64,000 bases of DNA, from the NCBI RefSeq assembly GCF_003336755.1, contig NZ_QMDI01000006.1, forward strand, positions 310,001 to 374,000. Reading direction: 5' to 3'. Under the pieces are notes generated by a model. That model saw nothing but the letters and a program-made list of their open reading frames with translations. It was not told the DNA's origin and made no database searches. Source of the DNA: Elioraea thermophila (ex Habib et al. 2022). GTDB taxonomy: Bacteria; Pseudomonadota; Alphaproteobacteria; Acetobacterales; Acetobacteraceae. Of this stretch, positions 1-64,000 are shown piece after piece (position 1 is the first letter of the stretch; each line of letters opens with the position of its first letter). The position numbers were made by a program, and so were the translations under genes.

Positions 1-2
1 AC

Positions 3-434
3 CCGTACGTGATCGAAAACATCGATGCCGCGATCGCCTGGGCGAGAGCCCGTCTCGCCGAACGCTTCGGCGCACCCGATGCGGCCGGTTGGTCGGTGCA
101 CTACCACCTGTTCGGCCGCAACGGCGTGATGGGCGAGCTCGAACCGAGCCCACCGGCCCATCCGCACGAGCTCGGCATCGTGGTCGAGACGGTCTGCCGG
201 GACGCAGCGAGGGCCGAAGAGATTTGTGCTCTGGCCGCGCGCAACCTGTTCTACGCCCGGCTGCCCGAGGTGAAGGGCACGGCCGGGGCGGCGGCGCTGA
301 TGGCGGACGAGATCCTGATCGGCAAACCCGGCTACGAGTGGACGCTGAACCACGTGATGCCGGTGCGCGATGCCTGCGAGCTGTTCCGGACCGAATTCCA
401 TCTCGTCGATGGACGCGCGCGGAGGGCCGCCTGA
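3..434 (+). CDS. AtuA-like protein, C-terminal fragment (cut by window start)
   Basis: The reading frame is open from the left edge, so only the last 144 or so codons are present. The visible part has the pattern I associate with the C-terminus of the AtuA family (former DUF1446, acyclic terpene utilisation): a segment Gly-Arg-Asn-Gly-Val-Met-Gly-Glu-Leu-Glu-Pro near the start, then a HELGIVVETV strand and a closing YEWTLNHV motif. AtuA proteins are required for citronellol/geraniol breakdown in Pseudomonas, but their reaction is not established and most homologues are of unknown substrate. The DUF4387 gene that follows almost immediately is a frequent partner of this family. The GTG at 9 is an internal codon, not a start. 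Confidence 0.6.
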   Translation, partial: PYVIENIDAAIAWARARLAERFGAPDAAGWSVHYHLFGRNGVMGELEPSPPAHPHELGIVVETVCRDAARAEEICALAARNLFYARLPEVKGTAGAAALMADEILIGKPGYEWTLNHVMPVRDACELFRTEFHLVDGRARRAA

Positions 435-435
435 G

Positions 436-759
436 ATGCTGCGCAACCGCACCACGCTGCGCGACCTCGCCTCCACCATCCGCAGCAAGAATGCCGGGGT
501 CGATCACATCACCTTCGACGTGATCTTCAAGGATCGCACGGCCTTCGAGCGGGTGCGCGAGTCGGGTGTGCTCTCCCCCGAGACCGTCGCCGCGCTCTAC
601 CGCATCCCGCGCGAGCGCATCACCGATTTCGTCGTCTTCGAGCCCGCGAACGCGATCAAGTTCACCCTTCGCCGCGCGCGCCCCTCCGGCAGCCCGGGCG
701 AATCCGACGTGTTCGGCTCGCAGCACTACGCGCCGCTGTTCGAGGTCGAAGTGCCGTGA
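436..759 (+). CDS. DUF4387 family protein
   Basis: A 107-residue protein starting at ATG 436, two bases after the stop of the AtuA-like gene, so the pair is surely co-transcribed. It begins MLRNRTTLRDLAS, continues with a strand-rich stretch (DHITFDVIFKD) and ends with VFGSQHYAPLFEVEVP, which fits the length and character of DUF4387 proteins. Family knowledge: DUF4387 proteins are small, of unknown biochemical function, and usually sit next to or are fused with AtuA-type proteins, which suggests they form one enzyme complex. I infer the same here. An upstream in-frame ATG at 370 lies inside the previous gene and is less likely. Confidence 0.75.
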   Translation: MLRNRTTLRDLASTIRSKNAGVDHITFDVIFKDRTAFERVRESGVLSPETVAALYRIPRERITDFVVFEPANAIKFTLRRARPSGSPGESDVFGSQHYAPLFEVEVP

Positions 760-848
760 CGAGCTTTCTGAAGTAGCGCACGCAAGGGTTGCAGACGTCG
801 CCCCGCTCGCGGCATCGTTCACGCCAGGAGCGTGGGGCGGAAGCAGGC

Positions 849-1598
849 GTGACGAAGCGGCGCGACTTGGCCGAAGCGCAAGGGTTGTTCGCCGAGGCTG
901 GTGCGACGGTCGCGGCCGATGGCGAGGCGGCGGCGGGGCATCTCGGCCATCGCGCCCGTCTGCGCGCCCGCTTTCTCAAGGGCGGGGCGGAGGCGGTGGC
1001 CGACTACGAACTCCTGGAACTCCTGCTGTTCGCCATCCCTCGTCTCGACACCAAGCCGCTCGCCAAGGCGTTGATCGCGCGCTTCGGCTCCTTCGCCGGC
1101 GTGCTCGCCGCCCCGCCCGAAGCGCTGCGGTCCGTGCCCGGCGTAGGCGATGCGGTGGTGGTCACGCTGAAGGTGGCGCATGCCGCGGCCCTGAAGCTCG
1201 CCGCCGCCGAGGTGCGCGAGGCGCCGGTGCTGAACGCCTGGGACAAGCTCGTCGCCTACCTGCACGCCGCGCTGGCGCGCGAGCCGGTCGAGCACGTGCG
1301 CGTTCTCTATCTCGATGCGAAGAACCGGCTGAAGGCGGACGAGGCGCACGGCCGCGGCACGGTGAACCACACGCCGCTCTATCCGCGCGAGATCGTCCGC
1401 CGCGCGCTCGAACTCCAGGCCACCGCCCTGATCCTCGTGCACAACCATCCCTCCGGCGACCCGACCCCCTCGCGCGCCGACATCGACCTCACGCGCGAGG
1501 TTCGCGAGGCAGCCGCCCTGTTGGGCATCGCGCTGCACGACCACGTGATCGTCGGCAACGGCCGGGTCGCCTCGTTCCGTCAGCTCGGCCTGCTCTGA
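849..1598 (+). CDS. radC: RadC/UPF0758 family JAB-domain protein, copy 1
   Basis: About 249 residues from GTG 849, preceded by a purine-rich GGGGCGGAAG; an in-frame TTG at 789 would add 20 residues rich in Arg that look non-native. It has a helix-hairpin-helix-like N-terminal part (PGVGDAVVVTLK) and a C-terminal JAB1/MPN metalloprotease-like domain with the metal site HNHPSGDPTPSRAD near residue 198. RadC was named for DNA repair, but a direct repair role in E. coli was withdrawn and the true function is unknown. It lies directly upstream of a second copy (1692-2552) on the same strand; both keep the His-x-His-x7-Ser-x2-Asp signature, so both could bind zinc. Confidence 0.88.
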   Translation: MTKRRDLAEAQGLFAEAGATVAADGEAAAGHLGHRARLRARFLKGGAEAVADYELLELLLFAIPRLDTKPLAKALIARFGSFAGVLAAPPEALRSVPGVGDAVVVTLKVAHAAALKLAAAEVREAPVLNAWDKLVAYLHAALAREPVEHVRVLYLDAKNRLKADEAHGRGTVNHTPLYPREIVRRALELQATALILVHNHPSGDPTPSRADIDLTREVREAAALLGIALHDHVIVGNGRVASFRQLGLL

Positions 1599-1691
1599 TC
1601 GGGCAGCCGCCGGAGGTCGCTCACCTCTTGCAACTATTGCGCGTTTGATGGCACATCGCCACAACCACGCAATCGTCTGCGGGGGCGCGGC

Positions 1692-2552
1692 ATGGGGCTG
1701 CTGCGACGGCTGTTCGGCAAGGACGCGGAGGGGCTTCGCTTCCCCGAGCCGCCCGTCCCGCGCTCGCGGGGTTTCGCCGAAGCCCCGGCCGGTCTCACCC
1801 CGCCGTCGGACGGCAGCGCTTCTCCTGCCCCTGCGGCCGAAGCCGCCTGGCCGCGGGCGCCGGCTGAAGTGCAGTTCCCCTCCACCGGGCCGCACGGCCA
1901 CCGCGCGCGGCTGCGCGACAAGCTCCTCACCCGCGGCCCCGACGCCCTCGCCGATTACGAGCTCCTCGAGATGCTCCTGTTCTTCGCCATGCCGAAGGGC
2001 GACACCAAACCCCTCGCCAAGGCGCTGATCAACCGCTTCGGCAGCTTCGCCGAGGTGCTCGCGGCACCCACCAAGGTGCTGCTCGAGACGCGCGGGCTCG
2101 GCCCGCACAGTGTCGCCGCGCTGAAGCTCGTGCAGGCCGCCGCACTCAGGCTCGCGCGCGCCCAGGCGGCGGAGAAGCCGCTCCTGTCCAACTGGGCTCA
2201 GCTGATCGACTATCTCACCGCCGCCTGCGCGCGCGAACCCGTCGAGCAGTTCCGCATCCTGTTCCTCGATCCGAAGAACCGGCTGATCGCCGACGAGGTG
2301 CAGGGCCGTGGCACGGTGAACCACACCCCCGTCTATCCGCGCGAGGTGGTGAGGCGCGCCCTCGAGCTGCACGCCACCGCACTGATCCTGGTGCACAACC
2401 ACCCTTCGGGCGACACCACACCGTCCCGCGCCGACATCGAAATGACGCAGGAGATCAAGGAGGCCGCGGGCCTGCTCGGCATCGTGGTGCACGACCACGT
2501 CATCATCGGTCGCGCGGGCTGGACCTCGCTGCGGCAGAAGGGGCTCCTCTAG
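1692..2552 (+). CDS. radC: RadC/UPF0758 family JAB-domain protein, copy 2
   Basis: A 286-residue protein from ATG 1692. After an about 65-residue Pro/Ala/Ser-rich N-terminal extension not present in copy 1, it runs colinear with copy 1: [13 protein letters not shown], a hairpin segment ([12 protein letters not shown]) and the JAB metal motif [14 protein letters not shown] near residue 236. Well over half of the aligned residues match copy 1 by eye, so the two arose by an old tandem duplication followed by divergence of the N-terminus. Its stop overlaps by a few bases the stop of the convergent MarR gene. Function as for copy 1: conserved, unsolved. Confidence 0.88.
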
Positions 2553-3064
2553 TCGCCCTCCTGCGCCCGTTCGAGCGCCTCGAGGCGGGCGAGCAGACGC
2601 AGTAGCCCCGCCCGCAAGGCCCGTTCCTCCGCTGCCGACAATCCAGCCAGCACCTCGCGCTCCGTCTCCAGCGCCAGCGGAACGATCCGCTCATAGACCG
2701 TTCGTCCGCGTGGGGTGAAGGAAATCAGCGCGAGCCGCCCGTCCGTCGGGTGCGGTGCGCGCCGCACCAGCCCCTTCGCCTGCAGCGAAGCAAGCGCGCG
2801 GCTCACCTTCACCTTGTCCATCGCCGTGCGCTCGACGATGCCGCTCGCACTGGTCGGTTCCCCCTCCCCGATCACCGCGAGACAACGCCACTCCGGAATC
2901 GTGATGCCGAACGCGTCCTCGTAGCGCCGCGCAACCAGGCCGCTCACCCGGTTCGCCGCCACCGACAGCAGGTAGGGCAGGAACGCCTCGAGGCGGAAGG
3001 GGCCCGCCTCGCCTCGATCGCGCTGCCGCACGGGCCCGACGGCCACGCTTGACTTTGGTTTCAT
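2549..3064 (-). CDS. MarR family transcriptional regulator of the homogentisate operon
   Basis: A 171-residue winged-helix protein. The core runs from [24 protein letters not shown] through the recognition region ([29 protein letters not shown]) to the wing ([17 protein letters not shown]). It is divergent from the homogentisate dioxygenase gene and separated by 68 bases. The perfect palindrome GTTTCA-TG-TGAAAC at 3058-3071 covers its own start codon, so it most likely represses both itself and the operon and is released by a pathway aromatic acid, as known for HpaR/HmgR-type MarR proteins. The putative promoter places the transcription start at or next to the ATG, implying a leaderless mRNA; in-frame GTG codons shortly downstream are alternative starts. 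Confidence 0.85.
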
Positions 3065-3077
3065 GTGAAACTATCAG
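3049..3077 (+). promoter_or_regulatory. Promoter of the homogentisate operon
   Basis: TTGACT at 3049-3054 and TATCAG at 3072-3077 are separated by exactly 17 bases, a good sigma-70-type match in an otherwise GC-rich region. The spacer holds the MarR palindrome. Transcription would start near 3084, giving a leader of about 50 bases before the hmgA start, which carries GGGGAGGG as ribosome binding site. Confidence 0.6.
3058..3071. promoter_or_regulatory. MarR-type operator palindrome
   Basis: GTTTCA-TG-TGAAAC is a perfect 6+6 inverted repeat with a 2-base centre. It fills the spacer of the plus-strand promoter and overlaps the minus-strand -10 hexamer and the MarR start codon. Position and symmetry are typical for a MarR dimer that blocks RNA polymerase at both divergent promoters. 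Confidence 0.6.
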
Positions 3078-3100
3078 CGCGGTGCCAGAGCAGTTGGCAA
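3071..3100 (-). promoter_or_regulatory. Candidate promoter of the MarR gene
   Basis: Read on the minus strand, TTGCCA (3100-3095) and TGATAG (3076-3071) are 18 bases apart. The -10 hexamer lies back to back with that of the hmg operon. The predicted start of transcription falls at about 3064, the first base of the MarR ATG. The hexamers are moderate matches only. Confidence 0.4.
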
Positions 3101-3132
3101 GCCCGCCGCAACGCAACGGGGAGGGTCTCGCG

Positions 3133-4269
3133 ATGAAGCACTACATCCGCTTTCCGCGCCTTGAGGGGCAGACCTCGCGCCAGGCGCATGCCGACCTGCC
3201 GCCCGGCACCTACGAGCGCGAACTCGGCAAGGAAGGCTTCTTCGGCCCGGCCACCCACATGTACCACCGCCATCCGCCGACCGGCTGGTCGTCCTGGGAG
3301 GGCCCGCTCCGCCCACGCGCCTTCGACCTCAACCGCATCAACGCCGAGCACGCTTCCCCCTTCGATGCGCCCGACGTGCTGTTCAACCAGCACGTTCGCC
3401 TGCGCTTCTGGCGCGCGCCGATGGCAATGGACCATCTCGCACGGAACGCCGATGGCGATGAGCTCATCTTCGTCCATCGCGGCGCCGGTCACCTGTTCTG
3501 CGACTACGGCCACATGACCTTCCGTGAGGGCGATTACATCGTGCTGCCCCGCTCCACCATGTGGCGCCTCGAGTGCACCGAGCCCACCACCTGCCTGCTG
3601 ATCGAGGCCACCGGCTCGACCTACATGCTGCCCGACAAGGGCATGCTCGGCCACCATGCGATCTTCGACCCGGCGGTGCTGGAGACGCCGGCGATCGACG
3701 ACGCCTTCCGCGCCCAACAGCACGAGAACGCCACGCGCGTGGTGATCAAGCGCCGCAACGCGATCTCCGTCTGCACCTATCCCTTCAACCCGCTCGATGC
3801 GGTCGGCTGGCATGGCGATCTCGCGCCGGTGAAGCTGAACGTGGATCAGATCCGCCCGCTCGTCTCGCACCGCTACCACCTGCCACCCTCGGCGCACACC
3901 ACCTTCGTCGCCAACCGTTTCGTCATCTGCACCTTCACGCCTCGCCCGTTCGAGACCGACCCTGGTGCGCTGAAGGTTCCGTTCTTCCACAACAACGACG
4001 ACTACGACGAGGTGCTGTTCTACCACGCGGGCGACTTCTTCTCGCGCGACAATATCCGGGCGGGGATGATGACGCTGCACCCCTGCGGCTTCACCCACGG
4101 GCCGCATCCGAAGGCGCTGGAGCGCGCCTTCGTCCAGCCCAAGCCGGCCACCGACGAGTATGCGGTGATGCTCGACACCCGCGACGCTCTGGAGATCGGC
4201 GAGGCGGCGTTCGGCTGCGAGTGGCCCGACTACGCCGACAGCTGGAAAGTGAAGCGCGCGGCGGAGTGA
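3133..4269 (+). CDS. hmgA: Homogentisate 1,2-dioxygenase
   Basis: A 378-residue non-haem Fe(II) cupin that opens the ring of homogentisate to 4-maleylacetoacetate in the cytoplasm. Start ATG 3133 follows GGGGAGGG. The N-terminal half is a beta-sandwich (RAFDLNRINAEHASPF, FDYGHMTFREGDY-like stretch), and the C-terminal cupin shows WHGD, then a His/Glu cluster in FHNNDDYDEVLFYHAG (about residues 285-292) and THGPHP (about 321-325), which fit the iron ligands of the family. It is shorter than the classic 430-440-residue enzymes of Pseudomonas and man, as in the compact bacterial subgroup. First gene of the operon, so directly under the MarR operator. Confidence 0.88.
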   Translation: MKHYIRFPRLEGQTSRQAHADLPPGTYERELGKEGFFGPATHMYHRHPPTGWSSWEGPLRPRAFDLNRINAEHASPFDAPDVLFNQHVRLRFWRAPMAMDHLARNADGDELIFVHRGAGHLFCDYGHMTFREGDYIVLPRSTMWRLECTEPTTCLLIEATGSTYMLPDKGMLGHHAIFDPAVLETPAIDDAFRAQQHENATRVVIKRRNAISVCTYPFNPLDAVGWHGDLAPVKLNVDQIRPLVSHRYHLPPSAHTTFVANRFVICTFTPRPFETDPGALKVPFFHNNDDYDEVLFYHAGDFFSRDNIRAGMMTLHPCGFTHGPHPKALERAFVQPKPATDEYAVMLDTRDALEIGEAAFGCEWPDYADSWKVKRAAE

Positions 4270-4380
4270 AGCCGGGCGCCGCTGCGGCGGCGGTGACGCA
4301 GGGCGCACTCGGGCGATGCGGGAGGAACGCGTGGGAGAGAGGGGGAACATGCTGCCGTCCGTGTCGAAGGGAGGCAGGCG

Positions 4381-5406
4381 ATGAAACTCGCCAGTCTGCG
4401 TGAGGGCGGTCGCGACGGCCGCCTCCTCCTGGTCAGCCGCGACCTCGCCCGCGCCGAGCGCGCCGCCACCGCACCCACCCTGCAGGCCGTGCTCGACGAT
4501 TGGGCGCGCCTCGGCCCCGCCATCGCGGCGGAATGGACCGCGTTCGAGACGAACCCCTCGCGCGGCTTTCCCTTCGACCCTGCCGCCTGCGCCTCGCCGC
4601 TGCCGCGCGCCTACCAGTGGGCGGATGGTTCGGCCTACCTCACCCACGTCGAACTCGTCCGACGCGCGCGCGGTGCGGAGATGCCGCCGTCCTTCCGCGA
4701 CGACCCGCTGATGTATCAGGGCGGGTCGGACGGTTTCCTCGGCCCCTGCGACGACATCCCGCTCGGCGACGAGGCCTGGGGGCTCGATTTCGAGGGCGAG
4801 GTGGCGGTGGTGCTCGACGACGTGCCGATGGGAGCGGACGAGGCGACGGCCCGCGCCGCGATCCGACTGTTCGTGCTCGTCAACGACGTCTCGCTGCGCA
4901 ACCTGATCCCCGCCGAACTCGCCAAGGGTTTCGGCTTCTTCCAATCGAAGCCGGCTTCCGCCTTCTCGCCGGTCGCGGTCAGCCCCGATGAGCTCGGTGC
5001 GGCTTGGGATGGCGATCGTCTGCACGGGGCACTTCTCTGTTCCGTAAACGGAACGCTCTTCGGCCGTCCCGATGCGGGCCGCGACATGCAGTTCGGCTTT
5101 CCCCGCCTGATCGCGCATGCGGCGCGCACGCGCGCGCTCGGCGCCGGCACCATTCTCGGCGGAGGAACCGTCTCCAACCGGCACGAGGACCTCGCGCGCG
5201 CCTGGGTCGATCAGGGTGGCGTGGGTTTCGCCTGCATCGCCGAGGCGCGCACCATCGAGACCATCCTGCATGGCGCGCCGCGCACGCCTTTCCTGCGCGC
5301 GGGCGATCGCGTGCGGATCGAGATGAAGGATCAGGAGGGCCGCTCCGTCTTCGGCGCGATCGACCAGCGCGTGGCGGCCGTGGCCACCCAGTGCAAGGCA
5401 GCGTGA
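4381..5406 (+). CDS. Fumarylacetoacetate hydrolase family protein
   Basis: A 341-residue FAH-fold protein. The metal-binding residues typical of the fold are seen in DFEGEVAVVLDD (Glu-x-Glu, about residues 139-141) and in LFVLVNDVSLRN; a FFQSKPASAFSPVAVSPDEL segment is characteristic for the short subgroup. In this operon it should cleave fumarylacetoacetate to fumarate and acetoacetate, the last step of homogentisate breakdown. It is shorter than the classic fumarylacetoacetase (about 420-430 residues), so substrate assignment rests on context. A 111-base gap separates it from hmgA; it is followed after two bases by the next gene. Confidence 0.82.
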   Translation: MKLASLREGGRDGRLLLVSRDLARAERAATAPTLQAVLDDWARLGPAIAAEWTAFETNPSRGFPFDPAACASPLPRAYQWADGSAYLTHVELVRRARGAEMPPSFRDDPLMYQGGSDGFLGPCDDIPLGDEAWGLDFEGEVAVVLDDVPMGADEATARAAIRLFVLVNDVSLRNLIPAELAKGFGFFQSKPASAFSPVAVSPDELGAAWDGDRLHGALLCSVNGTLFGRPDAGRDMQFGFPRLIAHAARTRALGAGTILGGGTVSNRHEDLARAWVDQGGVGFACIAEARTIETILHGAPRTPFLRAGDRVRIEMKDQEGRSVFGAIDQRVAAVATQCKAA

Positions 5407-5408
5407 CG

Positions 5409-6392
5409 ATGAGCAAGGCCTTCGCCTCCACCGCCGACCTCGCGGAGAAGCGCGTCAGTTTCGACGAGATCGGACCCGGCCTCTATGCCTACACGGCGGA
5501 GGGCGACCCGAACTCGGGTGTGATCATCGGCGACGATTCGGTCCTGGTGATCGACGCCCAGGCGACGCCAGCCATGGCGGAAGGCGTGATCGCGCGCATC
5601 CGCGCCGTAACAGACAAGCCCATCCGTCACCTCGTTCTCACCCACTACCACGCGGTGCGCGTGCTGGGTGCCTCGGCGTATCGGGCGAATGCCATCCTCG
5701 CTTCGGAGGCGACGCGGGCCCTGATCGCCGAGCGCGGGGCGGAGGACATGGCCTCCGAGATCGGTCGCTTTCCCCGCCTGTTCCGCGGCCGCGACACCAT
5801 CCCGGGGCTGACCTGGCCGACGATCACGTTCGCACGCGACATCACGCTGTGGCTCGGCGGCCGCGAGGTGCGCATCATCCATATCGGTCGCGCCCATACC
5901 GCCGGCGACACCGTCGTGTGGTTGCCGAAGGAGCGCGTGCTGTTCGCCGGCGACACGGTGGAGTTCGGGGCCACCCCGTATTGCGGGGATGCGCATTTCC
6001 GTGACTGGCCTGCAACCCTCGCCGCCATCCGCGCGCTCGGCCCCGAGGCGCTGGTGCCTGGCCGCGGGCGGGCGCTCACCACGGGCTCTGAGTCGCGCCT
6101 TGCCATCGAGGGGACGGAGGCTTTCGTCACCCGTCTCTTCGCGCTCGTGCGCGCCTTCGCCGAGCGGGGTGCGTCGCTGAAGGAGACCTATGAGGCGGCG
6201 ATGCACGCGCTGCGGCCCGATTTCGGCCAGTGGGTCATCTTCGAGCACTGCATGCCGTTCAACGTCTCGCGCGCCTACGACGAGGCGATCGGAATCGAAC
6301 GCCCGCGCGTCTGGACAGCCGAACGCGACCTCGCGCTGTGGCGCGCGCTGGAAGGCGAAATTGCGCCGAAGACCGCCGAGGTGCACGGCTGA
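5409..6392 (+). CDS. Atypical MBL-fold metallohydrolase of the homogentisate operon
   Basis: A 327-residue metallo-beta-lactamase-fold protein, ATG 5409 just after the stop of the FAH gene. Order of motifs: early strand Asp (VLVIDAQ), the metal motif region, GRAHTAGDTVVWLP, and LFAGDTVEFGATP. The canonical His-x-His-x-Asp-His is changed to His79-Tyr-His81-Ala-Val-Arg: the Asp and third His are missing, so at most one of the two usual metals may be bound. Later ligands (His in RAHTAGD, Asp in AGDTV) are kept. It probably acts on a pathway intermediate or by-product such as a lactone or thioester, but no reaction is established. The protein looks intact and is not a decayed gene. Confidence 0.8.
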   Translation: MSKAFASTADLAEKRVSFDEIGPGLYAYTAEGDPNSGVIIGDDSVLVIDAQATPAMAEGVIARIRAVTDKPIRHLVLTHYHAVRVLGASAYRANAILASEATRALIAERGAEDMASEIGRFPRLFRGRDTIPGLTWPTITFARDITLWLGGREVRIIHIGRAHTAGDTVVWLPKERVLFAGDTVEFGATPYCGDAHFRDWPATLAAIRALGPEALVPGRGRALTTGSESRLAIEGTEAFVTRLFALVRAFAERGASLKETYEAAMHALRPDFGQWVIFEHCMPFNVSRAYDEAIGIERPRVWTAERDLALWRALEGEIAPKTAEVHG

Positions 6393-6436
6393 AGACCGCG
6401 AGGCGGAGGGGGCAGGAACGGAGGAAACGCGACGCG

Positions 6437-8038
6437 ATGCCGACGACCTACACCAACCCGCGCTTCCCGTTCCGCCGCCCGCTCGAACTCGACGGCAAGG
6501 GCGGATCTGCCCGCGTCGTCATCGTCGGCGCCGGTCTCGTCGGCCTCACCCTCGCCCTCGATCTCGCCCGCCACGGCATCGCCTCCGTCGTGCTCGACGA
6601 CGACGACACGGTGAGCTTCGGCAGCCGCGCCATCTGCTTCGCCAAGCGCAGCCTGGAGATCTACGACCGGCTCGGGCTCGGCCAGAAGCTGCTCGACAAG
6701 GGCATCACCTGGAAGGTCGGCAAGGTCTTCTTCGGCTCCGCGCTCGCCTACACCTTCGACCTGTTGCCCGAGGACGGGCACCGCATGCCGGCGTTCGTCA
6801 ACCTCCAGCAATACTACTTGGAGGAGTGGCTGGTCGAGGCCTGCACGGAAACGGGGCTCGTCGATCTGCGCTGGAAGTCGCGCGTCGTTTCGGTCGATCC
6901 CCGCGCGGACGGCGTTCGTCTCGGTGTCGAAACGCCGGACGGATCCTACGTGCTCGAGGCCGAGTGGCTCGCCGCCTGCGACGGCGCGCGGTCCACCGTA
7001 CGCGAGGCCCTGGGCCTCCCCTTCGTCGGCCAGGTGTTTCGCGACCGTTTCCTGATCGCGGACGTCGTGCTGAAGACGGAAGTGCCGTTCCCGACCGAGC
7101 GCTGGTTCTGGTTCGACCCGCCGTTCCATCCGGGCCAGTCGGTTCTTCTGCACAAGCAGCCGGACGGGGTGTGGCGCATCGATTTCCAGCTCGGCTGGGA
7201 GGCGGACCCGGAGGAGGAGAAGAGGCCGGAGCGCGTGGTGCCGCGGATCCGTGCGATGCTCGGCAAGGATGTCGCCTTCGACCTCGAATGGGTGAGCGTC
7301 TACACCTTCCGCTGCCGACGCCTGGAGCGCTTCCGCCATGGCCGGATCTTCTTCGTCGGCGACTCGGCGCATCAGGTGAGCCCGTTCGGTGCGCGCGGCG
7401 GCAACGGCGGCATCCAGGACGCCGACAACCTCGCCTGGAAACTCGCGGCCGTGCTGAAGGGCACGGCACCCGAGACCCTGCTCGACAGCTACGACGCCGA
7501 ACGGATCCCCGCCGCGGACGAGAACATCCTGCACTCGACGCGGGCGACCGACTTCATCACGCCGAAGACGGAAGCCGCGCGGGCCTATCGCGACGCCGTG
7601 CTGCTGCTCGCCCGCGAGCACGCCTTCGCGCGGCGCATGGTGAATTCGGGTCGGCTCTCTTTGCCGCACGCTTACGCGGCGAGCCCGCTGTCGACGCCGG
7701 ACGAGGAGGCCTGGGCGGGCGGCCCTGCCCCGGGCGCGCCCTGCCTCGATGCGCCGCTGGCAGACGGGTTCCTGCTCAACCGTCTCGGTAACGAACCGGT
7801 CCTGCTCCGTTTCGGCGAGAACGCTTCGCCCGCCGTGCCGGGAGTGCGCACCGTCACCGTCCCCGCGGAAGGGATCGCGGCGGAACGGTACGCCGCCTCG
7901 GCCGGCACCGCCTATCTCATTCGCCCCGACCAGCACGTCGCCGCCCGGTTCCGCACACCAAACGCCGACCACCTCGCCGCCGCCCTCGCTCGCCTGTGGG
8001 GCCGCGAGCCGGCCGAAGCCGCGCGGGAGGCCGCCTGA
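6437..8038 (+). CDS. FAD-dependent aromatic hydroxylase, probable 3-hydroxyphenylacetate 6-hydroxylase (MhaA-like)
   Basis: A 533-residue class A flavoprotein monooxygenase of the PheA/TfdB/MhpA type. Visible motifs are the Rossmann GAGLVG (residues 31-36), the DG motif (CDGARSTVREALG, about residues 184-196) and the GD motif with FAD ribityl contacts (VGDSAHQVSPFGARGGNGG, about residues 311-329). In Pseudomonas putida U, MhaA together with the small coupling protein MhaB turns 3-hydroxyphenylacetate into homogentisate. Here the flavoprotein is in the homogentisate operon and is followed directly by a 76-residue partner, which makes this assignment the most likely one. A 3-(3-hydroxyphenyl)propionate or 3-hydroxybenzoate hydroxylase is the alternative. 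Confidence 0.72.
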   Translation: MPTTYTNPRFPFRRPLELDGKGGSARVVIVGAGLVGLTLALDLARHGIASVVLDDDDTVSFGSRAICFAKRSLEIYDRLGLGQKLLDKGITWKVGKVFFGSALAYTFDLLPEDGHRMPAFVNLQQYYLEEWLVEACTETGLVDLRWKSRVVSVDPRADGVRLGVETPDGSYVLEAEWLAACDGARSTVREALGLPFVGQVFRDRFLIADVVLKTEVPFPTERWFWFDPPFHPGQSVLLHKQPDGVWRIDFQLGWEADPEEEKRPERVVPRIRAMLGKDVAFDLEWVSVYTFRCRRLERFRHGRIFFVGDSAHQVSPFGARGGNGGIQDADNLAWKLAAVLKGTAPETLLDSYDAERIPAADENILHSTRATDFITPKTEAARAYRDAVLLLAREHAFARRMVNSGRLSLPHAYAASPLSTPDEEAWAGGPAPGAPCLDAPLADGFLLNRLGNEPVLLRFGENASPAVPGVRTVTVPAEGIAAERYAASAGTAYLIRPDQHVAARFRTPNADHLAAALARLWGREPAEAAREAA

Positions 8039-8040
8039 CC

Positions 8041-8271
8041 ATGCTCGACACCGCCCCGAAACTCGCCGACCCGGACGCCGTGTTCGTCACCCTGGTCCGC
8101 GCCCACCACGACCTCTCGCCGGAGGAGTCGCGTCGGCTCGACGCCGCCCTGGTGCTGCTGCTCGCCAACCACATCGGCGACGGGGCGGTGCTCGAACAGG
8201 CGATCGAGCAGGCGCGGCGGGCCGTGCGCGCGCCGACGGGTGCGACCGAGGACCAGGGTACCCCGCCGTGA
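8041..8271 (+). CDS. DUF2783 small protein, probable hydroxylase coupling partner
   Basis: A 76-residue, mostly helical and acidic protein starting two bases after the hydroxylase stop (ATG 8041). It starts MLDTAPKLADPDAVFVTLV and contains SPEESRRLDAALVLLLANHIGD, the hallmark helix pair of DUF2783. Family function is unassigned. By position it corresponds to MhaB, the small coupling subunit described for 3-hydroxyphenylacetate hydroxylase in P. putida U; this equivalence is my inference. Its last codon region overlaps the start of maiA (GTGA), so translation is coupled. Confidence 0.75.
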   Translation: MLDTAPKLADPDAVFVTLVRAHHDLSPEESRRLDAALVLLLANHIGDGAVLEQAIEQARRAVRAPTGATEDQGTPP

Positions 8272-8912
8272 CCCTCACCCTCCACGCCTACTGGCGCTCC
8301 TCGGCCTCGTATCGCGTGCGCATCGCGCTCAACCTGAAGGGGCTTCCGTACGCCGTCGTTCCGGTGAACCTGGTGCGCGAGGGCGGCGAGCATCGGCGGG
8401 ACGACTATCTCGCGCGCAATCCGCAGGGGCTCGTGCCCACCCTCGAGGTGGACGGCGTGCCGCTCACCCAGTCGCTCGCCATCCTGGAGTGGCTGGAGGA
8501 GGAGCACCCGCTACCGCCCCTGCTGCCGCGCGACCCGATCTCCCGCGCGCGAGCGCGGAGCTTCGCGCTCGCCATCGCCTGCGAAGTCTCGCCGTTGTCC
8601 AACCTGATGGTGCGGGAGTATCTCGACCGCGTGCTGAAGCTCGATGCGGCAGCGCAACAGGCTTGGCACGCCTACTGGATCGGCCGCGGGCTTGCCGCCT
8701 GCGAGGCGATGATCGCGGGCGACAATGGTCCTTTCTGCTTCGGCGAGGCGCCGACGATCGCCGACTGCGTGCTCGTGCCCCAGCTCTACAACGCACGCCG
8801 ATTCGGCATCGACCTTGCCGGGTTCCCCGCTCTCCTGCGTGCGGAAGCGGCGATGCTCGCGCTGCCCGCCGTGCAGCGCGCAGCCCCGGAGGCGCAGCCC
8901 GACGCGGCGTGA
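8268..8912 (+). CDS. maiA: Maleylacetoacetate isomerase (zeta-class glutathione transferase)
   Basis: A 214-residue zeta-class GST that isomerises maleylacetoacetate to fumarylacetoacetate with glutathione as cofactor. The N-terminal thioredoxin-like domain has the diagnostic SSASYRVRIAL (residues 10-20; the Ser-Ser pair positions glutathione), NPQGLVPTLEVDG and QSLAILEWLEE; the helical C-domain ends with TIADCVLVPQLYNARRFG. The GTG start at 8268 overlaps the stop of the DUF2783 gene by four bases. It completes the set needed to convert homogentisate to fumarate and acetoacetate and is the last gene of the operon, 28 bases from the convergent lipoprotein gene. Confidence 0.9.
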   Translation: MTLTLHAYWRSSASYRVRIALNLKGLPYAVVPVNLVREGGEHRRDDYLARNPQGLVPTLEVDGVPLTQSLAILEWLEEEHPLPPLLPRDPISRARARSFALAIACEVSPLSNLMVREYLDRVLKLDAAAQQAWHAYWIGRGLAACEAMIAGDNGPFCFGEAPTIADCVLVPQLYNARRFGIDLAGFPALLRAEAAMLALPAVQRAAPEAQPDAA

Positions 8913-8940
8913 GCGTCGCCCCCGTCGCGCGCCCACACCG

Positions 8941-9546
8941 TCAGCCGAGGCTGCGGCGCAGATCCGCCTCGAGGTCGGCCAGCACGAGCGCGAGCGCCTG
9001 CGACAGGGCGGGTGCCACCACCTCCGGTGCGAGCGAAGCGACGGGCACGCGCCGGTCGTAGTCGCCGCGGGCGAGGATGCGCGGCGGGTCGCGATCGAGG
9101 CCGAACAGCAGGGTCTGCAAGTGCAGGCGCGCCGCCGGCGCGCGCGGATCCGTCCCGTCGCCGAAGAGCGCGACGAGACGCGCCTCGAGGGCAAGATCGG
9201 CCCGCCCGCGGCTGCCGGGATCGAGGACCGCCGTGAACAACCCCGAATCCGCAAGCCAGCGGCGGATCGCGTCGTGCACCATGTCGGCGGGCGGGGCGAA
9301 GAACTCGTTCCAGAAATCCGTCTGCTGCACGTTGCCCGGCAGCCGCGTGACGAGACCCCGCCCTTCCGCGCCGGGAGCGGCGGTGACCGCCCGCAGGAGC
9401 AAGCTGCGCGGGCGGGCCGATGCAGGCGAGGCTCCCGCCCGTTTTGCTTCCAGAACGTAGAGCCGCTTCTCCGGATAGGGGCGGGAGAGCGGGCCCGCGC
9501 AGGCGGAGGGCGCGAGCGCGGCGGCGAGGAGCGTACGGCGCCTCAT
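8941..9546 (-). CDS. PqiC-like ABC transport auxiliary lipoprotein
   Basis: A 201-residue secreted protein, last gene of the Mla-type cluster. The N-terminus MRRRTLLAAALAPSACAGP has a short hydrophobic core and a Cys at residue 16 that could be lipidated, though the lipobox (Pro-Ser-Ala-Cys) is weak. The rest resembles the ABC-type transport auxiliary lipoprotein family (PqiC): RLYVLEA near the start, TDFWNEFFAPPADMVHDAIRRWLADSG in the centre and an amphipathic C-terminal helix. PqiC-type proteins sit at the outer membrane and receive MCE tunnels; here it would be the outer partner of the MlaD protein whose gene overlaps it by four bases. Confidence 0.75.
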   Translation of the reverse strand: MRRRTLLAAALAPSACAGPLSRPYPEKRLYVLEAKRAGASPASARPRSLLLRAVTAAPGAEGRGLVTRLPGNVQQTDFWNEFFAPPADMVHDAIRRWLADSGLFTAVLDPGSRGRADLALEARLVALFGDGTDPRAPAARLHLQTLLFGLDRDPPRILARGDYDRRVPVASLAPEVVAPALSQALALVLADLEADLRRSLG

Positions 9547-10592
9547 CGCGTGCCTCCGGGCAAAGGGGCCGCCGATCCCGGCGGGGGCTCGCCGAACAGG
9601 ATCTGGCTCGGGTAGCGCCGCGCCTGTTCGGTCAAGGCACGCAGGTTGTCGGCGGCGAGGCGAAGATCGCGCAGAGCAGGACCGAGGTCGCGATCAGCTT
9701 CGTCGACCAGCGCCTCGACCCGGCGAATGGTCTGCTCCGTCGCCGCCAACGTGGCCGGCAATCGTGCCAGCGCCGTGCGCAACTCGGCGCTCGCCGCCGC
9801 GGTGTTGGCGAGCGTGGCGCGCAACTCCCGCGATTCAGCGATCTCGCGCAGGCCGCGCGCCGTCCGTTCCGCTTCCGACGCCGCCGCCTCGAGGCGAGGC
9901 CCGATGCCGTCGCTCTGCCGGCGCAACGACGCCAGCAGATCCCCGCCCTCGACCAGCAGCCGATAGCCTTCGCCCACCGTCACGCTCTCCGTCAGCGCCT
10001 CCACGAGCGTGCTGATCCGCTCGACCAGCCCGGGAAGATCCACCTCGTTCAGCCGCGCCATCAGCTGTTCCGCCGCCGACTGGAATTGCGCGAGGGTGGA
10101 GGGGACGGCGGGAATGACTGGATACTTCGTCGGCCAAGGCGGAATCAGCGGCGGGAAACGCGCTGGGTCGAGGAAATCCATCTCCAGATACAGGATGCCG
10201 GTGATGCCCTGGCTCGCCATCCTCAGCCGAAGCCCCGCCTCGACCAGGGCGCGGAACTGCTCCACGCTCGTCTCGACGACCCGGTCGCGGAACAGTTCGA
10301 AGCGAACGACGACGAGCCGCGCCCCCTCGGACCGCGGAATGTCGCCGCGCATCGCCTCCGGGTAGACGGCGGCGGCGATCGCGATCTCGCGCACCGTGCC
10401 GATGGCGACACCGCGGAAGCGGACCTGCGCCCCGGTGTCGAGCCCCTGCACGCTCTCGGCGAAGTACGTCTCGAAGGTGAAGCCCCGCCGGCGGAACGTG
10501 TCGGCGCCGATCCAGACGACGAGGGCGAGCAGGGCCGCAATCCCGCCGAGAATGGCGAGGCCGACGCGAAAGTAGAGCCCCCTGTCCTCCAT
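9543..10592 (-). CDS. mlaD: MlaD/MCE family substrate-binding protein
   Basis: A 349-residue membrane-anchored protein: short cytoplasmic start (MEDRGLYFRVG), one transmembrane helix (LAILGGIAALLALVVWIGA, about residues 11-29), then the MCE domain with TYFAESVQGLDTGAQVRFRGVAIGTV (about residues 40-65) and a long helical C-terminal region suited to forming a periplasmic hexamer or tube. MCE proteins carry lipids across the periplasm. It lies between the ATPase gene and the lipoprotein gene, all minus strand and close or overlapping. The extended helical tail is more PqiB/LetB-like than the short E. coli MlaD. Confidence 0.87.
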   Translation of the reverse strand: MEDRGLYFRVGLAILGGIAALLALVVWIGADTFRRRGFTFETYFAESVQGLDTGAQVRFRGVAIGTVREIAIAAAVYPEAMRGDIPRSEGARLVVVRFELFRDRVVETSVEQFRALVEAGLRLRMASQGITGILYLEMDFLDPARFPPLIPPWPTKYPVIPAVPSTLAQFQSAAEQLMARLNEVDLPGLVERISTLVEALTESVTVGEGYRLLVEGGDLLASLRRQSDGIGPRLEAAASEAERTARGLREIAESRELRATLANTAAASAELRTALARLPATLAATEQTIRRVEALVDEADRDLGPALRDLRLAADNLRALTEQARRYPSQILFGEPPPGSAAPLPGGTR

Positions 10593-10610
10593 GCGCAGTC
10601 CTCTCGCCGC

Positions 10611-11393
10611 CTAGGCCGCGAGATCCGTGCGGTTGAAGAAGGCGCGCACGACGGGATCCGTGCTCTCCACCTTCAGCCGCCGCGGATCGCCCTCCGCGAT
10701 CATCCCTCTCGCCTGCTTGTCGAGCATGATGACGCGGTCCGCAATGGTCATGATCGAGTCGAGTTCATGGGTGACGACGACGAAGGTGGTGCCGAGATCC
10801 CGCGCGAGCGACACGATCAGGGAGTCGAGCCCGGCAGAGGTGATCGGGTCGAGCCCCGCCGAGGGCTCGTCGAGGAAGACGAGCGGGGGGTCGAGCGCCA
10901 TCGCCCGCGCGATCGCCGCCCGCTTGATCATGCCGCCCGAAAGTTGGGCCGGCATCCGTTCCGCGGCATCGGCCAAGCCGACCTGGGCGAGCTTGATCCG
11001 CGCGATGCGCTCGATCGCCTCCCGCGGCAGCCGGGTGAAGGTGGCGAGCGGCAACATGACGTTCTCCAGCACGCTCATCGACCCGAACAGCGCGCCTTGC
11101 TGGAACATCACGCCGAAGCGGCGCAACAGGCGCCGTCGTGCCTCGCCCGAAAGCGCGTGAATGTCCTCGCCGAGGATCAGGATCCGCCCCGCGGTAGGGC
11201 GTCTGAGCCCGATCATCAGCTTGAGAAGCGTGGATTTGCCGCAGCCCGAGCCGCCGAGGATAACGAACACCTCGCCGCGGCGGACGTCGAAACTCACGTT
11301 CTCGAACACCGTGTTGGTGCCGAACCGCATCGCCACCCCGCGCACTTCGGCGGCGAGATCGGGCGCGGCGGAGGAAGACGGCTCGTTCACCAT
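10611..11393 (-). CDS. mlaF: Mla-type ABC transporter ATPase
   Basis: A 260-residue ABC ATPase. Walker A GGSGCGKST (about residues 48-56), Q-loop FQQGALFGSMSVLENV, signature LSGGMIKRAAIARAMALDP, Walker B LVFLDEPSAGLDP and the H-loop VTHELDS are all intact. The QQGALFGSM and SGGM-xKR variants are typical for the MlaF subfamily that energises lipid transport between the membranes. Its start overlaps the stop of the upstream MlaE gene by several bases, so the two are translationally coupled. Confidence 0.92.
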   Translation of the reverse strand: MVNEPSSSAAPDLAAEVRGVAMRFGTNTVFENVSFDVRRGEVFVILGGSGCGKSTLLKLMIGLRRPTAGRILILGEDIHALSGEARRRLLRRFGVMFQQGALFGSMSVLENVMLPLATFTRLPREAIERIARIKLAQVGLADAAERMPAQLSGGMIKRAAIARAMALDPPLVFLDEPSAGLDPITSAGLDSLIVSLARDLGTTFVVVTHELDSIMTIADRVIMLDKQARGMIAEGDPRRLKVESTDPVVRAFFNRTDLAA

Positions 11394-12469
11394 CCCATCA
11401 TGTAGAAGAACACCGCGAAGCCGCCATCGAGCAGGATGATGGCGATGATGCCACCGACCACCGCCGCGGTCGCACTCTCGCCCACCGCGCGCGGCCCCAC
11501 CCCCGTCGCCATGCCGCGCGCACAGCCAATGCCCGCCACCACGGCGCCGAACACCATCCCCTTGACGAGCCCGCCGAACACATCCGCCGGCGTGCTCCAG
11601 GTCACCACCTGCGTGGAGAGGACGGCGAAGGGAAAGCCGAGCGAGGTCATCACCGTCACCATGCCGGCCAGCGCGGTGAGGTTCATCGCCACGATCAGCA
11701 CCGGCACCATCGCAACCGCCGCGATCAGCCGCGGAACGACCAGGAAGCGGAACGGATCGAGCCCCATCACGGTCAGCGCATCGATCTCCTCGTTGACCTT
11801 CATCGTGCCGATCTCGGCGGCGAAGGCCGAGCCCGAGCGCGCGGCGAGAATGACGGAGGCGAGAAGAGGGCCGAGTTCGCGGAACAGCGAAACGGAAACC
11901 AGGCTCGCCACATAAATCTCGGCACCGAACTGACGCATCGGCAGCGCGGACTGGAAAGACAGGATCAGCCCGAACAGGAAGCCGATCAGGGCGACGAGCG
12001 GCAGCGCGCGGTTGCCGATCTCCTCTGCTTGGCGCACGGTCTCGCGCAGGCGAAGCGTGCCCGGTCGGAGGATCGTGGACGCAACAGCGGCGGCGATGCG
12101 GCCGAGGAAGGCGAGCCCGTCACCCCAGCGCCCGACGCGCGCCACCGCGGCCACCCCCACCGCGACGGGAAGGCTCTCGGGCGGCTTCGGCGCCGCTGGG
12201 GACCGCTGCCCGGCAACCCTGCGCCCGCGTTCGACCAGGCGACGGATGTCCTCCGCCGCCCCCTCGAGACGAACCTCGCGCCCCGTGCGCTCCTCCAGGG
12301 CGAGGATCAGCGCCACCCCGGCGGTGTCGATCGTGCGGGTGGCGGAAAGATCGAGCGTCACCTCGGCGCCCGGCCGGGCGCGGGCAAGGAGCTGAGACCA
12401 CAACGTCGGCACGCTCGCGGCATCCAGTCGTTCGGGCAGAGCGATCGCCGGCGAGGCCGCCCCGCTCAT
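11387..12469 (-). CDS. mlaE: MlaE-type permease with N-terminal STAS domain
   Basis: A 360-residue fusion. Residues about 10-90 form a STAS domain of the MlaB kind (LDLSATRTIDTAGVALILALEERTG includes the usual Thr-x2-Asp-x-Ala-Gly region). The rest is an MlaE permease with 5-6 membrane segments and the hallmark SFQSALPMRQFGAEIYVASLVSVSLFRELGPLLASVILAARSGSAFAAEIGTM pattern near residues 190-240, shown here only as short pieces: RELGPLLAS, AARSGSAFAAEIG. Start ATG 12469 overlaps by four bases (ATGA) with the stop of a polyamine-type permease, so expression is linked to that operon. Role: membrane part of a lipid transporter. Confidence 0.9.
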   Translation of the reverse strand: MSGAASPAIALPERLDAASVPTLWSQLLARARPGAEVTLDLSATRTIDTAGVALILALEERTGREVRLEGAAEDIRRLVERGRRVAGQRSPAAPKPPESLPVAVGVAAVARVGRWGDGLAFLGRIAAAVASTILRPGTLRLRETVRQAEEIGNRALPLVALIGFLFGLILSFQSALPMRQFGAEIYVASLVSVSLFRELGPLLASVILAARSGSAFAAEIGTMKVNEEIDALTVMGLDPFRFLVVPRLIAAVAMVPVLIVAMNLTALAGMVTVMTSLGFPFAVLSTQVVTWSTPADVFGGLVKGMVFGAVVAGIGCARGMATGVGPRAVGESATAAVVGGIIAIILLDGGFAVFFYMMGW

Positions 12470-13269
12470 CGCGCCGCACCACCCGCCAATCGGGCCGAAC
12501 GAGCGGCGAGCAGCCGTGCGGCGACGAGCAGCACCGTCGAGGCCGCGATCAGCACCGTCGCCGCGGCGAGGATGGTGAGCTCGATCGTGTCCTTCAGCCC
12601 GGCGAACATCTGGCGCGGCAGGGTGCGCTGTTCCGGCCCGCCGAGGAACAGCACCACCACGGTCTCGTCGAGCGAGGTGGCGAAGGCGAACACCGCCCCC
12701 GAAACGACGCCGGGCAGGATCAAGGGCAGCATCACGCGCCGGAAGGCGGTGACCGGCCCGGCCCCGCAGGCGGCAGCGGCGCGCAACAGCGTGCGGTCGA
12801 AGCCGCTCAGCGTGGCGAGCACGGTGACCACGACGAAGGGCGCGCCGAGGGCGGCGTGCGCGAGGATCAAGCCCCAATGGCTCGCCGCCAGACCCAGCGG
12901 CGCGAAGGCGAAGGTGAGCGCGACCGCGGTGATGATCACCGGCACGATCATCGGCGACAGGATCAGGGCGAAGATCGCGCGCCGGCCCGGCAGCGGGGCG
13001 AGCCAGAGCCCGATGGCGGCGAGAGTGCCGAGGACGGAGGCGATCGCGGTCGCGGCCGCGCCGATGATCAGCGTGTTCAGCCCCGCTTGGCGCCAGAATG
13101 GGCTCTGCCACAGTGCCTCGTACCAGCGCAGCGACAAGCCGGGCGGGGGGAACTCGAGAAAGGAATCGGAGGAGAACGAGAGCGGAACGACGACGAGCAG
13201 CGGCGCGATGAGGAACAGCGCCGTCGCCGCCGCCAGCACCACCCAAAGCAGACGACCGATCGCACTCAT
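12466..13269 (-). CDS. ABC transporter permease, PotC-like
   Basis: A 267-residue inner-membrane permease with about six transmembrane helices. The cytoplasmic EAA loop is seen as RAAAACGAGPVTAFRRVMLPLILPGV (about residues 170-195). The family imports spermidine/putrescine or other small cations with PotA/B/D partners, and all four components are present here in the order ATPase, binding protein, PotB-like, PotC-like. The gene overlaps the upstream permease gene by four bases and the downstream STAS-MlaE gene by four bases. Confidence 0.87.
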   Translation of the reverse strand: MSAIGRLLWVVLAAATALFLIAPLLVVVPLSFSSDSFLEFPPPGLSLRWYEALWQSPFWRQAGLNTLIIGAAATAIASVLGTLAAIGLWLAPLPGRRAIFALILSPMIVPVIITAVALTFAFAPLGLAASHWGLILAHAALGAPFVVVTVLATLSGFDRTLLRAAAACGAGPVTAFRRVMLPLILPGVVSGAVFAFATSLDETVVVLFLGGPEQRTLPRQMFAGLKDTIELTILAAATVLIAASTVLLVAARLLAARSARLAGGAAR

Positions 13270-14453
13270 GCGGCGCGGAATTGCGCGAGGCCGAGGAAGC
13301 GGCCGAACAGGGCCAGGATGAGGAGCGTGCCGACGAGCAGCAGGATGGAGAGGGCGGCGGCAAGCCCCCAGTTCACCGTCTGCGTGGCGTAGAAGCCGAT
13401 GAAATAGGGCAGCATCTGGTCAGCCCCGCCGCCGATCAGGGCCGGGGTGACGTAGAAGCCGATCGCCTGGATGAACACCATCAGCGCCCCGGCACCCACC
13501 CCTGGCAGGGTCTGCGGCAGCCACACGCGCACGACCTGCGCGACGGGCCCTGCACCAAGGCTCGCCGCCGCCCGCAGCTGCGCGCGCGGGATCTGGCGCA
13601 TCACCGCGTAGAGCGGCAGCACCATGAAGGGCAGCAGGATGTGCACCATGGCGATGAGCACCGCCGTGCGGGTGAACAGCATCTGCACCGGCTCGACGAC
13701 GAGCCCCACGGCGAGGAAGGCCTGGTTGATGACCCCTTCGCGGGCGAGCAGGACCATCCAGGCCGCCGTGCGCACGATGAGCGAGGTCCAGAACGGCAGC
13801 AGGACGGCGAACAGCAAAAGCCCGAACAGGCGGCGCGGCGCGAAGACGAGGGCGGCGGCGAGCGGATAGCCGAGCAAGAGGCAGAGGAGGGTGACGAGCA
13901 GCCCGATCCACACCGTGCGCAGCGCGACCGCGCGGAACAGCCGCTGCTCCTCCGGCACGGCGATGATCGTTCCGTCTGCGGAGCGGCGGAGGTCGAGCGC
14001 GGCGAGAAGATGCGTGTCGGTCGGTGTGGCGCCCGCGCGGCGGAAGGCGCCCCAGGTCTCGACCTCGCCCCAGGCCGGGTCGGCGGTGAGGATCGCGGCG
14101 CGCGGAGAACCTTCCACCCCGCGCGCAAGCCGCCGCGCGGTGGCGAAGACGACCGTGCGCAGGCCGGGCGTGTCGCTGTTCAGCCGCCCGGCGGCGGCGT
14201 TCAGCGTGCCGGCGGCGCGGGCGGCGAGCAGGTCCTCGGCCAGGGCGGCGAAGGCCTCGTCCCCCGGCAGGTTCCGCCCGTCCCAGTCGGCGAGCGCGGT
14301 CAGGGTGCGCGGGAAGGCTTGACGAACCTCCGCGTCACTCACCCCGCGCCAGAGCATCGCCGCGATCGGGGCGGCGAAGGTCAGCGCGATGAACAGCAGG
14401 AGGGGGGCGAGCAGGAGCGCGGCCTCGAGCCGCACCCGCGCGCGCCCCACCAC
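13266..14453 (-). CDS. ABC transporter permease, PotB-like, with large periplasmic insert
   Basis: A 395-residue permease, about 100-120 residues longer than the usual PotB. After the first membrane helix (LLLAPLLLFIALTFAAPIAAMLW, about residues 12-34) comes an insert of about 140 hydrophilic residues before the second helix (IGLLVTLLCLLLGYPLAAALVF). The insert-bearing form occurs in several proteobacterial polyamine/opine-type importers. The EAA loop reads RAAASLGAGPVAQVVRVWLP. It lies 24 bases after the binding-protein gene and overlaps the PotC-like gene by four bases. Confidence 0.86.
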   Translation of the reverse strand: MVGRARVRLEAALLLAPLLLFIALTFAAPIAAMLWRGVSDAEVRQAFPRTLTALADWDGRNLPGDEAFAALAEDLLAARAAGTLNAAAGRLNSDTPGLRTVVFATARRLARGVEGSPRAAILTADPAWGEVETWGAFRRAGATPTDTHLLAALDLRRSADGTIIAVPEEQRLFRAVALRTVWIGLLVTLLCLLLGYPLAAALVFAPRRLFGLLLFAVLLPFWTSLIVRTAAWMVLLAREGVINQAFLAVGLVVEPVQMLFTRTAVLIAMVHILLPFMVLPLYAVMRQIPRAQLRAAASLGAGPVAQVVRVWLPQTLPGVGAGALMVFIQAIGFYVTPALIGGGADQMLPYFIGFYATQTVNWGLAAALSILLLVGTLLILALFGRFLGLAQFRAA

Positions 14454-14477
14454 CGCCCGCCCCTCGCCGTCAGACGA

Positions 14478-15515
14478 TCAACGCGCGAGCCAAGCGTTGA
14501 ACCGTTGCGACAGGCGATCGAGATGGTCCATCCAGAACGCGTCGTCGATCATCAGCGACACGTTCAGGTTGTCGGGGTTGGAGGGGCTCACGGCGAGCAG
14601 GTCCGCCGACAGTCCCTCGTTCGCGCCGCGCGCCGTCCCGCCGTAGGGAATGAGCGGAAGCAAGGAGGCCTGCCGGCGCGGATCCTTGGCGAAATCGAGG
14701 AAACGGTAGGCGGCGTCGCGATTGGGCGAGCCCTTCATGATCACCCAGGAGTCGATGGTGAACAGCGAGTCGCGCCACTGGATGCCGAAATTGCGGCCCT
14801 CCGTGCGGTTCGCGTTGGTGATGCGGCCGTTGTAGGCACTGGTCATCACCACCTCGCCCGCGCCCAGCATCTGCGGCGGCTGCGCACCGGCCTGCCACCA
14901 CACGATGTGCGGCTTGATGGTGTCGAGCTTGCGGAAGGCGCGCTCCACCCCCGCTTCGGTGCGCAGCAAGGCATAAACCTGATCGCGCGGCACGCCGTCG
15001 GCGAGCAGCGCGATCTCGAGCGTGAGCTTCACGCCGCGGCGCAGGCCGCGCTTGCCGGGGATGCGCTGCACGTCGAAGAAGTCGGCCCAGGTCGGCGTCG
15101 CCTGCAACCGGTTGCGGTCCCAGGCAAGGACGACGTTGTACAGGATCGCGCCGACCCCGCACTCGTGCACGGCCTGCGGAATATAGTGGTCCTTGCCGCC
15201 GATGCGCGCCCAGTCGATCTTCTCGAACAGGCCCTCATCGCAGCCGAGCAGCAACTCCTCGCTCTCCACCTGCACGAGGTCCCAGGTCTGGTTGCCGGCC
15301 TGGGCGCGGGTGCGCAGCACGCCGATGCCGCCGTCCCAGGTGTCCTCGACGATGCGGATCCCCGTCGCCTGGGTGAAGGGCTGGAAATAGACCTGACGCT
15401 GCGCGTCCTGGTAGGCGCCGCCCCAGGAGACGATGGTGAGGTCGCGCGCCGTCGCGGGCTCTGCGACCGCGGTGGCGATCGCGGCGGCGACGGCGAGGGC
15501 AAGGGTTCGTCGCAT
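14478..15515 (-). CDS. Extracellular solute-binding protein, PotD-like
   Basis: A 345-residue periplasmic protein with signal peptide MRRTLALAVAAAIATAVAEPATA and cleavage expected after Ala-Thr-Ala near residue 23. The mature part begins RDLTIVSWGGAYQDAQRQVY, the standard opening of spermidine/putrescine-type (SBP_bac_8) binding proteins, with further typical pieces VVLAWDRNRLQATPTWADFFD and MTSAYNGRI. The ligand cannot be read from sequence; polyamine or a related amine is the best guess. The start ATG 15515 is preceded by a purine-rich GGGAGCACCACC on the coding strand. Confidence 0.87.
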   Translation of the reverse strand: MRRTLALAVAAAIATAVAEPATARDLTIVSWGGAYQDAQRQVYFQPFTQATGIRIVEDTWDGGIGVLRTRAQAGNQTWDLVQVESEELLLGCDEGLFEKIDWARIGGKDHYIPQAVHECGVGAILYNVVLAWDRNRLQATPTWADFFDVQRIPGKRGLRRGVKLTLEIALLADGVPRDQVYALLRTEAGVERAFRKLDTIKPHIVWWQAGAQPPQMLGAGEVVMTSAYNGRITNANRTEGRNFGIQWRDSLFTIDSWVIMKGSPNRDAAYRFLDFAKDPRRQASLLPLIPYGGTARGANEGLSADLLAVSPSNPDNLNVSLMIDDAFWMDHLDRLSQRFNAWLAR

Positions 15516-15607
15516 GGTGGTGCTCCCGTTGTTCGGCCTCTGTCCCGGCTGGCCGAGGCTAGCCCCGAAATCGCGCGATCGGAACCGCCGGCGGCTCGGT
15601 CCACCGC

Positions 15608-16741
15608 TCAGACGTGACCGGCGAGTGGCGAGCGGGCGGCTTCCGTCCCGTCGGCCGCGAAGGCGATCGCGTGCTCCGCCGACCAGGCGAGGGCGACGCG
15701 CGCGCCGGGCTTCAGCCGGGCGTCGAGCGCGTAGGCCGGGCGCTTGACGGTGACGAGGCCGCCGTCGGCGAGGCGGACGCGGACGCGCACGTGATCGCCC
15801 AGGAACACGGTCTCGACGACGGTCGCGGCCAGCGCGTCCGCGCCGAGATCCTCGGCTTCGGCGTGGGCGAGCGCGATCCGCTCCGGGCGGACGGAGAGGA
15901 GCACGCGCCGCGTCGCGGGCGCCACGTCGACCGGCTCCGCCCGCACCACCGCGCCACCGCCGAGGCGCACGGCGAGCTGGCCGTCCTCGTCGCGGCCGAC
16001 CACCTCGCCCTCGAGCCGATTGTTCTCGCCGATGAAGCCCGCGACGAAGGGGTCGCGCGGGTGGTCGTACAACGCCTGCGGCGGCCCGATCTGGCGGATG
16101 CGGCCTTCGTTGAAAACGGCGATGCGGTCGGAGAGGGCGAGCGCCTCCTCCTGGTCGTGCGTGACGTAGACGATGGTCACACCGAGCTCGCGATGCAGGC
16201 GGCGGATCTCGGCCTGCAGTTCGGCGCGGAGCTGCTTGTCGAGAGCGCCCAAGGGTTCGTCCATCAGCACGAGTTTCGGCTCGAACACGAGCGCGCGGGC
16301 GAGCGCGACGCGCTGCTGCTGCCCGCCCGACAACTGGCTCGGCCGGCGATCGCCGAGGCCCTCGAGCCTGACCATGGCGAGCGCGCGCGCCACGCGCTCG
16401 GCGATCTCGGCGCGCGGCCGGCCGCGGACGGAGAGCGGGAAGGCCACGTTCTGCGCCACGGTGAGATGGGGAAAGAGAGCGTAGGACTGGAACACCACCC
16501 CGATGTTGCGCCTGTGCGCCGGCACGCCGACGATGTCGCGCCCCTCGAGCAGGATGCGCCCGCGATCCGGCGCCTCGAACCCGGCGAGCATCATCAGCGT
16601 GGTGGTCTTGCCCGACCCGGACGGCCCGAGGAGGGTGAGGAACTCGCCCCGCCCGACCTCGAAGCTGAGATCGGGGATGACGAGGGTGGCGCGGTCGTAG
16701 GATTTCGCGACGCGATCGAAACGGACGAGCGGGTCGGTCAT
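15608..16741 (-). CDS. ABC transporter ATPase, PotA-like
   Basis: A 377-residue ATPase with N-terminal nucleotide-binding domain and a C-terminal TOBE domain. Walker A GPSGSGKTT (about residues 39-47), Q-loop FQSYALFPHLTV, signature LSGGQQQRVALARAL, Walker B VLMDEPLGALD and H-loop YVTHDQEEA are intact. The TOBE part contains LSVRPERIAL near residue 290. First gene of the minus-strand polyamine-type transporter operon, starting 81 bases after the ribonucleotide reductase gene ends. Confidence 0.9.
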   Translation of the reverse strand: MTDPLVRFDRVAKSYDRATLVIPDLSFEVGRGEFLTLLGPSGSGKTTTLMMLAGFEAPDRGRILLEGRDIVGVPAHRRNIGVVFQSYALFPHLTVAQNVAFPLSVRGRPRAEIAERVARALAMVRLEGLGDRRPSQLSGGQQQRVALARALVFEPKLVLMDEPLGALDKQLRAELQAEIRRLHRELGVTIVYVTHDQEEALALSDRIAVFNEGRIRQIGPPQALYDHPRDPFVAGFIGENNRLEGEVVGRDEDGQLAVRLGGGAVVRAEPVDVAPATRRVLLSVRPERIALAHAEAEDLGADALAATVVETVFLGDHVRVRVRLADGGLVTVKRPAYALDARLKPGARVALAWSAEHAIAFAADGTEAARSPLAGHV

Positions 16742-16822
16742 GGCAGGCGCCGACCCTGCCAGGAGGAGTGCCGGGCCGCAACCCGCGTGCCCGCTCTCGC
16801 CCTTCCTCCGCGCCGGCCCGGC

Positions 16823-19300
16823 TCAGGCCGCCTTCTGGCTTGCTTCGTTGGTGCCGAAGTCGATCGGGCAGGCGCCGCCGTCGCAGGCGACGTGCTCGAT
16901 GCCGACCGCCTCGGGGGCCGAGGCGGCGGCGATCGCGGCGGCGATCATCTCGTACTGCGCCTTGGTCACCGGCTCTTCCGGCTGGTACTCGTAGGCGGTG
17001 GTGTCGGCCTGCGGCATCACGGAGCAGGCGCGCACGGTGGGCTGCAGGGCGAGCACCGCCGCCCGGAACGCCTCGAACGACACCTGCTTCGGGTCGTATT
17101 TCAGCGTGTAGGAGACTTGGTTGCCGGTGTCGGGCTCGAGCGGGCGTCCCTGTTCGTCAACGCCGCGGATCCAGTATTTCTCGAGCAGCTGCAGGTAACG
17201 GTACTGCTCCTCGGGTGTGGCTTCGCCGGCGGTGACGATCTTGTCGGTGAGGCCGAGCTCGTCGGCGAGACGCACGATCTCCGGCTTGGTGGGAAAGCCG
17301 ACCACGGTCGTGCCGCGATAGGTGACGAGCTTCTTCACCGGATAACCCTTGGCGCGGTATTCGCGCACCAGAGGGTCGTCGTTGCGGAACTGCACCCAGC
17401 GCAGGTACTCGCGCATCGACGGCAGGTGCGCGCCTTCAGTGAGGCCGAACAGCTTGCTCGTGGTGCCGGCTGGCTTGATGGTGGTGTCGGTGTGCGGCAC
17501 GGTCATGCCGAGGGCGGTGGCGTAGCGCCGGGCCTCGTCGCGCACCGCGCGCTTGAAGCGCGCGAGCAGCATCCAGAACGGCTTCGACTTCTCCTCGTCG
17601 ATCAGGTCGCGGAAGCCGAAGCCGAAGCGCTTCAGCGCCCACTCATGCAGGCCGGTGATGCCGACCCCGATGCGGTTGGTGCGCTCGGTTTCCGGCCGAT
17701 ACAGGCAGTCCATGCGGTTGACGCGAATCAGCGCGCGCGCGCAGGCGCGGAAGGCCGCCTCGGCGTCGTCGTCGTCGGCCGCGTGGTAGGGCACCACGTC
17801 GCCGATGACGCAATAGCCCCCGAGCATGAACAGGCTGATCTCGCCGCAAGGGTTGGTGATCTGCGTGTAGCGCGAGGCGCGGGCGCGACGCACGAGGTCG
17901 GCGAGCAGGGGGTGGGACTCGGCATCGGGCTGATACTTCGCGCTGCCGACGAAGAGCTTGCCGGCCTCGTAGGCCTCGAGGCCTGCGTCGTTGGCGACGA
18001 GCTTGTCCTGGTTGATGAAGCCCGGTTCTCCGGTCCGGTCCTCGTAGGCGGCGCGCACGGCGGCCTCGAACACGGCGTGCGCGTGTTCCCAGTCCGCTTT
18101 CGTCGCCGCATCCCAAGCGGGGTCGGGTTCGGGCCGGCGCACGTGGTTCCAGAACTCGGCATCCACCGTGATCGAGTTGTTCGAGGACCACAGGAAGCCG
18201 CCGCGCTTGACCGAAATGAAGCCGAGCACGGAACGATCCCGCCAGGTCTTGGTGCTCATCCGAGCCGACCGCCGCGCGCCCCCCACCAGCACGCACTCGG
18301 CGAGGTAGTGGTCGACGAACAGCGCGGCGCGCCAAGGCTCCATGCCCGACCCGCGCACCATGGCCACACGCGCCAGCGCCTGCATGAAGGGGCCGGGCCC
18401 CGAGGCGGGGCGTCCCTGCATGCCCATGATCGGCGCGCCCTTGGGACGGACGCGCGAGAAGTCGATCAGCACGACGTCGTCGCGCCGGCCTTCGAAGGCG
18501 AGGCGTTCGATCACCTCCACCGCCTTCGCCCAGCCCTCGCGCGAATCCGCCACCTCATGCACGAGGATGCGCCCGTGCGCGGCGTAGAGGTGTTCGGCAT
18601 CGCGGCGGGTGAGGAAGCCGCCGATCAGGCCCGACTGCACGTCCGGATGGCTCCAGTCGATCACGGGCACCACGATCGGCATGTCGCGTGCCCAATCGAC
18701 GGCCATCATCGCGTCGTCGTAGGCGCGGCCCACCCCGGAGCCGTTGAGCAGCAACAGGTAGAGCAGGAAGGAGGTCGCCGCCGTCGAGCAGTTGGTGAAG
18801 ACCTCCATGTTGCGCGACGGCTGCGAAGCATCGCCGTGCTGCAGGTGCCGCCCCGACAGCAGCACGCTCGCCTGGCGCAGGTGGTGGCGCAGCGTGGTGC
18901 GCTCGGCCTCGCGCCACTCCGGCCTCGGTTCGAGCAGGGCATTGCCGAGGGCGACGCGTTCGGCGACGTCCGCCCAGGACTCGGTCTCGATCCGCCCCAC
19001 CGCCTCGATCCAGCCATAGACGCGCGTCTCGTCGCCGTGATCGACGTGGAAGACGCCCTCGTAGGCCCAGCCCTCGCGTCGCGCCCAGGCGGCGAGCTGC
19101 TGCTCGAGGGCGGTCGAATCGTCGCGCGGCAGGTCGAAGGGAACGCGGCGCGGGGCGGCGAAGCGGCGCACGATGCAGCGGTTGATGGTGCGATCCGCCA
19201 CCGCTTGGCCCATGCCCGGCGCGTAGGTGCGCGCAGGCGTCTCGCCCCATGGCAGCAGAGGCTGGGCATTCGAGACGGGAGGGATCGGCATCACGGTCAT
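16823..19300 (-). CDS. nrdJ: Adenosylcobalamin-dependent ribonucleoside-triphosphate reductase (class II, monomeric type)
   Basis: An 825-residue class II reductase that makes deoxyribonucleotides without oxygen, using B12 to generate a thiyl radical. It follows the Lactobacillus leichmannii RTPR rather than the long dimeric NrdJ: SNNSITVDAEFW, EPGFINQDKL, NPCGEISL with the thiyl Cys and Glu two residues on, a second Cys 12 residues later (GGYCV), TTIKPAGTTSKL, and the C-terminal redox pair in CDGGACPID. An upstream Cys in EVFTNCST matches the other half of the active-site disulfide. About 90 residues longer than the Lactobacillus enzyme, mostly at the N-terminus. The region upstream holds two NrdR-like boxes. 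Ribosome site GAGG lies upstream of the ATG. Confidence 0.9.
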   Translation of the reverse strand: MTVMPIPPVSNAQPLLPWGETPARTYAPGMGQAVADRTINRCIVRRFAAPRRVPFDLPRDDSTALEQQLAAWARREGWAYEGVFHVDHGDETRVYGWIEAVGRIETESWADVAERVALGNALLEPRPEWREAERTTLRHHLRQASVLLSGRHLQHGDASQPSRNMEVFTNCSTAATSFLLYLLLLNGSGVGRAYDDAMMAVDWARDMPIVVPVIDWSHPDVQSGLIGGFLTRRDAEHLYAAHGRILVHEVADSREGWAKAVEVIERLAFEGRRDDVVLIDFSRVRPKGAPIMGMQGRPASGPGPFMQALARVAMVRGSGMEPWRAALFVDHYLAECVLVGGARRSARMSTKTWRDRSVLGFISVKRGGFLWSSNNSITVDAEFWNHVRRPEPDPAWDAATKADWEHAHAVFEAAVRAAYEDRTGEPGFINQDKLVANDAGLEAYEAGKLFVGSAKYQPDAESHPLLADLVRRARASRYTQITNPCGEISLFMLGGYCVIGDVVPYHAADDDDAEAAFRACARALIRVNRMDCLYRPETERTNRIGVGITGLHEWALKRFGFGFRDLIDEEKSKPFWMLLARFKRAVRDEARRYATALGMTVPHTDTTIKPAGTTSKLFGLTEGAHLPSMREYLRWVQFRNDDPLVREYRAKGYPVKKLVTYRGTTVVGFPTKPEIVRLADELGLTDKIVTAGEATPEEQYRYLQLLEKYWIRGVDEQGRPLEPDTGNQVSYTLKYDPKQVSFEAFRAAVLALQPTVRACSVMPQADTTAYEYQPEEPVTKAQYEMIAAAIAAASAPEAVGIEHVACDGGACPIDFGTNEASQKAA

Positions 19301-19371
19301 CGGACTGCCTCGGCGGCTCGGGTCACAGCCGGGAACGATAGCAGGGCAGCCGCGTCATCCGCCAGAGGGTC

Positions 19372-19387
19372 GCTCTGCATCTTGGGG
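19372..19387. promoter_or_regulatory. NrdR-like box 1
   Basis: GCTCTGCATCTTGGGG keeps many positions of the 16-base NrdR consensus acaCwATATvTwGtgt. On its own it is weak, but its centre lies 31 bp from the centre of box 2, the spacing (15-base linker) seen for paired NrdR boxes in many bacteria. Confidence 0.45.
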
Positions 19388-19402
19388 TTTGGTGTGGCAG
19401 GG

Positions 19403-19418
19403 CCACCACATGTGGTGG
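19403..19418. promoter_or_regulatory. NrdR-like box 2 (perfect palindrome)
   Basis: CCACCACATGTGGTGG is a perfect 16-base palindrome in the intergenic region between nrdJ and the divergent hydrolase gene. It matches the core CAC...AT.T..GTG of NrdR boxes. NrdR is an ATP-cone repressor of ribonucleotide reductase genes; the location about 105 bases before the nrdJ start is suitable. An operator for another regulator of either divergent gene cannot be excluded. Confidence 0.55.
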
Positions 19419-19499
19419 GTCCCCGTCCGTCCCGCCCGGACATTGCCGACCCTGCCCGGCGTTGCTAGGCCGACCAGCGACACCGAAGGGGAGAGAGCG

Positions 19500-20519
19500 A
19501 TGAGCGACGCCGCACTTGCCGAACCGACCGTGCTGGCCGAGGTCGCGAACGGGGTGGGGCGCCTCGTGCTCAACCGGCCGAAGGCGTTGAACGCGCTCGA
19601 CCTCGACATGATCCGGCTGCTGACCGAGGCGCTGGAGGCTTGGCGCGAGGATCCTGCCGTGCGCCTCGTCACCATCGAGGGCGCGGGCGGGCGCGCGTTC
19701 TGCGCCGGTGGCGACGTGCGCGCGATCCGCGCCTTCGTGCTCGCGGGCGAGCTCGATGCGGCGGAGGCCTTCTTCGCCTCGGAATATCGCCTGAATCGGA
19801 TGATCGCCGAGTATCCGAAGCCCTATGTCGCGCTGATCGACGGCATTTCGATGGGTGGCGGCATGGGGCTCTCCATCCACGGCTCGCATCGGGTGGTGAC
19901 GGAGCATGCGGTGATGGCGATGCCGGAGACGGCGATCGCGCTCTTCCCGGACATCGGTGCCTCCTATTTCCTGCCGCGCCTGCCGGGGCGGCTCGGGCTC
20001 TATCTCGCGCTCACCGGGGCGCGCATCTCGCCGGGCGATGCGATCTACGCCCGGCTCGCCACGCACCACGTGCCGCGCGCCGCCCTCGAATCGCTGAAAG
20101 CCGGGCTCGCCCGCTCCGGCCTCGCGGCCCTCGAGGCGCACGCGCACCGCCCACCCGAGTCGCTGCTTGCCCAGGCGCGCGCGGCGATCGACGACTGTTT
20201 CGCGCCCGACACCGTACCGGAGATCCTCGCCCGGCTCGAGGCGCGCGGCGATGCTTGGGCGAAGGCGCAGCTCGACACACTCGCGCGCATGTCGCCGACC
20301 AGCCTGTGCGTGACGGCGGAACTGTTGCGCCGTGGCGCGACCATGTCGCTCGCCGACTGTCTCGCGATGGAACTGAGGCTCACCCGCAAGGTGATCGTGC
20401 ATCCCGATTTCGCCGAAGGCGTGCGCGCGCAGGTGGTGGACAAGACGCGCGACCCGAAATGGCGCCCAGCCACGGTGGCGGAGGTCGATCCCGCCGCCAT
20501 CCTCGCCATGTTCGACTGA
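19500..20519 (+). CDS. 3-hydroxyisobutyryl-CoA hydrolase (enoyl-CoA hydratase/isomerase superfamily)
   Basis: A 339-residue crotonase-fold protein. Start ATG 19500 is preceded by GGGGAGAGA. Motifs are the oxyanion-hole segments FCAGGDVRAI (about residues 67-76) and SMGGGMGLSIHG (about 117-128), the catalytic MPETAIALFPDIGASYFL (about 140-157) where Glu and Asp match the HIBCH subgroup, and a C-terminal extension typical for hydrolases rather than hydratases. Role: hydrolysis of 3-hydroxyisobutyryl-CoA in valine breakdown. No other valine pathway genes are in view. Confidence 0.85.
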   Translation: MSDAALAEPTVLAEVANGVGRLVLNRPKALNALDLDMIRLLTEALEAWREDPAVRLVTIEGAGGRAFCAGGDVRAIRAFVLAGELDAAEAFFASEYRLNRMIAEYPKPYVALIDGISMGGGMGLSIHGSHRVVTEHAVMAMPETAIALFPDIGASYFLPRLPGRLGLYLALTGARISPGDAIYARLATHHVPRAALESLKAGLARSGLAALEAHAHRPPESLLAQARAAIDDCFAPDTVPEILARLEARGDAWAKAQLDTLARMSPTSLCVTAELLRRGATMSLADCLAMELRLTRKVIVHPDFAEGVRAQVVDKTRDPKWRPATVAEVDPAAILAMFD

Positions 20520-20523
20520 CGCC

Positions 20524-21432
20524 TCAGCGACCGACCACCACCAGCACCACGCCGGCAACGACCAGGGCGAAGCCGACGGTCCCCGCGCCCGTGATGCGTT
20601 CGCGCAGGTAAAGCCGTCCGAAAGCCAGCGTGAACAGCATCTCCACCTGGCCGAGCGCGCGCACGAGGGCGACGGGGCCGAGTGCGAAGGCCGAGAACCA
20701 GCAGGCGGAACCGAAGGCCGACAGCAAACCCACCGGTACAGCCCGCCGCCAGGCAGCGATCGCGAGGCGAAGCTGAGCGGGCTCGGCACGCGCGAGCCAA
20801 GCCCCCATCAATCCGCTCTGCAGGACCGTGGCGACGGCAAGCGTCGCAAGGGCGTCGAGAATCCGGTCGACGCCGCCGAGCGACAGGGTGGCCGCCTTGA
20901 ACAGCACGGCGGCGACCGCGAAGCCCCCGCCGGCGGCAAGCCCCCAGAGGGCGGCGGGCTGTCCGGCCTGGCGCAGCAGCGACGAGAGCGAGCCGGCCCC
21001 GCCGGGAGAGGACAGCACCAGAACGCCGAACAGGCTGAGCGCAACGCCGCCCGCGGCGACCGCCGACACGGTCTCGCCGAGCAGCAGCCACGCCAGGAGC
21101 GCGCCCTGCACGGCTTCCGTCTTGGCGTAGGCCGTACCCACCGCGTAGCCGCGCGCGGCGAAGGCACGCATCAGCGCCGAGGTGGCGAGGAGCTGCGCCA
21201 CCCCGCCGGCGGCGGCGAAGGCGAGGAACGTCCCCTGCAGCGGGGCAGGTGCGCGCCCGGTCACCGCACTCCAGCCGGCGAGCAGGAGGGCGGCGACGGG
21301 GGCGCCATAGAGGAAGCGCACGAAGGCCGCCCCGTCCGCAGAAAGCGTGCCGCGCAGCGCCTGCTGCAGCGCGGTCCGCCAAGCCTGGAACAACGCGGCG
21401 GCGACGGTGAAGCCGATCCAGACGTCACCCAT
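20524..21432 (-). CDS. EamA/DMT family transporter
   Basis: A 302-residue inner-membrane protein with ten predicted helices in two EamA-type halves, starting MGDVWIGFTVAAALFQAWRTALQQALRG. The second half ends with RERITGAGTVGFALVVAGVVLVVVGR, a common closing pattern of the drug/metabolite transporter superfamily. Substrate unknown. Convergent with the hydrolase gene, with only four bases between the stops. A start six codons upstream (21450) is possible but ATG 21432 gives the usual N-terminus. Confidence 0.85.
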   Translation of the reverse strand: MGDVWIGFTVAAALFQAWRTALQQALRGTLSADGAAFVRFLYGAPVAALLLAGWSAVTGRAPAPLQGTFLAFAAAGGVAQLLATSALMRAFAARGYAVGTAYAKTEAVQGALLAWLLLGETVSAVAAGGVALSLFGVLVLSSPGGAGSLSSLLRQAGQPAALWGLAAGGGFAVAAVLFKAATLSLGGVDRILDALATLAVATVLQSGLMGAWLARAEPAQLRLAIAAWRRAVPVGLLSAFGSACWFSAFALGPVALVRALGQVEMLFTLAFGRLYLRERITGAGTVGFALVVAGVVLVVVGR

Positions 21433-21527
21433 CGCGGTCGTCCACCACACCCCCCTCGCGCCGCGATTGCACGACGACCCCCTTCCCTGTCACCGTGCCG
21501 TAGATGCCCCTGCGTGCCAAACACTCG

Positions 21528-21914
21528 ATGGACGACCTCGCCCGTTTCGCCCTGCTCAACCTCGTCGCGCTCGCTCTGGCCGCGGTGTGGCTCGCTGGCG
21601 TGCGGCTGTTGCACGGAGACGGGCGGGACGCCTCAAGCCCGGTCGTGCTCGGCACCCTGCCGGTCCTCGCCCTCGCCGCCCTCGCCTGTTCGCTGTTGAT
21701 CGCCTTCGCCCATCGCGCTTGGCTTGCCGTGGTGCTCTCCCTTGCTTCGGGGTGGGTGCTGATCGCCGGTGCCGGTGCTCTGTTCACGCTGCTCGTGCCG
21801 AAGGCCTATGAGGCGGTCGGGCCGGGGGCGATGGCGTATCTTTGGGTGATCGTCGCCTCGATCGGCGCGGTACCCCTCGGGCTCATCATCCGTCTCGTGT
21901 TGTCACCCCTGTAG
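21528..21914 (+). CDS. Small four-helix membrane protein, tandem copy 1
   Basis: About 128 residues from ATG 21528 (an ATG at 21504 would add eight residues). Four hydrophobic helices are visible: around residues 8-26, 42-64, 67-93 and 103-125. The link between helices 3 and 4 is TLLVPKAYEAVGPGAMAYL. I do not recognise the family. The adjacent gene at 22028 is a clear paralogue, which guided the choice of start: both begin Met-Asp-Asp-(Leu/Phe)-Ala. No strong ribosome site is visible. Function unknown; the short loops give no hint of an enzyme. Confidence 0.7.
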   Translation: MDDLARFALLNLVALALAAVWLAGVRLLHGDGRDASSPVVLGTLPVLALAALACSLLIAFAHRAWLAVVLSLASGWVLIAGAGALFTLLVPKAYEAVGPGAMAYLWVIVASIGAVPLGLIIRLVLSPL

Positions 21915-22027
21915 CCGGCGACCGTCGAAACGGGGGCGTACGGTCGCTGATCCCGCCCGTCGCGCTTGCGCGGCAGCCAACTCCCTTGCCACGGTGCACC
22001 TGGACGACGCTCCCCGACCGCCGCGCG

Positions 22028-22408
22028 ATGGACGATTTCGCAAACTTTGTCCTGCTCAACCTCGTGGCTCTCGGGCTTGCCGCAGTCTCGCTTGTCGGTG
22101 TGCGACCGCTGTTCCGCGACGGTCCGGACCCCACGAGCGCGGTCATCCTCGGCACTTTCCCGATCCTCAGCCTCGGCGCCATCGGCTGCTCCCTGTTGAT
22201 CGCCGACGCATATGACGTCCGGCTGGCCGCCCTGCTCACCTTCTTTTCCGGCTGCCTGCTGACCGCCGGCGCCTGGGGACTGTTCAGCCTGCTGGTGCCG
22301 AAGTCCTATGAAGCGATGGGGCCTGCGGCGATGGGCTACCTGTTCGTCGTTCCGGCCTCGCTCGGTGCGATCCCGTTGGAGCTTTTCCTGCGGATGATCG
22401 TCTTCTGA
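22028..22408 (+). CDS. Small four-helix membrane protein, tandem copy 2
   Basis: A 126-residue paralogue of the preceding gene, 113 bases downstream. It aligns end to end without gaps of note: LLNLVALGLAAV, VILGTFPILSL, CSLLIADAY, SLLVPKSYEAMGPAAMGYL and a C-terminal helix. More than half of the positions are identical by eye, and the Leu-Val-Pro-Lys-x-Tyr-Glu-Ala-x-Gly-Pro-x-Ala-Met segment is the best-kept part, suggesting functional importance of that loop. No recognised family. Convergent with the amidohydrolase gene, with a hairpin between the stops. Confidence 0.7.
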   Translation: MDDFANFVLLNLVALGLAAVSLVGVRPLFRDGPDPTSAVILGTFPILSLGAIGCSLLIADAYDVRLAALLTFFSGCLLTAGAWGLFSLLVPKSYEAMGPAAMGYLFVVPASLGAIPLELFLRMIVF

Positions 22409-22418
22409 CCCTCGCCCG

Positions 22419-22433
22419 GGCCGAAGTTCGGCC
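22419..22433. terminator. Hairpin between convergent genes
   Basis: GGCCGAA-G-TTCGGCC is a perfect 7-bp inverted repeat between the stop of the second four-helix gene and the stop of the amidohydrolase gene on the other strand. There is no T-tract, so it is at best a bidirectional pause or processing hairpin. Confidence 0.35.
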
Positions 22434-22449
22434 GGAGCCCTCAGCGTCG

Positions 22450-23520
22450 TCAGAGCCGCACCCGCCCCCAGCCCGGGTCGCCCGCGATGAGGTGAGCGAG
22501 GCCGGACCGCGCCAGCATCGCCTCCGTCTCGGCCGCCGCCTCGGCCAGGATCGCCGCCTGATCGAGATGCGGAACGACCCGCCCGCGCATCAGCACCCGT
22601 CCGTCCACGACCACGTCGCGCACGTCGGATCCTTGCGCGAACCACACCAGGCGATGGATCGGCATGTTCGGCGGCCAGGCATGCGGGGTGGCAAGATCGA
22701 CCGTGATCACGTCCGCCCTCTTGCCCGGCTCGAGGCTGCCGAGTTCCGCCTCGAGGCCGAGGCCGCGCGCGGCGTCGATGGTGATCATCTCCAGGAGCTT
22801 GCCGGGCGGCATCAGCCGCTCGTCGCGCGCCGCGCGCTGATGGATGCGCGCGCACATCACCATGTGGCGGAACATGTCGGTGCCGCGGTCGGGCGCGGTG
22901 CCGTCGGAGCCGATCATCACCGTCACCCCGGCCTCGATCAGCCGCGGCACCGGGCAGTGCCCGCGCACCTGCGCGATCGCGGTCGGGTTGTGCACCACCG
23001 AGGTGCCGGTGCGCACCAGCGTGTCGATGTCGGCGTCCGTAAGGTCGGTGCAGTGGCTGAAGAAGGCGTCGGGGCCGCACAGATCGAAGCGCGCCTCGGC
23101 CTCGGCGATCGAACCCGAACAGTGCCCGTCCTGATGGAAGAGGCAGCCGTGGCGGCGGCCGAGTTCGCGCACGAGCCGCGCCTGGCGCGCGATCTCGGCG
23201 ATCGTGTCGGGGTCGTCGGTCTCGCCGCGGTGCACGGGCATCACGGTGGCGAGGCGGATCCTGCCCTCCGCCCCGCCGTGCCAGCGCGTGATCAGCTCCG
23301 CCATCGTGTCGAACTGCTGTTCGAAGGGGACGAGCTTCTCCTCCGCCCTGCCCTCGCGCCAGTCGAGGTAGCGCCAGGGGTGCGGCGGTCGCGTGGGGCC
23401 GACGGCGAGGATGCGTTCACCCGCGATGGCGACCGCCCCGTCCGGGATCACCCGGCGGTCGGCATCCATGGTCACCACCGTGCCGCCGGTGACGAGGAGC
23501 GTGGCGCGCTCGGTCCCCAT
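22450..23520 (-). pseudogene. Amidohydrolase (ATZ/TRZ type) with in-frame internal deletion
   Basis: The open frame encodes 356 residues, against about 450-480 for cytosine-deaminase-like amidohydrolases. The N-terminal beta-sandwich start is normal (TGGTVVTMDADRRVIPDGAVAIAG), but after AVGPT (residues 39-43) the protein jumps to the middle of the barrel. The first-strand metal motif His-x-His (usually in a GxxDxHxH context) and about 100 residues around it are absent. The later ligands are present: His in CLFHQDGH (129), His in FFSHCTDL (156) and Asp in IGSDGTAPD (206). There is no stop or frameshift. It is therefore probably catalytically dead although still translatable. It heads away from a binding-protein gene 5 bases upstream. 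Confidence 0.7.
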
Positions 23521-23525
23521 CGCAC

Positions 23526-25097
23526 TCAGGGCATGCGCACGAGCCGCAGTCTCAGCCGGTTGTCCGGCGCCTGGGCGAGCTCGATCCCCCGCCGCGAGGC
23601 CCAGACGATCGGCTGCTGATGCAGCGGCACGTGCGCGATGTCCTCGCGTTCGAGCGCGAAGGCCTCGCGCATCAGCGCCCGACGCTTCGCCTCGTCGGTC
23701 TCGCGGCTCGCGGCTTGGGTGAGTTCGTCGATGCGGGGGTTGGAGTAGCGACCCGAATTCAGCCTACCCGTGGTGGCGGCGGTCTTGGTCTTGATCACCT
23801 CGGAGAGGACGTACCAGGCGTCGATCAGCGGCAGCCCGGCGTGGCCGAGCATGAACATCGAGACGTCGTGCGTATTCACCCGGCGCGACCAGACGTTGAG
23901 CGGCTCGATCTGCGGCTGCACGCGGATGCCGACTCGCCCGAGCATGCCGATGACGGCAAGGCAGATGCGCTCGTCATAGACGTAGCGGTCGTTCGGGCAG
24001 GAGAGGCCGACGGAGAAGCCCTCGGGATAGCCCGCCTCGGCGAGCAGGCGGCGCGACGCTTCGGGGTCGAAGGGATAGAGGCGCGCGTTGAGGTCGGCCG
24101 GCGCCCCGTTGAGGAGGGGCGAGGCCATCATGCCGGCGGGCCAGGACTGGCCGCGCATCACGCTGCGCCTGATCGCCTCGACATCGATCGCCTGATAGAC
24201 GGCCTGGCGCACGCGACGATCCTTGAACGGGTTCTTCCCCTTGACGTCGCTGTCGAGAAGCTCGTCGCGGAAGTGGTCGAAGCCGAAATAGATCGTGCGC
24301 AGCTCCGGCCCCTGCACCACCTGCAGGTTCGGGTTCTGCTCAATGCGCGGGATGTCCTGCGGCGGGATTTCCACCGTGGCGTCGATCGCGCCGGAGAGGA
24401 GGGCGGCGGTGCGCGTGGCGGCGGCGCGGATCGGCTGGAAGGTGACGGTGGTGAGGTTGTGCAGGGGACGGTCCCACCAGCGCGGGTTCGCCTCCAGCGC
24501 GGTGCGCGTGTCGGGTTCGCGCGCGACCAGGCGGAACGGCCCGATACCGTTGGCCTGGCGCGCGGCCGGGCTTTCGCGCTGGGCGGAGAGATCGGAGGCG
24601 GTGGTCGCACCGACCCGTTCCGACCATTCCCGGTCCATGACGAAGAAGTGGGTGAGGGCGAAGAGCAACACCGGGAAGGGCTGCGAGGTGACGAACTCGA
24701 CCGTGCAGGCGTCGATCTTGCGCACCTCGGTCACGGCCCCGATCGTGCGGCGCACGAGGGCGCCCGGCGTGTTCAGCCGCGCCCAGGTGAACAATCCGTC
24801 GTCGGCATCGAACGGCGAGCCGTCGTGGAAGACGACGTCGCGGCGGAGATGGAAGCGCCAGACGGTGGGCGAGACGATTTCCCAACGCTCGGCGAGAGCC
24901 GGCTCGATCTCGAGCTTCGCGTTGTGGCGGGTAAGGCCCTCGTAGACGTTGTTGAGGAAGGCGTTGGTGAAGGTGTTGTTGGAGGCGTGCGGGTCGAGCG
25001 TCAGCACGTCGGCGTTGAAGGCCCAAGCGAAACTCTTCGCCGCCGCCGGCCCGGCCGCCAGCGCGGCCGCGACCATGATCGCTGCCAGCATGCGCAT
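23526..25097 (-). CDS. ABC transporter substrate-binding protein, peptide/nickel (SBP_bac_5) type
   Basis: A 523-residue periplasmic protein with signal peptide MRMLAAIMVAAALAAGPAAAKS (cleavage expected after AAA, about residue 20). The mature chain shows the family landmarks LTLDPHASNN, YEGLTRHN, ALAERWEIVSPTVWRFHLRRDVVFHDG, and VRQAVYQAID, followed by RLLAEAGYPEGF. It would deliver a peptide or similar solute to a DppBCDF-type importer, but no permease or ATPase genes are in the window. It may share an mRNA with the broken amidohydrolase gene 5 bases downstream. Confidence 0.88.
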   Translation of the reverse strand: MRMLAAIMVAAALAAGPAAAKSFAWAFNADVLTLDPHASNNTFTNAFLNNVYEGLTRHNAKLEIEPALAERWEIVSPTVWRFHLRRDVVFHDGSPFDADDGLFTWARLNTPGALVRRTIGAVTEVRKIDACTVEFVTSQPFPVLLFALTHFFVMDREWSERVGATTASDLSAQRESPAARQANGIGPFRLVAREPDTRTALEANPRWWDRPLHNLTTVTFQPIRAAATRTAALLSGAIDATVEIPPQDIPRIEQNPNLQVVQGPELRTIYFGFDHFRDELLDSDVKGKNPFKDRRVRQAVYQAIDVEAIRRSVMRGQSWPAGMMASPLLNGAPADLNARLYPFDPEASRRLLAEAGYPEGFSVGLSCPNDRYVYDERICLAVIGMLGRVGIRVQPQIEPLNVWSRRVNTHDVSMFMLGHAGLPLIDAWYVLSEVIKTKTAATTGRLNSGRYSNPRIDELTQAASRETDEAKRRALMREAFALEREDIAHVPLHQQPIVWASRRGIELAQAPDNRLRLRLVRMP

Positions 25098-25151
25098 CGC
25101 GTCGTCGCCCCGTGTCGCTGCCGGTGAGCGGGAGCCGCGCGGCAGGCGGCG

Positions 25152-26015
25152 TCAACCGAGGACGAAGCGTCGGATGGCGGCAAGCAGCCGATCGGGCGCG
25201 TCGGTGCGCAGGGAGTGCCCCGCTCCCTCGAACACCTCGAGCTGCGCGCCGGCGATGAGGGCGGCGATCTCGCGCGCGAATTCCGGCGGGCAGATCCAGT
25301 CCTCCGCCCCGGCGAGCACCAGCGTGGGGGCGGTGATGCGCGGCAGTTCCGGGCGCAGATCGAACCGCCGGAGGAACCCCTCAGGGCCGAAGGCGGCGTT
25401 CAGCGGCCCGTGCGCATAGGCCACGCGCTGCAGGGCCGGTTCGGCGGCGGCCGCATCGAAGCGGGTCGCGTAGAGCGGCCCCATCACGCGGTGGTAGTGG
25501 CGCACGTCCTCGTCGTCGCGGAAGCCCTGATCCCAGCAGCGCGCGACGAGGGCCTGCTGCTCCGCGGTGCCGCGTTCGGCGAGGATCTCTCGCGCGCGCG
25601 CGATGAAGCCCCCATGCGCGGCGGTTGCGACCAGAACGAGACGGGAGACCGCGCCAGGGTGGCGCGCGGCGTGCGCCATCGCCACCATCCCGCCGTAGCT
25701 CGTGCCGACGACGGCGATCGGGCCGAGGCCGAGATGACGGCGCAGCGCCTCCATGTCGGCGACGTTCTCATCGAGCGTCCAGCGCGCGGGGTCGCCGTCG
25801 CGGGCGGAGCGGCCCTGGCCGCGATGGTCGAAATAGACGAGCTGGGCGGCGTCCGCGAGGGCCGAGAACAGCGGCTTGTAGCCGGAATGATCCGACCCCG
25901 GCCCGCCATGGACGAGGAACAGCACGGGTTTTTCGTGCATCGCCGCGCCGTCGGGAACGAGGCCCGCCCCCTCGACGTCGAAATAGAGACGGGTGTCGCG
26001 GATGGCGGCGTACAT
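25152..26015 (-). CDS. Alpha/beta-fold hydrolase, proline iminopeptidase-like
   Basis: A 287-residue cytoplasmic hydrolase. The oxyanion motif HGGPGSDHSGY (about residues 36-46), nucleophile elbow GTSYGG (Ser about 113), acid in LAGAEDWICPPEF and base His in EGAGHSLRTDAPD form a complete catalytic set. The HGGPG motif is typical for prolyl iminopeptidases and related amide or ester hydrolases. Next to a peptide-type binding protein a peptidase role is reasonable but unproven. It starts 142 bases after the aminotransferase gene ends, with a possible terminator in between. Confidence 0.82.
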   Translation of the reverse strand: MYAAIRDTRLYFDVEGAGLVPDGAAMHEKPVLFLVHGGPGSDHSGYKPLFSALADAAQLVYFDHRGQGRSARDGDPARWTLDENVADMEALRRHLGLGPIAVVGTSYGGMVAMAHAARHPGAVSRLVLVATAAHGGFIARAREILAERGTAEQQALVARCWDQGFRDDEDVRHYHRVMGPLYATRFDAAAAEPALQRVAYAHGPLNAAFGPEGFLRRFDLRPELPRITAPTLVLAGAEDWICPPEFAREIAALIAGAQLEVFEGAGHSLRTDAPDRLLAAIRRFVLG

Positions 26016-26081
26016 GACCGGGGCTCCCAGCGCGGGACGGAGATCGATGGCCCGAGGCTAGCCGAGCGGGATAAGGCGGGG

Positions 26082-26141
26082 GAAGAAAAAGCCGATCCGC
26101 GCCCGGTTCAATCGCCGATCGTTTCAATTTGATTGCGGATC
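26082..26141 (-). terminator. Putative intrinsic terminator after the class V aminotransferase
   Basis: On the minus strand, GATCCGCAATC is followed by GATTG and then, 8 bases later, GCGGATC, so the arms GATCCGC/GCGGATC and CAATC/GATTG can pair with a small bulge. The stem is followed by GGC and a T-rich run (TTTTTCTTCC), as in a Rho-independent terminator. It lies 17 bases after the aminotransferase stop and ahead of the hydrolase gene. Confidence 0.45.
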
Positions 26142-26157
26142 GTCGACTTCGTACCGC

Positions 26158-27330
26158 TCAGGCGAGCGCCTCCATCGCCGCCGCCACCCCGCCGCGGCCG
26201 TGCGGCACGCCGAGGTCGCGCAACGACATCTCCACCGCCGCAAGCGTGCCGAGGATCATCGGCTCGTTGAGATCGCCCATGTGGCCGATACGGAACACCC
26301 GCCCCGAGAGCGCGCCGAGCCCCCCGCCGAGGGAGACGTTGTAGCGGGTGAAGGCATGGGCGCGCAGTGCCTCGGCATCATGCCCCTCGGGCATCAGCAC
26401 GGCGGTCACGCTGTCCGAGTGGCGCGCGGGGTCGGCGCAGTAGAGGGTGGGGCCGTCGTTCGCCGCCCAGGCGCGGACGGCGGCGCGCACGGCCGCACCG
26501 AGACGGGCATGACGGGCGTAGAGGGCCTCGAGCCCCTCCGCCTCGATCAGGGCGAGGGATTCGGCGAGGCCGTGGAACATCTGGGTCGGGATCGTGCCGA
26601 CGAAGGACCGGTGCGGGCGCGTCAGCATGATCGACCAGTCCATGTAGAAGCGCGGCAGGCGGGCCTCGCGATGGGCAGCCAGCGCCTTGGGGCTTGCGGC
26701 GCAGAACGCGAGGCCCGTGGGCAGCATCAGCCCCTTCTGCGACCCGCCGACGACGAGATCGACCCGCCAGTCGTCCATGCGGAAGGGGAGAGAGACCAGG
26801 GAGGAGATGGTGTCGGCGAGGAACAGGGCCGGATGGTGGGCGGAGTCGATCGCGGCGCGGATCTCGCCGAGCGGGATGGCCACCCCGGTGGAGGTCTCGT
26901 TGTGCACCGCACAGACGGCCTTGATGCGGTGCGCGGTGTCGGCGCGGAGTGCGGCGGCGACGGCATCGGGATCCACACCGCGGCGGCGATCGGCCGGGAC
27001 GGTCTCGACCTGGAGACCAAAGCGGCGGGCCATCTCGGTCCAGGAGTCGGAGAAATAGCCGGACTCAAGCATCAGGAGCCGGTCGCCCGGGCTGAACAGG
27101 TTGACCAACGAGGCTTCCCAGGCGCCGTGGCCGGAGGCGGTCATGAAGAACACCTCGGCCGTGGTGCTGCCGAGGAGGGGGAGGAGCCGGGCCCGGCAGT
27201 CGAGCACGAGGCGGACGAAGGCGGGCTCCATGAAGTCCTGCGACGGGCGGTCGATCGCGCGCAGGATCGGGTCGGGGATGTTGGTCGGCCCTGGGTTGGC
27301 GAAGAACGGACGGCCGACGGGGCGTGGCAT
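26158..27330 (-). CDS. Class V PLP aminotransferase, serine/alanine-glyoxylate type
   Basis: A 390-residue PLP enzyme. It opens with FFANPGPTNIPDPILRAI, the typical start of alanine/serine-glyoxylate aminotransferases, and has FMTASGHGAWEASLVNL (phosphate-binding region, about residues 62-78), NETSTGV, the Asp in FLADTISSL and the Schiff-base lysine at about residue 199 in GGSQKGLMLP. A C-terminal GLGALSGRVFRIGHMGD region binds the substrate carboxylate. Serine-glyoxylate transaminase is the best guess; other amino donors are possible. Ribosome site GGAG lies upstream of ATG 27330; 242 bases upstream hold no convincing gene. Confidence 0.85.
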   Translation of the reverse strand: MPRPVGRPFFANPGPTNIPDPILRAIDRPSQDFMEPAFVRLVLDCRARLLPLLGSTTAEVFFMTASGHGAWEASLVNLFSPGDRLLMLESGYFSDSWTEMARRFGLQVETVPADRRRGVDPDAVAAALRADTAHRIKAVCAVHNETSTGVAIPLGEIRAAIDSAHHPALFLADTISSLVSLPFRMDDWRVDLVVGGSQKGLMLPTGLAFCAASPKALAAHREARLPRFYMDWSIMLTRPHRSFVGTIPTQMFHGLAESLALIEAEGLEALYARHARLGAAVRAAVRAWAANDGPTLYCADPARHSDSVTAVLMPEGHDAEALRAHAFTRYNVSLGGGLGALSGRVFRIGHMGDLNEPMILGTLAAVEMSLRDLGVPHGRGGVAAAMEALA

Positions 27331-27572
27331 CGGGAACTCCGGTTGGGGCGTGTCGTCGGGGCAGGCTTCGCCGAGAGCGCGCGCCGGCGCAAGGGCGGGC
27401 GAAGCGCTGCCGCCGCAACACCGGCTGTGCTATCGTCGCTGATCGAGCGGAGGTGGGGGCGCCGCGACGCACGCCGGGGCAACGCGCGAAAGCGGCAAAG
27501 TCGCCAGAGCGGCAAGGCGCGGCGGCGGCGGCCGCGGGGATGCTCACGGTCGGAGGCGCCGGGCCAAGCCCG

Positions 27573-29321
27573 TCAGGTGGCGAACGAGGCCAGGATCGGC
27601 ACGGCTACCGCGAGGGTTAGGCACTCGAGCGGCAGCCCCACCCGCCAGTAATCCCCGAACCGGTAGCCCCCCGGCCCCATGACGAGCAGGTTGTTCTGGT
27701 GCCCGATCGGGGTGAGGAAGGCGCAGGAGGAGCCGAGAGCGACCGCGAGCAGGAACGGGTCCGGGTTCACGCCGGCCGCACGCGCGAGACCGATGGCGAG
27801 CGGCGCCATCACCGCCGCGGTGGCCGCGTTGTTCATCGCATCCGACACGGTCATCGCGATCAGCACGAGGAGCGCGATCAGCACCGGCACGGTGGGCAGG
27901 CCGGTCGCCGCGAACAGGAGGCCGAGGAGGCGATCCGCCGCCCCCGTCGCGTCCAGGGTGCCGGCCACCGGCATCATCGCGCCGAGCACGACGAGCACCT
28001 GCCAGTCAATGGCAGCGTAAGCGCGGCGGGCGGAGATCACCCCGGTCGCGACCGTGACGGCCGCGGCGGCGGCGAGCGCGACCGGCGCAGCGACCAGCCC
28101 CGCGGCCGTCACAGTGACCGCGAGGACGAGCGGCGCGAGCGCCCGAAGCCGGCGCTCCGCCGCCAGGGGGAGGCTGCGCGGGGCGAGCGGAAGCAACCCG
28201 AACTGCGCGGCAAGCGCGGCCAGCGCCTCCTCACGACCCTGCAGGAGCAGGACGTCGCCGGCAGCGATCGGGGTCCGCGCCAGGGCCTGCCGCTTCGCCG
28301 CGCCCTGCCTGGACAGGCCGACCAGGTTGACGCCGAAGGAATCGCGCAGGCGAAGCCCACCGACCGTGCGCCCGACCAGACGGCTGTCGCGCGGCACCAC
28401 CGCTTCCACCACGCCGAGCCCCGGTCCGTCCCCAGCCCTCTCGGCGAGCGTGAGGCCGAGCGTCGCGAGGCCCGGGCCCAGCGCCTCTGCCTCGGCCTCG
28501 AGCAGGAGCCGGTCGCCCGCCGCCAGGACGAGGCCGCCATGCGGCACGATGACCCGCCCGCCCGGGTCGACGAGGGCCAACACCTGGCCGTCGGCCTCCG
28601 CGAGCGCCTCGTCGAGCTGCGCCACGCGCATCCCGTCCGCCTTGCCGCCAGCGACCACCGTGACTTCGACCAGATAGGGGGCGATGTCGCGCTCCCCCTC
28701 GTCCGTGCCCTGCCGCGTCGGCACGAGCCGCCAGCCGACGAGGGCGAGGTATGCGAGTCCCGCCAGGGCCACGGGCGCGCCCGCGACGGCGAAGGCGAAG
28801 AAGCCGAAGGCCTCGCCGGTGGCCTCCGCCCGCGCCTGGGCGACGATGACGTTGGGCGGCGTGCCGATCAGCGTCGTCACTCCCCCGAGCATGGTGGCGA
28901 AGGAGAGGGGCATCAGCACCGCTCCGGCGGCGAAGCCTTCGCGCCGTGCCACCCGCACCGCGGCGGGGATGAGCAGGCCCAGCGCCGCCACGTTGTTCAT
29001 GAAGGCGGAGGCCACTGCCCCGATCGTGCCGAGGACGAGCACCACCCGCGCCGGCCCGCTGCCTTCCGGCAGGAAACGGTCGGCGAGGCTCTGCACGAGC
29101 CCCGTCTCCTCCACCGCGCGGGAAAGTACCAAGGCGGCGGCGACGGTCACGACGGCCGGGCTGCCGAAACCTTCGAAGGCCACCGCGTTCGGCACCAGCC
29201 CGAGCGCGACCGAGGCCAGAAGCCCGGTGAGCGCGGCGAGGTCGGGACGAATGCGGCCCGAGGCCATGGCGGCGAGAACCGCGGCCAACACAGCCAGGGC
29301 CAGGACCTGGTCGGCGGTCAG
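27573..29321 (-). CDS. SLC13-family permease with RCK_C (TrkA-C) domains
   Basis: About 572-582 residues. Membrane helices at the start (LAALTGLLASVALGLVP) and a second membrane half flank two soluble TrkA-C-like domains in the centre (roughly residues 200-360; VPRDSRLVGRTVGGLRLRDSFGVNLVGL is typical). The hallmark NNVAALGLLIPAAV and the late DAMNNAATAAVMAPLAIGL match the citrate/sulfate SLC13 (DASS) fold. Substrate may be a dicarboxylate or an oxyanion. The first standard start is GTG 29291, but homologues usually begin ten residues earlier, at a CTG (29321) that overlaps the mltG stop as CTGA; a non-AUG start is therefore likely. Confidence 0.82.
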   Translation of the reverse strand: MTADQVLALAVLAAVLAAMASGRIRPDLAALTGLLASVALGLVPNAVAFEGFGSPAVVTVAAALVLSRAVEETGLVQSLADRFLPEGSGPARVVLVLGTIGAVASAFMNNVAALGLLIPAAVRVARREGFAAGAVLMPLSFATMLGGVTTLIGTPPNVIVAQARAEATGEAFGFFAFAVAGAPVALAGLAYLALVGWRLVPTRQGTDEGERDIAPYLVEVTVVAGGKADGMRVAQLDEALAEADGQVLALVDPGGRVIVPHGGLVLAAGDRLLLEAEAEALGPGLATLGLTLAERAGDGPGLGVVEAVVPRDSRLVGRTVGGLRLRDSFGVNLVGLSRQGAAKRQALARTPIAAGDVLLLQGREEALAALAAQFGLLPLAPRSLPLAAERRLRALAPLVLAVTVTAAGLVAAPVALAAAAAVTVATGVISARRAYAAIDWQVLVVLGAMMPVAGTLDATGAADRLLGLLFAATGLPTVPVLIALLVLIAMTVSDAMNNAATAAVMAPLAIGLARAAGVNPDPFLLAVALGSSCAFLTPIGHQNNLLVMGPGGYRFGDYWRVGLPLECLTLAVAVPILASFAT

Positions 29322-30361
29322 GGCTCACGCGCCTCCGCCGCACCGCGCCGCGCCCGCTCGATCGCCCGCCAGCGCGCCACCGCCCGGTTGTGCTCCTCGA
29401 GCGTGCGGGAAAAGACGTGGCCGCCCGTCCCGTCAGCCACGAAGTAGAGGGCGTCGGTCTCCGCCGGGCGAACGGCGGCGAGCAGGCTCGCCCGCCCCGG
29501 CGCGGCGATCGGGGTCGGCGGCAAGCCGCGGTTGCGGTAGGTGTTGTGGGGATGGTCGGCGTCTAGATCGGCGCGCGTCAGCGGCCGATCCAGCACGCCG
29601 AGCCCCCCCGAGACGGCGTAGATCACCGTCGGGTCCGACTGCAGTGGCATCCCCCGCCGGAGGCGGTTGACGAACACCCCCGCCACCTTGGCGCGCTCCT
29701 CCGCCACCGCGGTCTCGCGCTCGATGATGGAGGCGAGGATCAGCGCCTCGCGGGGGGAGGACAGCGGCAGGTTTTCCGCCCTCTGCGCCCAGGCTTCGGC
29801 GAGCGCCCTGTCCATCGCCGCCCGCATGCGGCGGATCAGCGAGTCGCGCGTGTCGCCCCAGGAGTAGGCCCAGGTCTCCGGCAACAGGGACCCTTCGGGC
29901 GGAACCTCGCTCACGGTTCCGGTGAGCCCCTCGGCGCGCTCGAGAAGGGCGAGGATCTGCGCCACCGTCAGTCCTTCGGGAACGGTCAGGCGGCGCTGCA
30001 CCGTGGGCGCGGTGCGCAGGATGTCGAGCACACCGGCGAGCGAGACCCGGGGCGGAAAGGCGTATTCCCCGGCCCTGAGCGGCCCCGCCGCCTCCGTCAG
30101 CCTGGCGGCCGGGACGAAGGCCGCGGCGCGGAGGTCGTCGAGCACGCCCGCCTCGCGCAGGCGCTCGGCGATGGCGCCCGGACCGGCCCCGCGGGGGATG
30201 ACGACGGCGCGCTCCTCGGCCAGCGGTCCTGCCGAGCGGTAGAGGTCGAGGGCGGCGCGCCATCCGGCGTACCCCGCTCCGGCGAGGAGTCCCGCCACGA
30301 CCGCGAGCCCCGCCAGCCAGCGCAGCCCTCGTCTGCCCCGCCCGGCCGGGGCCGCGTCCAT
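29318..30361 (-). CDS. mltG: Endolytic murein transglycosylase MltG
   Basis: A 347-residue inner-membrane protein with one N-terminal helix (WLAGLAVVAGLLAGAGYAGW, about residues 15-34) and a periplasmic YceG domain. It contains the LysM-like part (VVIPRGAGPGAIAERLREAGVL), LPETWAY and the catalytic Glu in ILASIIERET, then SDPTVIYA and HPHNTYRNRGLPPTPI, all family hallmarks. MltG cuts nascent peptidoglycan strands and limits their length. It starts three bases after fabF ends, the common arrangement in alphaproteobacteria. Confidence 0.95.
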   Translation of the reverse strand: MDAAPAGRGRRGLRWLAGLAVVAGLLAGAGYAGWRAALDLYRSAGPLAEERAVVIPRGAGPGAIAERLREAGVLDDLRAAAFVPAARLTEAAGPLRAGEYAFPPRVSLAGVLDILRTAPTVQRRLTVPEGLTVAQILALLERAEGLTGTVSEVPPEGSLLPETWAYSWGDTRDSLIRRMRAAMDRALAEAWAQRAENLPLSSPREALILASIIERETAVAEERAKVAGVFVNRLRRGMPLQSDPTVIYAVSGGLGVLDRPLTRADLDADHPHNTYRNRGLPPTPIAAPGRASLLAAVRPAETDALYFVADGTGGHVFSRTLEEHNRAVARWRAIERARRGAAEAREP

Positions 30362-30364
30362 CGC

Positions 30365-31627
30365 TCAGGCCGCCTTGCGGAACAGGATCGAGGCGTTGGT
30401 GCCGCCGAAGCCGAAACTGTTGGAGAGGGCGACGTCGATGCGGCGGCTCTGCGCCTCGTGCGCCACACGGTCGATCACGCTCGGCTGCGAGGGCTCGTCG
30501 AGATTGAGCGTGGGCGGGGCGACGTTGTCGCGTACGGCGAGGATGGAGAACACGGCCTCGATGGCGCCGGCCGCTCCCAGGAGATGGCCGATCGCCGACT
30601 TCGTCGAGCTCATCGCCAGCTTGCGCGCGGCATCGCCGAACAGGCGCTCGACCGCCTGCAGTTCGAGATCGTCGCCCAAGGGGGTCGAGGTGCCGTGGGC
30701 GTTGATGTAGTCGACATCCTCGGGGTTGAGGCGGCCGTTGCGCAGGGCAGCCTTCATGGCGCGGAACGCGCCCTCGTGCCCCTCGGCCGGGGCGGTGATG
30801 TGGTAGGCGTCGCCCGACAAACCGTAGCCCGCAAACTCGGCGTAGATCTTCGCGCCCCGGCGCTTCGCGTGCTCGTACTCCTCGAGCACGACCACCGCCG
30901 CCCCCTCGCCCATCACGAACCCGTCGCGGTCCTTGTCCCAGGGCCGCGAGGCGCGCGTCGGTTCGTCGTTGAAGCTGGTGGAGAGCGCGCGCGAGGCGCA
31001 GAACCCCGCGATGCCGAGCGGGCAGACGGCGGCCTCGGAACCGCCGGCGACCATGACGTCGGCATCGCCGAACTGGATCAGCCGCGCCGCATCGCCGATC
31101 GCATGCACGCCGGTCGCGCAGGCGGTGACCACGGCGTGGTTCGGCCCCTTGAAGCCGTATTTGATCGAGACGTGGCCGGAGGCGAGGTTGATCAGGGCGG
31201 AGGGGATGAAGAAGGGGGAGAGGCGCTTGATCTTGCCCTCCAGCACCTGCTGCGAGCCCTCGAAGATGGTCTGCAGGCCGCCGATGCCGGAGCCGATCAT
31301 CACCCCCGTCGCGCAGCGGCCTTCCTCGTCCTCGGGCATCCAGCCCGAATCCTCCACCGCCTCGGTGGCGGCGACGAGGGCGAGCTGGATGAAGCGGTCC
31401 ATCTTCCGCTGGTCCTTGGGCGGGATCCACTCGTTGAGGTCGAGCTTGCCGTCCGCCTTCGAGCCTTGCGGAACCTGGCCAGCGATCTTCGCCGGCAGAT
31501 CCGTCACATCGAAATTCTGGATGGCGCGGATGCCGGATTCGCCCGCGATCAGCCGCTTCCAGACCTGCTCGGCGCCGATGCCGAGCGGGGTGACCGCGCC
31601 AAGCCCTGTGACGACGACGCGACGCAT
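30365..31627 (-). CDS. fabF: Beta-ketoacyl-ACP synthase II
   Basis: A 420-residue condensing enzyme that elongates acyl-ACP with malonyl-ACP. It begins MRRVVVTGLGAVTPLG. The catalytic triad is complete: Cys about 170 in VVTACATGVHAIGDA, His in NAHGTSTPLGD and His in SAIGHLLGAAG; the C-terminal SNSFGFGGTN loop is present. It follows acpP by about 40 bases and precedes mltG, so it is part of the fabD-fabG-acpP-fabF unit. Confidence 0.96.
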   Translation of the reverse strand: MRRVVVTGLGAVTPLGIGAEQVWKRLIAGESGIRAIQNFDVTDLPAKIAGQVPQGSKADGKLDLNEWIPPKDQRKMDRFIQLALVAATEAVEDSGWMPEDEEGRCATGVMIGSGIGGLQTIFEGSQQVLEGKIKRLSPFFIPSALINLASGHVSIKYGFKGPNHAVVTACATGVHAIGDAARLIQFGDADVMVAGGSEAAVCPLGIAGFCASRALSTSFNDEPTRASRPWDKDRDGFVMGEGAAVVVLEEYEHAKRRGAKIYAEFAGYGLSGDAYHITAPAEGHEGAFRAMKAALRNGRLNPEDVDYINAHGTSTPLGDDLELQAVERLFGDAARKLAMSSTKSAIGHLLGAAGAIEAVFSILAVRDNVAPPTLNLDEPSQPSVIDRVAHEAQSRRIDVALSNSFGFGGTNASILFRKAA

Positions 31628-31668
31628 CCGCCCTCCGTCCCGACTCCGGTTGCGGAAGCCCGCCCGCC

Positions 31669-31917
31669 TCAGGCGGCCTTCTGCTTGACGATGTAGTCGA
31701 TCGCGTCCTTCACCGTGGTGATCTTCTCGGCCGCATCGTCGGGGATCTCGATGCCGAACTTCTCCTCGAAGGCCATGACGAGTTCGACGGTATCGAGGCT
31801 GTCGGCGCCGAGATCGTCGATGAACGAGGCGTTCTCCGTCACCTTCGACTCCTCGACGCCGAGATGCTCGACGACGATCTCCTTCACCTGCTTCGTGATT
31901 TCGGCCGTATCGGTCAT
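31669..31917 (-). CDS. acpP: Acyl carrier protein
   Basis: An 82-residue acidic four-helix protein. Ser40 in [21 protein letters not shown] is the site of the 4'-phosphopantetheine arm. It carries growing acyl chains for FabD, FabG and FabF encoded around it. The 175 bases between it and fabG may contain its own promoter, as is common because ACP is needed in large amounts; I see only weak hexamers there. Confidence 0.97.
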
Positions 31918-32092
31918 TGCGCTGTCGCTCGCTCCTCGGGGTGGTCCGTCCTGGGATGTGCTGGCTCGACTCCCTCGGGGCGGCCGCGGCCGACCCGAGA
32001 GCCCTCCGACGCCGGCCGTGCTCCCGGAAACCGCGGGCGCATAGCACCCTTCGCCGGGCTTGGCCAGCAGCGGGATGACGCTTCCGTTGCGC

Positions 32093-32830
32093 TCACAGCA
32101 TGGCCATCCCGCCGTTGACGTGCAGCACCGCGCCGGTGATCCAGCCGGCCTCGTCGGAGGCGAGATAGACGGCCGCCGCCGCCACGTCCTCCGGCCGGCC
32201 GAGCCGACCGAGCGGGATGCGCGCGGCGAGCGCCGCCCGCTGGTCCTCGCTCAGCGCGTCCGTCATCGCGGTGGCGATGAAGCCCGGCGCGATCACGTTC
32301 ACCGTGATCCCCCGCGCGGCGACCTCCTGCGCCAGCGCCTTGCTCATGCCGACGAGCCCCGCCTTGGCCGCGGCGTAGTTCGCCTGGCCCGGATTGCCGG
32401 TGGCACCGACGATGGAACCGATGGAGATGATCCGGCCCGCCCGCCGCTTCACCATGCCCTTCAGCGCCGCTCGGCAGAGACGGAACGGGGCGGAGAGATC
32501 GACCGCGAGCACCGTCTCCCAGTCCTCGTCCTTCATCCGCAGCGCCAGGGTGTCGCGCGTCAGCCCGGCGTTGTTGACCAGGATGTCGAGCCGTCCCATC
32601 GCGCCCTCGGCGGCGGCGATGAGGGCTTCGGCCGCCGCCGGATCGGCGAGGTCGGCGGGCAGCACATGGGCACGATCGCCGAGCTCTTCCGCCAGCGCCG
32701 CGAGCGCCTCGCGCCGCGTGCCGGAGAGGCCGACCACCGCGCCTTGCGCGTGGAAGGCGCGCGCGATGGCGCCGCCGATGCCGCCCGAGGCGCCGGTGAT
32801 CAGCGCCGTCCTGCCGTCCAGCCGGAACAT
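32093..32830 (-). CDS. fabG: 3-oxoacyl-ACP reductase
   Basis: A 245-residue short-chain dehydrogenase that reduces 3-oxoacyl-ACP with NADPH. The cofactor site [12 protein letters not shown] (about residues 14-25), NNAG ([21 protein letters not shown]) and the Ser-Tyr-Lys active site ([23 protein letters not shown]) are intact, and the end [15 protein letters not shown] is the usual FabG tail. It starts 13 bases after fabD. Confidence 0.95.
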
Positions 32831-32843
32831 GCCCTCTCCCCCC

Positions 32844-33788
32844 TCAAACCGTCTTCAGGAACGCCTCGATCTCGCCCGGGGTGCCGACGGAGAGGGCAGT
32901 GAGCTCGGGGTCGATGCGCTTGACGAGCCCGGCGAGCACCTTGCCCGCGCCGAGCTCGACCACCGTATCCACCCCTGCCTCCTTCATCGCCGCCACACTC
33001 TCCCGCCAGCGCACGGTTCCCGTCACCTGACGGATCAGCAGGTCGCGGATCTCTTCGGGATCGTCCGTCGGCGTCGCGGTCACGTTGGGCACCAGCGGAA
33101 CGACGGGGGGCCGCGGTGGTGTGGCGGCGAGGGCCTTCGCCATCGCCTCCGCCGCCGGCGCCATCAGCGCGCAGTGGAAGGGGGCGGAGACGGCAAGCGG
33201 GATCGCCCGCTTCACGCCGCGCGCCTTGGCCGCCGCGATGGCGCGCTCGACCGCGGCCGCCGCGCCGCTGATCACCACCTGGCCGCCGCCGTTGTCGTTG
33301 GCGACCTCGACCACCTCGCCGGAAGCGGCCTCGGCGCACACCGCCCGCGCCTCGTCGGCCTCGATGCCGAGCAGGGCGGCCATCGCCCCCTCCCCTGGCG
33401 GCACGGCCTTCTGCATCGCCTCGCCGCGCAGCCTGAGAAGCCGCGCCGCCTCGGTGACGGTGAAGGAGTCGGCGGCGGCCAGCGCGGAGTATTCGCCGAG
33501 CGAGTGCCCGGCGACCAGAGCGCACCCCTCCGCCACGCGAAGCCCGCCCTCGCGGGCGAGCACCCGCACCACGGCGAGGCTCACCGCCATCAGCGCCGGC
33601 TGCGCGTTGGCGGTGAGAGTGAGCTCCTCCGCCGGCCCCTCGAAGATCAGGCGCGACAGGTTCTGCTTCAGCGCCTCGTCCACCTCCTCGAAGGTTTCGC
33701 GCGCCACCGGAAAGGCCGCGGCGAGCTCCTTGCCCATGCCGACGGCCTGGCTCCCTTGACCGGGAAAGACGAAGGCGCGCACGGGCAT
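32844..33788 (-). CDS. fabD: Malonyl-CoA:ACP transacylase
   Basis: A 314-residue enzyme that loads malonyl groups on ACP. Motifs: VFPGQGSQAVGMGKEL at the N-terminus, nucleophile Ser96 in GHSLGEYSAL, the Arg-containing LRLRGEAMQ and the catalytic His in SAPFHCALM. AGGAG precedes the ATG on the coding strand. First gene of the fatty-acid operon, read from a TTGACA/TAGCAG promoter divergent from the ribosomal protein operon. Confidence 0.96.
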   Translation of the reverse strand: MPVRAFVFPGQGSQAVGMGKELAAAFPVARETFEEVDEALKQNLSRLIFEGPAEELTLTANAQPALMAVSLAVVRVLAREGGLRVAEGCALVAGHSLGEYSALAAADSFTVTEAARLLRLRGEAMQKAVPPGEGAMAALLGIEADEARAVCAEAASGEVVEVANDNGGGQVVISGAAAAVERAIAAAKARGVKRAIPLAVSAPFHCALMAPAAEAMAKALAATPPRPPVVPLVPNVTATPTDDPEEIRDLLIRQVTGTVRWRESVAAMKEAGVDTVVELGAGKVLAGLVKRIDPELTALSVGTPGEIEAFLKTV

Positions 33789-33829
33789 CGGCGGGAAGGC
33801 TCCTGAGCAGGGGGGCGGTCGGGCCCGCG

Positions 33830-33858
33830 CTGCTAGGCGGGCGCCATCGGACTGTCAA
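33830..33858 (-). promoter_or_regulatory. Promoter of the fabD operon
   Basis: On the minus strand TTGACA (33858-33853, a perfect -35) and TAGCAG (33835-33830) are 17 bases apart. Transcription would start near 33823, leaving about 35 bases of leader including the AGGAG ribosome site. Confidence 0.6.
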
Positions 33859-33890
33859 GGAACCGCGGCCCAGGTAGGACGAGGCCGCGC

Positions 33891-33918
33891 TTGCAAGCCG
33901 GGGCGCGATGCGTATATG
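33891..33918 (+). promoter_or_regulatory. Promoter of the rpsF operon
   Basis: TTGCAA (33891-33896) and TATATG (33913-33918) are separated by 16 bases. This is one of the few AT-rich hexamers in the region. Transcription would start near 33925, giving an about 100-base leader that opens with a strong hairpin. Confidence 0.5.
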
Positions 33919-33934
33919 CCCCGCCGTGTTCCCT

Positions 33935-33959
33935 GCCGGCCGCGCGGCACGCGGCCGGC
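33935..33959 (+). promoter_or_regulatory. Leader hairpin of the rpsF operon, candidate S6:S18 autoregulatory element
   Basis: GCCGGCCGCG and CGCGGCCGGC form a perfect 10-bp stem with a 5-base loop (CGGCA), about ten bases from the inferred transcription start. Leaders of rpsF operons in many bacteria carry a hairpin bound by the S6:S18 complex for feedback control. I cannot confirm the conserved CCG-bulge details from sequence alone. Confidence 0.4.
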
Positions 33960-34026
33960 TATGTCCCATTGTGCGCCCGGGATCGGCCCGCGGCGGCGGG
34001 ACTGAGACAAGCCGGAGGGAAGAAGG

Positions 34027-34446
34027 ATGCCGTTCTACGAGTGCGTGTTCATCGCACGCAGCGACATCACGCCGCAGCAGGTCGAGGCGCTGGCCGAACA
34101 GATGGCCGAAGTCATCGCGCAAGGCGGCGGCAAGGTCGGCAAGCGGGAGTACTGGGGCCTGCGCACGCTGGCCTACAAGATCAAAAAGAACCGCAAGGGC
34201 CACTACATGCTGCTCAACATCGACGCGCCGTGGCCGGCGGTCGCCGAGATGGAACGGCAGCTCCGGCTGAACGAGGACGTGCTGCGCTTCCTCACCGTGC
34301 GGGTCGAGGCGCTGGACGAGGGGCCTTCGGCGGCGATCGCCAAGCCGTCGCGCGAGGATCGCGCCGAGCGGCTCGACCGTCCCGCGCGTGCGGCGGAGCG
34401 CGCGCCCCGCGCGCCACGGGCCGCCCGCGCCGAAGCGATGGAGTGA
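34027..34446 (+). CDS. rpsF: 30S ribosomal protein S6
   Basis: A 139-residue protein beginning [22 protein letters not shown] with the S6 fold and the conserved [27 protein letters not shown]. After about residue 100 a charged Ala/Arg/Glu-rich tail follows, as in other alphaproteobacteria. The start ATG 34027 is preceded by GGAGGGAAGAAGG. S6 binds 16S rRNA as a pair with S18, the next gene. Confidence 0.97.
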
Positions 34447-34449
34447 GCG

Positions 34450-34728
34450 ATGAGCGAGACCGAAACGATCCTGCCCGCCTCCCGCCGGGTCGCCGTCGGC
34501 GCCCGCCGGCCGTTCTACCGCCGCCGCAAGTCCTGCCCGTTCTCCGGGCCGAACGCGCCGGCGATCGACTACAAGGACGTCAAGCTCCTGTCGCGTTACA
34601 TCAGCGAGCGCGGCAAGATCGTGCCGTCGCGCATCACCGCGGTGTCGGCGAAGAAGCAGCGCGAGCTCGCCACCGCGATCAAGCGCGCGCGCTTCCTCGC
34701 TCTCCTGCCCTACGTCATCAACACCTGA
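34450..34728 (+). CDS. rpsR: 30S ribosomal protein S18
   Basis: A 92-residue basic protein with the S18 core: [40 protein letters not shown] and [21 protein letters not shown]. It starts three bases after the rpsF stop and is the binding partner of S6 in the small subunit. The N-terminal Cys near residue 26 is common in S18. Confidence 0.97.
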
Positions 34729-34770
34729 GGGGGAGGCCCGGACGGAGCGCAATGCCGGGCGGGGTGGCGC

Positions 34771-35706
34771 GTGCCGAACCTGCGCACGACGGCGGTTCTC
34801 GCCGCGGGGCTCGTCTCCGCGCTCGCCGTGCTGGCCGCCTTGCGCGGCCTGCCGCTCGGTTCGGTGGCGTTCTGGTTCTCGGCCGTCCCCCTGTTCGCCG
34901 CGGGCTTCGCCTTCGGGGTGGCGGCGGCGGCGCAGGCGGCGGCGGTCGGGGTGCTGGTGACCCTGGTGTCCGGTGGGCTTCCCGGCTCGCTCGTCTTCCT
35001 CTTGCTGTTCGCGCTGCCGGTGAGCCTGATGCTGTCGGCGGCCCTGCCGCGCTCGGCCGGCGCACCGCTTGCGCTGGCTTGGCCGTTCGCCCTGCTCGCG
35101 CTGTGGCCCGCAGGGCTCCTGCTCGCGGCGGAGTTCGCGCTCGCCGGCCAGCCGGGCGGGCTTTCGGGCGTGCTGCGCCAGGCGGTGGTGCAGGCGCTCG
35201 AGCGGATGGGACCGCCGCCCCAGCTCGACGTCGCCGAATTCGCCGCCCTGCTCGTCCGCCTCAAGCCGCTCGCCTTCGCGCTGTGGTTCGCGCTGGTGAT
35301 GACGACGAACGCCGCGCTCGCGCAGCGTCTCGTCGCCTCGCGCGGCCTGATGGCGGCGCTTCCCGCGCAGTGGTCGATGGCGGCGTTGCCGGGCTGGTAT
35401 TGGCCGCTGGCGCTGGCCGCCGCGGTCGCCTCGCTGTTCGTGCCGGGCGAGGCGGGGTTCGCCGTGCGCGGCCTGGCGATGATGTTCGCGGTACCACTCG
35501 TGCTGCAGGGCCTCGCCGTGCTGCACGTCATCAGCCGCGGCCGGCCGGCGCGCCCGGTGCTGCTGGGCGGCGTCTATGTCGGGCTCGTGCTGTTCTTCGC
35601 TCCGGCTGCCCTCGCCCTCGCCGCTTTGGGCATCGCCGAGCACTTCCTCAATCTGCGCGGCCGCAGGCCGCCGCCTGGAACCGGGCTTAGGCCCACGGAG
35701 GACTGA
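34771..35706 (+). CDS. DUF2232 membrane protein
   Basis: A 311-residue protein from GTG 34771 with about eight hydrophobic helices. Its position between rpsR and rplI is conserved in alphaproteobacteria, where it is annotated as DUF2232 (YybS-like). Function unknown; no catalytic motif is visible. The most conserved-looking part is the central amphipathic segment [16 protein letters not shown] followed by two helices. The stop abuts the ribosome binding region of rplI. Confidence 0.82.
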
Positions 35707-35707
35707 A

Positions 35708-36280
35708 ATGGACGTCATTCTGCTGCAGCGCGTCGAGAAGCTCGGCCAGATGGGCGACGTGGTGAAGGTCAAGCCCGGCTACGCGCGCAACTATCTCCTG
35801 CCGCAGAAGAAGGCCGTGCGGGCGACGAAGGAGAACCTCGCCCGCTTCGAGGCCGAGCGCGCCCAGCTCGAGGCGCAGAACCTCAAGCGCCGCGAGGAGG
35901 CGGAGCGCGTGGCCGAACGTGTGGCCGGTCTTGCCGTCGTGCTCCTGCGCCAGGCGGGTGAAAGCGGCCAGCTCTACGGCTCGGTCACCGCGCGCGACGT
36001 CGCCCAGGCCGCAACCGAAGCGGGGCTGACCATCACCCGCCAGCAGGTGGTGCTGGACCACCCGATCAAGGCGCTCGGTCTCTATCAGGTACGCGTCGTC
36101 CTGCACCCCGAGGTGGTGATCGCGATCACGGTCAATGTGGCGCGCAGCCTGGAGGAGGCCGAGAAGCAGGCGCGCGGCGAGCGCGTCACCGCGGCGGCCG
36201 AGGAGGAGCGCGCCGATCTCAGCCGGATGTTCGAGGGGACCTCGCCCATCCCCGGCACGGGCGAACAGCCGGACATCTGA
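35708..36280 (+). CDS. rplI: 50S ribosomal protein L9
   Basis: A 190-residue L9. The N-terminal rRNA-binding domain reads [32 protein letters not shown] in the usual order (shown in parts: [27 protein letters not shown]), a long connecting helix follows (residues about 40-75), then the C-terminal domain with [15 protein letters not shown]. The C-terminus has an acidic extension of about 30 residues beyond E. coli L9. ATG 35708 lies one base after the DUF2232 stop codon. Confidence 0.96.
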
Positions 36281-36417
36281 GCCGGGTCGGCGGCCACCCC
36301 TTCCCTCGCCCGGCGAGCCGCCTCTAGACTTCGCATCGGCGCGGCGAGGAGAGGCGGCGGCGACGCCCTCTGGCAGCCCCTCCGCCCCCCGATGGTCACG
36401 CGCCGGGGGAGGTGGGC

Positions 36418-37665
36418 ATGATGATCGAACGCGTGCTGCGCGACGTCGTCTCCGCGGGCCGGCTCGAACTCCTCTGGCCCGACGGCAGACGCAGCGACTT
36501 CGCGGGTCGCGATCCGGGCCCCTCCGTCCGTGTCCGTGTCCTCGACGCCGCGGCGATGCGCCGCATCGCGCTTCACCCTTCGCTGCGCTTCGGCGAGGCC
36601 TGGATGGACCGCGCCTTCGAGGTCGAAGGCGGCTCCATCTACGACCTCCTCGATCTTCTCATGCTCAATCTCGCCCGCGGCGCGCGTTCGCCCATGCTCT
36701 CGTGGCTCGACCGGCTGGGGCTTTGGTTACGCCGTCTGCAGCAACACAACCCGGTGTGGCGGGCGAAGCGCAACGTCGCGCATCATTACGACCTCTCGGG
36801 TCGTCTCTACGCCCTCTTCCTCGATCGCGACCGTCAGTACTCCTGCGCCTATTTCCGCACCGGCGACGAGACGCTCGAAGAGGCGCAGGCGGCGAAGAAG
36901 CGGCACATCGCCGCCAAGCTCGTGCTGAACCGGCCTGGGCTGCGCGTGCTCGACATCGGCTCGGGCTGGGGCGGGCTCGCACTGACCCTCGCCACCGAGT
37001 ACGGCGCCGACGTCACCGGCATCACGCTGTCCGAGGAACAGCACCGCGAGGCGACGGCGCGGGCCGCAGCGGCGGGATTGGCCGATCGCGTGCGCTTCCG
37101 CCTGCAGGACTACCGCGACGTGACCGAGACCTACGACCGCATCGTCTCGGTCGGCATGTTCGAACATGTCGGCGTGCCGCACTACGACGCGTTCTTCCGC
37201 ATGGTCGCGCGCTCGCTCGCCCCCGATGGCGTGGCGCTGATCCACGCCATCGGCCGGCCCGAAGGACCGGGGATCACCAACGCCTGGCTGCGCAAGTACA
37301 TCTTCCCGGGCGGGTATTCGCCGGCCTTGTCCGAGGTGCTGCCGCCGATCGAGCGGTCGGGGTTGCTGTTGACCGATCTCGAAATCCTGCGCCTGCACTA
37401 CGCCTACACGCTCAGGCACTGGCGGGAGCGCTTCCTGCGCAACCGCGACGCCATCGCCGCCCTCTACGACGAGCGCTTCTGCCGCATGTGGGAGTTCTAT
37501 CTCGCCGCCTGCGAACTCGCCTTCCGCCACCAGTCGCATTTCGTCTGGCAGGCGCAGCTCGCGCACCGGCAGGACGCGGTGCCGCTGACGCGCGACTACA
37601 TCACGCATGCCGACGAGGCGGCGGAGGTTCGTCGCGACGTGTCCCCGGTATCCACAGACGCGTGA
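36418..37665 (+). CDS. cfa: Cyclopropane-fatty-acyl-phospholipid synthase
   Basis: A 415-residue SAM-dependent enzyme that adds a methylene bridge to unsaturated acyl chains in membrane lipids. Start ATG 36418 is placed six bases after GGGGGAGG; an in-frame GTG lies two codons earlier. Motifs: NVAHHYDLSGRLYALFLD, QYSCAYF, the SAM site LDIGSGWGGLALTLA (about residues 177-191), SVGMFEHVG and the closing YAYTLRHWRERF. It is monocistronic as far as can be seen, between rplI and dnaB. Confidence 0.93.
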   Translation: MMIERVLRDVVSAGRLELLWPDGRRSDFAGRDPGPSVRVRVLDAAAMRRIALHPSLRFGEAWMDRAFEVEGGSIYDLLDLLMLNLARGARSPMLSWLDRLGLWLRRLQQHNPVWRAKRNVAHHYDLSGRLYALFLDRDRQYSCAYFRTGDETLEEAQAAKKRHIAAKLVLNRPGLRVLDIGSGWGGLALTLATEYGADVTGITLSEEQHREATARAAAAGLADRVRFRLQDYRDVTETYDRIVSVGMFEHVGVPHYDAFFRMVARSLAPDGVALIHAIGRPEGPGITNAWLRKYIFPGGYSPALSEVLPPIERSGLLLTDLEILRLHYAYTLRHWRERFLRNRDAIAALYDERFCRMWEFYLAACELAFRHQSHFVWQAQLAHRQDAVPLTRDYITHADEAAEVRRDVSPVSTDA

Positions 37666-37736
37666 GCGCTCTCTCCCCTCGCGCGGGCGGGAAGTCGCGC
37701 TAATCTCGCGCGATCGTTGCAGGGGACCGATTCCGC

Positions 37737-39260
37737 ATGCCGCAATCGATCGCGCCGCCACGCCCGCGCGGCCTCGCCGATGATCCGCTCGCGACCCTGA
37801 AGCTGCGCACGCCGCCGCAGAACCTCGAAGCCGAGCAGGCGCTGCTGGGCGCGCTTCTGGTCAACAACAAGGCCTACGAGCGGGTGGCGGATTTCCTCGC
37901 CCCGCAGCACTTCGCCGACCCGGTGCACGCCCGCATCTTCGAGGCGATCGTGCGGCGGATCGAGCGCGGCCAGCTCGCCGACGCGGTGACTTTGAAGACC
38001 GATCTCGAGCACGAGGGGCTGCTCGAGGAGGTCGGCGGGACGGCCTATCTCGCGCAACTCGTCGCCGCCACCGTCGGCGTGATCAACGCCGGCGACTATG
38101 GGCGAGCGATCCACGATGCCTATCTGCGTCGCCAGCTGATCGACATCGGCGAGGAGATCGTCAACCGCGCCTTCGGCGATGCGGAGGGCCTCGACGGCGC
38201 AGCACAGATCGAGGCCGCCGAACAGGCGCTGTTCGAGATCGCGACCGAAGGGGTGGCCGATCGCAGCTTCGTCCCCTTCGATCTCGCCCTTTCCCGCGCC
38301 ATCGACGCGGCAGAGCGCGCCTTTCGCTCGCAGGGCGGTGTTTCGGGCCTCGCCACCGGCTTTCGCGACCTTGATCAGAAGATGGGCGGGCTGCACGCCT
38401 CCGACCTGATCATCCTCGCCGGCCGGCCGGGCATGGGCAAGACGGCCTTCGCCACCTGCCTGGCGTTCAACGCCGCCCGCCTGGTGGCCGAGGAGGCGGC
38501 GCGCGCGGGCGAGAAGCGCGCGCCGGCGGTCGCCATCTTCTCGCTCGAGATGAGCGCGGAACAGCTCGCCACCCGCCTGCTTGCCGAACAGGCGCGCGTG
38601 AGTTCCGACCGCATCCGCCGCGGCGACGTGCGGGCGGAGGATTTCGACCGCTTCGTCGCCGCCTCGCGCCGCATCGCCGCCCTGCCGATCCAGATCGACG
38701 ATACGCCCGCACTGTCCATCTCCGCGCTACGCACGCGCTGCCGGCGGCTCAAGCGCACGCAGGGCCTTGCCCTCGTCGTCGTCGACTACCTGCAATTGCT
38801 CCGCCCCGCTCCGGGCTCGCGACCCGAGAACCGCGTGCTGGAGATCAGCCAGATCACGCAAGGCCTCAAAGCGATCGCGAAGGAACTGCACGTGCCGGTG
38901 CTCGCGCTGTCGCAGCTCTCGCGTGCGGTGGAAAACCGCGAGGACAAGCGGCCGCAGCTCGCCGACCTTCGTGAATCGGGCACCATCGAGCAGGATGCGG
39001 ACGTGGTGATGTTCCTTTATCGTGACGAGTACTATCTCGCCGCCCGCGAGCCGAAACTGATGAGCTTCGACAACCAGGCGAAGTTCGAGGAGGCGCACGC
39101 CAAGTGGCTTTCCGACATGGAGCGCGTGCACAACGTCGCCGAGCTCATCCTCGCCAAGCAGCGCCACGGCCCGACCGGCAAGATCGAGCTCTTCTTCGAG
39201 GCCGAATTCACCCGCTTCGCCGATCTCGATCGTCAGCACAGTGGCCTTGACGCCATCTGA
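37737..39260 (+). CDS. dnaB: Replicative DNA helicase
   Basis: A 507-residue RecA-fold hexameric helicase that unwinds DNA at the fork. The N-terminal primase-interacting domain opens with TPPQNLEAEQALLGALLVNN; the helicase domain has Walker A AGRPGMGKTAFA (about residues 224-235), Walker B LVVVDYLQLL and GTIEQDADVVMFLYRDEYY near the end. AGGGGA lies 11 bases ahead of the ATG. No intein or insertion is seen. Its end overlaps the start of alr by 20 bases. Confidence 0.96.
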   Translation: MPQSIAPPRPRGLADDPLATLKLRTPPQNLEAEQALLGALLVNNKAYERVADFLAPQHFADPVHARIFEAIVRRIERGQLADAVTLKTDLEHEGLLEEVGGTAYLAQLVAATVGVINAGDYGRAIHDAYLRRQLIDIGEEIVNRAFGDAEGLDGAAQIEAAEQALFEIATEGVADRSFVPFDLALSRAIDAAERAFRSQGGVSGLATGFRDLDQKMGGLHASDLIILAGRPGMGKTAFATCLAFNAARLVAEEAARAGEKRAPAVAIFSLEMSAEQLATRLLAEQARVSSDRIRRGDVRAEDFDRFVAASRRIAALPIQIDDTPALSISALRTRCRRLKRTQGLALVVVDYLQLLRPAPGSRPENRVLEISQITQGLKAIAKELHVPVLALSQLSRAVENREDKRPQLADLRESGTIEQDADVVMFLYRDEYYLAAREPKLMSFDNQAKFEEAHAKWLSDMERVHNVAELILAKQRHGPTGKIELFFEAEFTRFADLDRQHSGLDAI

Positions 39261-40353
39261 GGCGACGGCCGCCTCGCGCTTGATCGTCGATCTCGACGCG
39301 GTGGCGGAGAACTGGCGTCGGCTGAACGGGCTCGCCGCACCGGGGCGGGCTGCGGCCGTGGTCAAGGCGAATGCGTACGGGCTCGGCGCCGTGCCGGTGG
39401 TGCGTCGGCTCTTGCGCGAGGGCGTGCGCCATCTCTTCGTCGCGCGCCTTCAGGAGGCGCTCGCGCTCCGGCCCGCGGTGCCGCCGGATGTGATGCTCGC
39501 GGTCCTCAACGGCCTCTGTCCGGGCGAGGAGGAGGAGGCGGCAGACGCCGGGCTCGTTCCGGTGCTGAACGATCCCGGCGCGATCGAGCGCTGGAGTGCC
39601 GCTGCCCGCGCGCGCGGCGAGCGGCTGCCCGCGATCCTTCATCTCGACACGGGCATGAACCGGCTGGGCCTCGGCCGGCGGGAGATCGAGCGGCTGGCGC
39701 AGGATCCGTCAGCGCTTGCGGCGGTCGACCTCCGCTTCGTGATGACCCACTTCGTTTCGGCGGAATGTGCCGACGATCCGCGCAACGCGGAACAGGTCAG
39801 GCTGTTCCATGCGCGGCGCGCGCGGCTTCCGCCCGCGCCGACCTCGATCGCCAATTCCTCGGGGATCTTTCTCGGCCCCCTGGCGGCCTCCGACCTCGCC
39901 CGCCCCGGTGCCGCGCTCTACGGCCTCAACCCCACGCCCGGTCGGCCGAACCCGATGCGGCCCGTGGTCACCGTCGAGGCCCGCATCCTGCAACTGCGCG
40001 AGATCGAGGCGGGCGAGACGATCGGCTACAATGCGACATGGCGGGCCGAGCGCGTGAGCCGGATCGCCACCATTGCCGCTGGCTATGCCGACGGCTATCA
40101 CCGCAGCCTCTCCAACCGCGGCGTCGGCTGGCTCGCCGGTCGGCGCGTGCCGATCGTGGGCCGGGTTTCGATGGACCTCATCACCGTGGACGTCACCGAC
40201 GTTTCCGAGGCCGTTCCTGGCGCCGCCGTGCGGCTGATCGGGCCCGAGATTCCGCCCGACGAGGTCGCGGCGGCCGCCGGCACCAACGGCTACGAGATCC
40301 TGACCGCGCTCGGTGCCGCCCGGCACCACCGCGTGTATCTCGGCGCGGCGTGA
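39241..40353 (+). CDS. alr: Alanine racemase
   Basis: A 370-residue PLP enzyme that makes D-alanine for peptidoglycan. The PLP lysine is in VVKANAYGLG (about residue 41); HLDTGMNRLGL, the catalytic Tyr in TIGYNATWRAE, and GRVSMDLITVDVTDV complete the fold-III pattern. The GTG start at 39241 lies inside the dnaB gene (20-base overlap), and its own stop overlaps the start of the next gene (GTGA), so four genes from dnaB to mlaF form a tightly coupled set. Confidence 0.94.
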   Translation: MALTPSEATAASRLIVDLDAVAENWRRLNGLAAPGRAAAVVKANAYGLGAVPVVRRLLREGVRHLFVARLQEALALRPAVPPDVMLAVLNGLCPGEEEEAADAGLVPVLNDPGAIERWSAAARARGERLPAILHLDTGMNRLGLGRREIERLAQDPSALAAVDLRFVMTHFVSAECADDPRNAEQVRLFHARRARLPPAPTSIANSSGIFLGPLAASDLARPGAALYGLNPTPGRPNPMRPVVTVEARILQLREIEAGETIGYNATWRAERVSRIATIAAGYADGYHRSLSNRGVGWLAGRRVPIVGRVSMDLITVDVTDVSEAVPGAAVRLIGPEIPPDEVAAAAGTNGYEILTALGAARHHRVYLGAA

Positions 40354-41135
40354 GCGCTTTGCTCGATCTCCTGGCCGCAATCGGCCGCGGCGTCTTCGGC
40401 CTCCTGTCCGCAGCGGGCTCGGTCGCCGTCTTCGCCGCCGTCGCCCTCAGCCACGTCGTCCGCCCGCCGTTCTATCCGCGCTTGCTGGCGCGGCAGATGA
40501 TGGAGATCGGCTATTTCTCCCTGCCCGTGGTCGCGCTGACCGCGATCTTCTCGGGGATGGTGCTGGCGCTGCAGTCCTACACCGGCTTCGCGCGCTTCTC
40601 GGCCGAAGGCGCGGTCGCCACCGTCGTCGTGCTCTCGATCACGCGCGAACTGGGCCCGGTGCTGGCGGGGCTGATGGTGGCAGGGCGCATCGGGGCGGCG
40701 ATCGCGGCCGAACTCGGCACCATGCGCGTGACCGACCAGATCGACGCGCTGACGACCTTGTCGACGAACCCGATCAAATACCTCGTCGTACCGCGCCTCG
40801 TCGCGGCGACGATCGTGCTGCCCCTCCTCGTGATCATCGCCGACATCCTCGGCGTGCTCGGCGGTTTCATCGTCGGCGTGGCGAAGCTCGAGTTCAACCC
40901 GGCCACCTACATGCAGCGCACCTGGGAGTTCCTCGAGGTGCAGGACGTCGTCTCGGGGCTCGTCAAGGCGGCGGTGTTCGGCTTCATCATCGCGCTGATG
41001 GGCTGCTACCAGGGCTACCATTCGCGCGGCGGCGCCCAGGGCGTGGGGGCGGCGACGACGAACGCCGTCGTCTCCGCCTCCATTCTCATCCTCACCTTCA
41101 ACTACGTCATCACCGAACTCTTCTTCGCGCGATGA
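40350..41135 (+). CDS. mlaE: MlaE-type ABC permease (second locus)
   Basis: A 261-residue lipid-transport permease without STAS domain. Hallmarks are SGMVLALQSYTGFARFSAEG, RELGPVLAGLMVAGRIGAAIAAELGTM (given as RELGPVLAGLMVAGR and GAAIAAELGTM) and CYQGYHSRGGAQGVG near the C-terminus, with about six membrane segments. GTG 40350 overlaps the alr stop by four bases. It pairs with the ATPase gene that overlaps it by four bases. No MCE, STAS or lipoprotein gene follows. Confidence 0.92.
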   Translation: MSALLDLLAAIGRGVFGLLSAAGSVAVFAAVALSHVVRPPFYPRLLARQMMEIGYFSLPVVALTAIFSGMVLALQSYTGFARFSAEGAVATVVVLSITRELGPVLAGLMVAGRIGAAIAAELGTMRVTDQIDALTTLSTNPIKYLVVPRLVAATIVLPLLVIIADILGVLGGFIVGVAKLEFNPATYMQRTWEFLEVQDVVSGLVKAAVFGFIIALMGCYQGYHSRGGAQGVGAATTNAVVSASILILTFNYVITELFFAR

Positions 41136-41908
41136 GCGAAGCCCCGCCGAAGATCCGCATTCGCGGCCTGAGCAAGGCGTTCGGGACGAAGGTGGTGCTC
41201 GATCGCCTCGATCTCGACGTGCCGGCCGGCAAGGGCTTCGTCGTTATCGGCGGGTCTGGGTCGGGCAAGTCGGTACTGATCAAGTGCATCCTCGGCCTGA
41301 TCGAGCCCGATGCGGGCACGATCGAGATCGACGGGCGGAACGTTCTCGCCATGCGCCGTTCCGAACGCGAAGCGGTGAACGCGCGGATCGGCATGCTGTT
41401 CCAGCAGGGGGCGCTGTTCGACAGCCTGCCCGTGTGGGAGAACGTCGCCTTCGGCTTGCTCGCGCGGAAAATGATGCGCCGGCCCGAGGCGAAGCCGCGT
41501 GCGGTGGAGATCCTGGCCCAGGTCGGCCTCGGCCCCGATGTCGCCGATCTCTACCCGTCCGAACTGTCGGGGGGGATGCAGAAGCGCGTCGCACTCGCCC
41601 GCGCCATCGCCGCCCGACCGGACCTGATCTTCTTCGACGAACCCACGACGGGGCTCGACCCCATCATGGGCGCGATCATCGACGCGCTGATCGTGGCGCA
41701 GGTTGAACGGCTCGGCGCGACCGCCTTCTCGATCACCCACGACATGGCCTCCGCGCAACGGATCGGCGACGAGATCGCGATGATCCACAAGGGCAAGATC
41801 ATCTGGCAGGGGCCCGCCGACCGCATCTACGACAGCGGGAACCCTTACGTCGACCAGTTCGTGCGCGGCAAAAGCGAAGGCCCGATCACGATGGAAGTGC
41901 GAGTCTGA
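41132..41908 (+). CDS. mlaF: MlaF-type ABC ATPase (second locus)
   Basis: A 258-residue ATPase. Walker A GGSGSGKSV (about residues 41-49; Val instead of Thr at the end as in MlaF), FQQGALFDSLPVWENV, signature LSGGMQKRVALARAIAARP, Walker B LIFFDEPTTGLDP and H-loop ITHDMASA are all present. The C-terminus YDSGNPYVDQFVRG is MlaF-like. It is the last gene of the dnaB-alr-mlaE-mlaF set and is convergent with the stress protein gene 16 bases away. Confidence 0.92.
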   Translation: MSEAPPKIRIRGLSKAFGTKVVLDRLDLDVPAGKGFVVIGGSGSGKSVLIKCILGLIEPDAGTIEIDGRNVLAMRRSEREAVNARIGMLFQQGALFDSLPVWENVAFGLLARKMMRRPEAKPRAVEILAQVGLGPDVADLYPSELSGGMQKRVALARAIAARPDLIFFDEPTTGLDPIMGAIIDALIVAQVERLGATAFSITHDMASAQRIGDEIAMIHKGKIIWQGPADRIYDSGNPYVDQFVRGKSEGPITMEVRV

Positions 41909-41924
41909 ACGACGGCACCGCGCT

Positions 41925-42431
41925 TCAGGTGACGGTCTCCAGCTCCTGGTCGCTCAGGCTTCCCGGCACGATGACCAGCGGGGTGCGCAGGAGACGGTTG
42001 TAGCGGCCGGTGAGCGCGGTGATGAGCGGCCCCGGTCCCTCGGAGGAGGTGGAGGAGGCGAGCACCAGCACGCTGATCGCCGGCTCCTCGGCCAGAAGCT
42101 TCAACAGCTCCTCGCGCGCCTCACCCTCCCGCACATAGAGGATGGGTACCGAGCCGGTGATTCGGTTCACCTCCGCCGCCAGGCCCTGCAGGAGCTGTTC
42201 CGCTTCCGCCCGCCGCTCTTCCCGCATCATCTCGGCGACACCGGCCCATTCGGTCTGCCCCGGCGGTTCGACGACGCGCAGGAGAGCGACCCGGCCACCG
42301 CCGCGCGCAGCCGCAAGCGCGGCGTAGCGCAGGGCGACCGAACGTTCCGGACTGTCGTCGACCACGGCGAGAAACAGCCGCTCCCGCCGCGCCGCCGCCT
42401 GCCCCCGTTCGCGCTCGCTCTCCTCGGTCAT
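41925..42431 (-). CDS. Universal stress protein (UspA family)
   Basis: A 168-residue protein. It starts with a charged N-terminus (MTEESERERGQAAARRER), then the first strand FLAVVDDSPERSVALRYAALAA and the adenine/phosphate-binding C-terminal part ending LLRTPLVIVPGS. The usual G-x2-G-x9-G-(S/T) ATP loop is degenerate here (ITALTGRYNRLLR), so ATP binding is uncertain. It is last of a three-gene group with the TIGR02186 and TauE genes, a combination often seen in alphaproteobacteria. Confidence 0.84.
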   Translation of the reverse strand: MTEESERERGQAAARRERLFLAVVDDSPERSVALRYAALAAARGGGRVALLRVVEPPGQTEWAGVAEMMREERRAEAEQLLQGLAAEVNRITGSVPILYVREGEAREELLKLLAEEPAISVLVLASSTSSEGPGPLITALTGRYNRLLRTPLVIVPGSLSDQELETVT

Positions 42432-42455
42432 GCCACCGTCAGCCTACACGCCCTC

Positions 42456-43178
42456 TCAGCCGCGGCGGAACACCACGCTGCCCGCCCAGCCGACGACCGC
42501 CGCCGCGATCACCGCACCCACACCGTACAGCCAAGGATGCACGTGGGCGAAACGCCAGATCTCGGCCGAGGTGCCGACGCGGCGCACGGCGAAGGTGAGA
42601 TCGCGCACCGCCTCGACCCGGCGGTTCTGGATGCCGAACACGTCGACCTGATAGAGACCCGGCGGCACGGTCGGCGGCAGGAAGATACGGGCGGAGAACA
42701 GACGCTCGCCGGTCACCGTGACCCCGCTGTTCTCTTCGCGATAGAGCCCGCGCTCGACCTTGAGGGCGATCAGCGCCTGGCGAAAGCCGTCGCCGGGCCG
42801 TGGTTCGTTGGCGCGGAGCGGCAGCATGTCGAGCCCGAGGCGAAGCCGACGCCGTTCCGCCTCCGGCAGGAGTTCGGCGAGCGGACGGGTGGAGGCGACG
42901 GCGTAGAAGCCCGGTGCCGTCTCGAACACCGCCGAGGCGCCGTTGACCCAGATGCCGGCGATGCGCGTGCGCTGGCGCACCACCACCGGCGTGTGCGGGC
43001 CGCGCACGGTGATCACCACGTCGGCCGGGATGGTGTCCTTCGCCCCGTAGACGATGAGTTCGGCGCCGGTGAAGCCGGTGCTGACCGCGATCTCGCGCTG
43101 TGACACCTCCGCCACCAGCGCGCGCGCCGCCGGTGCGGCGACCAGCAGCAAGAGGAGAGACAGGAGAAGCCGCCTCAT
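42456..43178 (-). CDS. TIGR02186 family membrane-anchored periplasmic protein
   Basis: A 240-residue protein with signal peptide MRRLLLSLLLLLVAAPAARA, a beta-rich periplasmic domain (VAEVSQREIAVSTGFTGAELIVYG; VVITVRGP; GIWVNG) and one C-terminal membrane helix (LYGVGAVIAAAVVGWAGSVVF) with a short basic tail. This fits TIGR02186, a conserved family of unknown function next to TauE/SafE exporters. Its ATG overlaps the stop of the TauE gene by four bases, so the two are translationally coupled and probably form one complex. Confidence 0.85.
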   Translation of the reverse strand: MRRLLLSLLLLLVAAPAARALVAEVSQREIAVSTGFTGAELIVYGAKDTIPADVVITVRGPHTPVVVRQRTRIAGIWVNGASAVFETAPGFYAVASTRPLAELLPEAERRRLRLGLDMLPLRANEPRPGDGFRQALIALKVERGLYREENSGVTVTGERLFSARIFLPPTVPPGLYQVDVFGIQNRRVEAVRDLTFAVRRVGTSAEIWRFAHVHPWLYGVGAVIAAAVVGWAGSVVFRRG

Positions 43179-44083
43179 CGCAGCGGCTCCAGGACGAACG
43201 GGGCATCGGGCGTGCGCACCAGCGTATAGCCGAGGCCCATCGCCACCGCGAGCACGAGCAGGCCCAAGAGCCCCCGCGTCTCCTCGCCGCGCAGGCGCGA
43301 GCCCATCGCCGCGCCGAACTGCGCCCCGGCCACCGCGCCCACCATCAGCAGCAGCGACAGGATGATGTCGACCGACTGCGTGCTGACCGACTGCAGAACC
43401 GTGACGGCGGCAGTGACGAACACGACCTGAAAGAGCGAGGTGCCGATGACCACCCCCGTCGGCATGCCGAGCAGGTAGATCATCGCCGGCACCAGGATGA
43501 ACCCGCCACCCACGCCCATGATGGCGGAGAGGAAGCCGATGCCGAAGCCGATGACCACGGGCGGGACGACGCTGATGTAGAGCCGGCTCTTGCGGAAGCG
43601 CATCTTCACCGGCAGGCCGTGCATCCAAAAGTGCTCGTGCAGCCGGCGGGGGATCTTGCGCCGACGCCTCAGCCAGGCCCGCACGCTCTCCGCCGCCATC
43701 AGCGCGCCGACGATGCCGAGCACGATGACGTAGAAGACGGCAACGACGAGATCGAGCTGCCCCACCCGGCGGACGAGGGCGAACACCTGGACGCCGAGAG
43801 CCGACCCGGCCAGTCCGGCCAGGGTCAGCACCATACCCATCTTGCCGTCCACGTTGCCACGGCGCCAATGCGCAATCAGGCCGGAGATCGAGGCCCCCAT
43901 GGTCTGGTTCGCCGAGGTGGCGACGGCGACCGCCGAGGGCAGCCCGATGAAGATCAGGAGCGGCGTCATCAAGAAACCGCCGCCGATGCCGAACAGCCCC
44001 GAGAGCAGACCGACGGCGAGGCCGATGCCGACGATCGAGAGACCGTCGACCGACATCTCGGCGATGGGCAGATAGATCTGCAT
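43175..44083 (-). CDS. TauE/SafE family anion exporter
   Basis: A 302-residue inner-membrane protein with about eight helices. The two family repeats are visible: VGLLSGLFGIGGGFLMTPLLIFIGLP (here in parts GLLSGLFGIGGGF, LMTPLLIF) and GFLSAIMGVGGGFILVPAMIYLLGMPT (IMGVGGGFILVP). Members export sulfite, sulfoacetate or related anions. A basic cytoplasmic loop (RAWLRRRRKIPRRLHEHFW) lies in the middle. The coupled TIGR02186 and Usp genes downstream suggest a function in sulfur oxyanion stress. Confidence 0.85.
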   Translation of the reverse strand: MQIYLPIAEMSVDGLSIVGIGLAVGLLSGLFGIGGGFLMTPLLIFIGLPSAVAVATSANQTMGASISGLIAHWRRGNVDGKMGMVLTLAGLAGSALGVQVFALVRRVGQLDLVVAVFYVIVLGIVGALMAAESVRAWLRRRRKIPRRLHEHFWMHGLPVKMRFRKSRLYISVVPPVVIGFGIGFLSAIMGVGGGFILVPAMIYLLGMPTGVVIGTSLFQVVFVTAAVTVLQSVSTQSVDIILSLLLMVGAVAGAQFGAAMGSRLRGEETRGLLGLLVLAVAMGLGYTLVRTPDAPFVLEPLR

Positions 44084-44252
44084 CGACCCCGACCCGTGCC
44101 CGGCTGCGGCCCCGCGTGGCCACCGCGCCCAGCAACACCCTAATCAGGGCAACACCAAGGAGAAGTTGACGCGGATCGCAGCCTTGCGATGCGCGCACCG
44201 CACGGGGCGGCACGCCGCGGCGCAATCGGGCGCCCCCGCCTCACGCGCGGTG

Positions 44253-45272
44253 TCAGAGGCGGACGAAGCCGACCGTCTCCTCGACCTCGGCGATGGTGGG
44301 GGCGGCGAGTGCCGCCGCCCGCTCCGCGCCACGCCGCAACACGGCCTCGATCGCGCCCGGGTCGGCGAGCAGCCGGCGCATCTCGGCGGCGATGGGGCTC
44401 AGGGTGGCGACCAGCAGGTCGGTCAGCGCCGCCTTGAAGGCGGAGAAGGGCTTGCCGCCGTGCTCGGCGAGCACCGCCCCGTGGTGCAGGTCGGCAAGGG
44501 CAGCGTAGATGCCGACCAGGTTGCGCGCCTCGGGCCTGCCCTCAAGCCCCGCCTCGTCGTGCGGCAAGGGCTCGGGGTCGGTCTTGGCACGGCGGATCTT
44601 CAGCGCGATCGCATCCGGATCGTCGGTCAGGTTGATGCGGGACTGATCGGATGCATCCGACTTGCTCATCTTCTTCGTCCCATCCCGCAGGCTCATCACG
44701 CGCGCGGCCGGGCCGAGGATGAGGGGTTCGATCTGCGGGAAGACCTGGCGGCCGTAGTCGTGGTTGAACTTCTGCGCGATGTCGTTGGCGAGCTCGAGGT
44801 GCTGCTTCTGGTCCTCGCCCACGGGGACGCGCGTCGCCTTGTAGAGCAGGATGTCGGCCGCCATCAGGTTCGGGTAGGCGTAGAGCCCGACGGAGGCGTT
44901 CTCGCGGTCCTTGCCCGCCTTCTCCTTGAACTGCGTCATGCGGTTCAGCCAACCGACGCGGGCGACACAGTTGAAGATCCAGGCGAGCTGGGCATGCGCC
45001 GGCACGGCGGACTGGTGGAAGACGACGTGCTTCTCGGCGTCGATGCCACAGGCGATCAGCGCGGCGGCGACCTCGAGGGTGGCGCGCCGCAGCTCGGCCG
45101 GCTCCTGCCACACCGTGATCGCGTGCAGATCGACCACGCAGAACAGGCACTCGTGGTCGTGCTGCAGGCGAACCCAGTTGCGGATGGCGCCGAGATAGTT
45201 GCCGAGGTGGAGATTTCCGGTCGGCTGCACGCCGGAGAAGATGCGCGCGAGCGGCTTGACGTGGCTGGTCAC
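44253..45272 (-). CDS. trpS: Tryptophanyl-tRNA synthetase
   Basis: A 339-residue class I synthetase. The start is taken as GTG 45272 ([19 protein letters not shown]). The HIGH-type motif reads [10 protein letters not shown] (about residues 18-27) and the KMSKS loop [10 protein letters not shown] lies near residue 200. [15 protein letters not shown] is the usual tryptophan and ATP region. It is the last gene of the mutS-glnD-murJ-trpS series, 65 bases after murJ. Confidence 0.95.
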
Positions 45273-45337
45273 GTGGCTTGGTCCGTCCTGGTGGAGGGGA
45301 GGGTTCGGGAGCCTGATCGGCCGGGGCGCGCGCTCGG

Positions 45338-46882
45338 TCAAGCCCTGCGGCGGCGGACCTGCGCCAGGACCTCGCGCGGGTCGGCCACACGGAGCACGAC
45401 GGCGGCCAGGGCGAACACGGCCACACCGAGCGCGATCAGCCCGGCAAGCCCGACCCAACGCAGCCCGCGCGCCGCAAGAAGGTCGGCGAACAGCATCGTC
45501 TCGCCTGCCCAGACGACCGCTCCCATCGCGACGGAAGCGAGAACGAGGCGGGAGACGAAACGCACGAGACGCCGATCGGGCACGAATTGACCGCGGCGGG
45601 AGAGCCGCCAGCCGAGCAGGGCGGCGTTCACCCACGCAGAGATGACGGTGGCGAGCGCGATGCCGACATGCCCGAACGGCCCGATCAGCCCGAGATTGAG
45701 CGCGACGTTCAGCACCACGCAGAGGGCGGCGATCTCGACGGGGCTGCGCGTGTCGCCGCGGGCGAAGAAGCCCGGTGCGAGCACCTTGACCAACACGTAG
45801 GCGGGAAGCCCGGTGGCATAGGCGGCGAGGGCCGCGGCGGTGGCGGCGATGTCGGCCTCGCCGAAGGCCCCGCGGCCGAACAGCACGGCGATGATCGGGG
45901 AGGCCGCCACGCCGAGGCCGACCGCGGCCGGCACGGTGAGCAGGAGCGCGAGTTCGATCGCACGGTTCAGCGTGGCGAGCGCCGCCGCCGCTTCACCCGC
46001 CCGCACCTCGCGCGTCAACTTCGGCAGCACCGCCGTGCCCACGGCGGTGCCGATCACGCCGAGCGGCAACTGGTTCACCCGGTCGGCGTAATAGAGGAAG
46101 GCGATCGCCCCCGCCGGCAGGAAGGAGGCGATGATGACATCGACCATCAGATTGATCTGGGTGACGCCGGCACCGATCGCGCCCGGCCCCATGCGGCGCA
46201 GCAGAAGGCGCACCTCCGGGGTGAGACGGGGAGCGGGCAAGCCGAGCGGCATGCCGGCGCGATCGAGCGCCACCGCAAGCGCCAGGAGTTGCAGCACGCC
46301 CGCCGCCGCCACGCCCCACGCCAAGCCGTGCGCGACCGAGCCGCCGGTGCCTTGCGCGATGAGCACGCCGCCGATCAGTGCGACGTTGAACAGGATCGGT
46401 GCTGCGGCTGCGGCCGCGAAGCGATCAAGCCCGTTCAGCACGCCCGACATCGCCGCGACCAGGCAAACGAGCAGCAGGTAGGGGAAGGTGATGCGGGTCA
46501 GTTCGACCGCGAGCGGAAAGCGCACCGGATCGTCGAGGAATCCCGGGGCGAGCAGCATCATCGCCTGCGGCATGAACAGGATGGCGACGAGGGTGAGCAG
46601 GCTGAGGGCAAGCAGCAACGCCGCCAGCGCGCCCTCGGCCACGCGGCGTGCGGCTTGGTACCCCTCGGCGGCGAGGGTGCCCGCGAACAGCGGCACGAAG
46701 GCGGCAGCGAAGGCACCCTCGCCGAACAGGCGGCGGAAGAAGTTCGGGAGTTTAAGGGCGACGAAGAAGGCATCCGCCGCCGGCCCCGCACCGAGAGCGG
46801 CGGCAACCAGGATGTCGCGCACGAAGCCGAGGAGACGCGAGGCGGCGGTCCAGCCGCCGACGGTGACGACGGCGCGCAGCAT
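45338..46882 (-). CDS. murJ: Lipid II flippase MurJ
   Basis: A 514-residue inner-membrane protein with about 14 helices that flips the peptidoglycan precursor lipid II. Typical pieces: [31 protein letters not shown], shown as SRLLGFVRD and [22 protein letters not shown] (parts), the Arg in the first helix, [13 protein letters not shown] and the central [21 protein letters not shown]. It begins 24 bases after glnD, as in many Rhodospirillales. Confidence 0.95.
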
Positions 46883-46906
46883 GGGAAGAGCGGGCGTCCG
46901 ATGCGC

Positions 46907-49714
46907 TCAGGCGGCGCTGCGCTCGACCGCCTCCGCCCCCTGTTGCGCGGGCGGCTCGAGTGCGGCGAGCAGGGCCTCTTTCAGTTGCGCGAGCTTGCGT
47001 TCGTTCTCGATCTTCAGCCCGAACACGTCCTTCACGTAGAACACGTCGACCGCGCGCACGCCGAAGGTGGTGACGTGGGCGGAGGCGATCTGCAGCCCCT
47101 GTTCGCTCATCGCAGCGGTGATGTCGTGCAACAGCCCCGGCCGGTCGCGCCCGTTCACCTCGACCACGGTGTGGGTGGCGGAGGCGTGGTTGTCGATGAC
47201 CACGCGCGGCGGCACGTGGATGGCGCGCGTGCGCGGCGAGGGCGGGCGCGCCTTGCGGATCTCCTCGGCGAGCCGGATCCGCCCCGACAGCGCCTGTTCG
47301 ATCAGCACGCTCATCCGCGCCAGCCGATGCGGCGCATCGAAGGGCCCTCCCGAAACGTCCTGGATCCAAAACGTATCGAGCGCCATGCCGTCGGTCATGG
47401 TGTGGATGCGCGCATCGACGATGGAGGCGCCGGCGAGCGCGAGCGCGCCCGCGATCTTGCTGAACAGGCCCGGGTGGTCGGTGGTGTAGACGGTGACCTC
47501 GGTCACCCCGCGATCGGGCAGCACGGAGGTGGTGACGGTGAGGCGCGACCCGGACGCTTCCGCCTCGCGGATGATGCGAGCGTGCCGCACATGCGTTGCC
47601 GGGTCGAAGCCGAGCCAATAGGCCGGGTAGCCGAGGGAGAGGAAGCGGCGGCGGTCCTCCTCCGACCAGCCTTCGGCGGCGAGTGCGGCATCGGCGGCCT
47701 CGCGGGCCCGGGCCACGCGCAGGTCGCGTTCCGGCACGTTGAGCCCGCCGGCCAGCACCTCCGCCACCCGCCAGTAGATTTCGCGCAACAGCGTGGCCTT
47801 CCAGTTGTTCCACACCTTGGGCGAGACGGCGCGGATGTCGGCCACCGTCAGCGCGAGCAGAAGCCGCAGGCGTTCGGGGCTTTGCACGAGCTCGGCGAGA
47901 TCGAGGATCGTCTTCGGGTCGTCGATGTCGCGGCGGAAGGCGGTCTGACTGAGCACGAGGTGGTGCAACACGAGCCAGGAGGCGGTCTCCGTCTCCTCCG
48001 CGGTCAGCCCGAGCCTCGGCCCGAGTTCCTGCGCGACCTGAGCGCCGAGTTCGGAATGATCGCCGCCGCGGCCCTTGGCGATGTCGTGCAGCAGCATGGC
48101 GACATAGAGGGCGCGGCGAGACTGCAGCTGGCCGATGAGCGCGGTGGCGACCGGGGCGATGGCGGCGAGCTCGCCACGCTCGAGCTGGTTCAGCACGCGC
48201 ACCGCCTCCACCGTGTGCTCGTCCACCGTGTAGATGTGATAGCTGTCGAACTGCATCTGCCCGACGATGCGGCGCCAGTCCGGGATGAAGGCGCCGAGCA
48301 GTCCCGTCAGGTTCATGGTGGCGAGCCAGGTCGCGCCGTCCGCCTTCGGCGAGCAGAGGAGATCGAGGAAGAGGGCATTGGCCTGGGGATCGTGACGCAA
48401 GGCGGCGGCGCGGCGCGCGTGCTGCACCATGCCGCGCAGCGCGAGCGGGTGGATCTCACGGCCCGAGTCGCGGGCAGCGGCGAGGATGCGGAACAACAGC
48501 AGGGGCTCGGTCGCGAAACTGCGATCCTCGGCCAGCGTGATCTTGCCCTCCTCCAGGGCGAAGCCCTGGGCCGCGAGGGCGGGCGGCGTCTCATGCCGCA
48601 CCGCCGGCGGGCCGAGTGCCACGCGCGCCACCACCGGTTCGATGGTCAGGGTGAGGCGGCCGACCTCGCGCACGGTGAGGAAGTAGTGCTTCATGAAGCG
48701 CTCCACCCCCTGCTGCGCGCCATGGCGGGTGTAGCCCATGGCCGCGCCGATCACCGGCTGCAGGTCGAAGGTGAGGCGTTCCTCGGCGCGACCCGTCGCG
48801 TAGTGGAGGTGAAAGCGCACCGCCCACAGGAAGTTGGCCGCGCGCCGCCAGACGCGAACCTCGTCCTCCGTCATCAGCGGACCGCAGGGGAGGGAGGGAT
48901 CGGCGGCGTCCTCGAAGCGCGTGATGCCGGCCGTGTGCCGCATCATCCAGAACAGGGTCTGCAGGTCGCGCAGGCCCCCCTTGCCGTCCTTCACGTTGGG
49001 CTCGAGCAGGAAGGCCGAATCGCCGTAGCGGCGATGGCGTTCGGCGCGCTCGGCGCGCTTGGCGGCGAAGAAGGTGGCGGCCCCGGCGCGGGCGCAATCG
49101 GCGCGGAACCGTTCCGCGAACGCGTCGAACACGGCGCGGTCGCCGGCGAGGAAGCGGGCATCGAGCAAGGAGGTGCGCACGGTCTGATCGTTGCGCGCCT
49201 GCACGATGCACTCATCCACCGAGCGTGTGGCGTGGCCGACCTTCAGCCCGAGATCCCACAGGAAGTAGAGCATGAACTCGACCACCTGCTCGTTGCGGGG
49301 GGTCTCCTTCCACGGCGTGATGAACAGGAGGTCGAGATCGGAGAAGGGGGCGAGCACGCCGCGGCCGAAGCCGCCGGTGGCGGCGACCGCCAGCGCCTCG
49401 CCGGAGGAGACGATGCCCGGCGGGAAGACGCGCTCGTTCACCCAATCATGCAGGGTGCGGACGAGCTCATCCATCCGCGAAGCGAGCAGCCGTGCGGCAT
49501 CGAGGCCGCGCAGGCCCGCTTCGAAGCGGGCCTTGGTGTCGGCCTGAATGCGCCCGAGCGCGCGGCGAAAGAGGGCAAGCGCCCGGTCGCGCGGGATCGC
49601 GGAGTCCGTGCCGTGAAGCGACTCGAGATCAGCGCGAAGGTCGGCACAGACGACGCGGGCCGCGGGGTCGGCCGCGTCGGCAGTGGCAACGAGACCGCCC
49701 ACGCCTTGGTCCAT
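46907..49714 (-). CDS. glnD: [Protein-PII] uridylyltransferase/uridylyl-removing enzyme
   Basis: A 935-residue nitrogen-status sensor that uridylylates PII when glutamine is low. Domain order: nucleotidyltransferase with GGFGRGVLAPFSDLDLLF (about residues 112-129), a helical PII-UTase region, the HD hydrolase with MLLHDIAKGRGGDHSELGA (about 532-550), and two C-terminal ACT domains (TTDHPGLFSKIAGALALAG and NGRDRPGLLHDITAAMSEQG) that bind glutamine. All key residues are present. It lies 52 bases after mutS. Confidence 0.96.
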   Translation of the reverse strand: MDQGVGGLVATADAADPAARVVCADLRADLESLHGTDSAIPRDRALALFRRALGRIQADTKARFEAGLRGLDAARLLASRMDELVRTLHDWVNERVFPPGIVSSGEALAVAATGGFGRGVLAPFSDLDLLFITPWKETPRNEQVVEFMLYFLWDLGLKVGHATRSVDECIVQARNDQTVRTSLLDARFLAGDRAVFDAFAERFRADCARAGAATFFAAKRAERAERHRRYGDSAFLLEPNVKDGKGGLRDLQTLFWMMRHTAGITRFEDAADPSLPCGPLMTEDEVRVWRRAANFLWAVRFHLHYATGRAEERLTFDLQPVIGAAMGYTRHGAQQGVERFMKHYFLTVREVGRLTLTIEPVVARVALGPPAVRHETPPALAAQGFALEEGKITLAEDRSFATEPLLLFRILAAARDSGREIHPLALRGMVQHARRAAALRHDPQANALFLDLLCSPKADGATWLATMNLTGLLGAFIPDWRRIVGQMQFDSYHIYTVDEHTVEAVRVLNQLERGELAAIAPVATALIGQLQSRRALYVAMLLHDIAKGRGGDHSELGAQVAQELGPRLGLTAEETETASWLVLHHLVLSQTAFRRDIDDPKTILDLAELVQSPERLRLLLALTVADIRAVSPKVWNNWKATLLREIYWRVAEVLAGGLNVPERDLRVARAREAADAALAAEGWSEEDRRRFLSLGYPAYWLGFDPATHVRHARIIREAEASGSRLTVTTSVLPDRGVTEVTVYTTDHPGLFSKIAGALALAGASIVDARIHTMTDGMALDTFWIQDVSGGPFDAPHRLARMSVLIEQALSGRIRLAEEIRKARPPSPRTRAIHVPPRVVIDNHASATHTVVEVNGRDRPGLLHDITAAMSEQGLQIASAHVTTFGVRAVDVFYVKDVFGLKIENERKLAQLKEALLAALEPPAQQGAEAVERSAA

Positions 49715-49766
49715 GGTCCACTCTAGACTGATTTCGCGACCGCGAAGAAGAGGGGGAGACGCCGGC

Positions 49767-52358
49767 TCACCCGGCGAGCGCCTTCAACCGCACGAGAAGC
49801 GCGTGCGCCTCGCGCGGGCTGAGGTCGTCCGGATCGGTCTCGGCGAGGATGCGGCGAAGCTCATCCGGCTGCGCTGACGCCGCGGGAGGTCGGGCGGCGA
49901 ACAGGGGCAGTTCCTCGGCGAGCGGGGCAAGCGCGCGCGCCCGCTCCTCCAGGGCCGACAGCACCGTCTGCGCCCGCGCCACCACCTCGCGCGGCACGCC
50001 GGCCAGCCGCGCCACATGCAACCCGTAGGAGCGATCGGCGGCACCTTCTTCCACCTCGTGCAGGAACACCACCTCGCCGCGCCACTCCTTCACCCTCAGC
50101 CGCGCGAGCCGCAGTTCCGGCAGGCGCGGGGCGAGCGCGGTCAGTTCGTGGAAATGGGTGGCGAACAGGGCGCGGCAGCGCAGCCGGTCGTGGATCGCCT
50201 CCAGCACCGCCCAAGCGAGCGCCAGCCCGTCCCAGGTCGCGGTGCCGCGACCCAGTTCGTCGAGAATGACGAGCGAGCGCGCCGTCGCCTGGTTCAGGAT
50301 GGCGGCGGTCTCCACCATCTCGACCATGAAGGTCGATCGCCCGCGCGCGAGGTCGTCCGCCGCGCCGACACGGGAGAAGACGCGATCGACGATGCCGAGG
50401 CGGGCCGCGGCCGCCGGCACATAAAGCCCGGCCTGGGCGAGCACGGCGAGGATGGCGGCCTGGCGGAGAAAGGTCGACTTGCCGGCCATGTTCGGCCCGG
50501 TGACCAGCCACACGCGTGAGCCGGGGGAGAGGTCGACGCCGTTGGCGACGAAGCTGCCGCCCGCCTTGCGCACCGCCGCCTCGACCACCGGGTGGCGGCC
50601 GGCTTCCACGACGAAGCGCGTGTCCTCGGTGATCTCCGGCCGGACCCAGGCGTCGCGTTCGGCGAGTTCGGCGGTGGCGGCGGCGAGGTCGAGCCCGGCA
50701 AGGGCCTCGGCGCAGGCAGCGATGCCGTCGGCTTCCGCGCGCACGGCTGCGGCGAGTTCGCCGAGGATTTCCGCCTCGCGTGCCTCGGCCTCGGCGGCGG
50801 CCTCGACGATGCGGCGATCGAGCGCGGCGAGCTCCTCGGTGGTGAAGCGCATCGTGCCGGCCATGGTCTGCCGATGCGTGAGCCCGGCGAGCGCAGGCGG
50901 GGGGTTCGCGCGCAGACGCAGGCCCGCCGCTTCGGGGACTTCCAGGAAGTAGCCGAGCTGGGCGGTGTGGCGGATCTTGAGCGCGCCGATGCCGGTGGCG
51001 GCGCGGAGTTCGCCTTCGCGGGCGGCGATGACGCGGCGGCTGTCGTCGCGCAAGCCTCGTGCCCGATCGAGGGCGGCATCGAACCCGGCGGCGATCGCGC
51101 CCCCCTCGCCGGGCCTGACGGGGGGCCGGGGCACCAGGGCGCGAGCAAGCCGTTCGGCAAGCGCCGGGGCGGGGTCGAGGGCGGCTTCGGCCGCGGCGAC
51201 GAGGGGCGGGCGCGGCAGGGCGGCCTCGGCAAGGGCGGCGGCGACGGCGCGGGCGGTCGCGAGCCCGTCGCGGATCGCGCCGAGGTCGGCCGGCGAGCCG
51301 CGGCCGAGACCGATCCGGGCCAGTGCCCGCGCCATGTCGGGCGCACCCTTCAGCGCCGCGCGCACCCTGGCCCGGCAGGCGGCGTCGGCGACGAAGAAGC
51401 CCGCCGCATCCAGCCGCGCCTCGATAACGGGGCGGAGCGTGGAGGGGGTGGCGAGGCGGGAGGCGAGAAGCCGCGCCCCGGCAGCGGTCACCGTGCGGTC
51501 GATCGCGCCAAGCAGGCCGTCGGGGGCCGAGGGGTCGAGGCCGAGGCTCCGTCGTGTCGCGGCGTCGATCGCCATCGTCGTGCCGTCCGCCTCGCGCGCG
51601 AGCGGGGCGAGCCGCGGCAGCGCCCCGCCTTGGGTCGCGCGCACGTACTCGACCAGCGCGCCGGCGACGGCGAGTTCGTCCTCGCTGAAGGCGCCCAGCG
51701 CGTCGAGGGTCGCCACACCGTAGGCCGCTTCCAGCGCTCGCCGCCCCGATTCGGTGCCGAAGCGTGGCCCGGGCAGGGCGAGCATGCGGTCGCGCCACTC
51801 GGCGAAGAGGGGGTCGGCCAGCAGGGTGTCGGGAACGAGAAGCTCGGACGGATCGCGCGCGGCGAGGGCGGCGGCCAGCGTCGGCCCCGCCGCCATGCGC
51901 ACGCCGAACGTTCCTGTGGAGAGGTCGAGCCAGGCGAGCGCCGCCCCGTTGCTCGCCACGATCCAGTTGGAGCGCGCGCCGTCGAGAATCGCGTCCTCGG
52001 TCACGGTGCCCGGCGTGACGATGCGAACCACCGCCCGCGGCAGGGGCCCCTTCACCTTGGCCCGCTTCGCCTCCACGGGCGTCATCGTCTGCTCGACGAT
52101 GGCGACCCGGAACCCCTTGCGGATCAGCCGCGCCAAATACGGTTCGTGGTTGACCACCGGCACACCGCACATCGGGATCGGGTGCCCGGCGTGCTCGCCG
52201 CGGCTGGTCAGCGCAATGTCGAGGGCGGCAGCCGCCTTCTCGGCGTCCTCGAAGAAGAGTTCGTAGAAGTCGCCCATGCGGAAGAAGAGGAGCGCGTCCG
52301 GATGGTCGGCCTTGGCGGCGAACCACTGCGCGAGCATGGGCGAAGGCGGGGCGGACAT
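49767..52358 (-). CDS. mutS: DNA mismatch repair protein MutS
   Basis: An 863-residue MutS1. The N-terminal mismatch-reading Phe-x-Glu is in FFRMGDFYELFFEDAEKAA (about residues 25-43); the clamp and lever domains follow; the ATPase has Walker A TGPNMAGKSTFLRQ (about residues 617-630), VDRVFSRVGAADDLARGRSTFMVEM (in parts) and Walker B ILDELGRGT. Start ATG 52358 gives MSAPPSPMLAQWFAAKADHPD; longer in-frame extensions upstream look non-coding. Confidence 0.96.
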   Translation of the reverse strand: MSAPPSPMLAQWFAAKADHPDALLFFRMGDFYELFFEDAEKAAAALDIALTSRGEHAGHPIPMCGVPVVNHEPYLARLIRKGFRVAIVEQTMTPVEAKRAKVKGPLPRAVVRIVTPGTVTEDAILDGARSNWIVASNGAALAWLDLSTGTFGVRMAAGPTLAAALAARDPSELLVPDTLLADPLFAEWRDRMLALPGPRFGTESGRRALEAAYGVATLDALGAFSEDELAVAGALVEYVRATQGGALPRLAPLAREADGTTMAIDAATRRSLGLDPSAPDGLLGAIDRTVTAAGARLLASRLATPSTLRPVIEARLDAAGFFVADAACRARVRAALKGAPDMARALARIGLGRGSPADLGAIRDGLATARAVAAALAEAALPRPPLVAAAEAALDPAPALAERLARALVPRPPVRPGEGGAIAAGFDAALDRARGLRDDSRRVIAAREGELRAATGIGALKIRHTAQLGYFLEVPEAAGLRLRANPPPALAGLTHRQTMAGTMRFTTEELAALDRRIVEAAAEAEAREAEILGELAAAVRAEADGIAACAEALAGLDLAAATAELAERDAWVRPEITEDTRFVVEAGRHPVVEAAVRKAGGSFVANGVDLSPGSRVWLVTGPNMAGKSTFLRQAAILAVLAQAGLYVPAAAARLGIVDRVFSRVGAADDLARGRSTFMVEMVETAAILNQATARSLVILDELGRGTATWDGLALAWAVLEAIHDRLRCRALFATHFHELTALAPRLPELRLARLRVKEWRGEVVFLHEVEEGAADRSYGLHVARLAGVPREVVARAQTVLSALEERARALAPLAEELPLFAARPPAASAQPDELRRILAETDPDDLSPREAHALLVRLKALAG

Positions 52359-52407
52359 CGGCGGCGGCAGGCTAGCCGCGGCGTCGCGCCAGCCCAAGGC
52401 CGGGCCG

Positions 52408-52770
52408 TCACCCGAAGCCGAGCGGCTTGGCGGTGATGGTGTCGGGCAGCGCGAGCAGCAGCGCCACCCCGCCATCGAAAGCCCTGAGTGTCTTCAGCGC
52501 CTGGCGCGGCAGTTTGATCTTGCGCGCGAGGCACTCGCGGATCAGCACGGCGGCGAGCTCGGTCGCCTCCACCACCGCCATTCGCGATTTTCCCCCAGGC
52601 AGGTGAACCTCGAAACGGAGTTGAACGGGTTCGCGCGACGCGATGGCGATCGCGCCAACCTGAGCGGCCGGCGGCAGCGTGGGCGGGCTGATGGCGGCGA
52701 GGTGGGCATTGAGGGCGCAGCGCAGCGCCTCGATGTCGAAGCGGATTTCCCGGTATTCGGTAATGGGCAC
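52408..52770 (-). CDS. Conserved-looking small protein of unknown function
   Basis: About 120 residues from GTG 52770 (MPITEYREIRFDIEALRCALNAHL). Composition suggests a small alpha/beta protein: an N-terminal helix, two strands (GAIAIAS, VQLRFEVHLPG) and a helix pair (VEATELAAVLIRECLARKIKLPRQALKTL). No signal peptide or membrane helix and no motif I know. It sits 49 bases upstream of mutS on the same strand and may share its mRNA. The coding character (third-position GC, no antisense competitor) supports a real gene. Confidence 0.6.
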   Translation of the reverse strand: MPITEYREIRFDIEALRCALNAHLAAISPPTLPPAAQVGAIAIASREPVQLRFEVHLPGGKSRMAVVEATELAAVLIRECLARKIKLPRQALKTLRAFDGGVALLLALPDTITAKPLGFG

Positions 52771-52839
52771 GCCGCGTCTTCCCCTTGGACGAGCACGCGG
52801 CTTCCTTAGCACAACCGAATGAACGAGACGTAAGCGCCC

Positions 52840-53628
52840 TCAGCGCCGGGCCGAGACCCAGGCGGCGGCCAGCAGGACCAAACCCAAGAACACCTTCAGC
52901 GCCGATGAGGGCGCGAACGCCGCCAACGCAGCCCCGGCGGCCGCGCCGGCGATGCTGCCGCCCCCCATCGGCGCACCGATGCCGACCACATGATCCCGCC
53001 TCGGCAGCCGGCCCAGCAGGCGGTAGCGGAGCAGGGCCGAGGCGACGACGACGATCGAGATCGCGAGGCTCGCGCTGCCGGCGACCTTCACGTCGAGGCC
53101 GTGGATGAAGACGAGGGTGGGGATGAGGAGTTCGCCCCCTGCGACACCGAGCAGGGTCGCGATCATGCCGATGACGGCCCCGAGCCCGACCCCGGTGAGG
53201 ATCCGCGCCACCCCGTCCTGCGGCAGGAAGTCGAGGCGGACGTCCGTTCCCACGATCCCCTCCACCACGAGGAGGAGACCGAGGCCGACCAGGAGCACCA
53301 GGATCGCCTGGTGCAGACGATGGTCGGAGAGCCGCGCCACCAGCCCCGCCCCGACCAGGGCGGCGACCAGGCCGCCCGCGGTGAGAGCCGCGATGTCGGC
53401 GAGGTGCGGCACGAGGGGGCTCAGGCTCAGGCTGCCGGCGCGGAACAGCAGCGAGGCACAGAGAGTGATGAGGCTGATCACGCTGTTCAGCGGCACAACC
53501 ACGCCCGGGGCGAGGCCGAAGCGGCGCAGCAGGACGGGGATGCGGAACTCGCCGCCGCCGAGCCCGATCAGCCCGCCGAGGAAGCCGACCGGGACGCCCC
53601 AGGCGGCCGCTTCGACGCCCCCCCTCAT
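52840..53628 (-). CDS. TauE/SafE family exporter coupled to modABC
   Basis: A 262-residue membrane protein with about eight helices and the family glycine motifs FLGGLIGLGGGEFRIPVLL near the N-terminus and IATLLGVAGGELLIPTLVF in the second half. Its ATG overlaps the modC stop by four bases, so it is the last gene of the molybdate operon. TauE/SafE proteins move sulfite, sulfonates or other anions; the coupling suggests a role in oxyanion homeostasis. It is distinct from the TauE protein at 43175-44083. Confidence 0.82.
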   Translation of the reverse strand: MRGGVEAAAWGVPVGFLGGLIGLGGGEFRIPVLLRRFGLAPGVVVPLNSVISLITLCASLLFRAGSLSLSPLVPHLADIAALTAGGLVAALVGAGLVARLSDHRLHQAILVLLVGLGLLLVVEGIVGTDVRLDFLPQDGVARILTGVGLGAVIGMIATLLGVAGGELLIPTLVFIHGLDVKVAGSASLAISIVVVASALLRYRLLGRLPRRDHVVGIGAPMGGGSIAGAAAGAALAAFAPSSALKVFLGLVLLAAAWVSARR

Positions 53629-54761
53629 GCGCCGGGGACGGTGACGGCGACCGACTTCACCAGGGCGACCACGGGGCGGCCGGGCGCCAGGCCGAGCTTG
53701 GCGACCGCATCCTCCATCACCTGCGCCCGCAGCAACACGGATCCGACCGCGACCGCGACATCCGCCACCGCCCCCGGTCGCGGCGCGATCTCCGCCACCC
53801 TCCCGTGCAGCGCATTGTGTACGGAGAGGCCCTCCGGCACGCGGTCGGCGAGGATGACGTCGCGCGAGGGGATGCGCACGCGAAGCCGCGTCCCGGGGGC
53901 GGCGTCGAGCAGCGGGGCGAGGATCCGCCCGGCCGGCGTGTCGAGCACGGAGAGGCGCCGGTCGTGCAGCACCTCGGCCAGGGTAGCGATCAGCACGGTG
54001 CCGGCCTCTGCGGCGGCGGCGATGATCGGAATATCGGCGCGGGCCGAGATGCTGCCCACGTCTCCCTCGGCGATGATGCGCCCCCGTTCCAGCACGATCA
54101 CCCTATCGGCGAGTCGCGCCACCTCCTCGAAGTCGTGCGTGACGAGGACGATCGGGCAGGCGAGCCGGGTGCGGATGGCGTCGATCTCGCCGTAGAGGGA
54201 GACGCGCACGGCGCGATCGAGCGCCGAGAAGGGTTCATCCAGCAGCAGAACCTCGGGGTCGCGGGCAAGGGCGCGGGCCACCGCCACGCGCTGCTTCTGC
54301 CCGCCCGAGAGCTCGGCCGGCCGGCGCTCCTCCAGCCCCTCGAGATGGACGAGAGCGAGCAGGGCGCGCGCCCGCGCCTCGCGCTCCGCCTTCGGCAGAT
54401 GGTCGAGTGCGGCCATCACGTTCTTCAGCGCCGTCATGTGCGGGAAGAGCGCGTAGTCCTGGAAGACGAGCCCGACGCGGCGGCGATGCGGCGGCAGGCA
54501 CAAGCCCGTTGCGGTGTCGTACCAGACCGTGCCGTCGCACGTGACACGCGCATTCGCCGGCCGCCACAGCCCGGCGATGGTGCGCAGCACGGTGGTCTTG
54601 CCCGACCCGGAGGCGCCGAACAGCGCGGTGACTTCGCCGGCACGCAAGGAGAAGGCGAGATCGAGCGGAATCGGGCTCTCCGTGCGCGCCTCGAAGGTGA
54701 CGACCTCGCGGCCCGCCGCGGCGAGAGACGGGGCGCGATCGAGGGAGAGCGTGTCAGCCAC
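53625..54761 (-). CDS. modC: Molybdate ABC transporter ATPase
   Basis: A 378-residue ATPase with Walker A FGASGSGKTTVLR (about residues 48-60), Q-loop FQDYALFPHMTA, signature LSGGQKQRVAVARALARDP, Walker B LLLDEPFSALD and H-loop VTHDFEE. The C-terminal third contains Mop/TOBE-type repeats (LSVHNALHGRVAEIAPRPGAVADVAV in parts) that bind molybdate in this family. It overlaps modB by eight bases and the TauE gene by four. Confidence 0.88.
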   Translation of the reverse strand: MADTLSLDRAPSLAAAGREVVTFEARTESPIPLDLAFSLRAGEVTALFGASGSGKTTVLRTIAGLWRPANARVTCDGTVWYDTATGLCLPPHRRRVGLVFQDYALFPHMTALKNVMAALDHLPKAEREARARALLALVHLEGLEERRPAELSGGQKQRVAVARALARDPEVLLLDEPFSALDRAVRVSLYGEIDAIRTRLACPIVLVTHDFEEVARLADRVIVLERGRIIAEGDVGSISARADIPIIAAAAEAGTVLIATLAEVLHDRRLSVLDTPAGRILAPLLDAAPGTRLRVRIPSRDVILADRVPEGLSVHNALHGRVAEIAPRPGAVADVAVAVGSVLLRAQVMEDAVAKLGLAPGRPVVALVKSVAVTVPGA

Positions 54762-55422
54762 GGCGTCGTCCGATCCGGCGCGAGAGGGTGTTGGTGATGC
54801 CGAGGGCGACGATGGAGATGGCGAGCAAGGTCAACGCCATGATGTTGGCGGAACGATCGTCGAAGGCCTGCACGCGGTCGTAGATCGCGATGGCGATCGT
54901 CTTCGTCTCGCCGGGAATCGAGCCGCCGACCATCAGCACCACGCCGAACTCGCCCAAGGTATGCGCGAAGGTGAGCACGAGGGCGGTGACGATGCCGGGC
55001 CAAGCGAGCGGCAGTTCGATGCGAAAGAACACCTGCCAGGGCGAGAGGCCCGAGACGGCCCCGGCCTCGCGGATCGAAGGCTCGATCGCCTCGAAGGCGC
55101 GCTGCACCGGCTGGAACGAGAAGGGGATGTTGATCAGGATGGAGGCGACCAGCAGGCCTTCGAAGGAGAAGGCAAGGAGATGCCCGGTGAGCGCCTCGAA
55201 GGCCTGGCCGAGGGGCGAGTGCCGGCCGAACGCGACCAGCAGGTAGAAACCGACGACGGTGGGCGGAAGCAGCAGGGGAAGCGCGACCAGGGCCTCGACG
55301 AAGCCCTTGCCGCGGAACTCGCGATAGGCCAGCGCCCGGCCGGCCCAGATGGCGATCGGCGCGAGCCCGAACACGGTGGCGATGCCGAGCTCGATGGAGA
55401 GGATGAGGGCTTCCCAGTCCAT
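54754..55422 (-). CDS. modB: Molybdate ABC transporter permease
   Basis: A 222-residue inner-membrane permease with about five or six helices. ALVALPLLLPPTVVGFYLLV (about residues 45-64) and the EAA-type loop REAGAVSGLSPWQVFFRIELPLAWPGI (in parts: EAGAVSGLSPWQVF) followed by HTLGEFGVVLMVGG are diagnostic for ModB. Works with ModA and ModC encoded on either side; 52 bases downstream of modA. Confidence 0.92.
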   Translation of the reverse strand: MDWEALILSIELGIATVFGLAPIAIWAGRALAYREFRGKGFVEALVALPLLLPPTVVGFYLLVAFGRHSPLGQAFEALTGHLLAFSFEGLLVASILINIPFSFQPVQRAFEAIEPSIREAGAVSGLSPWQVFFRIELPLAWPGIVTALVLTFAHTLGEFGVVLMVGGSIPGETKTIAIAIYDRVQAFDDRSANIMALTLLAISIVALGITNTLSRRIGRRRG

Positions 55423-55474
55423 GCCGGACGACCCGCGGCGAGGCCTCTCCCCTAACGGCTTCCGCCCGGACCCA

Positions 55475-56254
55475 TCATTCGCCCGGCAGCACGAAGCCGT
55501 AGCGCACCATGATCTCGCGCGCGGGCTTCTCCATCATGAACCGGTAGAAGCGCTCGGCGACGGGGTGCGGGTTGCGCACCAGCACCATGCGCTGGCGAAG
55601 GGGCTCGTGCCACTCCGCGGGGATCAACTCGAACCGGCCACGGTCCTTCATCTGCGGCGCGAGCGCGAGCGAATAGGCGATGATGCCGCCCTGGCTGTTG
55701 CCGGTGGTGGCGAACTGCGCCGCTTGCGAGACGTTCTCGCCGAGCACGAGGGCGGGACGGATCGCGTCCCACAGGCCCTGCCGCTGCAGCGCCTGCATGG
55801 CGGCGACACCGTAGGGCGCGTGTTCGGGATTGGCGATGGCGAAGCGTGTGAGACGGCGATTGGCGATGGCCTGGCGCAGGTTCTCGAGCGTGCCGTCCGG
55901 CTGCAGGTCCGACCAGGGCGGGATGAAGATGACGATGCGGCCGATGGCGTAGAGATCGCCGCGATCGCGCGTCAGCCCCCGGTCGGCGAGGCGGAAGACG
56001 AAGCCCTCGTCGGCCGAGAGGAACATCTGGTAGGGCGCGCCTTGCTCGATCTGGCGCGCGATGTTGCCCGACGAGCCCATGTAGAGGCGGACCCGGCCAT
56101 GGCCGCCGGCCTCGAACTTCTGCGCGATCTCCTCAAGCGCGAATTTCAGGTCTGACGCACCGGCGATCACCGGTGGGTCGCCCTGCGCGAATCCGGCGTT
56201 CGGAAAGGCGAGGACGGCAAGCACCAGGGCGGCGCGTCGCAACATGCGGACCAT
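55475..56254 (-). CDS. modA: Molybdate-binding periplasmic protein
   Basis: A 259-residue binding protein with signal peptide MVRMLRRAALVLAVLAFPNAGFAQ (cleavage expected after Phe-Ala near residue 23). The mature part shows VIAGASDLKFALEEIAQKFE, GSSGNIARQIEQGAPYQMFLSAD and FAIANPEHAPYGVAAMQAL, the standard ModA motifs whose Ser and Ala-Pro-Tyr region contact the oxyanion. ATG 56254 follows GGGAGGTCC. Tungstate is an alternative ligand. Confidence 0.92.
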   Translation of the reverse strand: MVRMLRRAALVLAVLAFPNAGFAQGDPPVIAGASDLKFALEEIAQKFEAGGHGRVRLYMGSSGNIARQIEQGAPYQMFLSADEGFVFRLADRGLTRDRGDLYAIGRIVIFIPPWSDLQPDGTLENLRQAIANRRLTRFAIANPEHAPYGVAAMQALQRQGLWDAIRPALVLGENVSQAAQFATTGNSQGGIIAYSLALAPQMKDRGRFELIPAEWHEPLRQRMVLVRNPHPVAERFYRFMMEKPAREIMVRYGFVLPGE

Positions 56255-56285
56255 GGCTTGGACCTCCCGATGTTGATGACCAGCG

Positions 56286-56315
56286 AACATATTTCCGGCC
56301 GGCAAGATTTGGCAA
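56286..56315 (-). promoter_or_regulatory. Candidate promoter of the modABC operon
   Basis: On the minus strand TTGCCA (56315-56310) is followed after 18 bases by TATGTT (56291-56286), or after 17 by ATATGT. Transcription would start near 56279, just ahead of the GGGAGG ribosome site of modA. I see no clear ModE palindrome in the 89-base divergent region. Confidence 0.4.
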
Positions 56316-56343
56316 CCCCCGCCGCCGTGATGGAATGCGACCC

Positions 56344-56718
56344 ATGAGCACAGCCCTGCCCGCCCCCATGCGCCTCTTCGTGCGCCTCGAACTCGGCGAG
56401 GGCCTCGCCATCGGTCCCGGCAAGGCCAACCTGTTGCAGGGGATCGCCGAGACCGGCTCGATCGCCGCCGCGGCACGGCGGATGGGGATGAGCTACAAGC
56501 GCGCCTGGCTCCTGGTCGAGGACCTGAACAGCGCCTTCCGAGTCCCACTGGTCACCGCGACGCGTGGCGGCCCCGGCGCCGGCGGAGCCAAGCTCACCGC
56601 CGAGGGCGAGGCGGTGCTCGCCGCCTACCGCGCGCTGCAGGCGGACGCCACCCGCGCCGCCGAACCCCACGCCCAGGCGATTGCCCGTCTGGCGCGCCCC
56701 GCCCCCGCCCGCCCATAA
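56344..56718 (+). CDS. ModE-type regulator, DNA-binding domain only
   Basis: A 124-residue winged-helix protein of the ModE N-terminal kind: ALAIGPGKANLLQGIAETGSIAAAARRMGMSYKRAWLLVEDLN (in parts: GKANLLQGIAETGSIAAAARR, MSYKRAWLLVEDLN), then TRGGPGAGGAKLTAEGEAVLAAYR. E. coli ModE has two extra Mop/TOBE domains that sense molybdate; these are absent, as in the short ModE-like regulators of many alphaproteobacteria. It is divergent from modA and likely controls it; how it would sense molybdate is unclear. Confidence 0.85.
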   Translation: MSTALPAPMRLFVRLELGEGLAIGPGKANLLQGIAETGSIAAAARRMGMSYKRAWLLVEDLNSAFRVPLVTATRGGPGAGGAKLTAEGEAVLAAYRALQADATRAAEPHAQAIARLARPAPARP

Positions 56719-56745
56719 TCGCGGTTCGGCCACGGGGAGGAGAGG

Positions 56746-59037
56746 ATGGACGGCAGCATCGACGGCGGCGGGCGGGCCACGCGAATCACGGCGGAGGAGG
56801 CACTGCAGCTCCACGCCATGGGGCGGCCCGGCAAGCTCGAGATCCGCCTCACCAAACCGCTGACCACCGCGCGCGATCTTTCCCTCGCCTACTCGCCCGG
56901 GGTGGCCGAGCCCTGCAAGCACATCGCCCGCAGCCCCTCCCTCGCCTACGACTACACGGCGAAAGGCAACATGGTGGCGGTGATCTCCAACGGCACCGCC
57001 GTGCTGGGGCTGGGCAATCTCGGCGCGCTCGCCGCCAAGCCCGTCATGGAAGGCAAGGCGGTGCTGTTCAAGCGCTTCGCCGATGTCGATGCGATCGACC
57101 TCTGCATCGACACCGAGGACGTCGACGCCTTCGTCAATGCCGTGCGCTACCTCGGCCCCTCCTTCGGCGGCATCAATCTCGAGGACATCAAGGCCCCCGA
57201 GTGCTTCGTCATCGAAAGCCGGCTGCGGGAGCTGATGGACATCCCCGTCTTCCACGACGACCAGCACGGCACCGCGATCGTCGCCGCGGCGGGGCTGATC
57301 AATGCCGCGCACCTCACGGGGCGCGATCTCGCGGAAATGACCCTCGTCATCAACGGCGCCGGTGCCGCCGGTGTGGCGTGCGCCGAACTGCTCAAGGCGA
57401 TGGGCATGCGGCCCGAGCGCGTCATCCTCTGCGACACCAAGGGGGTGATCTACAAGGGTCGCACCGAGGGCATGAACCAGTGGAAATCCGCCCACGCGGT
57501 GGAAACGAAGGCGCGCACGCTGGCCGAGGCGCTGGAAGGGGCGGATGCCTTCTTCGGCCTCTCGCAGGCCGGAGCGGTGACGCGCGAGATGGTCGCCTCC
57601 ATGGCCGCCAAGCCCATCATCTTCGCCATGGCCAACCCCGACCCCGAGATCACGCCGGAGGAGGCGCGCGCCGTCCGCCCCGACGCGATCGTCGCCACCG
57701 GGCGGTCCGACTACCCGAACCAAGTCAACAACGTGCTCGGCTTTCCCTACATCTTCCGCGGCGCCCTCGACGTGCGCGCCTCCACCATCAACGAGGCGAT
57801 GAAGATCGCTGCCGCCAAGGCGCTTGCTGCGCTGGCGCGCGAGGACGTGCCCGACGAGCTCGACGCCGCCTCCGCCGCCGGTGGCACACGCCTGAAATAC
57901 GGGCCCGACTACATCCTGCCGCTGCCCTTCGACCCGCGGCTGATCTCGCGCGTACCACCAGCTGTGGCGAAGGCAGCGATGGACACCGGCGTGGCCCGCC
58001 GCCCGATCGCCGATCTGCGCCGCTACGCGCGCGATCTTGCCGCCAAGCTCGACCCGACCGGGGCGGCGCTCGACGCCATCCTCGAGGCGGTGCGCGCCAA
58101 TCCCCGCCGCGTGGTGTTCGCGGAAGGCGAGGAGGAACGCACCATCCGCGCGGCGCTGGCGTTCCGCAACGCGGGCTACGGCACGCCCATCCTCATCGGG
58201 CGCGAGGACCGCGTGCTCGACACCCTCGCCGCGCTCGGCGTCGACGGCTCGGACGGGATGGAGATCCACAACGCCCGCCTCTCGGGATCGAACCGACGCT
58301 ACGCCGAGTTCCTCTACGCCCGCCTGCAGCGCCGCGGCTTCCTGTTCCGCGACTGCCAGCGCCTGGTGAACCAGGACCGCAACGTGTTCGCCGCCTGCAT
58401 GGTGGCACTCGGCGATGCGGATGCGATGGTGACGGGGCTGTCGCGCTCCTACTCCGTGAGCCTCGAGGGCGTGCGGCTCGTGCTCGACCCCGAACCCGGC
58501 CATCTCCTGCTCGGGATCTCCATCCTGCTCACCAGTCAGGGCACGGTGTTCGTCGCCGACACCGCAATGCACGAGCGCCCCGACGCGGCCCAGCTCGCCG
58601 CCATCGCCAAGGCGACCGCGGCGGCGGCCCGTCGCATGGGCCACGAACCGCGCGTCGCCTTCCTCTCCTTCTCCACCTTCGGCGACCCCAAGGGGTCGAT
58701 CCCGGAATCGATCCGCGAGGCGGTGGCGCTGCTCGATGCGCGCAAGCCGGACTTCGCCTATGACGGCGAAATGAGCGCGGATGTCGCGCTCGACCCGACC
58801 TTGCAAGCTTTGTATCCGTTCTGCCGTCTCGGCGGTCCCGCCAACGTGCTGATCATGCCGGGGCTGCACGCCGCCCACATCCTCACCAAGGCGCTGCCCC
58901 GCCTCTCCTCCGCCACGGTGATCGGGCCGATCCTGCAGGGCTTCGCCAAGCCGGTGCAGATCGTGCCGATCGATTCGCCCGCCTCGACCATCGTGCTGAT
59001 GGCGGGCTTCGCCGCCTACCAGAGTCTTTCGCGCTGA
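56746..59037 (+). CDS. maeB: NADP-dependent malic enzyme with phosphotransacetylase-like domain
   Basis: A 763-residue two-domain protein. The malic enzyme part (residues 1 to about 430) has SPGVAEPCKHIA, the metal and catalytic region FHDDQHGTAIVAAAGL, the dinucleotide fold INGAGAAGVACAELL and GRSDYPNQVNNVLGFPYIFRGALD (in parts). The C-terminal part (about 440-763) resembles Pta (RVVFAEGEEERTIRAA; FVADTAMHERPDA; GGPANVLIMPGLHAA), which in this family is regulatory rather than catalytic and binds acetyl-CoA. Produces pyruvate and NADPH from malate. GGGGAGGAGAGG precedes the ATG. Confidence 0.94.
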   Translation: MDGSIDGGGRATRITAEEALQLHAMGRPGKLEIRLTKPLTTARDLSLAYSPGVAEPCKHIARSPSLAYDYTAKGNMVAVISNGTAVLGLGNLGALAAKPVMEGKAVLFKRFADVDAIDLCIDTEDVDAFVNAVRYLGPSFGGINLEDIKAPECFVIESRLRELMDIPVFHDDQHGTAIVAAAGLINAAHLTGRDLAEMTLVINGAGAAGVACAELLKAMGMRPERVILCDTKGVIYKGRTEGMNQWKSAHAVETKARTLAEALEGADAFFGLSQAGAVTREMVASMAAKPIIFAMANPDPEITPEEARAVRPDAIVATGRSDYPNQVNNVLGFPYIFRGALDVRASTINEAMKIAAAKALAALAREDVPDELDAASAAGGTRLKYGPDYILPLPFDPRLISRVPPAVAKAAMDTGVARRPIADLRRYARDLAAKLDPTGAALDAILEAVRANPRRVVFAEGEEERTIRAALAFRNAGYGTPILIGREDRVLDTLAALGVDGSDGMEIHNARLSGSNRRYAEFLYARLQRRGFLFRDCQRLVNQDRNVFAACMVALGDADAMVTGLSRSYSVSLEGVRLVLDPEPGHLLLGISILLTSQGTVFVADTAMHERPDAAQLAAIAKATAAAARRMGHEPRVAFLSFSTFGDPKGSIPESIREAVALLDARKPDFAYDGEMSADVALDPTLQALYPFCRLGGPANVLIMPGLHAAHILTKALPRLSSATVIGPILQGFAKPVQIVPIDSPASTIVLMAGFAAYQSLSR

Positions 59038-59541
59038 ATGCCGGACACGGTCCCGACGAAGAACGAGGGGCGGGCCGCGAAGAGCTTCCGCGACACCTGG
59101 CGCGCGCTCTCGCTGTACGAGAAGTTCGAGCAGGCCGTCGTGCTCGTGCTGACGGGGGTGATCGCGGTCATCATCGTCTCCGCGCTGTGGAACCTGATCC
59201 TGCGCGTCGCCCTCTCCCTCGTCCTCGCCGACGTGTTCGATCCCACCGATCCGGTGGTGTTCCAGACCATCTTCGGCGCCATCTTCACCGTCATCATCGC
59301 CCTCGAGTTCAAGCGCTCGATCCTGGTGGTGGCGGAACGGCGCTTCGGCGTGGTGCAGGTACGCGCGGTGATCCTGATCGCCATGCTGGCGATCGTGCGC
59401 AAACTGATCATCCTCGACCTCTCCAAGACCGAACCCGGCATCGTGCTCGCCCTCGCCACCGCCATCCTCGCCCTCGGCGCCGTCTATTGGCTGGTGCGCG
59501 AACAGGATCGGCGCGACCGCGAAGCGGGTCTTGTCGAGTGA
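59038..59541 (+). CDS. PsiE-like phosphate-starvation family membrane protein
   Basis: A 167-residue inner-membrane protein with four helices: about residues 32-57 (VVLVLTGVIAVIIVSALWNL), 70-96, 108-125 and 135-150. The cytoplasmic link EFKRSILVVAERRFGVVQVRAVI (in parts: LEFKRSILVVAE) between helices 2 and 3 is typical for the PsiE family (DUF/PF06146). The role of PsiE is unknown. Its ATG directly follows the maeB stop (TGAATG), indicating translational coupling to malic enzyme. Confidence 0.75.
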   Translation: MPDTVPTKNEGRAAKSFRDTWRALSLYEKFEQAVVLVLTGVIAVIIVSALWNLILRVALSLVLADVFDPTDPVVFQTIFGAIFTVIIALEFKRSILVVAERRFGVVQVRAVILIAMLAIVRKLIILDLSKTEPGIVLALATAILALGAVYWLVREQDRRDREAGLVE

Positions 59542-59570
59542 GCTGACGCGGCCACGTCCGGATCAGCGCG

Positions 59571-60443
59571 ATGAAGCTCGTCCTTCTCGGCACTGGCTGC
59601 CCGCAGGTCGACCCCCGCCGCATGGGCCCGGCTCAGCTCGTGCTCGCCGCCGGGCGCAAGCTCCTGTTCGACTGCGGCTCCGGTGTCACGCAGCGTCTCG
59701 TGCAGGCGGGGGTGAAGGGGGCGGAGATCGACGCCCTCTTTCTCACCCACCTGCACAGCGACCACGTGATCGACTTCCACCAGCTCCTCGTCTCCTCCTG
59801 GCACCAGGGGCGGGATCGGCCGTGGAAGCTGTTCGGCCCGCCGGGAACCATCGCCTTCGTCGAACGTTCCGCCGCTCTTTGGAAGGAGGAGCTCGAGCGC
59901 CGCATCGCGCATGAACGTCGCGCCTCCACCGCCGGGCTCGAGGTCGAGGTGAAGGAGTTCACCGATCAGCAGACCTTGCGCGGTGGCGGCGTGACGGTGA
60001 CGGCGATCAGGGTCAACCACGACCCCTGGCCGGAGGCTTACGGCTTCGTGGTCGAGGAGAACGGCCAGCGGCTCGTGCTGTCCGGCGACACCACCGTCTG
60101 GCCGCCGCTGATCGAGGCCGCCCGCGGCGCCGATTGCCTGCTGCACGAGGTGCTCATCCGCCGCGAACTCAGGCCCGAAGAGCATCGCAGCGAGGAAACC
60201 ATCGCCGCCGTCGCCTCCTACCACACGGCAGCGAGCGAGGTGGGCGCGGTGGCGGCGGAGGCCGATGTCGGCGTGCTCATCCTCAGCCACTTCGTCCCCA
60301 CGCGCTTCGATGCCGAGGCGCTGGTGGCGGAGGTGCGCGCTGCGTGGTCGGGCCCGCTCGTGCTGGGGGAGGACCTGATGCGCTACGACCTCGCCACCCG
60401 CACGCTGGAGGCGGGAGGCGCGATGATCGCGCTGCCGCGCTGA
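59571..60443 (+). CDS. MBL-fold metallohydrolase, ribonuclease Z-like
   Basis: A 290-residue hydrolase beginning MKLVLLGTGCPQVDPRRMGPAQLVL, the RNase Z/phosphodiesterase-type start (LGTG near residue 6). The full metal motif THLHSDH (about residues 59-65) is followed by the late ligands in LVLSGDTTVW and ILSHFVP. Unlike the MBL protein at 5409-6392, all metal ligands are present. It lacks the exosite arm of true RNase Z, so it may act on small phosphodiesters, sulfate esters or similar compounds. It starts 29 bases after the PsiE gene. Confidence 0.8.
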   Translation: MKLVLLGTGCPQVDPRRMGPAQLVLAAGRKLLFDCGSGVTQRLVQAGVKGAEIDALFLTHLHSDHVIDFHQLLVSSWHQGRDRPWKLFGPPGTIAFVERSAALWKEELERRIAHERRASTAGLEVEVKEFTDQQTLRGGGVTVTAIRVNHDPWPEAYGFVVEENGQRLVLSGDTTVWPPLIEAARGADCLLHEVLIRRELRPEEHRSEETIAAVASYHTAASEVGAVAAEADVGVLILSHFVPTRFDAEALVAEVRAAWSGPLVLGEDLMRYDLATRTLEAGGAMIALPR

Positions 60444-60455
60444 GCGGGCACGGGT

Positions 60456-61199
60456 GTGGCCACGCGACGCGCGCCCCCGCCGCGGCCAGGGCCCTGCCGG
60501 CTCTGCCCCGTCCGGCCGCTCGCCCTGTTCCGCCCGGTCAGCGAAGCGGAGCTCGACGCGATCGCCACCACCCGCGCGACCGTCCGCCTGTTGCGCGCGG
60601 GCGAGGCCGTGCTGCGGCGCGGCGAGGGGGCGGACATCGTGCTCACCCTGTTCGCCGGCTGGGCCTTCGCCTACCGCGTGCTGCCGGACGGGCGGCGGCA
60701 GATCGGCGAGATCTTCCTGCCCGGCGACCTGATCGGCACGCGCGGGGCGGCCTCCGATCCGGTCGAGGCGGTGACGGATGCGAGCGTGTGCGTGCTGTCG
60801 CGCGCGCGGCTGCGTGCCATGCTGGATGATCATCCGGCGCTGGCCGTGTCGTTCGCGCAACTCGTGGCACGGGCGAATGCACTGCTCTCCGAACGGCTCG
60901 CCTCGCTCGGCCGGCGCGATGCCGTGCAACGGCTGGGGGCGCTGATGCTCGAGCTCGCCGCCCGCCAGAATGCCGGGGTGCCGCCGAAGGACGAGGACGT
61001 GGCGATGCCGCTGCGCCAGACCCAGCTCGGGGATGCCTTGGGGCTTTCCGCCGAGCACGTGAACCGCGCCTTGGCCGCGTTGCGCCGGGATCGGCTGCTC
61101 ACGTTGCGCTCGCGCACGCTGCGGCTGCACGACCCGGAGCGTCTGGCCCGCCTCTGCGGCTGGGATCCGACCTATCTTGCGGAACCGCCCGCGCTTTAG
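60456..61199 (+). CDS. Crp/Fnr family transcriptional regulator
   Basis: A 247-residue regulator from GTG 60456. The N-terminus carries Cys14-x2-Cys17 (PCRLCPVRPLALFRPVSEAEL), then a cyclic-nucleotide-like beta roll (LRAGEAVLRRGEGADIVLTLFAG), a dimerisation helix and an HTH with LRQTQLGDALGLSAEHVNRALAALRRDRL. A third Cys sits near residue 111 (DASVCVLS). Classic FNR needs four Cys for its 4Fe-4S cluster, so an oxygen-sensing cluster is possible but not supported fully. Gap of 12 bases after the MBL gene. Confidence 0.85.
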   Translation: MATRRAPPPRPGPCRLCPVRPLALFRPVSEAELDAIATTRATVRLLRAGEAVLRRGEGADIVLTLFAGWAFAYRVLPDGRRQIGEIFLPGDLIGTRGAASDPVEAVTDASVCVLSRARLRAMLDDHPALAVSFAQLVARANALLSERLASLGRRDAVQRLGALMLELAARQNAGVPPKDEDVAMPLRQTQLGDALGLSAEHVNRALAALRRDRLLTLRSRTLRLHDPERLARLCGWDPTYLAEPPAL

Positions 61200-61270
61200 G
61201 CAGCAGGCCCGGGCAGCGTGCCGCGCGCGCAAGACGTGCCGCCGCCCAGTCGCCTGAGGCTTCGCCGCTG

Positions 61271-62206
61271 ATGCCCGCCTCGCTCGCCCTGGTGCTGAGT
61301 GCCCTGGTTCCGGTCGTGCTTGTCATCGCGCTCGGCTGGGCGCTTCGGCACGCAGGCGTACTCGCCGAAGCCTTCTGGGCGGGGGCGGAGCGGCTCTGCT
61401 ACGTCGTGCTGCTGCCCGCCTTCCTCGCCCACGGCCTCGGCACGGCCGATCTCGGCGCGGTGCCGCTCGCCCGTCTCGCCGTCTCCATCGTCGGGCCGAT
61501 CCTCGCCGTCTCCGCCCTGCTCGCCGTCATCCGGCCGCGGCTCGCGATCAGCGGGGCGGCCTTCACCTCCGTCTTCCAGGGCTCGATCCGGTTCAACAAC
61601 TATCTCGGCCTTGCCTTCGCCACCGCCCTGCTCGGCGCACCGGGCGTGGGGCTCGCGGCGGTGGCGAACGGGCTGATCGTGCCGACGGTGAACGTGCTCT
61701 CCGTGCTCGCCTTCGCCGCCTTCGGCACCGCGCGCCCGAGTCTGGCCGGCACGCTGAAGGCGCTCGCCACCAACCCCCTCATCCTCGGCACGGCGGCGGG
61801 TGCCGTCTGGCAGGCGACGGCGGCGCCGGTGCCGGGCGTGGTTGCGGGAGCGTTGCGCATCGTGGGTCAGGCCGCCCTGCCCTTGGGCCTCTTGTGCGTG
61901 GGTGCCGCCTTCACCCCGCGCGTGCTCGGGGCCGAGCCGCGCGGCATTCTCCTCGCCTGTGCGATGAAGTTTCTCGTCCTGCCCGCGCTGACAGCCGCCG
62001 CCTGCCTCGCGCTCGGCGTGGCCGGGGCGCCGGCGCTCATCGCCGTGCTGTTCGCCGCGCTGCCGACGGCCACCTCGGCCTACATCCTGTCCCGCCAGTT
62101 GGGCGGCGACGCCGCGCTGATGAGCGCCATCACCACCTTGCAGACGCTCGCCTCGGTCGCCACGCTGCCGCTGACGCTCGCGCTCGTGCTCGCCGTCACG
62201 GTCTGA
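61271..62206 (+). CDS. AEC (auxin efflux carrier) family transporter
   Basis: A 311-residue inner-membrane protein with ten helices in a 5+5 arrangement. The first half includes LVIALGWALRHAGVLAEAFWAGAERLCYVVLLPAFLAHGL in parts (GWALRHAG, CYVVLLPAFL), and the conserved FQGSIRFNNYLGLAFA loop (about residues 97-112). Members export or import small organic acids; the substrate cannot be told. Convergent with proB, with three bases between the stops. Confidence 0.87.
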   Translation: MPASLALVLSALVPVVLVIALGWALRHAGVLAEAFWAGAERLCYVVLLPAFLAHGLGTADLGAVPLARLAVSIVGPILAVSALLAVIRPRLAISGAAFTSVFQGSIRFNNYLGLAFATALLGAPGVGLAAVANGLIVPTVNVLSVLAFAAFGTARPSLAGTLKALATNPLILGTAAGAVWQATAAPVPGVVAGALRIVGQAALPLGLLCVGAAFTPRVLGAEPRGILLACAMKFLVLPALTAAACLALGVAGAPALIAVLFAALPTATSAYILSRQLGGDAALMSAITTLQTLASVATLPLTLALVLAVTV

Positions 62207-62209
62207 GCA

Positions 62210-63328
62210 TCACAGCAGGGCGAGATCGTCGCGGTGGATCAGCTCCTCGCGGCCCTCGAAGCCGAGGATGGCGGCGATCTCGCGCGAGTGCCGCCCCATG
62301 ATGCGGCGCGCGTCCTCGGCGGCGTAGTTGGCGAGGCCCCGTGCGATCGGGGAACGATCCGGCCCCGCCACGATGACGCAGTCGCCGCGCGCGAAGGCGC
62401 CTTCCACCGCGCGCACGCCGGCGGGCAGCAGCGACCGCCCGGCGCGCAAGGCGCGCACCGCCCCCTCATCGACCACGATCATGCCCTGGGGGGCGAGGCT
62501 GCCCGCGATCCAGGTCTTCCACGCGCTGCGCGGGGCGGCGGTGGCGTGGAACAGGGTGCGGCGGGCGCGCCCCGCCATCACCTCGGCGAGCGCGTGCAGG
62601 CCGCGGCCGTTCGCGATCACCATCCGACAGCCTGCCCCCGTCGCGATCCGCGCTGCGGCGAGCTTGGTCACCATCCCGCCCGTGCTGATGCCCGGGACGG
62701 CGTCGCCCGCCATCGCCTCGATCTCGGGGGTGATGGCGGCGACCTCCGGGATGTGGCGCGCGGAGGCATCCTTGCGCGGATCCGCCGAATAGAGCCCGTC
62801 GATGTCGGACAGCAGCACGAGCAAATCCGCCGCGATCATCTCGGCGACGCGCGCGGCGAGACGGTCGTTGTCGCCGAAGCGGATCTCGGCGGTCGCCACC
62901 GTGTCGTTCTCGTTGATCACCGGCACGGCGCCGTAGGAAAGCAGCGTCTCGAGCGTGGCGCGGGCATTGAGGTAGCGGCGGCGTTCCTCGGAATCGTCCA
63001 GGGTGAGCAGCACCTGGGCCGCCGGCAGACGATGCGGAGCGAGCGCCTCCTCCCAGGCGCGGGCGAGCGCGATCTGCCCCGCCGCCGCCGCCGCCTGCTT
63101 CTCCTCGAGCCGCATGCGCGCCTTCGGCGGCAGGCCCGGCAGCCGCATGCGGCCGAGCGCGATTGCGCCCGATGAGACGACCACCACCTCGACCCCTGTC
63201 CGGCGAAGCGCGGCGATGTCCTCGGCGAGAGCGGCAAGCCAAGCGGCGCGCGGCGCGGCCGTCGCCTCATCGACCAGGAGGGCGGAACCGACCTTCACCA
63301 CCAGGCGCTTCGCCGCAAGGGGTGTCAT
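62210..63328 (-). CDS. proB: Glutamate 5-kinase
   Basis: A 372-residue enzyme for the first step of proline synthesis. The amino acid kinase domain ([14 protein letters not shown] at the N-terminus, [51 protein letters not shown]) is followed from about residue 280 by a PUA domain ([24 protein letters not shown]) as in E. coli. Its ATG overlaps the obgE stop by four bases, so proB is translated from the obgE mRNA, a common alphaproteobacterial arrangement. Confidence 0.95.
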
Positions 63329-64000
63329 GCCGCCTCCCGGCGTGCTTCGGCGATGACGGCGGCGAGCGCGCGCACGATCTCGCGTACCCCCTCGCCGGTG
63401 GCGGCCGAGCAGACGAACACCGGCTTGCCCGCCGCCTTGGCCAGAGCCGCACGGCGGGCGGCGAGGGCGCGGGGCTCCACCGCATCCGCCTTGTTCAGCG
63501 CAACGAGCTCGGGCTTCTCGGCAAGCCCCGCACCGTAGGCGGCGAGTTCCTCGCGCACCGTGCGATAGGCCGTGCTGGGGCTGGCCAGCGTGCCGTCGAC
63601 GAGATGAAGGAGCACGCGGCAGCGTTCGATGTGACCGAGGAAGCGATCGCCAAGACCCGCGCCCTCGTGCGCGCCTTCGATCAGGCCCGGGATGTCGGCG
63701 AGCACGAAGTCCGTGTCATCGATGCGCACCACGCCGAGGTTTGGGTGCAGCGTGGTGAACGGGTAGTCGGCGATCTTCGGCCTCGCGGCGCTGACGGCGG
63801 CGAGGAAGGTCGATTTGCCCGCATTGGGCAGGCCGACGAGGCCGGCATCGGCAATGAGTTTCAGCCTCAACCACACCCAACGCTCCTCGCCCGGCTCGCC
63901 CGGATCGGCGCGGCGCGGGGCACGGTTGGTGGAGGACTTGTAGTGCGCGTTGCCGAAGCCGCCGCGCCCGCCGCGGGCGAGCACGACACGGGCGCCGGGA
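63325..64000 (-). CDS. obgE: GTPase ObgE/CgtA, C-terminal part (cut by window end)
   Basis: The frame is open to the right edge; about 225 residues are seen. Present are the end of the glycine-rich Obg domain ([21 protein letters not shown]) and the whole G domain: G1 [10 protein letters not shown]2 region [15 protein letters not shown]3 [10 protein letters not shown]4 NKAD and G5 SAATGEG. The N-terminal Obg fold lies outside the window. ObgE is an essential ribosome-assembly and stress GTPase. The GTG near 63984 is internal and not the start. Confidence 0.95.

Follow-up and report, generated by a model that had tools for sequence, protein, structure and literature searches.

The 64-kb window, by which we mean the whole stretch of Elioraea thermophila DNA analysed here, contains a class II ribonucleotide reductase (RNR) gene, nrdJ, and a divergently transcribed gene of the 3-hydroxyisobutyryl-CoA hydrolase family, with two 16-bp boxes resembling NrdR-binding sites in the gap that they share. 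The features of the locus are as follows:

16823..19300, minus strand: nrdJ, adenosylcobalamin-dependent class II ribonucleotide reductase, RTPR-like, 825 aa
19335..19340, minus strand: possible -10 element of the nrdJ promoter, TATCGT, suggested by a recurring TAnnnT hexamer
19372..19387, no strand assigned: NrdR-like box proximal to nrdJ, the weaker of the two, GCTCTGCATCTTGGGG (CCCCAAGATGCAGAGC on the nrdJ strand)
19388..19402, no strand assigned: 15-bp spacer between the boxes, unconserved (mean pairwise identity 0.41)
19403..19418, no strand assigned: NrdR-like box distal to nrdJ, perfect palindrome CCACCACATGTGGTGG
19500..20519, plus strand: divergent 3-hydroxyisobutyryl-CoA hydrolase family gene (NF004127, 431 bits against 274)

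The boxes lie 31 bp apart, start to start, and the pair begins 118 bp before the ATG of nrdJ with the palindrome as the distal box on the nrdJ strand. An earlier note on this DNA had placed a phased pair with a perfect palindrome at 19372-19418, and its coordinates and sequences are correct; its tallies of about ten and eleven consensus matches were each one too high, as GCTCTGCATCTTGGGG agrees with the NrdR box consensus ACACWATATATWGTGT at 9/16 positions and CCACCACATGTGGTGG at 10/16. Both boxes retain C4 and G13, 9 bp apart (each present in 98% of the nrdA-box training set described below), which we take to be the GC pairs termed highly conserved in the available text of PMC9110341. The 15-bp spacer falls within the accepted range of 14-17 bp; as far as the accessible parts of PMC12051234 describe, NrdR binds best to boxes with spacers of 14-17 or 24-27 bp, corresponding to integral helical turns. 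A TAnnnT hexamer recurs ∼21-31 bp past the proximal box in all nine Elioraea nrdJ loci, in an alignment judged by eye, and suggests the promoter position and the putative -10 element at 19335..19340; a sigma-70 consensus scan found no promoter. A cobalamin riboswitch before nrdJ was considered and rejected, no Rfam family reaching its cut-off anywhere in the window.

A weight matrix was built from the nrdA box pairs of 12 genomes outside Elioraea belonging to family f1, a genome grouping that unites Elioraea with other genera (NCBI assigns Elioraea to Elioraeaceae, Acetobacterales), so that neither nrdJ nor the genus Elioraea contributed to its training. Of the 14 nrdA loci in f1 genomes outside Elioraea, the 12 at which 0/100 shuffles scored as well supplied the training pairs; the remaining two, L059 and L061, were excluded. 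Using this out-of-genus matrix, the nrdJ pair is the top-scoring pair of the window at 23.9 bits, the runner-up at 31 or 32 bp reaching 7.0 bits and the best pair at the remaining spacings, from 17 to 60 bp, 15.4 bits. Among 63,985 window positions scored for single boxes, the palindrome comes first (16.6 bits) and the proximal box tenth (7.3 bits). When the 300 bp upstream of nrdJ were Markov-resampled, none of 1000 sequences reached the observed pair score. In the 100-shuffle test used to select the training pairs, 17 of all 25 nrdA loci had 0/100 shuffles as good; the fraction as good was 0.04 and 0.02 at the Elioraea nrdA loci L052 and L053, and 0.74 at L069, the nrdA locus of G048, a genome in which nrdR was not found.

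At genome scale, a core pattern with 31-bp spacing has two matches in the 3.03-Mb E. thermophila genome, one before nrdA and one before nrdJ, and its backward control has none; the pattern omits box position 6, which is absent from the E. thermophila proximal box, as was known when the pattern was chosen. With 32-bp spacing there are five matches in this genome, none of them at nrdA or nrdJ, and in other genomes of the genus the 31-bp pattern has from 0 to 5 matches each, some away from RNR genes. A sequence model of the 12 non-Elioraea nrdA pairs, which scored 150 of 162 candidates in the E. thermophila genome, likewise yielded just the nrdA and nrdJ sites at E≤10, with modest E-values of 0.12 and 0.15. 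This model missed the nrdJ pairs of G001 and G002, which the pattern search recovered, and the genome-wide model search is therefore incomplete.

Conservation within the genus follows the boxes rather than the surrounding DNA. In all nine Elioraea nrdJ loci (that of E. thermophila, L007-L012, L047 and L048) the box pair is the best upstream match; seven loci have the boxes spaced by 31 bp and the other two by 32 bp. Among the seven loci with 31-bp spacing, mean pairwise identity is 0.86 in the distal box and 0.78 in the proximal box, against 0.41 in the spacer, 0.46 in the next 16 bp and 0.35 in the preceding 8 bp. The weakest cases are two near relatives of E. thermophila: L008 (pair 13.1 bits, proximal box 7.4 bits, 0.075 of shuffles as good) and L007 (proximal box 4.6 bits, 0.010 of shuffles as good). 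The proximal boxes of the six loci other than L007, L008 and E. thermophila score 10-17 bits. The nrdJ gene itself is 88-96% identical in six further Elioraea genomes, and all named contigs with genes 82-96% identical are from Elioraea. In L008, a locus from a metagenome-derived genome, the nrdJ start at position 1501 reads ATA instead of ATG, suggesting either that translation starts further downstream or that the assembly is wrong here.

Pairs in helical phase also lie upstream of all eight RTPR genes from other f1 genera, with 0/500 shuffles as good in each case and best spacings of 31 bp (one gene), 32 bp (four), 33 bp (two) and 42 bp (one). Since such pairs precede both the Elioraea and the family RTPR genes, two separate RTPR lineages carry NrdR-like operators. 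In the 42-bp case (L026, 1211-1268) the spacer is 26 bp and the distance between the boxes four helical turns, which matches the second spacing optimum given in the available parts of PMC12051234.

The E. thermophila genome encodes a cognate regulator, an NrdR that scores 177.7 bits against TIGR00244 (cut-off 124.65) and whose Zn-ribbon and ATP-cone domains are all above cut-off. Its gene sits between glyA and ribD, both named from their translations. The protein keeps Cys3/6/31/34, Asp15, Arg17, Arg26-29 and Arg37, residues to which the accessible text of PMC9110341 and PMC12176259 assigns zinc binding or DNA contact, and has Gln at position 12 where Streptomyces NrdR has Arg12. Autoregulation of nrdR was rejected, as the 8 kb around the gene are without a box pair (best score 0.7 bits). 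The genome also encodes a class I reductase, with nrdB (374 aa) coming after nrdA (639 aa), and nrdA is preceded by its own box pair at 31 bp, scoring 27.1 bits with the out-of-genus matrix. NrdR thus probably controls both nrdJ and nrdA, to judge from the paired boxes. A candidate third RNR at C6:55986 was dropped, its PF02867 score (22.5 bits) being below cut-off and its surroundings being unrelated open frames. At L038, TTGTCCACA (4372-4380) lies beside the nrdA box pair and resembles a DnaA box; a DnaA box near E. coli nrdAB is known.

The main proposal of the earlier note, an NrdR-like pair ahead of nrdJ, therefore stands: neither of the two outcomes that the note named as refuting it occurred, since the genome has nrdR and the pair recurs upstream of nrdJ in the relatives. 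The pair also outscores every other in the window, and in this genome the 31-bp core pattern matches before nrdJ and nrdA only. What fails is the view of nrdJ as "the" regulated reductase of this organism; because nrdA carries its own pair, nrdJ is one of two.

A single NrdR-like box, CCACATCATCTGGTxx, is also conserved at an Elioraea HNH endonuclease gene in all five aligned loci (in gene orientation at about 1478-1524 in L097 and L098 and about 1395-1420 in L099-L101), and in just two genomes, G002 and G006, a second box at 31 bp completes the pair. The conserved box adjoins a conserved TGTGCATAA, which we take to resemble a DnaA box.

Given the boxes, their spacing and conservation, a cognate NrdR with its contact residues and the near-uniqueness of the pair in the genome, we have high confidence in reading the pair as an NrdR operator controlling nrdJ. 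Chance resemblance is scarcely credible: the consensus is degenerate, and matches of 9/16 and 10/16 are modest taken alone, but the pair is present in nine of nine Elioraea loci, and the matrix rank, the shuffles, the genome pattern scan and the conservation of boxes over spacer all speak against coincidence. The palindrome could instead serve the hydrolase gene, which starts 82 bp beyond it across a gap that would permit such an arrangement, as the operator of another regulator, for example one of acyl-CoA or branched-chain amino acid breakdown. We consider this very improbable, because in L045 and L046 the hydrolase gene lies ∼1 kb off, behind another open frame, while the pair still adjoins nrdJ; the motif was moreover derived from sites ahead of nrdA in other genera, and two-box phasing is retained in 9/9 loci. 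As the boxes stay with nrdJ in L045 and L046, the hydrolase gene is an unlikely target.

Two further alternatives accept NrdR as the regulator and are unlikely rather than negligible. NrdR bound at the pair might control both divergent genes, whose start codons in E. thermophila both lie within ∼130 bp of the boxes; against this, the hydrolase gene is not the immediate neighbour in L045 and L046 and is without a known link to dNTP synthesis, and the hexamer resembling a -10 element lies towards nrdJ, although some side effect on the hydrolase gene is possible. It is about as doubtful that the palindrome works alone beside a decaying proximal box, NrdR binding being weak or of a single-box style. 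The low proximal scores of E. thermophila, L007 and L008 (7.3, 4.6 and 7.4 bits, compared with 10-17 in the other six) would fit such decay, and topA has been reported as a single-box target in Pseudomonas (PMC4409342, in its available parts); yet identity among loci remains 78% in the proximal box, compared with 41% in the spacer, and C4 and G13 of this box are intact.

For the preferred reading, in which NrdR acts on nrdJ through both boxes, the mechanism can be framed on the pattern of the Streptomyces and E. coli systems, which have been solved. According to the accessible text of PMC9110341, PMC12176259 and PMC12051234, NrdR loaded with ATP is unable to bind DNA, and with dATP plus ATP it forms a tetramer on two boxes approximately three helical turns apart, with sharp bends in the DNA. 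On this model we infer that the Elioraea NrdR binds the nrdJ pair and represses the gene. With dATP and ATP bound, it would assemble into a tetramer whose two zinc-ribbon pairs grip the two boxes three turns apart and bend the DNA, and the bound protein would block RNA polymerase at a promoter located at the proximal box or a little downstream. With the TAnnnT hexamer ∼21-31 bp past that box, the tetramer would cover or adjoin the -35 region. A drop in dATP would leave NrdR loaded with ATP and cause its release, allowing nrdJ to be made. NrdR would probably act in the same way on the equivalent nrdA pair, so that one dATP sensor would serve both reductases.

A close parallel is the nrdRJ/nrdAB system of Streptomyces coelicolor (PMC9110341, as far as its available text describes), which like Elioraea combines one NrdR with class I and class II reductases and paired boxes approximately three turns apart. 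Most DNA-contact residues of the S. coelicolor NrdR are retained in Elioraea, whose nrdR differs in standing beside glyA and ribD, apart from nrdJ and without a pair of its own, and whose NrdJ belongs with the RTPR-like enzymes, not with NrdJ_Z. Among proteobacteria, Pseudomonas aeruginosa also has NrdR boxes before class I and class II reductases; its NrdR targets named in the accessible parts of PMC4409342 are nrdAB, nrdJ, nrdDG and topA, whereas the 31-bp pattern in E. thermophila matches nrdA and nrdJ only. The 186 predicted proteobacterial NrdR regulons of PMC5343134 are described there as short and conserved, comprising RNR genes, with NrdR never autoregulated, and the Elioraea nrdR likewise seems not to be autoregulated. 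The available portions of that study make no mention of Elioraea or of an RTPR gene.

The reductase behind this probable operator has unusual relatives. NrdJ scores 225.1 bits against the RTPR equivalog TIGR02505, under its cut-off of 340.05, for which reason we call it RTPR-like; it is above cut-off for PF21995 (36.4 against 27) and PF02867 (29.4 against 23.9) and its alignment with the RTPR structure 1l1l takes in the NPCGEISL motif and the C-terminal CxGGACPI. By the wider definition it is a B12-dependent class II RNR, with the barrel, a B12-type insertion domain and the cysteine motifs. In blastp comparisons Elioraea NrdJ is 52-60% identical to most viral RTPRs (60% to a viral contig, 57% to Rhizobium phages), 44% to the viral contig lineage L169/L170 and 29% to actinobacterial phages; the eight family relatives, at 43-47%, fall below most viral RTPRs. 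In a tree of 25 RTPR rows (L008, L011, L165 and L170 omitted), the eight family sequences form a fully supported group of their own on a long branch, and Elioraea lies in an open fork with viral sequences. The alternative of a single RTPR clade of Elioraea and its family relatives apart from the viruses was rejected (AU p 0.022, for a group named after the tree was seen). That NrdJ is a widespread bacterial RTPR was likewise rejected, as the E. thermophila genome alone matched at E≤1e-50 among 385 class and 398 phylum genomes, two samples that overlap and contain few family members. The identities and the tree favour an exchange of nrdJ between Elioraea and viruses, but the tree, whose deeper branching order is open, favours no donor or direction of transfer.

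An NrdR-like pair also lies directly upstream of the RTPR gene in all three Rhizobium phage records, at the following positions:

L163 (P11VFA), 1449-1497: NrdR-like pair
L164 (RHph_I4), 1417-1465: NrdR-like pair
L165 (vB_RleS_L338C), 1189-1237: NrdR-like pair

These pairs have a 17-bp spacer (33 bp start to start), end ∼15 bp before the start codon and score 24.0 and 30.7 bits, with 0/1000 shuffles as good. In RHph_I4 the scan covered 100,000 bases out of 108,441, and this pair was the best there, the next independent pair scoring 17.5. P11VFA and L338C share the same pair, so that the records represent at most two independent-looking sequences. The RTPRs of RHph_I4 and P11VFA are 57% identical to NrdJ over 96-98% of the query. 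The L338C RTPR is annotated as several consecutive frames (L165, 1253-3666), so the gene is interrupted or the record contains sequencing errors. No NrdR-like pair was present at the other eight viral RTPR genes tested (L166-L169, L171-L174).

Possibly these pairs are a host repressor site used by the phages; because the boxes form an inverted repeat, a phage operator or a hairpin is possible instead. If the former is true, the phage RTPR would be switched on only once infection drains the host dATP pool, and the phage would be reusing a host repressor as a gauge of its own DNA synthesis. The pairs thus raise the question of whether phages time their reductase via host NrdR boxes; a literature search for NrdR boxes in phage promoters gave a sole match, concerning Salmonella reductases. 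Bringing the two systems together, we tentatively propose, with a little less than even confidence, that Elioraea nrdJ derives from a virus-associated RTPR lineage captured by the host NrdR circuit and that Rhizobium phages of the RHph_I4/P11VFA/L338C group bear a host NrdR operator before their RTPR.

The nrdJ pair is very probably a genuine NrdR operator, one more example of an already known mechanism, and the reductase behind it is unusual in being virus-like. A literature search combining Elioraea with ribonucleotide reductase found no paper, and a specific, testable pair of NrdR targets, nrdJ and nrdA, is now proposed for the genus. The ATP-cone of NrdR is the sole ATP-cone match in the genome, NrdA and NrdJ being without one, and any ATP-cone dATP shut-off must therefore act on transcription. 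Such a transcription-level shut-off makes loss of NrdR in Elioraea unusually informative for dNTP pools.
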